From a virus, in IMG/VR virus record IMGVR_UViG_3300025601_001230, positions 1 through 28,394 of that record: a stretch of 28,394 nucleotides of DNA, one strand, 5' to 3'. Of the stretch, positions 1 to 28,394 are shown piece after piece. The notes below the pieces were generated by a model. It had not been told where the DNA came from, ran no database searches, and was given only the letters and a program-made list of their open reading frames with translations. The stretch's first letter is position 1. Every line of letters starts with the position of its first letter. The position numbers and the translations under genes are program-made.

Positions 1-182
1 GCACCGAACTCTGCAGGACGAGTCGCATAAACATTTTGAATTACGCCTTTCTTCTCACACTCGTCACAAACTAATGTTTCACCATCATTTCCTGTGGTTC
101 CACATTTACTGATGATTGTCTTTGAGTCCATTCCGTATGGACCGCATGCAATTTGTTGTTCTACTTTGTTATCACAAGCCAT
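1..182 (-). CDS. Partial hypothetical protein with zinc-ribbon-like cysteines
   Basis: The 5' part of a gene that runs off the left edge; about 60 residues are visible. It starts at ATG 182, overlapping by one base the TAA of the upstream 87-aa gene (TAATG), with GGAGG upstream as the ribosome binding site. The visible peptide has cysteines at 3, 13, 27, 39 and 42. The last pair forms a CDEC knuckle, and C27 with the CxxC could form a small zinc ribbon. I do not recognise the family. Coupling to the gene at 183-445 suggests co-expression. Confidence 0.7.
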   Translation of the reverse strand, partial: MACDNKVEQQIACGPYGMDSKTIISKCGTTGNDGETLVCDECEKKGVIQNVYATRPAEFG

Positions 183-445
183 TACGCTACCTCCATAACT
201 TTGATAACATTTTTAGTGAAGCTGTTAATAGCTATATCAGTTTCAGTTTCCTCAGCCCAATCAGGATGATTTAGATGACAATCTTTGTTTTCATAGCTAA
301 CTGATACTGCTGTACCATATTCAGGATGATCACACCAACCTAAGTAAGTTGCAACTGTTTCTACAATCTTATTGTTTTCATGATCCCAGGCTTTCATTAA
401 AACTTTAGTGCCTGTTTCTAAGTTGTCAAATTGTTTGTTGTTCAT
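182..445 (-). CDS. Hypothetical 87-aa protein
   Basis: A small acidic protein of unknown function. The N-terminal half (about residues 8-50) reads like a small beta-barrel: a Leu-Glu-Thr-Gly-Thr-Lys-Val turn followed by alternating hydrophobic strands, as in SH3/Tudor-like modules. This fold guess is weak. The start is supported by an AGGGG ribosome binding site about 7 bases upstream and by a promoter at 493-521. It is first in a two-gene unit with the partial cysteine protein. No membrane segment or signal peptide is seen. Confidence 0.75.
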   Translation of the reverse strand: MNNKQFDNLETGTKVLMKAWDHENNKIVETVATYLGWCDHPEYGTAVSVSYENKDCHLNHPDWAEETETDIAINSFTKNVIKVMEVA

Positions 446-492
446 AATTTTTACCCCTAAAAATTAAATTACTTTCCTAACTTCTTAAATAC

Positions 493-521
493 ATTATAGC
501 AATAAACGAATTAATGGTCAA
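493..521 (-). promoter_or_regulatory. Sigma70-type promoter for the 87-aa gene
   Basis: On the minus strand TTGACC (516-521), a 17-base spacer and TATAAT (493-498) with an extended TGC just before the -10. The -35 is embedded in the short palindrome TGGTTGACCA, shared with two other promoters here. Confidence 0.85.
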
Positions 522-535
522 CCAAAATTACCAAA

Positions 536-811
536 TTAAAAGTGTGGATTTCTTTCTTCTACAACACCTTTAGTTAATCTCCAATAGCCGTCGCCTACAC
601 TAACAAAGTATTCTTTTGTAACATCACTGTGTTGTTTTGTGTTAACATCATACTGGCTTGACGTATTCTCTTTAAGATAAAACTTTCGACCGTCAGCTGT
701 AGTTAGATATTTTTTAGTAATTTTAGCAACTGCACCTGCTGGATACCAATCACCGTTATAACCGTAACTAACTTGATCGCCTACTTGAAATGTATGTTTA
801 ACTGTTGTCAT
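536..811 (-). CDS. Hypothetical 91-aa protein, possible SH3/Tudor-like barrel
   Basis: A single-gene unit behind its own promoter, with a strong AGGGGTGA ribosome binding site before ATG 811. Residues 8-35 (Val-Gly-Asp-Gln-Val-Ser-Tyr, then Asp-Trp-Tyr-Pro-Ala-Gly and a Val-Ala-Lys-Ile strand) resemble the opening of KOW/Tudor-like small barrels that bind nucleic acid or protein. The rest has no motif I recognise. No cysteine, signal or membrane segment. Its place in a run of tiny, individually promoted genes is typical of early host-interaction genes of T4-like phages; that role is inference. Confidence 0.75.
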   Translation of the reverse strand: MTTVKHTFQVGDQVSYGYNGDWYPAGAVAKITKKYLTTADGRKFYLKENTSSQYDVNTKQHSDVTKEYFVSVGDGYWRLTKGVVEERNPHF

Positions 812-843
812 TTAATCACCCCTAATTAATTAACTTACAAGTA

Positions 844-872
844 AGTATAGCAGTTTTGGATTTTTTGGTCAA
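844..872 (-). promoter_or_regulatory. Sigma70-type promoter for the 91-aa gene
   Basis: TTGACC (867-872), 17-base spacer, TATACT (844-849), with TGC preceding the -10. The -35 again lies in TGGTTGACCA, and an A/T-rich stretch lies upstream. Confidence 0.85.
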
Positions 873-885
873 CCAAAATAACCAA

Positions 886-1041
886 TTAAAATAGATTAAT
901 TATAATAAGATCAACCACCATAAATCCACAAAAGAACGCAACAACATATGCCGCTGTTGTTACTATTCCATCAATGCGATCTATTTTATAACTAACTTTT
1001 TCGTATGCTTTTTGTATTTCATTAATTGTTGTTTTTTCCAT
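886..1041 (-). CDS. Small single-pass membrane protein, 51 aa
   Basis: I chose ATG 1041 because AGGAGAAAG lies directly before it; an in-frame ATG further upstream at 1071 has no such site. The N-terminal 25 residues are charged and likely helical. Residues about 28-51 are one strongly hydrophobic segment ending at the C terminus. It follows the 55-aa gene by 16 bases in the same transcript. The two proteins resemble each other (Tyr-Glu-Lys-Val, Lys-hydrophobic-Asp, Thr-Thr-Ala before the membrane helix) and are probably paralogues. Function unknown; a holin-related or superinfection role is possible but unproven. Confidence 0.7.
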   Translation of the reverse strand: MEKTTINEIQKAYEKVSYKIDRIDGIVTTAAYVVAFFCGFMVVDLIIINLF

Positions 1042-1057
1042 TTCTTTCTCCTGATTA

Positions 1058-1225
1058 TTAATTAAATGCACCTACTACGTATAAGATTGCGAATACACCA
1101 GTATTGATCATAACTGCCGTTGTAATAAACAAAGTTTCTAATTTATCTAATTTATTAATAACTTTTTCATATTCTTGGTGTGTTCGGATTCCGGTTCCGA
1201 AGTTGTCTGCTTTTATTCTAGCCAT
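1058..1225 (-). CDS. Small single-pass membrane protein, 55 aa
   Basis: A 55-aa gene starting at ATG 1225 behind AAGGAGAAACAC. The N-terminal 30 residues are polar with a Lys-Leu-Asp-Lys-Leu-Glu amphipathic stretch. Residues about 32-53 form one transmembrane helix. It is first in the unit driven by the perfect promoter at 1261-1289 and is followed 16 bases later by the related 51-aa gene. Length, topology and a shared Tyr-Glu-Lys-Val core suggest a tandem duplication. Family not recognised. Confidence 0.7.
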   Translation of the reverse strand: MARIKADNFGTGIRTHQEYEKVINKLDKLETLFITTAVMINTGVFAILYVVGAFN

Positions 1226-1260
1226 GTGTTTCTCCTTGGTCTTATTTAAATTACAGTGTA

Positions 1261-1289
1261 ATTATAGCACATCTTGTATTAGATGTCAA
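1261..1289 (-). promoter_or_regulatory. Perfect sigma70 promoter for the two small membrane proteins
   Basis: Consensus TTGACA (1284-1289), 17-base spacer and TATAAT (1261-1266), with extended -10 TGC. It follows the terminator of the rpoZ-traR-clpP operon, so it starts a new transcription unit. Confidence 0.9.
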
Positions 1290-1330
1290 GTAAAAATACT
1301 ATATGTTGTGGTTTTAGGTAGGATAATCAC

Positions 1331-1352
1331 AAAAAAGCACTCCAAAGAGTGC
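1331..1352 (-). terminator. Rho-independent terminator after clpP
   Basis: Minus-strand hairpin with 6-bp stem GCACTC/GAGTGC and a TTTG loop (1337-1352), immediately followed by six T (1331-1336). It lies 23 bases past the clpP stop codon. It is the only classical intrinsic terminator I see in the window. Confidence 0.9.
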
Positions 1353-1375
1353 AGACTTATTAACTAGCGGCCTTG

Positions 1376-1948
1376 TTATATCTTTTGAAAAAGGCTATCT
1401 GCTAATCCCATTTCAATCATTTGTTGAGCTGTAAAATACTGATCACTTGATGCTAATAGATTTTTCTTAACCCATTTTACATCTTGACCACTAGCGTCAA
1501 CTAAGATATTAACCATTCGGTCATGGCACAGATCTACTTCAACTACTCCTGCCTTGATATCGTGATGTTTACCTAATACCTCATCACTGAATTGGTGACA
1601 CATTAACCCGGTGTTAGGTGATATAAATCTGTGCGACCTGTGTCCACTTACAAGTATCAAAAAGGCCGCACTCATAGCTGATCCCATAGCTACTGTGTGT
1701 ATGGGTATATGGCTAGCCTTCATAGCATCAATGATTGCAAATGTATCATACAAACTTCCACCAATCGAATTAATATATAAGGTAAGGTTCTTTTTTGATG
1801 AATCAATATTTTCATATGTAATCCATGACAAAATTTCTGCTGTATTCTTTTCTGCAATGTCTCCGTATAAGAAATTAACTCCAGAATCAAATAATCCTTT
1901 ATCGATTATATCTCGCGGTTCACCAACAACTGTGGTTCTTCCGATCAT
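1376..1948 (-). CDS. clpP: ClpP-type serine protease
   Basis: 190 aa, close to the usual length of bacterial ClpP (about 195-205). ClpP forms a barrel peptidase that degrades proteins fed by ClpX/ClpA-type ATPases. Visible features: Tyr-Ile-Asn-Ser-Ile-Gly-Gly-Ser at 58-65 (oxyanion loop), Gly-Ser-Ala-Met-Ser93-Ala-Ala (nucleophile), Met-Cys-His118-Gln (base) and Asp169 before Gln-Tyr-Phe-Thr-Ala, so the triad looks intact. The start at 1948 has AGGGG upstream and overlaps the TGA of the TraR-like gene (ATGA). No ATPase partner is in the window, so it probably works with a host Clp ATPase. A prohead-protease role is less likely in a T4-like phage, which usually has gp21 for that. It ends the rpoZ-traR-clpP operon, just before a terminator. 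Confidence 0.88.
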   Translation of the reverse strand: MIGRTTVVGEPRDIIDKGLFDSGVNFLYGDIAEKNTAEILSWITYENIDSSKKNLTLYINSIGGSLYDTFAIIDAMKASHIPIHTVAMGSAMSAAFLILVSGHRSHRFISPNTGLMCHQFSDEVLGKHHDIKAGVVEVDLCHDRMVNILVDASGQDVKWVKKNLLASSDQYFTAQQMIEMGLADSLFQKI

Positions 1949-2199
1949 AATACCCCTTTTCTTTCTAGGTAGTCTTGACAAGGAGTACAGTGTTGAACAC
2001 CTGGCATTGCTAATCGTCGAGCTTCTGGTATCGCCTCGCCACATTCTTCACATTCATAAGCACTAGGCGTCTCTGCCTGTTTTGCTAGCTTACGTTGAAC
2101 TTCGCTAACCGCATTCATGTGTAAATGGATAGCATGAAGCTGAGCCATTTCCTCTTCGGCTTCGTTACTATAGCTGAAATCGTCTTTGTTGTTAGTCAT
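1945..2199 (-). CDS. TraR/DksA-type C4 zinc-finger regulator of RNA polymerase
   Basis: 84 aa. The C-terminal half has four cysteines (50, 53, 71, 74) in Cys-Glu-Glu-Cys-Gly and Cys-Thr-Pro-Cys-Gln, separated by Ile-Pro-Glu-Ala-Arg-Arg. This matches F-plasmid TraR, a roughly 73-aa protein that enters the RNA polymerase secondary channel and mimics DksA plus ppGpp. The N terminus is acidic (Asp6, Asp7, a run of Glu at 15-17), as in TraR, and lacks the long DksA coiled coil. I chose ATG 2199; a longer frame would run through the upstream rpoZ coding end. It overlaps rpoZ by 8 bases and clpP by 4, so all three are coupled. Expected to retune host promoters during infection. Confidence 0.88.
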   Translation of the reverse strand: MTNNKDDFSYSNEAEEEMAQLHAIHLHMNAVSEVQRKLAKQAETPSAYECEECGEAIPEARRLAMPGVQHCTPCQDYLERKGVL

Positions 2200-2458
2200 A
2201 TGTTTCTTCTTTTTTCTCGTTAGTTGAAGGCTCAACATGATCATGCGGATAGCCAGCAGTAATTAGACCTTTTTCGATTTCCATTAATGCTACTACTGCA
2301 GGTTTATGTGTTTCTAATCCAGGAATTAACGGCTTAGCACCTCGCTGTAAATCATGAGCTCTTATTCCAGCAGTTATTACCATTGCATATTTACCACCTG
2401 GGAAATTACTTGCTGTATCGTTAGTAACTATGAAACTTTCTTTTACGTTGTAAGCCAT
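2192..2458 (-). CDS. rpoZ: RNA polymerase omega subunit homologue
   Basis: 88 aa, close to E. coli omega (91 aa). Residues 21-66 align by eye with the omega core: Lys-Tyr-Ala-Met-Val-hydrophobic-Thr-Ala-Gly-Ile-Arg-Ala-His, Gly-Ala-Lys-Pro-Leu-Ile-Pro, then His-Lys-Pro-Ala-Val-Val-Ala-Leu-Met-Glu-Ile-Glu-Lys-Gly-Leu-Ile. Omega sits on beta' and forms part of ppGpp site 1. The N terminus is Met-Ala-Tyr-Asn instead of Met-Ala-Arg-Val, so the usual Arg3 is absent. The start has GAGGAGAG upstream. It is the first protein gene after tRNA-Glu and overlaps the TraR-like gene. A phage omega could replace or compete with the host subunit (inference). Confidence 0.85.
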   Translation of the reverse strand: MAYNVKESFIVTNDTASNFPGGKYAMVITAGIRAHDLQRGAKPLIPGLETHKPAVVALMEIEKGLITAGYPHDHVEPSTNEKKEETYD

Positions 2459-2475
2459 GTATCTCTCCTCAAATT

Positions 2476-2550
2476 TGGTACACCCTAGGAGAATCGAACT
2501 CCTCTTGCCGGGATGAAAACCCGGTGTCCTAACCGATAGACGAAGGGTGC
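2476..2550 (-). tRNA. trnE: tRNA-Glu (anticodon UUC), CCA encoded
   Basis: Folds as a full cloverleaf on the minus strand. The 7-bp acceptor stem is GCACCCT with AGGGTGT (one G-U pair). The D-arm has GTCT/GGAC. The anticodon stem CCGGG/CCCGG encloses loop TTTTCAT with anticodon TTC. The T-arm is AGGAG-TTCGATT-CTCCT. Discriminator A and encoded CCA follow. It lies 17 bases upstream of the rpoZ start and shares its promoter. Confidence 0.95.
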
Positions 2551-2589
2551 ATAAATGGTGCCCAAAGGCTACTTCTTTATTACTGAGTA

Positions 2590-2618
2590 ATTATACGGTA
2601 TTACTTATATAAAGTCAA
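2590..2618 (-). promoter_or_regulatory. Sigma70-type promoter for tRNA-Glu/rpoZ/traR/clpP
   Basis: TTGACT (2613-2618), 17-base spacer, TATAAT (2590-2595). Predicted start near 2583, giving a leader of about 33 bases before the tRNA. Confidence 0.88.
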
Positions 2619-2635
2619 CCTAAATTTTGATTATT

Positions 2636-2821
2636 TTACGCCATTGAAAAACGTCTGGCTATCTCAGTACGATATCTTGCTTTTTCTTTGTTACGTTGAG
2701 CTTTTTCAATTGCTTCTTCTAATTGTGCTTTGGTCCACCCTTTAATTCTTAGTTTACCGTTACATGTTGCTTCAGGATTTGCTTTACGTTTACCTGGATG
2801 AACTTTTCCTATCTGTGCCAT
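2636..2821 (-). CDS. Basic 61-aa hypothetical protein
   Basis: Preceded by AAGGAGAATAGT, a strong ribosome binding site. The protein is rich in Lys and Arg throughout. Residues 28-61 form a probable charged helix (Gly-Trp-Thr-Lys-Ala-Gln-Leu-Glu-Glu-Ala). Nothing marks an enzyme; a small nucleic-acid-binding role is possible from charge alone. It ends just before the promoter of the tRNA-rpoZ operon. Confidence 0.7.
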   Translation of the reverse strand: MAQIGKVHPGKRKANPEATCNGKLRIKGWTKAQLEEAIEKAQRNKEKARYRTEIARRFSMA

Positions 2822-2851
2822 ACTATTCTCCTTAAAATGTTCTACTACTTA

Positions 2852-3223
2852 TTAGACTAATGTATTCTCTACAAACTTTTGTAAACTGCCACAAAGATTA
2901 ATCATAACAGCATCTCGCTCTCCAAACAAATATAATTTTCCTTTGGAGTTCTTACCTCGTGCTCTTTTAATATAATAAGGGTATTCCATCTTTCTGTCAA
3001 GTGCTAGAACTGTATGATTGCCCAACGCTGAATTTTGTTCTATGTCCCATTCGTATGATTTGATATCTAACTGTTGTGTAAATAATGCAAATCCATGTTG
3101 GGTTAATCCCATCCCACCTGTCTCTTGTATATTAGTCCACCAGGTAGCTAATGCAAGTTCCAATGAGAATGGCTTATTAAGGGTAGCAAGAATTTGCTTA
3201 GTTAGACTTAGTTTTCTTTCCAC
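2852..3223 (-). CDS. Hypothetical 123-aa protein, GTG start
   Basis: Starts with GTG at 3223, inside the 3' end of the upstream gene (26-base overlap). No clear Shine-Dalgarno is visible, so translation probably depends on the upstream gene. The sequence has a compact alpha/beta look: a helix at 5-35 with Trp-Trp, a Gly-Leu-Thr-Gln-His-Gly-Phe segment, then a basic loop rich in Lys, Arg and Gly near 87-95 before a final helix. I do not recognise the family. No signal or membrane segment. Confidence 0.7.
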   Translation of the reverse strand: MERKLSLTKQILATLNKPFSLELALATWWTNIQETGGMGLTQHGFALFTQQLDIKSYEWDIEQNSALGNHTVLALDRKMEYPYYIKRARGKNSKGKLYLFGERDAVMINLCGSLQKFVENTLV

Positions 3224-3512
3224 TGTCAGGATAAATTACTTTGCCTTTGTCTAGTAGTACAACAGAGAAAGTGTCAGTTTGGAATTGTTCGTTGAGTTTC
3301 TTTGCTAGATTAATAGCGTGCCCTGGGTTACTAAACGATACTTTCTTATATTTAGGCCCTGGATATTGAACTAGGTAGTTGCTGGTTTTTAAATTAATAG
3401 GTCGAGCTTCAAAATATACTGCCCATATACCATCACTGGCTAACACCTGTTCTGTTTTATATGTTTCCTTGTTGGTAATTTCAACAAGTACTTCTGGCTT
3501 TGGTCTGCTCAT
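3198..3512 (-). CDS. Hypothetical 104-aa protein
   Basis: First gene after the promoter at 3527-3555. There is no Shine-Dalgarno before ATG 3512, and the predicted transcript start is only about 8 bases upstream. The protein has several alternating strand-like stretches (residues 8-14, 26-35, 45-49, 55-60) and a helix around 63-76 with Ala-Lys-Lys-Leu-Asn, then a C-terminal strand and a basic tail. Function not recognised. It overlaps the following 123-aa gene by 26 bases. Confidence 0.7.
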   Translation of the reverse strand: MSRPKPEVLVEITNKETYKTEQVLASDGIWAVYFEARPINLKTSNYLVQYPGPKYKKVSFSNPGHAINLAKKLNEQFQTDTFSVVLLDKGKVIYPDSGKKTKSN

Positions 3513-3526
3513 TGATTAATAATACT

Positions 3527-3555
3527 GTTATAATATAGTACCATTATTTATCCAA
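3527..3555 (-). promoter_or_regulatory. Probable sigma70 promoter, weaker match
   Basis: TTGGAT (3550-3555), 17-base spacer, TATAAC (3527-3532), upstream of the 104-aa gene. It also contains GATAAATA (minus strand), one base from the T4 late promoter TATAAATA, so late use is an alternative. The stretch 3556-3624 shows no gene or clear hairpin. Confidence 0.5.
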
Positions 3556-3624
3556 ATAACTGCGTAGTTTATTAATTCTAGAAGTCTCTATAGTTGATAC
3601 AGCTTAGTTACCCTTAACCTGGTG

Positions 3625-3720
3625 TTATCTGCATATCCAATATATAATGATAGTTACTAATACAACAACCACAATACCTATTCTGGTGTTCTCTTGTTTA
3701 TTCTGTTGTGATTTATTCAT
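3625..3720 (-). CDS. 31-aa single-pass membrane peptide
   Basis: A very short gene that starts 5 bases after the TAG of the 63-aa gene, with AGGC as a weak ribosome binding site. The N-terminal 13 residues are polar (Asn, Lys, Gln rich). Residues 14-29 are a Val/Ile-rich membrane helix ending Tyr-Trp-Ile-Cys-Arg. It is the last gene of the long operon that begins at 15.6 kb. Function unknown; coding status rests on position and composition only. Confidence 0.5.
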   Translation of the reverse strand: MNKSQQNKQENTRIGIVVVVLVTIIIYWICR

Positions 3721-3725
3721 TTTGC

Positions 3726-3917
3726 CTAGAAGTCTTTGCCTTTTACTTCAATATTAATTACTTCGTTTGTTGATGTACTAATGTCTTTGGTGTCTATAAG
3801 CAATTTTGTAATGTCTGTGTGCAACATTCTAGCCTCGTGCATACTCATAGTAAAATCTTTAGCGTTTGTTGATTGTAGGTCGTTTAATCGATCTATAAAA
3901 CGCTTTATATGTGTCAT
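3726..3917 (-). CDS. Hypothetical 63-aa protein
   Basis: Starts at ATG 3917, overlapping the TGA of the upstream 152-aa gene (ATGA), so it is translationally coupled. Residues 1-42 are predicted mainly helical, with His and Asp residues (Met-His-Glu-Ala-Arg-Met-Leu-His). The C terminus is a short strand with Ile-Glu-Val-Lys. No motif recognised, no membrane segment. A shadow frame on the other strand covers the same stretch and is not favoured, because every surrounding gene is on the minus strand. Confidence 0.65.
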   Translation of the reverse strand: MTHIKRFIDRLNDLQSTNAKDFTMSMHEARMLHTDITKLLIDTKDISTSTNEVINIEVKGKDF

Positions 3918-4372
3918 GCTTTAACCTTAAGCAGTTCTTCGGGAGTTACATAAGGACCACGATGATCATATCGTTCAATGGTAATTAGTTTTGGACAAAA
4001 CTCTTGTTTCCAAGAACGTCCTTTTTTAACTAGAAACCAACCTGCACAAATCCAACTCTTACTGTTATCTTCTTTAGTAAAGATAGGTGCTTTGTGTGAT
4101 AAGTCCCATACTCCGTTAAACGGTTCAGCATCTGTAGGATAACCATGGACCTGATCTCTTTCTACTAAATTAGGTGATGGTGCATCTACAAACGTAATTT
4201 TCTTACGTCCAATCTTAAGTTCATCTACGTTGTCAACAGTTGCCTTTGACCCGTGAAATGTAATTGAATAACCTCGTCCGACGCCGTTAGCTGATATCTC
4301 ACCTATACGTCTTTTGTTTTCAATTAATACCCAAAATTTATTTTTAACAATTCCTTTTGCTGTTACTGCCAT
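3914..4372 (-). CDS. Hypothetical 152-aa protein
   Basis: One base separates its ATG from the TGA of rnh, and AAGGAG lies inside the rnh end. The N-terminal 60 residues read as a small beta domain (Phe-Trp-Val-Leu-Ile-Glu, then Gly-Tyr-Ser-Ile-Thr-Phe-His-Gly). Residues 85-130 contain many aromatic and charged positions. The C-terminal part has a Pro-Lys-Leu-Ile-Thr-Ile-Glu-Arg-Tyr strand. I recall no family name. Its tight spacing behind rnh suggests a replication- or repair-associated accessory role, but that is context only. Confidence 0.7.
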   Translation of the reverse strand: MAVTAKGIVKNKFWVLIENKRRIGEISANGVGRGYSITFHGSKATVDNVDELKIGRKKITFVDAPSPNLVERDQVHGYPTDAEPFNGVWDLSHKAPIFTKEDNSKSWICAGWFLVKKGRSWKQEFCPKLITIERYDHRGPYVTPEELLKVKA

Positions 4373-4373
4373 G

Positions 4374-5372
4374 TCATGCTCCTTTTGCTGGATAGCTTGC
4401 TGAAAGAAAGTCAGCTATTGTTGTTGCATTATCGCTTAATCGTTTTAAATCATACTTACCACAGAACTTTAAGAACTGTGCACCAATCATTGGTCTTTGC
4501 TTAGGTGTACTTCCTTCTATAATTGTGTCTACTATAATTTGTTTAACATCATCTGGTTGTCGAGAAAGGTCTACTAGAATACAATTACGTTCATAGTCAT
4601 CTAATACCCTATGTTCTTCATCATTATGATCTACCCAACGCTGTAGCATCATGTTATTCCAGCTATAGCCTTTTTTCTTTTTATCTTCAAATGCTTCTAG
4701 CAGGCCGACTTTATTCTTAGTACCTTTTTTACGAACACCTGGGTAAGCACTAAAGACATTATCAGTAGCATCACCACGCATACATTTTTCAAACAATATC
4801 CATTCTGGATTAGGTATTACCTTAGGTTCTTTAGTCTTCTTATCTAGAACACGTTGTCCTTTCTTGTCAATGATACCGTCTAATGTGTGTAATTCGTCAC
4901 TGATACCATTATACTGTTTAACATTTTCGGCTAATAACTGATAAAAGTCAGTATCACTAGACACAATAACGTGTTCATCTTCAGGGTGACTTTGTACCCA
5001 ACCTGCAATCAAATCATCAGCTTCTAGTCTACTGTGTTGTAATACAGTACAGTTAGTTTTATCTTTAACAAAGTCTTTAAGATCATCAAAGGCATCCCAA
5101 AATAACTTATCTTCCTCTGCTTCTTTTTCGGTTAACGCCTGTCGTGCAACTGCTCTATTTGCTTTATAGGGAGCGTAGAAGTCTTTACGCCATGACCGAC
5201 CTTCTAAACAAAATATAACATGATTAGCACTTTGATCTCTATAGGCCTTGTTAATACTTGATAATGTAACATGGACTGCAAACGCTACTTTTTCCTCGCT
5301 AGAACTCCCCCTGAATGCTGAATGCCTAGCACGGAAGTATGTATTTGCTGTGTCTACTAATAAGTATCTCAT
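4374..5372 (-). CDS. rnh: T4 RNase H-like 5'-3' exonuclease / flap nuclease
   Basis: 332 aa, similar in length to T4 RNase H (305 aa). These metal-dependent nucleases remove RNA primers and flaps from lagging-strand fragments. Acidic motifs: Leu-Leu-Val-Asp7, Leu-Glu117-Ala-Asp119-Asp120, Ser-Ser-Asp140-Thr-Asp142 and Arg-Gly-Asp201-Ala-Thr-Asp204-Asn before the helix-hairpin-like Pro-Gly-Val-Arg-Lys-Lys-Gly. All expected metal ligands appear present. The start is fixed by the N-terminal catalytic strand. No ribosome binding site precedes it; the perfect promoter at 5379-5407 puts the transcript start on or next to the A of ATG. Works with gp43 and gp45 encoded in the same window. Confidence 0.9.
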   Translation of the reverse strand: MRYLLVDTANTYFRARHSAFRGSSSEEKVAFAVHVTLSSINKAYRDQSANHVIFCLEGRSWRKDFYAPYKANRAVARQALTEKEAEEDKLFWDAFDDLKDFVKDKTNCTVLQHSRLEADDLIAGWVQSHPEDEHVIVSSDTDFYQLLAENVKQYNGISDELHTLDGIIDKKGQRVLDKKTKEPKVIPNPEWILFEKCMRGDATDNVFSAYPGVRKKGTKNKVGLLEAFEDKKKKGYSWNNMMLQRWVDHNDEEHRVLDDYERNCILVDLSRQPDDVKQIIVDTIIEGSTPKQRPMIGAQFLKFCGKYDLKRLSDNATTIADFLSASYPAKGA

Positions 5373-5378
5373 GCTAGT

Positions 5379-5407
5379 ATTATATGATCAAACAAGGTTG
5401 TTGTCAA
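5379..5407 (-). promoter_or_regulatory. Perfect sigma70 promoter giving a leaderless rnh transcript
   Basis: TTGACA (5402-5407), 17-base spacer, TATAAT (5379-5384), inside the last codons of the SGNH gene. Only ACTAGC lies between the -10 and ATG, so the seventh base downstream, the usual start point, is the A of the rnh start codon. Confidence 0.85.
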
Positions 5408-6086
5408 CTATATGTCGTACCATAAATTTACTCCAGTCACTATGTGCTTGATTATCATAATGGTAACTATTTTTGTGTACTGTCTTGTGTCCGTTATCTT
5501 GTAACCACCCGTGATATGTTCCTTTAGGTGTATATGGATCTATGTATGATGTACCAAAATCATAACGATCTTTTATCATACTAAAGTCTGTATTACCATT
5601 AAAGAATATATGTTTAGTTCCTTGTGATTCTAGATAGATGTGGTATGCTTTAATTCGTGTAAACCAATTGTTAGTGCATTTATTCCAATCTACATTGGCA
5701 ACAAATTGTTTATATTTTTGTTTGTGACTATCCGGAATATCGTCTATGCCACTAGCGTTAACCTGAAACCATTCATTATCTATGTTCCATTCTTGACGTT
5801 CCCATGTCGACCATTGGATGATTACAAAAACATCTTTACTAGGATTTTCTAATAACCATTTGTTAGTTGTTCTTATAATACGATCATTTGAACTTGCTGA
5901 CTCTGCTAGTACAAGAGGAGTAGCGTTTAACATCTTACTTAATTTTAGTCCCCAACTGGCTTCTAGATTATCTGGATGAGGACTTCTTCCCATGTGTATA
6001 TATAAAGGATCATCATAAGCAAATCCGTGTTGATTAACTGCCTCAGCACCTGCTGTGTGGCTATCTCCATTAACAAGTAAGATCAT
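5388..6086 (-). CDS. SGNH/GDSL-like hydrolase-fold protein
   Basis: 232 aa. The N terminus has a hydrophobic strand followed by Gly7-Asp8-Ser9-His10, the block I motif that carries the nucleophile serine in SGNH esterases. Near the C terminus Tyr-Asp-Asn-Gln-Ala-His215 could supply the Asp/His pair. The middle contains Ser-Ala-Ser-Ser-Asn-Asp (block III-like Asn) and Phe-Phe-Asn-Gly-Asn. The fold call is moderately secure; the substrate is unknown. Possible roles are ester removal on a surface glycan or a structural role. No signal peptide. It follows the HIT gene without a gap (TAAATG), and its 3' end carries the rnh promoter. Confidence 0.65.
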   Translation of the reverse strand: MILLVNGDSHTAGAEAVNQHGFAYDDPLYIHMGRSPHPDNLEASWGLKLSKMLNATPLVLAESASSNDRIIRTTNKWLLENPSKDVFVIIQWSTWERQEWNIDNEWFQVNASGIDDIPDSHKQKYKQFVANVDWNKCTNNWFTRIKAYHIYLESQGTKHIFFNGNTDFSMIKDRYDFGTSYIDPYTPKGTYHGWLQDNGHKTVHKNSYHYDNQAHSDWSKFMVRHIVDNNLV

Positions 6087-6434
6087 TTAGTATTGTTGTT
6101 TTTCAGGTATAACACCACGTACACCACCTCTAGGGTCAGCACAATCGCCGTCTGTGCGTGGAATCATATGTATATGAGGCCACATTACTGTTTGGCCTGC
6201 TACAATACCTACGTTTTGACCTACATTAAATCCATCACATATCTCTTTTTGAAATAGATCCATTCCCCATTCATATGCGGCTATGTAACATTCTTTGATA
6301 TTTCTGTCTATATCTTCTTTTGGGACAAATAGTAAGTGACCTTTAGTAACAGCGTATTTGTCTTCAAATACATAGTATAAAGGATGCTCTACTAACGGTC
6401 TTGATTCAAACCAAGGAGTGTCTTCTAGTTTCAT
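6087..6434 (-). CDS. HIT-family nucleotide-binding protein
   Basis: 115 aa, the usual HIT size. HIT proteins hydrolyse or transfer nucleotides from phosphate anhydride or phosphoramidate bonds. Seen: Lys31-Gly-His-Leu-Leu-Phe-Val-Pro-Lys (strand before the core), Asn75-Val-Gly then Gly80-Gln-Thr-Val, and the HIT motif reading Trp85-Pro-His87-Ile-His89-Met-Ile-Pro-Arg. The first His of the classical His-x-His-x-His is Trp; the middle His, normally the nucleophile, is kept. It overlaps the upstream 122-aa gene by one base (TAATG). Substrate unknown. Confidence 0.8.
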   Translation of the reverse strand: MKLEDTPWFESRPLVEHPLYYVFEDKYAVTKGHLLFVPKEDIDRNIKECYIAAYEWGMDLFQKEICDGFNVGQNVGIVAGQTVMWPHIHMIPRTDGDCADPRGGVRGVIPEKQQY

Positions 6435-6802
6435 TATGATACCTCTGATTTACCGTTACCTAGGTCTCGTTTAGTAGTACGCATGCCTGGATTCATTGCC
6501 TGTTCTTGTTCAAATGTTTCCATTACTACGTTTCTACAGATATTTTGAAACCATTGGTCTACTAAATCTTGGTCTGTTTTACCTTGATAGCCTGCTTTCA
6601 TTAATCTAGCAATAAAGATGTCATTCCAATCTAGGTCAAAACTTCCTTCGTTAAGATTTTCTGGATCAATGTCCATACTTAAAATATTAATATACGGCTC
6701 TTTATTTTTATCTGCCAATGCTTTTGCCGACAACTTCTTACTAGTTGTTTTAATTTCTTTTTTAATACCTACTACTTTCTTAATGCTATCTATCAATCCC
6801 AT
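6434..6802 (-). CDS. Conserved-type T4-like phage hypothetical, 122 aa
   Basis: I chose ATG 6802, which sits behind GGGAGAAAATAGG; an upstream in-frame ATG lies deeper in metK. It overlaps the metK end by 10 bases. The N-terminal 35 residues are Lys-rich and helical (Met-Gly-Leu-Ile-Asp-Ser-Ile-Lys-Lys). Residues 38-100 form a defined domain with Asp-Leu-Asp-Trp-Asn-Asp-Ile-Phe-Ile-Ala and Val-Asp-Gln-Trp-Phe-Gln. The pattern is one I associate with hypothetical proteins of T4-like marine phages, but I cannot give a function. No catalytic signature. Confidence 0.75.
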   Translation of the reverse strand: MGLIDSIKKVVGIKKEIKTTSKKLSAKALADKNKEPYINILSMDIDPENLNEGSFDLDWNDIFIARLMKAGYQGKTDQDLVDQWFQNICRNVVMETFEQEQAMNPGMRTTKRDLGNGKSEVS

Positions 6803-7875
6803 CCTATTTTCTCCCAAGGAACATTTTTATTACCGAAGTGTCCATATGTACAATTCTTACTATAGTTAGTATACTTGAATAAATCAAACCTGTCAATGAT
6901 TCCTAATGGTGTTAGGTCAATATTATCTCTAATAAATTTTTCTATACTACGATTGTGTCCATTTGATTCTACGTAAATTGATGTAGGTTCTTTAATACCA
7001 ATTGCATAACTTAACTGTATCTGGCACCAATCAGCTAACTCGTCTGCTACAACGTTCTTTGCTAACCAACGGGCCATGTATGCCGCCGAACGATCTACTT
7101 TGGTAGGATCTTTGCCTGAAAATGCTCCCCCACCATGTGGAGCCCAACCACCATATGTGTCTACAATAATTTTACGTCCTGTTAGTCCTGTATCACCATC
7201 TGGTCCACCTATTACAAAGTTACCTGTAGGATTAAGATGCCATACTGTTTTGTTGTCTACTAACTCACCTAACACATCCATTGCGGCTTTCTTGCTTAAT
7301 CCTCTTGCTTCGTTACAAAAGCCCTGTTCATGTTGAGTACTAATAACAACCTGATCAATACGTTGTACTCGATCGCCTAAATATTCAACTGATACTTGAC
7401 TCTTAGCATCCGGTAACAATATACTATTATCCTGTCGTATGTCTTTCAATCGTTTAAGTATTTCGTGACTGTAATAGATAGGTGCTGGTAAGTACGCATC
7501 ATTGTCTCTATTAGCATACCCGAACATAATACCTTGATCGCCTGCTCCGAAACTATCTGTACCTAGAGCAATATCAGCTGATTGACTGTGTATTCTATTG
7601 TCTATTTCTAATGTATTCCAATGAAACCCTTCTTGTTCGTATCCGATATCTTTAACTTTGTCTCTCACTATTTGATTAATGTCTACAACATTAAAGTTTT
7701 TAACTTCACCTGCTATAGTGACTTGATCGGTTGTTACCAACGTTTCAATAGCTACTCTTGTTGTGCGATCACCATTTTCTAAACCAGCATCAACTAACGC
7801 ATCAGATATTTGATCTGCTACTTTGTCTGGATGTCCGTCACTCACTGATTCACTTGTAAAAATATAATTGTCCAT
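6793..7875 (-). CDS. metK: S-adenosylmethionine synthetase
   Basis: 360 aa, slightly shorter than bacterial MetK (about 384). It makes SAM from methionine and ATP. Motifs are highly conserved: Gly14-His-Pro-Asp-Lys18, Gly-Ala-Gly-Asp-Gln114-Gly-Ile-Met-Phe-Gly, Pro-Asp-Ala-Lys-Ser-Gln at 155-160, Pro-Thr-Gly-Asn-Phe-Val-Ile-Gly-Gly-Pro around 216-225, and Gly-Gly-Gly-Ala-Phe-Ser-Gly-Lys-Asp at 248-256. It should be active. It starts directly after the TAA of queE (TAAATG), so SAM production is coupled to a radical-SAM enzyme. The class I methyltransferase two genes upstream is another consumer. The C terminus is trimmed relative to E. coli. Confidence 0.95.
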   Translation of the reverse strand: MDNYIFTSESVSDGHPDKVADQISDALVDAGLENGDRTTRVAIETLVTTDQVTIAGEVKNFNVVDINQIVRDKVKDIGYEQEGFHWNTLEIDNRIHSQSADIALGTDSFGAGDQGIMFGYANRDNDAYLPAPIYYSHEILKRLKDIRQDNSILLPDAKSQVSVEYLGDRVQRIDQVVISTQHEQGFCNEARGLSKKAAMDVLGELVDNKTVWHLNPTGNFVIGGPDGDTGLTGRKIIVDTYGGWAPHGGGAFSGKDPTKVDRSAAYMARWLAKNVVADELADWCQIQLSYAIGIKEPTSIYVESNGHNRSIEKFIRDNIDLTPLGIIDRFDLFKYTNYSKNCTYGHFGNKNVPWEKIGWD

Positions 7876-8748
7876 TTATGTCCCCCAGGCGTTACTCCAT
7901 ATGTCTACTTGTAGTCTAGGTGAGTACCTATAACCTTTCTTCATTGCTAGCTCTGCTATCTGTGCTGTATTAAGATGATAGTCTTCTGGTAAACCCCCAA
8001 CTGGCATTAGATATACAGGACCTGTATAACCTGCTTCTCTATATATTTTTACTGCACGATCAACATCTTCAACATCTTCAGGACTTGCTACTACAAACTT
8101 AAGATATGTGTATCCGTATTTTTCATATTCAGTAACTACTTCTGGCAGTATAGCTTCACTCCACTTTTCACCTGACACAGGAAGTTTAGCACTAACTGAG
8201 AATGTCATCTTGTGATAACCGCGTTCTTCTTGCCACACATGTTTTAACCATGTTTTAAAATCTTCGCTTAACGGTTGGGTACCGTTTGTTTCAAATGTAA
8301 TGTTTTGTAATCCATTATCCATACACGACTCAATTAGTTCAGGATATGCACGTTGCCACCCTAGTAACGGTTCACCACCTGTAATAACTAAATGAACATC
8401 TTCATAATTAACCTGTGTCCAGGTATTGTTAGGTATAAGTTCTTCTGCACGTTTACGTACTGCATCTGTTGTTAGTACAGGACTTAGATGTTTAAATTTA
8501 GGATGCCATGACGCATAGCTATCACACCCTTTACTTACTAAAGGTAGTTCTTCATATGTTTTAAACTCTGCAATACGTTCAGCAATTTCTTCAGGTTCTT
8601 TGTTTAGGGGTGCTCCGCCAAACGGCATACCAAAGCCTCTGCATTGGAAGTTGCACCCAAACGTTCTTAAGAATACACTAGGTACCCCTGCCCATTTACC
8701 TTCACCTTGTAAACTGTAAAATATTTCAGCTACCTTAAGTTTTTCCAT
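7876..8748 (-). CDS. queE: QueE-like 7-carboxy-7-deazaguanine synthase (radical SAM)
   Basis: 290 aa, longer than E. coli QueE (223 aa). QueE converts 6-carboxy-tetrahydropterin to 7-carboxy-7-deazaguanine. Seen: Tyr-Ser-Leu-Gln-Gly-Glu-Gly at 11-17, Arg-Thr-Phe-Gly-Cys32-Asn-Phe-Gln-Cys36, and Thr-Gly-Gly-Glu-Pro-Leu-Leu at 123-129. The expected third cluster cysteine after two residues is Phe39. The next cysteine is Cys75 in Gly-Cys-Asp-Ser-Tyr-Ala-Ser-Trp, after an inserted segment of about 38 residues, and is the best candidate for the third iron ligand. The start overlaps the 43-aa membrane gene (TAATG). Makes the pathway intermediate for DpdA-type DNA modification. Confidence 0.88.
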   Translation of the reverse strand: MEKLKVAEIFYSLQGEGKWAGVPSVFLRTFGCNFQCRGFGMPFGGAPLNKEPEEIAERIAEFKTYEELPLVSKGCDSYASWHPKFKHLSPVLTTDAVRKRAEELIPNNTWTQVNYEDVHLVITGGEPLLGWQRAYPELIESCMDNGLQNITFETNGTQPLSEDFKTWLKHVWQEERGYHKMTFSVSAKLPVSGEKWSEAILPEVVTEYEKYGYTYLKFVVASPEDVEDVDRAVKIYREAGYTGPVYLMPVGGLPEDYHLNTAQIAELAMKKGYRYSPRLQVDIWSNAWGT

Positions 8749-8879
8749 TATCTATTCCTGTCTTTGTTGTAATATTCTTTAGTATGTTTACCCTTAACAT
8801 CATTCCGACTACTAATCAATGACCAAACTGCTAGGGCAAATACTCCAACAACTACTACTAAAACAATATAAAGTTCCAT
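8748..8879 (-). CDS. 43-aa single-pass membrane peptide
   Basis: A short gene fitted exactly between the methyltransferase and queE, overlapping each by one base (TAATG on both sides). This is strong evidence that it is translated. Residues 2-22 are a Val/Leu/Ala-rich membrane helix ending Trp-Ser-Leu-Ile. Residues 23-43 are polar and basic, with two Tyr and several Lys/Arg/Asn. Function unknown. Confidence 0.7.
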   Translation of the reverse strand: MELYIVLVVVVGVFALAVWSLISSRNDVKGKHTKEYYNKDRNR

Positions 8880-9661
8880 TATATTTTCCTTGCTTTAATT
8901 AATAAATGCCACCCTAAATACTCTTGAACTGCTTCACGCATTTCAGCTGGCATTGCATCAAACCAGGGTTCTAATTCATTCTCACCTTGCTTGTACTTGT
9001 TTACATTATACATGAAACAGTGAGCCTGAGCAAGCGTGACTATATCAAAACGGCCTTTTAATAGCATTGCTATTTCATCTTTAGTAAATGCTTCTGCGTA
9101 AGGACAGTTTGATTGTGCTTCAAATTGATCTAACCCTTTCTGTATCATAGCATATTTCCAGGAGTTCTTAGCGTATACCATAAAGCGGAACTCGCCATTG
9201 GTAGCAACATTGTGATATATGTTATTGATTATACCTTGTATGTCTGGATAGTGATGTATTACTCCCATAGAATATACTAAATCAAATTCACCTAACTGCT
9301 TTAGGGCTTCACTATCTGCGGCGTCAATGACATGAAACTCTCCATCGAGATCGTATACTTTAAATTGTTGTTTAGCTAGGTCAACTGACTCTTGCGATAT
9401 ATCTATACCAACATAGTGAGCACCGTGTTTAGCAAACTCAACAGCATCCCACCCCATACCACACCCAATTTCTAATACACGTTTCCCTCTCCATTGATGA
9501 AACTCAGCAAAGTCTCTAAGGTGAGGTTCTACACTGTAACGACGTTGGCTACCTGTTTGGAAGTATTCTAATGTGCCAATTTCACCTTGCCCTTTTTTAA
9601 TACCGCAAGGTTGATTATCCCAATAAGTTTTAATTTCACTTATTAGTTTATTTTTTTTCAC
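8879..9661 (-). CDS. Class I SAM-dependent methyltransferase
   Basis: 260 aa. Motif I is Val-Leu-Glu-Ile-Gly-Cys-Gly-Met-Gly at 62-70, followed by Gly-Ile-Asp-Ile at 85-88 (motif II acid) and Phe-Asp-Leu-Val-Tyr-Ser-Met-Gly-Val-Ile-His-His (motif IV region), the pattern of UbiE/type 11 methyltransferases. It starts with GTG at 9661, overlapping the glycosyltransferase by 14 bases. The substrate cannot be read. Location among sugar-transfer and 7-deazaguanine genes suggests a small molecule, glycan or modified base. Confidence 0.85.
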   Translation of the reverse strand: MKKNKLISEIKTYWDNQPCGIKKGQGEIGTLEYFQTGSQRRYSVEPHLRDFAEFHQWRGKRVLEIGCGMGWDAVEFAKHGAHYVGIDISQESVDLAKQQFKVYDLDGEFHVIDAADSEALKQLGEFDLVYSMGVIHHYPDIQGIINNIYHNVATNGEFRFMVYAKNSWKYAMIQKGLDQFEAQSNCPYAEAFTKDEIAMLLKGRFDIVTLAQAHCFMYNVNKYKQGENELEPWFDAMPAEMREAVQEYLGWHLLIKARKI

Positions 9662-10568
9662 TTCTTGCCTTTTCTTCTTTTGATGTAGATTGACCTGGCT
9701 TGTATTTTTTCTTTGGATCTACTCTCATAGTTAACCCATGAGGATCATTTGCTTCTAGTTTGTCCCAGGCTTTCCCTTTACCATTGATTACCTTTTCAAA
9801 GTGATCATTGTACTTGCCTTTTTGTTTTAGATACCACATAATTTTAGCACATGTTGTGTATCTTGTAGCATTCATTTCTGGACTATTAAGATCCATTGGG
9901 TTTGTAGGATCACCTTCTAGTTGAACTCGAGCTTTGTAAACTTCATCGTTAGTGGCATCATTACCTGTAATGTCATGCCTATCATGCCATATTTCTAAAT
10001 CAAATTCATTTTCCATAATGTCACATAGGTAAGCAATTTGACTTACCCAAGCATCTGTCATTTGTTGTGGACTAATTGATCCAGTTAATACAAAATATTC
10101 GTGTGGTATAATAGGAAATATTGCGTAAGGGTGCTCGTGATTGTCTTTACATCTAAATATTTTAAATTCACCTGTGTGTCTATGAATTATTGAGTCCCAA
10201 TCTTTGGTCATCATTCTGGCATCATCATTAAAGAATAAGAACCAGTCACCACTAGCTCTTTGTGCTAGATAATTTAAATATTCATTTAATCTAGTATACC
10301 CCCATTTAGGCACTACATGTACTTCATAATCAACACTGTGTTTGTCCATATAGGGAATAATCGTTTTTTCAAAATAGTCTTGTGATACTTGATCATCTTC
10401 ATCCAATGCCATAAGATACTCAACACCACCTTTACCACTTTCATTTTTCCAACAACTTTTTAACGCATCAAACATCATCTCTGGTCTAGCTCGTGTAGGA
10501 ACTAATACACTAACACGTTTGGTAGGAGACATAATTGTGTTACATAGTTTTTTTAGGTCTATACTCAT
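9648..10568 (-). CDS. GT-A glycosyltransferase-like protein (family 2 type)
   Basis: 306 aa from ATG 10568, chosen because GGTGG precedes it and it overlaps the phosphoribosyltransferase TGA (ATGA). Seen: Val-Ser-Val-Leu-Val-Pro-Thr-Arg-Ala-Arg-Pro at 19-29 (nucleotide-sugar strand), Ala-Leu-Asp-Glu-Asp-Asp (54-59) and Phe-Phe-Asn114-Asp115-Asp116-Ala (a DxD-like metal site). The C-terminal 100 residues are basic and unlike standard family 2. Acceptor unknown: phage DNA base, tail protein or host glycan are all possible. Soluble; no membrane segment. Confidence 0.75.
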   Translation of the reverse strand: MSIDLKKLCNTIMSPTKRVSVLVPTRARPEMMFDALKSCWKNESGKGGVEYLMALDEDDQVSQDYFEKTIIPYMDKHSVDYEVHVVPKWGYTRLNEYLNYLAQRASGDWFLFFNDDARMMTKDWDSIIHRHTGEFKIFRCKDNHEHPYAIFPIIPHEYFVLTGSISPQQMTDAWVSQIAYLCDIMENEFDLEIWHDRHDITGNDATNDEVYKARVQLEGDPTNPMDLNSPEMNATRYTTCAKIMWYLKQKGKYNDHFEKVINGKGKAWDKLEANDPHGLTMRVDPKKKYKPGQSTSKEEKARSEKK

Positions 10569-11020
10569 TGCCACCAATCTTCCCACGGAAATACAATCCA
10601 GGCATTGTTCTCATGTTTGTTGATATCAACAGCTGAATAATCTACAGTTGCTTCACTAGCTTCGTTATTAATTAATACTGCATAGTCAACATATGTGTCA
10701 CCCCAACTCTCTTTAATAGCATTTATAGTAGCACCAGTATCATTGATATCATCTATAACTAATATTCGCTTACCAAAGCCAACACCTAATACTGTCTTCA
10801 TATCTAGTAAATTATCTGATCCTACATGGTCTCTAAGACTTACCTTTAAGGCGTGCATTGGTATGTCCAGATACTGTGAAACCAGCACTGCGGGCGGTAA
10901 ACCACCCCTTGTGAGTCCTACTACACAGTCATATTTGTTATGATCAATGGTTACTTGACGTATGATATCCTGTGTAAGCCCTTGAATATCACTCCAATTA
11001 TAATATGCTTTCTTAGTCAT
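10565..11020 (-). CDS. Type I purine phosphoribosyltransferase-like protein
   Basis: 151 aa from ATG 11020, with GGAAG upstream; a longer frame would run into queD. The PRPP loop is Val-Ile-Asp-Asp-Ile-Asn-Asp-Thr-Gly-Ala-Thr (88-98), and the N-terminal Gly-Leu-Thr-Arg-Gly-Gly-Leu-Pro-Pro (35-43) is the pyrophosphate loop of xanthine/hypoxanthine-type enzymes. The C terminus Trp-Ile-Val-Phe-Pro-Trp-Glu is a hallmark of the Gpt-like/COG2236 group. It may recycle purine bases, or act on a free 7-deazaguanine base; the second idea is only suggested by its place next to queD. Confidence 0.82.
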   Translation of the reverse strand: MTKKAYYNWSDIQGLTQDIIRQVTIDHNKYDCVVGLTRGGLPPAVLVSQYLDIPMHALKVSLRDHVGSDNLLDMKTVLGVGFGKRILVIDDINDTGATINAIKESWGDTYVDYAVLINNEASEATVDYSAVDINKHENNAWIVFPWEDWWQ

Positions 11021-11030
11021 TGTTACTTCC

Positions 11031-11573
11031 TTATGTGTAATACACGCTTCTAGATTTAGGTGTTTCATACCATTCAACACGTTGTACAGTAACATTAAGT
11101 TTTTTCATTTTTACTTGTACTAATCCTGCCATCCACGATGATAAGTTTTCTGATGTAGGCACAAAGTCTACAATCATAAATCCTTCATAATATTCATACT
11201 CTGGAGTTGTTGGATCTAAATCACTTAAATCTAGATGCCAACCTGCTACGTGTTCAGTGTTTGGAATAGTAACTGGCAGTAATTTACGATCACCAATCAT
11301 TTGATTGTACAATGGATCATTGCGATCTAACACAAACTGATGATCAATATATTCGTTAATCCATTTCTTCAACCACTCTAAATGCCGAAAGTCTGTTACC
11401 ATTCCTGTAACATCTAGTTTGTCTGCTGTTAAATGAACTGTCATTCGACCTTCATGCCCGTGTAAATGTCTACATGCACATTTTAAGTCTGCGGCATACT
11501 CACCGTTTAATGTCTGCGTATGTACCCTATGTCCATAACAGAATTCAAATGCTTTATCGATTACATGTGCCAT
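11031..11573 (-). CDS. queD: QueD-like 6-carboxy-tetrahydropterin synthase
   Basis: 180 aa, longer than E. coli QueD (121 aa). It makes 6-carboxy-tetrahydropterin from dihydroneopterin triphosphate, the step between FolE and QueE. Zinc ligands His15, His38 and His40 (in Cys34-Arg-His-Leu-His-Gly-His) and the catalytic Cys34 are present. Met-Val-Thr-Asp-Phe at 58-62, Asp77-His78-Gln-Phe, Pro-Thr-Ser-Glu-Asn-Leu and the C-terminal Tyr-Glu-Thr-Pro follow in the right order. Extra residues lie around 83-130. ATG 11573 follows a purine-rich AAAGGAAAAAT. The same operon carries queE. Confidence 0.93.
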   Translation of the reverse strand: MAHVIDKAFEFCYGHRVHTQTLNGEYAADLKCACRHLHGHEGRMTVHLTADKLDVTGMVTDFRHLEWLKKWINEYIDHQFVLDRNDPLYNQMIGDRKLLPVTIPNTEHVAGWHLDLSDLDPTTPEYEYYEGFMIVDFVPTSENLSSWMAGLVQVKMKKLNVTVQRVEWYETPKSRSVYYT

Positions 11574-11622
11574 ATTTTTCCTTTACTTGTTAATTATTAT
11601 TACAAATCTTTTGTTAAATTAC

Positions 11623-12081
11623 TTATTGGTGTCTCTCTGCATCAGCTACTCTTTTACGTAATGAACTTGAACTAAATGAATGGTCTCTACCATTATACAC
11701 TAATTCAATCCCTCTTTTAATACAAATATCTTTACCTGTAAAGTCCTTACTTTCATACTCTACTCCTAATATTCTAACATCAATTGGCAGTGTGAGCAAG
11801 ATATCTTGGAGATCTTTTTCAGTCTGATATACCACTATCTCATCAACAAATCTATTACAACCTAGCTGTATCTGTCTTTCTACTATCGATTGTATTGGTG
11901 CGTTCTTTGAAGCTCTGTCTAATGTCGGATCTGTTTGTAGGCCTGCTATCAAGTAGTCACAATGATTTTTACATTCTGATAACATAGCAACATGTCCTGC
12001 ATGTAAAAGATCAAAGGTTGAGAATGTAATTCCTATCTTTAACCCTTGTGCTTTAAGATCCTTTACTTTGTCAAAGATCAT
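11623..12081 (-). CDS. Cytidylyltransferase-like nucleotidyltransferase
   Basis: 152 aa. The HxGH motif is Thr-Phe-Asp-Leu-Leu-His27-Ala-Gly-His30, and the C-terminal Ser-Ser-Ser-Ser-Leu-Arg142-Lys-Arg matches the ISTTxxR-type motif. Both are typical of the glycerol-3-phosphate cytidylyltransferase/TagD and RfaE-like group, which activate a phosphorylated alcohol or sugar with CTP or ATP. Its start directly follows the autotransporter stop (TAAATG). Probable role: making a nucleotide-activated precursor for glycan or lipid modification. Substrate unknown. Confidence 0.85.
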   Translation of the reverse strand: MIFDKVKDLKAQGLKIGITFSTFDLLHAGHVAMLSECKNHCDYLIAGLQTDPTLDRASKNAPIQSIVERQIQLGCNRFVDEIVVYQTEKDLQDILLTLPIDVRILGVEYESKDFTGKDICIKRGIELVYNGRDHSFSSSSLRKRVADAERHQ

Positions 12082-15000
12082 TTAAAAAGAAAACTCATAA
12101 AATGCACCAATTTGGTATTGCTTGTTTTGGTCAAGTACACCAGACATTTTTAAACTATGTGTTTGACCGAACTGGTTTTCTACTAAATTAGTTCTATACT
12201 CACTACCAATGAAACCAATTGGTCCATTGTTTAATGCAACAGTGTGATTGGTATAGTTCATGGTACCGTCTGTACTAACGCTAGTTGGTAAGGTAAGATT
12301 AACGCTACCATAAACTACCATTGGCTTGATACCTGTATATAAGTTAATGTTATCATCTGACCAACCAGCCATTGCATATACACTAGTAATTGGAGTAACA
12401 TCATTAACTAATCCAGCTTCAAAGTCAGTTAGTGAATACATTATACCACCTTGAGCATAAAAGTTTTTAGGCTGATATAACGTTGAGTATTCAAATGTTG
12501 TAGTACTGTCTACACTACCAAACATACCATCAAACGATACAAAGGGAGAATACTGACTCCTTGTCATTGTAAACTTCTCAGTGAACGATGACTTGTTGAG
12601 TATTTTCCCATCTACTGGACTTCTAGTTGCAAATGCAGTGCTATCAAATCCCATTGTAACATTGTTGAATGATTTATCATCACTGTTATCACTTTGGTAA
12701 GCATTAAAGTGCATACCGTTATACTCTTGTGTGCCACCAACAAACTTGCTTGACCATGAGTTACCAGCTTTGTGGTTTAACTGATAAACAGGAATTAAAT
12801 CTTTTGTTTGTGCTAGATTACTAAGGTTAACAGTATAATCTCTACCGATAGCATCAATTGCTGATACACTTGATAATAATGATTCGGCTCCCCCACCCAC
12901 AGCACTAAAACTACCTGATATAGCACTTGCTGTACCTGTTCTACCTGTAGTTGAAATACCTAAGTCACCAATTGGCTCTGTAGCTTTCTTAAGATCCAAC
13001 AGTCCTTGCCCATGTATATTAACATCGTAATTTACGATAGTTTTATCAGCAGTTTGTAATAACACTTGTACTAAGTTTTCGCCTTTCATGTAAGGCCATT
13101 GTTGATGTAATACTGCAATAGCACCCGACACCACTGGTGTCGCTTGTGATGTACCTGACAGATTTCTAAAAGTACCATCTTTCCATGTTGACTTAACATT
13201 GGCACCTGGTGCCAATATATAAAAGTCTGATGTTTTATATGTATCAGCACATTCGCTACCTGTCCAGTTTTTACATACATGTCCGGCAGTACTTCCCTCA
13301 ACGCTAGACACATTAGTGTTCCACATACCAGCGATAATCATTTTTCCACCAAGCAACAAGTTTCCATCAGCATCAGTAGATGTTGCAAATGTAGCTGGAT
13401 TCTGTACATACCCATTTGATTGGTTTCCAGCCGCAACTACTAATACCATTTCACTGTCTTTTAATGCATCTGCCCACTGTTGAGGATCCTCTAAATTGTA
13501 ATAGTTTGCACCACCGTAATGAGTAATGTTAGTGGTGAATATACCATTACCTTGATCAACCACTGAGCTACGGTATCCCCTTGAGTAACTAGTATTAGCT
13601 GATATGTTAGCAACAACAGCATCAGTGTTATCTACTAACCAAGTAATCCCTTGTCTGGCTCTCGACATTGAATAACTTCCGGTGGTCGTAATTCTAACAA
13701 CAGCTAGATCTGAATCAGGAGCTACACCCACTATACCTTCGTTGTCCAAACCTGCTGATGCAATACCGGCAACATGCGTTCCGTGACCATACAAGTCCTC
13801 TACATCACTTCCGCCATATAGTGTGTCATACTTATATTTGATACGACCTTCAAACTCTGGATTATCTAGATCAATACCACTATCTAGTATTCCAATAGTT
13901 GACCCTTTTCCTGTCCAGCCTCTTGCCAGAGCATACTCTTGTTTAATTGCACCATTAAAATTGTTTGAATATTCAGGCAACTCTGTATAATAATTAGAAT
14001 CATTGGAGACCATAATTGTAGGAGTACCATCAAACTCCAATACGCCGTCGAATACTACTCCTAGAGTCTCTTCTTCAACTACTACTACCGGTTCTTCTTC
14101 AACTACTACTACCGGTTCTTCTTCTACTTCTAATAATGCTAACCGTTCTACTTCTAATAATGCTAACCGTCTATCTTCTGCTTCGTCTAATAATCGTCTC
14201 GCTTCAGCAATGCTGATCTCTTCAGCACGTCTATCTTCTGCTAATACAATAGCTATTCGTTTTTCTTCTATTGCATCAGCAATTCTCTTTGCTTCAGCAA
14301 TACGTGTTGCCTCAAGTGCATCAGCTACTACTTTTACTTCAGCTACTCTCTTTGCTTCAGCAATACGTGTAGCCTCTAAGGCATCAGCTATTGCTTTGGC
14401 TTTGGCAATTCTCTTTTCTTCTATTGCATCTGCTACTGCTTTTGCTTCAGCAACTCTCTTAACTTCTATCGCATCTGCTACTGCTTTTGCCTCTGCTACT
14501 GCTTTTGCTTCAGCAACACGTGTAGCCTCTAAGGCATCAGCAACTCTCTTTTCTTCTATTGCATCAGCTATTCGTTTCTCTTCTATTGCTTCTGCTACTG
14601 CTTTAGCATCTGCTATTCGTTTCTCTTCTATTGCGTCAGCTATGGCTTTTGCATCAGCAACTCTCTTTTCTTCAGCAATACGTGTAGCCTCTAAGGCATC
14701 AGCTACTGCTTTTGCTTCAGCAATCCGTGTAGCCTTTAAGGCATCAGCTATTCGTTTCTCTTCTATTGCATCTGCTACTGCTTTTGCTTCAGCAACTCTC
14801 TTAACTTCTATCGCATCTGCTATAGCTTTGGCTTTTGCTTCAGCAATACGTGTTGCCTCTAAGGCATCAAATATAGCTTTGGCTTTTGCATCAGCTATTC
14901 TCTTTGCTTCAGCAATACGTGTTGCCTCTAAGGCATCAAATATAGCTTTGGCTTTTGCATCAGCTATTCTCTTTGCTTCAGCAATACGTGTTGCCTCTAA

Positions 15001-20956: not shown

Positions 20957-21126
20957 TATGCTAGTTTTTTCTTAAGTTTTTCAATCTGATCTTTAATAAA
21001 TAACTTCTCTTGCTTCATTTTAGTCAAGAGTGGATCAGCAATATAGTTAGTATAACGTTCTTTTATTTTTTTGTCAAGCTCTTGATGTTTCAATTCAAGT
21101 GCTGTTAAATGACTTAATTCGTTCAT
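20956..21126 (-). CDS. DUF465 (YdcH-like) small coiled-coil protein
   Basis: 56 aa. The sequence has the DUF465 pattern: Leu-Lys-His-Gln-Glu-Leu-Asp-Lys-Lys-Ile near the N terminus, Ala-Asp-Pro-Leu-Leu-Thr-Lys-Met-Lys-Gln-Glu-Lys-Leu and Lys-Asp-Gln-Ile-Glu-Lys-Leu. It would form an antiparallel helical hairpin. ATG 21126 overlaps the dpdA stop (ATGA), and its TAA overlaps the next ATG, so it is translationally locked between dpdA and the methyltransferase. Function of this family is not known. Confidence 0.8.
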   Translation of the reverse strand: MNELSHLTALELKHQELDKKIKERYTNYIADPLLTKMKQEKLFIKDQIEKLKKKLA

Positions 21127-22667
21127 ACTTCCTCCATCTCAAGTTTATCTAGTTTGTCCTCATCTAATGTAACTTCAGCTTCTTCTACTTCTACTACATC
21201 GCCCTCATCAAACAAGTTGTTAAACATAGTACCTGAATTCACTGTTTTCTTACCAATTGCTCCCCTGGTACCAATAATACTCATCCAAAACTTACTGTAA
21301 TGTTCAATAACGGCCATCGATTCTTCTTTAGTTTTAGCACCAAATATAGCATCACATACATCTCTGAAGGTAACTGTCTCAAATGTTTCTTGTATTAGCA
21401 TTGCAGGATACTTACCACTATCATACTGTCTGTTTGCTTCTTGTACTGCATTAAGATGTTGCCAAACATTATGCCCCATCATTATTGCGTAACTAAAACT
21501 ATCCCATGATGTCTTACCTTCTTTGCCATTTTTATTTAAGTCACCTGGCTTATAGATACAAATATCTTTCATCTCTAAGTTACGGCTTATTGGTGAGTCT
21601 TTAAAACTAGTATGGTACCCGTCTGCTAATACACCTTGACTAAACTGTCTAGTGTCAGTAGCATACTTTTTATTATCAGCAGTAGGTTGCATTCTATAAA
21701 CCCATTTCTTACGATCTTCAGTTTCAACATCTGTATAGATCTGACCATTTGCGGTAGCTAGGAACGGTGACGCACAATCGAATGATATTGTAAAATTAGG
21801 GTTATGATACTTTCTAACTGATCTTTGTACATCTGTTAATAACGTAGCCCACTCTAGTTTACTTGTGCCCAAGAAGTGCATCCAATCTTGCTTGCCTTCT
21901 TCTAGTAATCCATCATGTATAATAGTAACTAATCTGTGTAATACTAAATGTATATCACACATATTTTGTCCACCCATTGACCAACCATTAAAGTGATTAG
22001 TTGGGTATTGAGTTGGATCACAGTACTTCTTCATACGTTGATACCAATCTTCTGCTTGTGTGTGGTTCTCACCTTGTAACACGTTTAAGAACTTACATCT
22101 ACCAGTTCGATTATTAATAAAGTAATCATTGTTAATGTAAGTACCCTGAACTGCTTCTTCATAGCTATTAATGTTTGTTGCTTTACGTCCTTCTGGACTA
22201 CGGCAAACCCACGCTGGTATATCTAAAATCATACCATAGTCCATATAAGCATCCATCCAGGCAAGTACTTGCTCACGTTTCTTTTTAGCTTTAGGACAAT
22301 TAGGATTCTTCCAATCACCTTCCCAAACACCTTTACCAATCTGAAAGCCACCAGAGTCACCTAGTACCCAAGCACCTGGCTCTCTTTTACGAACCATATC
22401 TTCTTTAGGACTGTCTCTGGTAACATCTAAGTCAGCATGTCCTGCTGAGTATAATGACCACTTGTAAGTGAACACACCTTCTTTACTATTCAACCAATTA
22501 AAGTTTTCCATGTCAGGTAATTTTGTAGGCATCCTCGCAGGGTCAACATAGTCGTTAGCCACTCTTTGTTTGCCTATGAATGTGCCATAGAAACTACTTA
22601 ATGCTGGTAAAAATATAGCATAGTCATTCTGCTTTACTGTTAAGTCGTCGTGTTCTACTCTAGCCAT
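21123..22667 (-). CDS. dpdA: DpdA-like DNA 7-deazaguanine transglycosylase (TGT fold)
   Basis: 514 aa. TGT-type enzymes exchange guanine for a 7-deazaguanine; the DpdA branch does this in DNA. Catalytic layout seen: Leu-Gly-Asp104-Ser-Gly-Gly-Phe-Gln (general base motif), Met-Ile-Leu-Asp149-Ile-Pro (base recognition), Val-Leu-Gln198-Gly-Glu, Gly228-Trp-Ser-Met-Gly-Gly233 and Ile-Ser-Phe-Asp297-Cys-Ala-Ser-Pro (nucleophile). The CxCxxC zinc motif that follows in tRNA TGTs is not visible, which argues against a normal tRNA enzyme. It sits between the sliding clamp (TAATG overlap) and DUF465, so it is made with replication proteins. Substrate made by folE, queD and queE in this window. Confidence 0.9.
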   Translation of the reverse strand: MARVEHDDLTVKQNDYAIFLPALSSFYGTFIGKQRVANDYVDPARMPTKLPDMENFNWLNSKEGVFTYKWSLYSAGHADLDVTRDSPKEDMVRKREPGAWVLGDSGGFQIGKGVWEGDWKNPNCPKAKKKREQVLAWMDAYMDYGMILDIPAWVCRSPEGRKATNINSYEEAVQGTYINNDYFINNRTGRCKFLNVLQGENHTQAEDWYQRMKKYCDPTQYPTNHFNGWSMGGQNMCDIHLVLHRLVTIIHDGLLEEGKQDWMHFLGTSKLEWATLLTDVQRSVRKYHNPNFTISFDCASPFLATANGQIYTDVETEDRKKWVYRMQPTADNKKYATDTRQFSQGVLADGYHTSFKDSPISRNLEMKDICIYKPGDLNKNGKEGKTSWDSFSYAIMMGHNVWQHLNAVQEANRQYDSGKYPAMLIQETFETVTFRDVCDAIFGAKTKEESMAVIEHYSKFWMSIIGTRGAIGKKTVNSGTMFNNLFDEGDVVEVEEAEVTLDEDKLDKLEMEEV

Positions 22668-23398
22668 TATTTGCTCTGTGCTGGAAGTATGTATTGATAA
22701 ACTGCCAATCCACTATCTACTGTGATCTGTGCCGCGCCTTGATCTGAGATATGTACAGTCTTGTCACCAGTAAGATCTAAAATACTAATAAACTGTTTAA
22801 TAGGCCATGACCATGTTTTAGATAGTTTACCATTGACATCTGGTTGGAATATAAAGCTACCTGCATGTGTTGAATGATCACCAAACTCTAGTTTAAGATC
22901 ATTACCTTCGCTCATAGCATTAAATGTAAGTTCTTCAGCGTTAGCCATTGCTTGATACTTTAATCTTTGTACACCAGCAATAGTAGGTTCAAACTCTATG
23001 TTCCATTCAACACCTTTAAACTTAACTACTTTGAGTTTCTCTTCAATGATTTCTGTTGTCATAAATCTATAATCATTCTTAAAGTCTCCTGCTTGGTTTT
23101 CAAAGTGTAATCCCACTGGTACTTCAGCACCGTTACGCTCTTGTTTGTTCATTGAAATCTTTGCATCTTTTTTGTATGGCTCTAGTCCTAGCAAAACTTT
23201 AAGTTTTGCTAGATTAGGCATACCAAACGTACCTTCAAACTCTGCTACTGGTTGTTTAAATGCCGCTTGTACAACAACTGACCTATCTTCGGCTAGTCCA
23301 TCGATTACAGTACTGTCACTTGTTCCTGTAATTTTAACTAAGTCTATACACCCTAGGTCATAGGTATGTTCAACTAAATCTAGTAAATGATCTCTCAT
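22667..23398 (-). CDS. 45: gp45-like DNA polymerase sliding clamp
   Basis: 243 aa, close to T4 gp45 (228). The clamp trimer rings DNA and holds gp43; in T4 it also activates late transcription. Recognised from overall pattern: Leu-Val-Lys-Ile-Thr-Gly near the N terminus, Glu-Gly-Thr-Phe-Gly-Met-Pro-Asn-Leu-Ala-Lys-Leu-Lys-Val-Leu-Leu, and the end Tyr-Gln-Tyr-Ile-Leu-Pro-Ala. ATG 23398 is preceded by AAGGAACGGAAT. A promoter at 23437-23465 drives it, and dpdA follows with a one-base overlap. Confidence 0.88.
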   Translation of the reverse strand: MRDHLLDLVEHTYDLGCIDLVKITGTSDSTVIDGLAEDRSVVVQAAFKQPVAEFEGTFGMPNLAKLKVLLGLEPYKKDAKISMNKQERNGAEVPVGLHFENQAGDFKNDYRFMTTEIIEEKLKVVKFKGVEWNIEFEPTIAGVQRLKYQAMANAEELTFNAMSEGNDLKLEFGDHSTHAGSFIFQPDVNGKLSKTWSWPIKQFISILDLTGDKTVHISDQGAAQITVDSGLAVYQYILPAQSK

Positions 23399-23436
23399 AT
23401 TCCGTTCCTTGTATTAAAAATTAACTTACTGTAATT

Positions 23437-23465
23437 AGTATACATGATATTTAGGTCGTATACAA
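23437..23465 (-). promoter_or_regulatory. Sigma70-like promoter for gp45/dpdA
   Basis: TTGTAT (23460-23465), 17-base spacer, TATACT (23437-23442) with TG before the -10. Weaker -35 than the others; the extended -10 may compensate. Confidence 0.65.
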
Positions 23466-23480
23466 CCTTTATTGAAATTT

Positions 23481-24764
23481 TCATTCTACCAATTCCCATT
23501 CTGATGGATCAAAGTATTGTTTTGGAGCTACATTAACTATGGCAATATAATTCGTGCCATTGAATCGCATATGTTGTCCTTTAACGTAGCCTTTGTTTCT
23601 TGCACTCCAGGGTACACGCTCACCTAAGGTCTTAGATAGTTCCTGAATACGGATTCCTTCTCTTTTACGTTTAATACGTAATTCTAACTTACCGACCTCA
23701 ATTGCTCCTCCTCTAATCTTTTCTTCAGAATCAATTTTTAAATCTATAGCCTCTTGGTATATGTTTTCTTTTACATCAGCGGTATATTCTCTTTGTACAA
23801 CAGGCTTAACATTATTTAGAACTTTAGCAACTGCTTGCCCTCCACGTATGCTTGTTAGTGTTCCAGCTTTGCGTACCTCGCACCAACTGTGTTCTTGTGT
23901 TTGAGTGTTAACAATACGGAATCCTAGTTCATCAAGTATAGGTTTAATTAATCTGTATGGGGTATAACTACGTTGACCATTCTCAAATGTTTGAATATTT
24001 CTAGCCAAGTCACAATTGTTAAATGTAAACAAAAATGTGCCCCCAGGCTTTAATATCTTTTGTACATCGGTTAGCATCTGTTTAATCATATACAAAGGGT
24101 AATGATCAAATAAGTTGTATGCTACAGCAAATCCAAACTGTTCTTGTGGGAAAACGTCTAGTGTTTTTCTCTTAGGTACAAATTTAGCAATCTCGTATGA
24201 TCGTATTCTATTTTGATATAAGGTATTAAACTTTTTAATGTACGGATCTAAAAGTTCTTGATAAAAATCAGCAATGTAAAAAGGATCAAAGGAACACATA
24301 GCTTCTACAATGTTTTGATCCTGTGGACGTATCATAAGTCCTGGCCATCGCCAGTCAGAATAAAGATTTATTCTAGAGATAAACTGTTTCTTTTGTTCAC
24401 TAGTTAAGGTTAATTTCCTACCTTGTATTGCCTTTAAGTCCTCACTTAAAATCCGACTTACAAATTGTTTTTCACTGCGAGTGATATATTCTTGTTCTTG
24501 ATCTAAGATAAGTTCATTCACTTGGTCTCTATAATAAATATAGTTGCCGTCAAGCTCGCTAATTTTATTTTCAACTTCGGATAGGTCACTAGCTAATTGG
24601 ACTTGATATACTCCATCACCAAATCTAATCTGACTGTCTACACCTTGACTATTATTGATATCAGACTGACTTTCGTTGATCTTTTTAATCAATCCTCGAC
24701 TGCTACGAATAAAATCGTATTGGTCTAAACTTGTTTTGTAAGAAACTAGTTCGCTAAGTTTCAT
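23481..24764 (-). CDS. Methyltransferase-like protein with C-terminal carbohydrate-binding-like module
   Basis: 427 aa. The N-terminal 120 residues are helical and rich in Gln/Glu/Ser. Residues about 150-290 look like a class I methyltransferase: Phe-Ala-Val-Ala-Tyr-Asn-Leu-Phe-Asp-His-Tyr, then Ile-Leu-Lys-Pro-Gly-Gly-Thr-Phe-Leu-Phe-Thr-Phe. The usual Asp-x-Gly-x-Gly motif I is not obvious, so activity is uncertain. A helical linker follows. Residues about 384-427 (Val-Pro-Trp-Ser-Ala, Tyr-Val-Lys-Gly, Tyr-Ile-Ala-Ile, Trp-Glu-Leu-Val) resemble CBM5/12-type modules. It overlaps gp43 by one base, an unusual place for it. Confidence 0.65.
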   Translation of the reverse strand: MKLSELVSYKTSLDQYDFIRSSRGLIKKINESQSDINNSQGVDSQIRFGDGVYQVQLASDLSEVENKISELDGNYIYYRDQVNELILDQEQEYITRSEKQFVSRILSEDLKAIQGRKLTLTSEQKKQFISRINLYSDWRWPGLMIRPQDQNIVEAMCSFDPFYIADFYQELLDPYIKKFNTLYQNRIRSYEIAKFVPKRKTLDVFPQEQFGFAVAYNLFDHYPLYMIKQMLTDVQKILKPGGTFLFTFNNCDLARNIQTFENGQRSYTPYRLIKPILDELGFRIVNTQTQEHSWCEVRKAGTLTSIRGGQAVAKVLNNVKPVVQREYTADVKENIYQEAIDLKIDSEEKIRGGAIEVGKLELRIKRKREGIRIQELSKTLGERVPWSARNKGYVKGQHMRFNGTNYIAIVNVAPKQYFDPSEWELVE

Positions 24765-27421
24765 TAGAATTCAAATAAGTTATTAAATGTATTTGCTGTT
24801 TGTGTTGCTCCGGCAAGATTCCAATCTAACACAGACAGTAAGTTATCTACCTTTTGATCAACAACTGTTTCTTCCATTGCTGTGTCATCAAATGGCAATT
24901 CCTTAAACCATTTAGGTATGTGCTGTTCATCTGTAGGATATCCTATTGACGTCCAGCCCATCGGATTTGCTTTTAGCTTACACACAATGATCTTCATGCC
25001 ATCAACAATGTTGATACTATAATTATCACTATTCATTCTACGCATAGTGTTCCAATTCATACCTGCTCTAACGTGCCCAGGCATATTTGCTTTGCCTAAC
25101 CGTTTTTCTTCTTTAGTATACTTGGTTAGGTTATTAACACGTTTAGGAGTACCTTTTTCCCATCCAGGTCTTTCTTTAAATTCATGTTTAAATTTTAAGA
25201 TCTTTTCAATTATATCAGCACGCTCTGCACCCTGTAGTACTTGTTCAAGTATGTCACTTAAGAATAACTGTATTATTACAGGAGTATCTGATCGTTTTAG
25301 ATCTAACCCCATTGCTTTAATCTTTCCTGGCCTACCCTCAGTATCTAAACGACGACCTTCATGATCATATACCATTATAGCATAACGTTTCTTAGTAATG
25401 AATAATCCTTTTCCAGCTACTGATTCACGACCACCTTTAATAATAGAACCCATCTTAGTAGGTACATGGAATGCCGTTTTCATAAACTCTGGGAAACTTT
25501 CGTTAACTGAATCTGCTAAACTATCATATAACTGTATAGCAGATTCCTTAGTCCAGATCATCTTGCCGCTTTCAACATCATCTTTTAATACTGGCCAAGC
25601 ACTAAAGTAACAAGAATCAGTATCACCATATATAATTGTATCTCCAGTATGATCATACTTGCCAGTTAATGCTTCATTGATATGTGCATCCATATGTTTA
25701 GCAATAGCACGACCAGTTAAGGTAGTTGACTGCCCAATACGTTTGTCAAAGAATCTACAACCTGGATTAAGAATAGCTCCGTACAAACTGTTCAAGTTAA
25801 TCTTTTTAACAAGTTGTCGCTTGTCCCAGAATGCACGCTCTTTAAGATCTGTTGTCTCTCTCATTTTTGCTTGCAATTCTTTACGTTCTTTATACCAACG
25901 TTTTAATAGTCCAGGAACAACGGCTTCACTTTCATATGTAAAGATAGTACCATTAGCTGATAATATCCAAGGGTTATTATTATCAAATATCATCTTCCAT
26001 ATGGTAGCACCTGAGTGCGTATCTTCTGCACCATTTGTCCATTGGACTGTTATTTCGGTTCCTACTTCTTTTGCCATGACTGCTTCATATTCTAGACTAC
26101 CAAACAATCCTTCCCATGCTGATGCAAATGAATTGCCTTTAGCCATCTTCTCAGATATATAACGATCAGTCATTATTGGTAGTAGTTGCCCAACAATACT
26201 TTCGTTCCCCATGTTCAATGCTTGAATAGCCGACGGGTATAGTGAGTTAATATCAACTGACCCTATCCAATCGTGCAAGCCTTTCTTAGGAAACGCTACA
26301 TAGGCACCTGCGGCTTGTGTATCCTCTCCTGTTAAGCGTTCTCTTCTGTTCGGGACCACAAGCCCACGTTCATGTGCTTCGTTGATAATAGCAGACTCTG
26401 TAACAGCAACAGCACCCATTGTTGTTTGTAGTAACACAGTGTTTGCGTGGGCAAGTTCATTTGCTAGATCAATAAACTTCAGTTTGTCATCTAATTTTTT
26501 AAGTAGAAATGTATCTTGTCTGTTGTATTCTATGAATGTTTTAAAGTCATTGTTATACAGTTGATCTAAGGTACCTTCATAAGTTGTTTTACGCTCTTGT
26601 AATTCATACTCTCCAATAGCATCTAAACTATATGAATGACGTTCTTCGTATGTGTACTTTCTGTACAGTTGCATGTAATCCATGTGTACACGACCAATAG
26701 TATCAAACGTTAAGTTACTTGCACCAAAGCGTTCAAACTCACGTTTCTTAGGTAGTTGATTCCATAAACAAAAACGTCTAGTATCATCTTTTGATAACAC
26801 TTTAGTTACTCTATTAACACAATACGGAATATCATAACCTTCACTATTCCAACCACTAAGTATGTCAGCATCTTCAATTAGATCTAAGAAAGTCCCTAAT
26901 AGATCTTGTTCACGTTCAAACAAGAATGTATCACTAAACTCTTTACATGTATTTTCAGCTTCTTCCCAACTCATACCTTTGGGAGGTAATACTAATGTAA
27001 CCATCTTGTCCATCCAATCTAGATATACTGAAATTGCTGTTATTGGATTAAATGGATCATCTGGACGACTATACCCTTTTTCAGGATCAAAGTCAACTTC
27101 AATATCAAAGAATGCTACATTAAGTTTAGGTGCATCAACACCTTGATAGTTATCTGCTAAACAACGGAATACAGGATTGATATCACTTTCAAATAGTTGT
27201 TTATCACTTTGTATCTTAACTTCTCTATGAAACTCTTTAGCTGAACGTGTAGCAAAACGACTTACTGGTGTTCCATAAATTGACTTATATTTACCCTTTT
27301 GATCTTCGTAATAAAATACGTAGCTAGCAGGAAACTCAGTGAACTTACGTTCTCCGTTAATTCTTTCTACGATATGTATTTTGTCGCCATTGCGATCAAA
27401 TAGTGCGTCTATATAACTCAT
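24764..27421 (-). CDS. 43: gp43-like family B replicative DNA polymerase
   Basis: 885 aa, close to T4 gp43 (898). Exonuclease motifs: Phe-Phe-Asp106-Ile-Glu108 (Exo I), Trp-Asn192-Ser-Glu-Gly-Tyr-Asp197 (Exo II), Tyr299-Asn-Arg-Gln-Asp303 (Exo III). Polymerase motifs: Val-Asp390-Ile-Asn-Ser-Leu-Tyr-Pro-Ser (A), Asn544-Ser-Leu-Tyr-Gly-Ala (B), Tyr598-Gly-Asp-Thr-Asp-Ser603 (C), then Thr-Lys-Lys-Arg-Tyr. The extreme C terminus Phe-Asn-Asn-Leu-Phe-Glu-Phe fits a clamp-binding peptide for gp45. Both active sites look intact, with no split or intein. ATG 27421 follows AGGGAATAC. Confidence 0.97.
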   Translation of the reverse strand: MSYIDALFDRNGDKIHIVERINGERKFTEFPASYVFYYEDQKGKYKSIYGTPVSRFATRSAKEFHREVKIQSDKQLFESDINPVFRCLADNYQGVDAPKLNVAFFDIEVDFDPEKGYSRPDDPFNPITAISVYLDWMDKMVTLVLPPKGMSWEEAENTCKEFSDTFLFEREQDLLGTFLDLIEDADILSGWNSEGYDIPYCVNRVTKVLSKDDTRRFCLWNQLPKKREFERFGASNLTFDTIGRVHMDYMQLYRKYTYEERHSYSLDAIGEYELQERKTTYEGTLDQLYNNDFKTFIEYNRQDTFLLKKLDDKLKFIDLANELAHANTVLLQTTMGAVAVTESAIINEAHERGLVVPNRRERLTGEDTQAAGAYVAFPKKGLHDWIGSVDINSLYPSAIQALNMGNESIVGQLLPIMTDRYISEKMAKGNSFASAWEGLFGSLEYEAVMAKEVGTEITVQWTNGAEDTHSGATIWKMIFDNNNPWILSANGTIFTYESEAVVPGLLKRWYKERKELQAKMRETTDLKERAFWDKRQLVKKINLNSLYGAILNPGCRFFDKRIGQSTTLTGRAIAKHMDAHINEALTGKYDHTGDTIIYGDTDSCYFSAWPVLKDDVESGKMIWTKESAIQLYDSLADSVNESFPEFMKTAFHVPTKMGSIIKGGRESVAGKGLFITKKRYAIMVYDHEGRRLDTEGRPGKIKAMGLDLKRSDTPVIIQLFLSDILEQVLQGAERADIIEKILKFKHEFKERPGWEKGTPKRVNNLTKYTKEEKRLGKANMPGHVRAGMNWNTMRRMNSDNYSINIVDGMKIIVCKLKANPMGWTSIGYPTDEQHIPKWFKELPFDDTAMEETVVDQKVDNLLSVLDWNLAGATQTANTFNNLFEF

Positions 27422-27522
27422 GTATTCCCTTGTTGTTTATAGTATTTTACACTCTGAATGGGGGCATTGTCAACCTGAATAGGTTGTGAGACTTCTAATA
27501 TGTTTGTATTCTTTATTATCAT
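27418..27522 (-). CDS. Possible 34-aa leader peptide ahead of gp43
   Basis: A short frame beginning at ATG 27522 just after AGGA, ending in TGA that overlaps the gp43 ATG (ATGA). This is the same coupling used between genes elsewhere here. The peptide has no motif (Ile/Asn/Gln rich). The gp43-proximal promoter lies inside it, so the frame would be translated only from upstream transcripts. It could equally be a chance frame. Confidence 0.35.
   Translation of the reverse strand: MIIKNTNILEVSQPIQVDNAPIQSVKYYKQQGNT
27444..27473 (-). promoter_or_regulatory. Sigma70-like promoter for gp43
   Basis: TTGACA (27468-27473), 18-base spacer, TAAAAT (27444-27449). It overlaps a dyad at its upstream edge. 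Confidence 0.65.
27471..27486. promoter_or_regulatory. Dyad overlapping the gp43 -35 box
   Basis: CAACCTGAATAGGTTG, a perfect 6-bp inverted repeat with a 4-base centre. It covers half of the -35 hexamer. No T-run follows on either strand, so an operator is more likely than a terminator. The rest of 27487-27581 shows only weak inverted repeats (27566-27580 and 27529-27548). Confidence 0.45.
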
Positions 27523-27581
27523 TTTTCCTAATCATTTATGGCTGATTAACCTTCTACATGCTCTTAGGTGAGCGAAACCTG

Positions 27582-27863
27582 TTACCACCAACCAGCGGCA
27601 ACTCCATAACCAAATATATTTACTACAGCAAAGTATGTGGTTAGTATCATTGGTGTTGGTATTTGTCTACGCCAGTAAGCAATAATTGCTGAAACTGACC
27701 CTATAAAAAATCCTGGATATACTATCATCATATTTGGTGCATCTGCGTGTATCGCTAGGTATAAACTTGCAACTACTGTAAACACTAAACTACATTGTTC
27801 AAAATAAAATGCAATAGGATCACGGTGATAGCTGTCTATCCACATCTTACAAAACTTATTCAC
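27582..27863 (-). CDS. Small multi-pass membrane protein, 93 aa
   Basis: Starts with GTG 27863, overlapping the dsbA TAG by one base (TAGTG); an internal ATG at 27845 is an alternative. Three hydrophobic segments at about 24-38, 46-63 and 71-90, separated by short loops with His-Ala-Asp-Ala-Pro and Trp-Arg-Arg-Gln. The N-terminal tail Asp-Pro-Ile-Ala-Phe-Tyr-Phe-Glu is cytoplasmic-looking. Function not recognised. Downstream of it lies the gp43 leader. Confidence 0.75.
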   Translation of the reverse strand: MNKFCKMWIDSYHRDPIAFYFEQCSLVFTVVASLYLAIHADAPNMMIVYPGFFIGSVSAIIAYWRRQIPTPMILTTYFAVVNIFGYGVAAGWW

Positions 27864-28120
27864 TATAAAGTACGGCCAACTGTAGTCAATATTGTTTCTA
27901 GTGTTTCGTGATCAGCTTGTTCTTGTTGGAATTCTGACCTGTATGCTATTCTTAATGCTTTATTTAATATACTTGGCTTAACGTTTAGTTCTTCTGCTAC
28001 TGCTTTCACTGTGTCTTTAAGTCCACCTTGAAGAGTTTCAACTTCGGTCATAACACCTAGACCTTCGCTGATAAGATTTTTTAGTTTTGCTTGTTGTTCT
28101 GTTGTAAAAACTGTTGACAT
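27863..28120 (-). CDS. dsbA: DsbA-like double-stranded DNA-binding protein
   Basis: 85 aa, similar in length to T4 DsbA (89 aa), a small dsDNA-binding protein linked to late transcription. The central block Leu-Lys-Asp-Thr-Val-Lys-Ala-Val-Ala-Glu-Glu-Leu-Asn-Val-Lys-Pro-Ser-Ile-Leu-Asn matches the pattern I recall from DsbA proteins of marine T4-like phages. It is all helical. Start supported by AAAGGAGAATC. Own promoter at 28150-28177. Similarity to T4 itself is weak, so the name is moderately sure. Confidence 0.7.
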   Translation of the reverse strand: MSTVFTTEQQAKLKNLISEGLGVMTEVETLQGGLKDTVKAVAEELNVKPSILNKALRIAYRSEFQQEQADHETLETILTTVGRTL

Positions 28121-28149
28121 GTTTGATTCTCCTTTAAACGATACTAGTA

Positions 28150-28177
28150 ATTATAGCACCGTTTACAAGAGAGTCAA
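28150..28177 (-). promoter_or_regulatory. Sigma70-type promoter for dsbA
   Basis: TTGACT (28172-28177), 16-base spacer, TATAAT (28150-28155) preceded by TGC. Confidence 0.8.
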
Positions 28178-28186
28178 ATTATTTGG

Positions 28187-28394
28187 CTATTTTTTAAGTA
28201 AATCAGCTAAAGACTTTTTAAGTGCGTCAAGTTCTTGACTGTGATACTTGTCAACAAGCTCCTGGCCAGCAATGTCAGCTTCTTCTTTATCGTTTTCTTT
28301 ACCAAGGCGATCAACATCTTTTTCTAAGCCAAATGCTAGAGATGCGATAGGGTCACCTTTGGTTATTCCAGCTGACTTCATTTGTGCTTTTTTA
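28187..28394 (-). CDS. C-terminal part of a hypothetical protein
   Basis: The frame is open to the right edge, and the first in-frame ATG (28381) has no ribosome binding site (AAAAAAGCACAA precedes it). The real start is therefore probably outside the window. The visible 68 residues are strongly charged and helical (Gly-Leu-Glu-Lys-Asp-Val-Asp, Leu-Asp-Ala-Leu-Lys-Lys-Ser-Leu). Family not recognised. Confidence 0.65.
   Translation of the reverse strand, partial: KKAQMKSAGITKGDPIASLAFGLEKDVDRLGKENDKEEADIAGQELVDKYHSQELDALKKSLADLLKK

Follow-up and report, generated by a model that had tools for sequence, protein, structure and literature searches.

The window analysed here is an entire IMG/VR virus record of 28,394 bases. 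On its minus strand lie, in order, a promoter, a tRNA-Glu gene, the genes for an RNA polymerase (RNAP) omega subunit, a TraR-type protein and a ClpP-family peptidase, and a terminator (Table 1). The omega and TraR genes overlap by 8 bases (2192-2199), and the TraR and ClpP genes by 4 bases (1945-1948). The promoter, the terminator, the tRNA-Glu and the two overlaps had been described in the original prediction, and all of them were located again on this strand. The promoter has the form TTGAC[A/T/C]-17-TATAAT in the window and in the five homologous loci examined. The immediate upstream neighbour, a basic protein, matched no family above the cut-off in profile searches.

Table 1. Features of the omega-TraR-ClpP locus and its upstream neighbours in the window
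Feature	Position	Strand	Basis and remarks
Sigma70-type promoter TTGACT-17-TATAAT	2590..2618	-	11/12 consensus matches; kept upstream of tRNA or omega in homologous loci
tRNA-Glu (anticodon TTC)	2476..2550	-	ARAGORN; 17 nt upstream of omega
RNA polymerase omega subunit homologue, 88 aa	2192..2458	-	PF01192, TIGR00690, PDB omega chains
TraR/DksA-type four-cysteine zinc-finger protein, 84 aa	1945..2199	-	PF01258, TIGR02419, phrog_54, PDB TraR
ClpP-family serine peptidase, 190 aa	1376..1948	-	PF00574; alignment with E. coli ClpP
Intrinsic terminator hairpin GCACTC-TTTG-GAGTGC-TTTTTT	1337..1352	-	Sequence
Basic protein, 61 aa, no assigned function	2636..2821	-	Immediate upstream neighbour; homologues upstream in L001, L003, L005, L006 (75-82%)
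Upstream block orf123, orf104, orf63, orf152, 5'-3' exonuclease	2852..5372	-	Marks the syntenic omega-TraR site

The omega homologue passed two curated cut-offs, with 38.9 bits (8.5e-10, cut-off 26) for PF01192 and 37.2 bits (2.3e-9, cut-off 23.6) for TIGR00690 rpoZ, and its PDB matches were RNAP omega or archaeal K chains only. The RpoZ profile match on which the original prediction had staked its omega assignment was thus found. An AlphaFold model of this protein (pLDDT 41) was uninformative and was set aside.

The TraR homologue was matched by PF01258 (49.1 bits, 5.5e-13, cut-off 24.9), by TIGR02419 with a score equal to its cut-off of 59.7 (59.7 bits, 3e-16), and by phrog_54 (5.9e-16). Its best PDB match was F-plasmid TraR itself (2.3e-9). 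These matches agree with the earlier recognition of a TraR-type protein carrying a four-cysteine finger with IPEARR. An alternative upstream ATG is present at 2244, with the frame open.

The third protein was matched by PF00574 with 115.5 bits (3.3e-33), and in the alignment with E. coli ClpP its Ser, His and Asp residues align with the ClpP triad, as had been predicted. The same alignment revealed that it is without the N-terminal axial loop, and that Thr, Ala and Ser stand where E. coli ClpP has the pocket residues Tyr60, Phe82 and Leu114; Y62 and F112 are conserved. Tyr60, Phe82 and Leu114 have a role in docking Clp ATPases. Since the axial loop and these pocket residues are lost, the window ClpP is not assumed to work with host ClpX or ClpA. 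The original prediction referred to ClpP as the peptidase of Clp machines; features expected for a partner of a Clp ATPase are missing, and the protein is better designated as a ClpP-family peptidase whose partnership with a Clp ATPase is at most putative. Loopless ClpP of the window type was also found in L010 and L011, and as one of the two ClpPs in the 331-kb contig G039 (L221; C1:110073-110654 and 112320-112943), where the loopless and the canonical genes are 1.7 kb apart. This proximity allows a model of mixed rings.

The PolB encoded in the window is 43-45% identical to those of Sinorhizobium phage Phosso, Agrobacterium phage Atu_ph07 and the 350-kb Erwinia/Serratia/Escherichia phages. 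By this kinship, the source is predicted to be a jumbo T4-like phage, of which the record is a 28-kb fragment. Megablast of the first 25 kb of the window against the phage collection returned zero matches, and omega was not found in the complete jumbo phages closest by PolB. Elsewhere on the minus strand, genes for MetK, a QueE-like radical SAM protein, a QueD-like PTPS and GTP cyclohydrolase I (6793-16429) suggest a 7-deazaguanine pathway. A 1177-aa protein (12082-15615, minus strand) has a signal-like N-terminal stretch, long EAKAVADA-type repeats, a subtilase domain (PF00082) and an autotransporter-like end, and is atypical for a phage. A 514-aa protein at 21123-22667 is without a Pfam or NCBIfam match.

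Conservation of the locus in related contigs

Six IMG/VR contigs (L001-L006) encode close omegas, 66-88% identical to that of the window; L003 and L004 are probably a single virus assembled twice. In these contigs and in the 66-kb contig G013 (L224), TraR directly follows omega at the same genomic site (7/7). The omega of G013 is only 37% identical, yet TraR follows it as in the window clade. The overlap of the two genes is 8 bases in L001, L002, L003 and L006, and 11 bases in L005. The upstream block has an identical order in L001, L002, L003, L005 and L006, and is found in the same order, with 40-84% identity, in G013. The block and omega are separated in this last contig by genes for a desaturase-like protein and a beta-ketoacyl synthase (PF00109; L224 8946-11579).

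The tRNA-Glu is present in five of the six closest contigs, at a constant place before omega in L001 and L003-L006 and not in L002, and is identical at 75/75 positions in L001, L003 and L006. The anticodon stem of the L005 tRNA-Glu (4910-4984) has 10 base differences from those of the other phages, with pairing apparently kept. ClpP is more restricted: three of the six (L001 and L003/L004) encode it, L002 has in its place a different gene that is unmatched in Pfam, and it is not at the site in L005, L006 and G013. These ClpP-less relatives, which keep omega-TraR, rule out the three genes as a fixed module. The synteny expected by the original prediction was thus seen for the omega-TraR pair and the flanking genes, while its "single coupled unit" of three genes does not hold, ClpP being replaced or missing in relatives. 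Omega-TraR is a conserved unit, usually accompanied by tRNA-Glu, and ClpP is an exchangeable, optional cargo.

Relative to the window, ClpP and omega are 98% and 70% identical in L003, and 79% and 88% identical in L001. This disagreement in relatedness likely reflects recombinational exchange at the operon end that carries ClpP. In the 158-kb contig G014 (L035 4980-5875), omega is not present and the gene immediately behind TraR encodes another, canonical-looking ClpP, so the adjacency of TraR and ClpP may have arisen more than once. Pairwise dN/dS values are about 0.10-0.32 for omega, 0.04-0.41 for TraR and 0.05-0.13 for ClpP. As all are well below 1, the three are real genes under purifying selection.

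Omega in other phage lineages and its N-terminus

A genome scan with a narrow omega alignment had given zero matches; a broader scan revealed omega in 34 further IMG/VR contigs beyond the window clade, one of them bacterial (L122, see below). Omega is present in several other uncultivated jumbo-phage lineages. Two of the omega-bearing contigs, G039 (331 kb) and G032 (209 kb), also encode a T4-like gp23 capsid protein. tRNA genes are densely clustered around many of the further loci. In L096-L098 and L127 a tRNA again precedes omega, the gap to the omega start being some 30-40 bases. A MoxR-type ATPase gene is located downstream of omega in L001, L005, L006, G013, G039, L099 and L105/L108, hinting at an old common neighbourhood. 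Permuted tmRNAs were detected by ARAGORN in phage contigs (L112 7378-7749, L099 1907-2405 and L035 8024-8483), with the tags ANDEVFALAA, ANDSQFALAA and one longer, doubtful tag.

Several omega matches were rejected as bacterial. L122 (IMG/VR) is an E. coli chromosomal piece with gmk-rpoZ-spoT and was excluded from the phage omegas; the gmk neighbour is missing from the further omega contigs other than L122. The only omega matches in the phage record collection (Campylobacter phages A11a/A18a and Salmonella/Escherichia records) look like bacterial DNA. MG065691.1 (Campylobacter phage A11a, marked UNVERIFIED) is E. coli chromosome, 100% identical over 6.2 kb, and the Campylobacter phage A18a record is probably E. 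coli DNA likewise.

TraR was not detected in most omega-positive phage contigs, and the omega-TraR pair is therefore not obligatory. The RNA polymerase beta subunit (PF00562) was not found in the 27 contigs searched, which include the omega-bearing G039 and G032. As no phage beta subunit was detected, host RNAP is the most likely partner of the phage omega, which lends support to the target named in the original prediction. Omega in many other jumbo phages, as well as the link to ppGpp described below, are additions to that prediction.

The core residues Ala23, Arg26, Glu53, Ile54 and Gly57 (E. coli numbering) are invariant across the phage omegas (28/28). Tyr at E. coli position 63 is likewise seen in 28/28 and is missing from the sampled beta- and gamma-proteobacterial omegas. 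Glu at position 29 was considered as another phage signature and dropped, alphaproteobacterial omegas also having RARE. In a tree, the window omega is set off from the proteobacterial ones by a long branch. Support for a single origin of all phage omegas was 99/98 in one tree and 88/95 without long branches, and a grouping of the window clade with bacteria was not rejected by the AU test (p 0.70). Given the weaker support and this test result, a single origin is not claimed.

At Site 1 of E. coli RNAP, the phosphates of ppGpp are coordinated by residues 2-5 of omega (PMC7676912), and MAR is described as the motif by which omega binds ppGpp (PMC9638019). M[ATSG]R[VIL][TS] was observed before the core in 103/103 sampled alpha-, beta- and gamma-proteobacterial omegas, counted without motif-based trimming. 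The motif is missing from the window clade, whose omegas start with M(A/V)(Y/W)(N/D)(A/V)K(K/E/R)SF, and from 26 of the 28 phage omegas as a whole, most of the motif-less ones being extended instead. The omegas of L112 and L123 retain MARxT/S, and the L095 clade retains ARxT behind a short extension. The basic residues K6 and K/E/R7 of the window clade, near the lost motif, could compensate for it. If the host's own omega lacks MARxT, the loss is uninformative, and a host outside the proteobacteria would call for another comparison set. RNAP with beta' changes and an omega lacking residues 2-5 binds ppGpp only about 2-fold worse (PMC7676912), and Site 1 alone gives only about 2-fold inhibition by ppGpp, its loss having modest effects in E. 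coli (PMC6970531). With effects of this size, the loss of Site 1 may matter little.

A SpoT/RelA-like HD hydrolase gene is located about 2 kb downstream of omega in L108 (7082-7618; TIGR00691 1.9e-21, PF13328). Similar SpoT-like genes are near omega in L105, L106, L109-L111 and L116, which belong to an omega-phage clade other than that of the window. In this clade (L105-L111, L116), the hydrolase is an independent link to ppGpp.

Possible roles of the omega-TraR pair

The operon may serve a jumbo T4-like phage that uses host RNAP to take over transcription, with omega and TraR decoupling transcription from the ppGpp alarm. This reading is favoured here, tentatively. Host sigma70 would read the strong promoter and produce one transcript carrying tRNA-Glu, omega, TraR and, in the window phage, the ClpP-like peptidase. 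With its core residues conserved, the phage omega would occupy the place of omega on host beta'. As the MARxT contact with beta' is missing, the resulting polymerase is expected to be less sensitive to ppGpp at Site 1. TraR by itself, without ppGpp, matches the strength of DksA together with ppGpp (PMC7676912, PMC6970531, PMC2613031). The phage TraR would enter the secondary channel and impose a DksA/ppGpp-like state without ppGpp, lowering rRNA-type promoters and favouring others. Since the Site 1 motif is gone and TraR needs no ppGpp, the pair would touch both ppGpp sites on RNAP. If the phage omega is incorporated into host RNAP, the ppGpp response is lost and the two proteins act jointly, transcription during infection would be uncoupled from the host's starvation alarm and kept in a condition that benefits the phage. 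ClpP, as an optional addition, probably acts on proteins independently of the host Clp machine or by mixing with it, and any substrate can only be surmised.

A wider form of this proposal is possible but more doubtful: omega may have been remodelled in several jumbo-phage lineages to remove Site 1, with the window clade pairing it, through the overlapping genes, with a TraR that replaces ppGpp/DksA at Site 2, as a two-part bypass of the stringent response in which the virus would exchange a core subunit of host RNAP for its own. A ppGpp bypass by the omega-TraR pair is plausible. If it is true, it would show how large viruses sustain transcription in starved or alarmed cells, and it would offer a natural test of the functions of the omega N-terminus and of Site 1. 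These functions are hard to settle because E. coli is only mildly affected when omega is deleted.

It is unlikely that the phage omega is only a spare part, which holds the host core polymerase together through a long infection and leaves regulation unchanged, with TraR alone being regulatory. Omega is a known folding chaperone of beta' (PMC5811629), and both the conserved core residues and the many omega-positive phages without a detected TraR would fit such a role. A spare part would, however, be expected to keep the host N-terminus, which is changed in 26/28 phage omegas, and the overlap of the omega and TraR genes in the window clade also argues against it.

Rather unlikely is a role of the phage omega as a private docking platform that, once part of host RNAP, recruits a phage activator to phage promoters, in which the changed N-terminus and the acidic tail would be contact surfaces for this activator and not a means of ppGpp escape. 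No activator gene was seen in the omega operon, and its promoter is a plain sigma70 consensus needing no activator. The precedent is GafA, the gene transfer agent activator, which contacts RNAP omega directly (PMC9638019). Residues common to the phage omegas, such as the Tyr63 described above, could be read in the same way, but they may reflect ancestry, and the omegas compared are proteobacterial only.

For ClpP, a function as the phage prohead (head maturation) protease, with incidental adjacency to TraR, is improbable. Although head maturation proteases rank highest among its PHROG matches (phrog_94, 99 bits), the NCBIfam model of free ClpP scores higher (109 bits) than that of head-maturation ClpP (73 bits). 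No structural gene was noticed nearby, and close relatives with the same flanking genes are without ClpP at this site, although their contigs are fragments. It is very improbable that the omega belongs to a phage-encoded multi-subunit RNAP elsewhere in the genome: some jumbo phages encode such enzymes (PMC7824862) and the window is only a 28-kb fragment, but PF00562 is unmatched even in the omega-bearing contigs of 331 and 209 kb, with the caveat that divergent RNAPs might escape the model and contigs may be incomplete, and the complete jumbo phages nearest by PolB are without omega.

Comparison with known systems

Phages capture host RNA polymerase via sigma appropriators and inhibitors. In T4 (AsiA/MotA) and T7 (Gp2), small proteins of the phage bind to the host enzyme and alter its promoter choice. 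The window phage differs from them in supplying a homologue of a core subunit, not an inhibitor or a sigma appropriator. In full-text searches of the open-access literature, no description of a phage-encoded omega was found. A jumbo-phage survey mentions ClpP and not omega, TraR or DksA (PMC7824862), and omega is unmentioned in the main text of a huge-phage paper (PMC7162821). The conserved omega-TraR operon with optional ClpP is real, and its setting was not found described in that literature.

The window omega shares with bacterial RpoZ the core motifs and the profile scores above curated cut-offs. It differs in being phage-encoded, in its N-terminal extension without MARxT, and in its location away from gmk/spoT. 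The GafA-omega system of RcGTA is similar in that a virus-like element works through omega; there the activator contacts the host omega (PMC9638019), whereas the window virus brings its own.

The window TraR resembles F-plasmid TraR and the phage TraR-DksA-like proteins (phrog_54, e.g., phage 186 Orf80) in its size of about 80 aa, its short N-terminal helix region, its C4 zinc finger with IPEARR and its acidic N-terminal residues. As read from the alignment, it is about 4 residues longer than F TraR from the acidic tip to the first cysteine. Asp6, the acidic N-terminal tip residue of TraR, is needed for function (PMC2613031); the window protein has Glu instead, with the distance to the finger greater by about one helical turn, and Glu15/Glu16 are invariant in the TraR of the six relatives. 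Unlike these proteins, it is encoded in a jumbo phage by a gene overlapping that of omega. The ClpP belongs to the same family as the ClpPs of bacteria and other jumbo phages (PMC7824862), with the triad intact, but it is without a propeptide or axial loop and sits behind omega-TraR.
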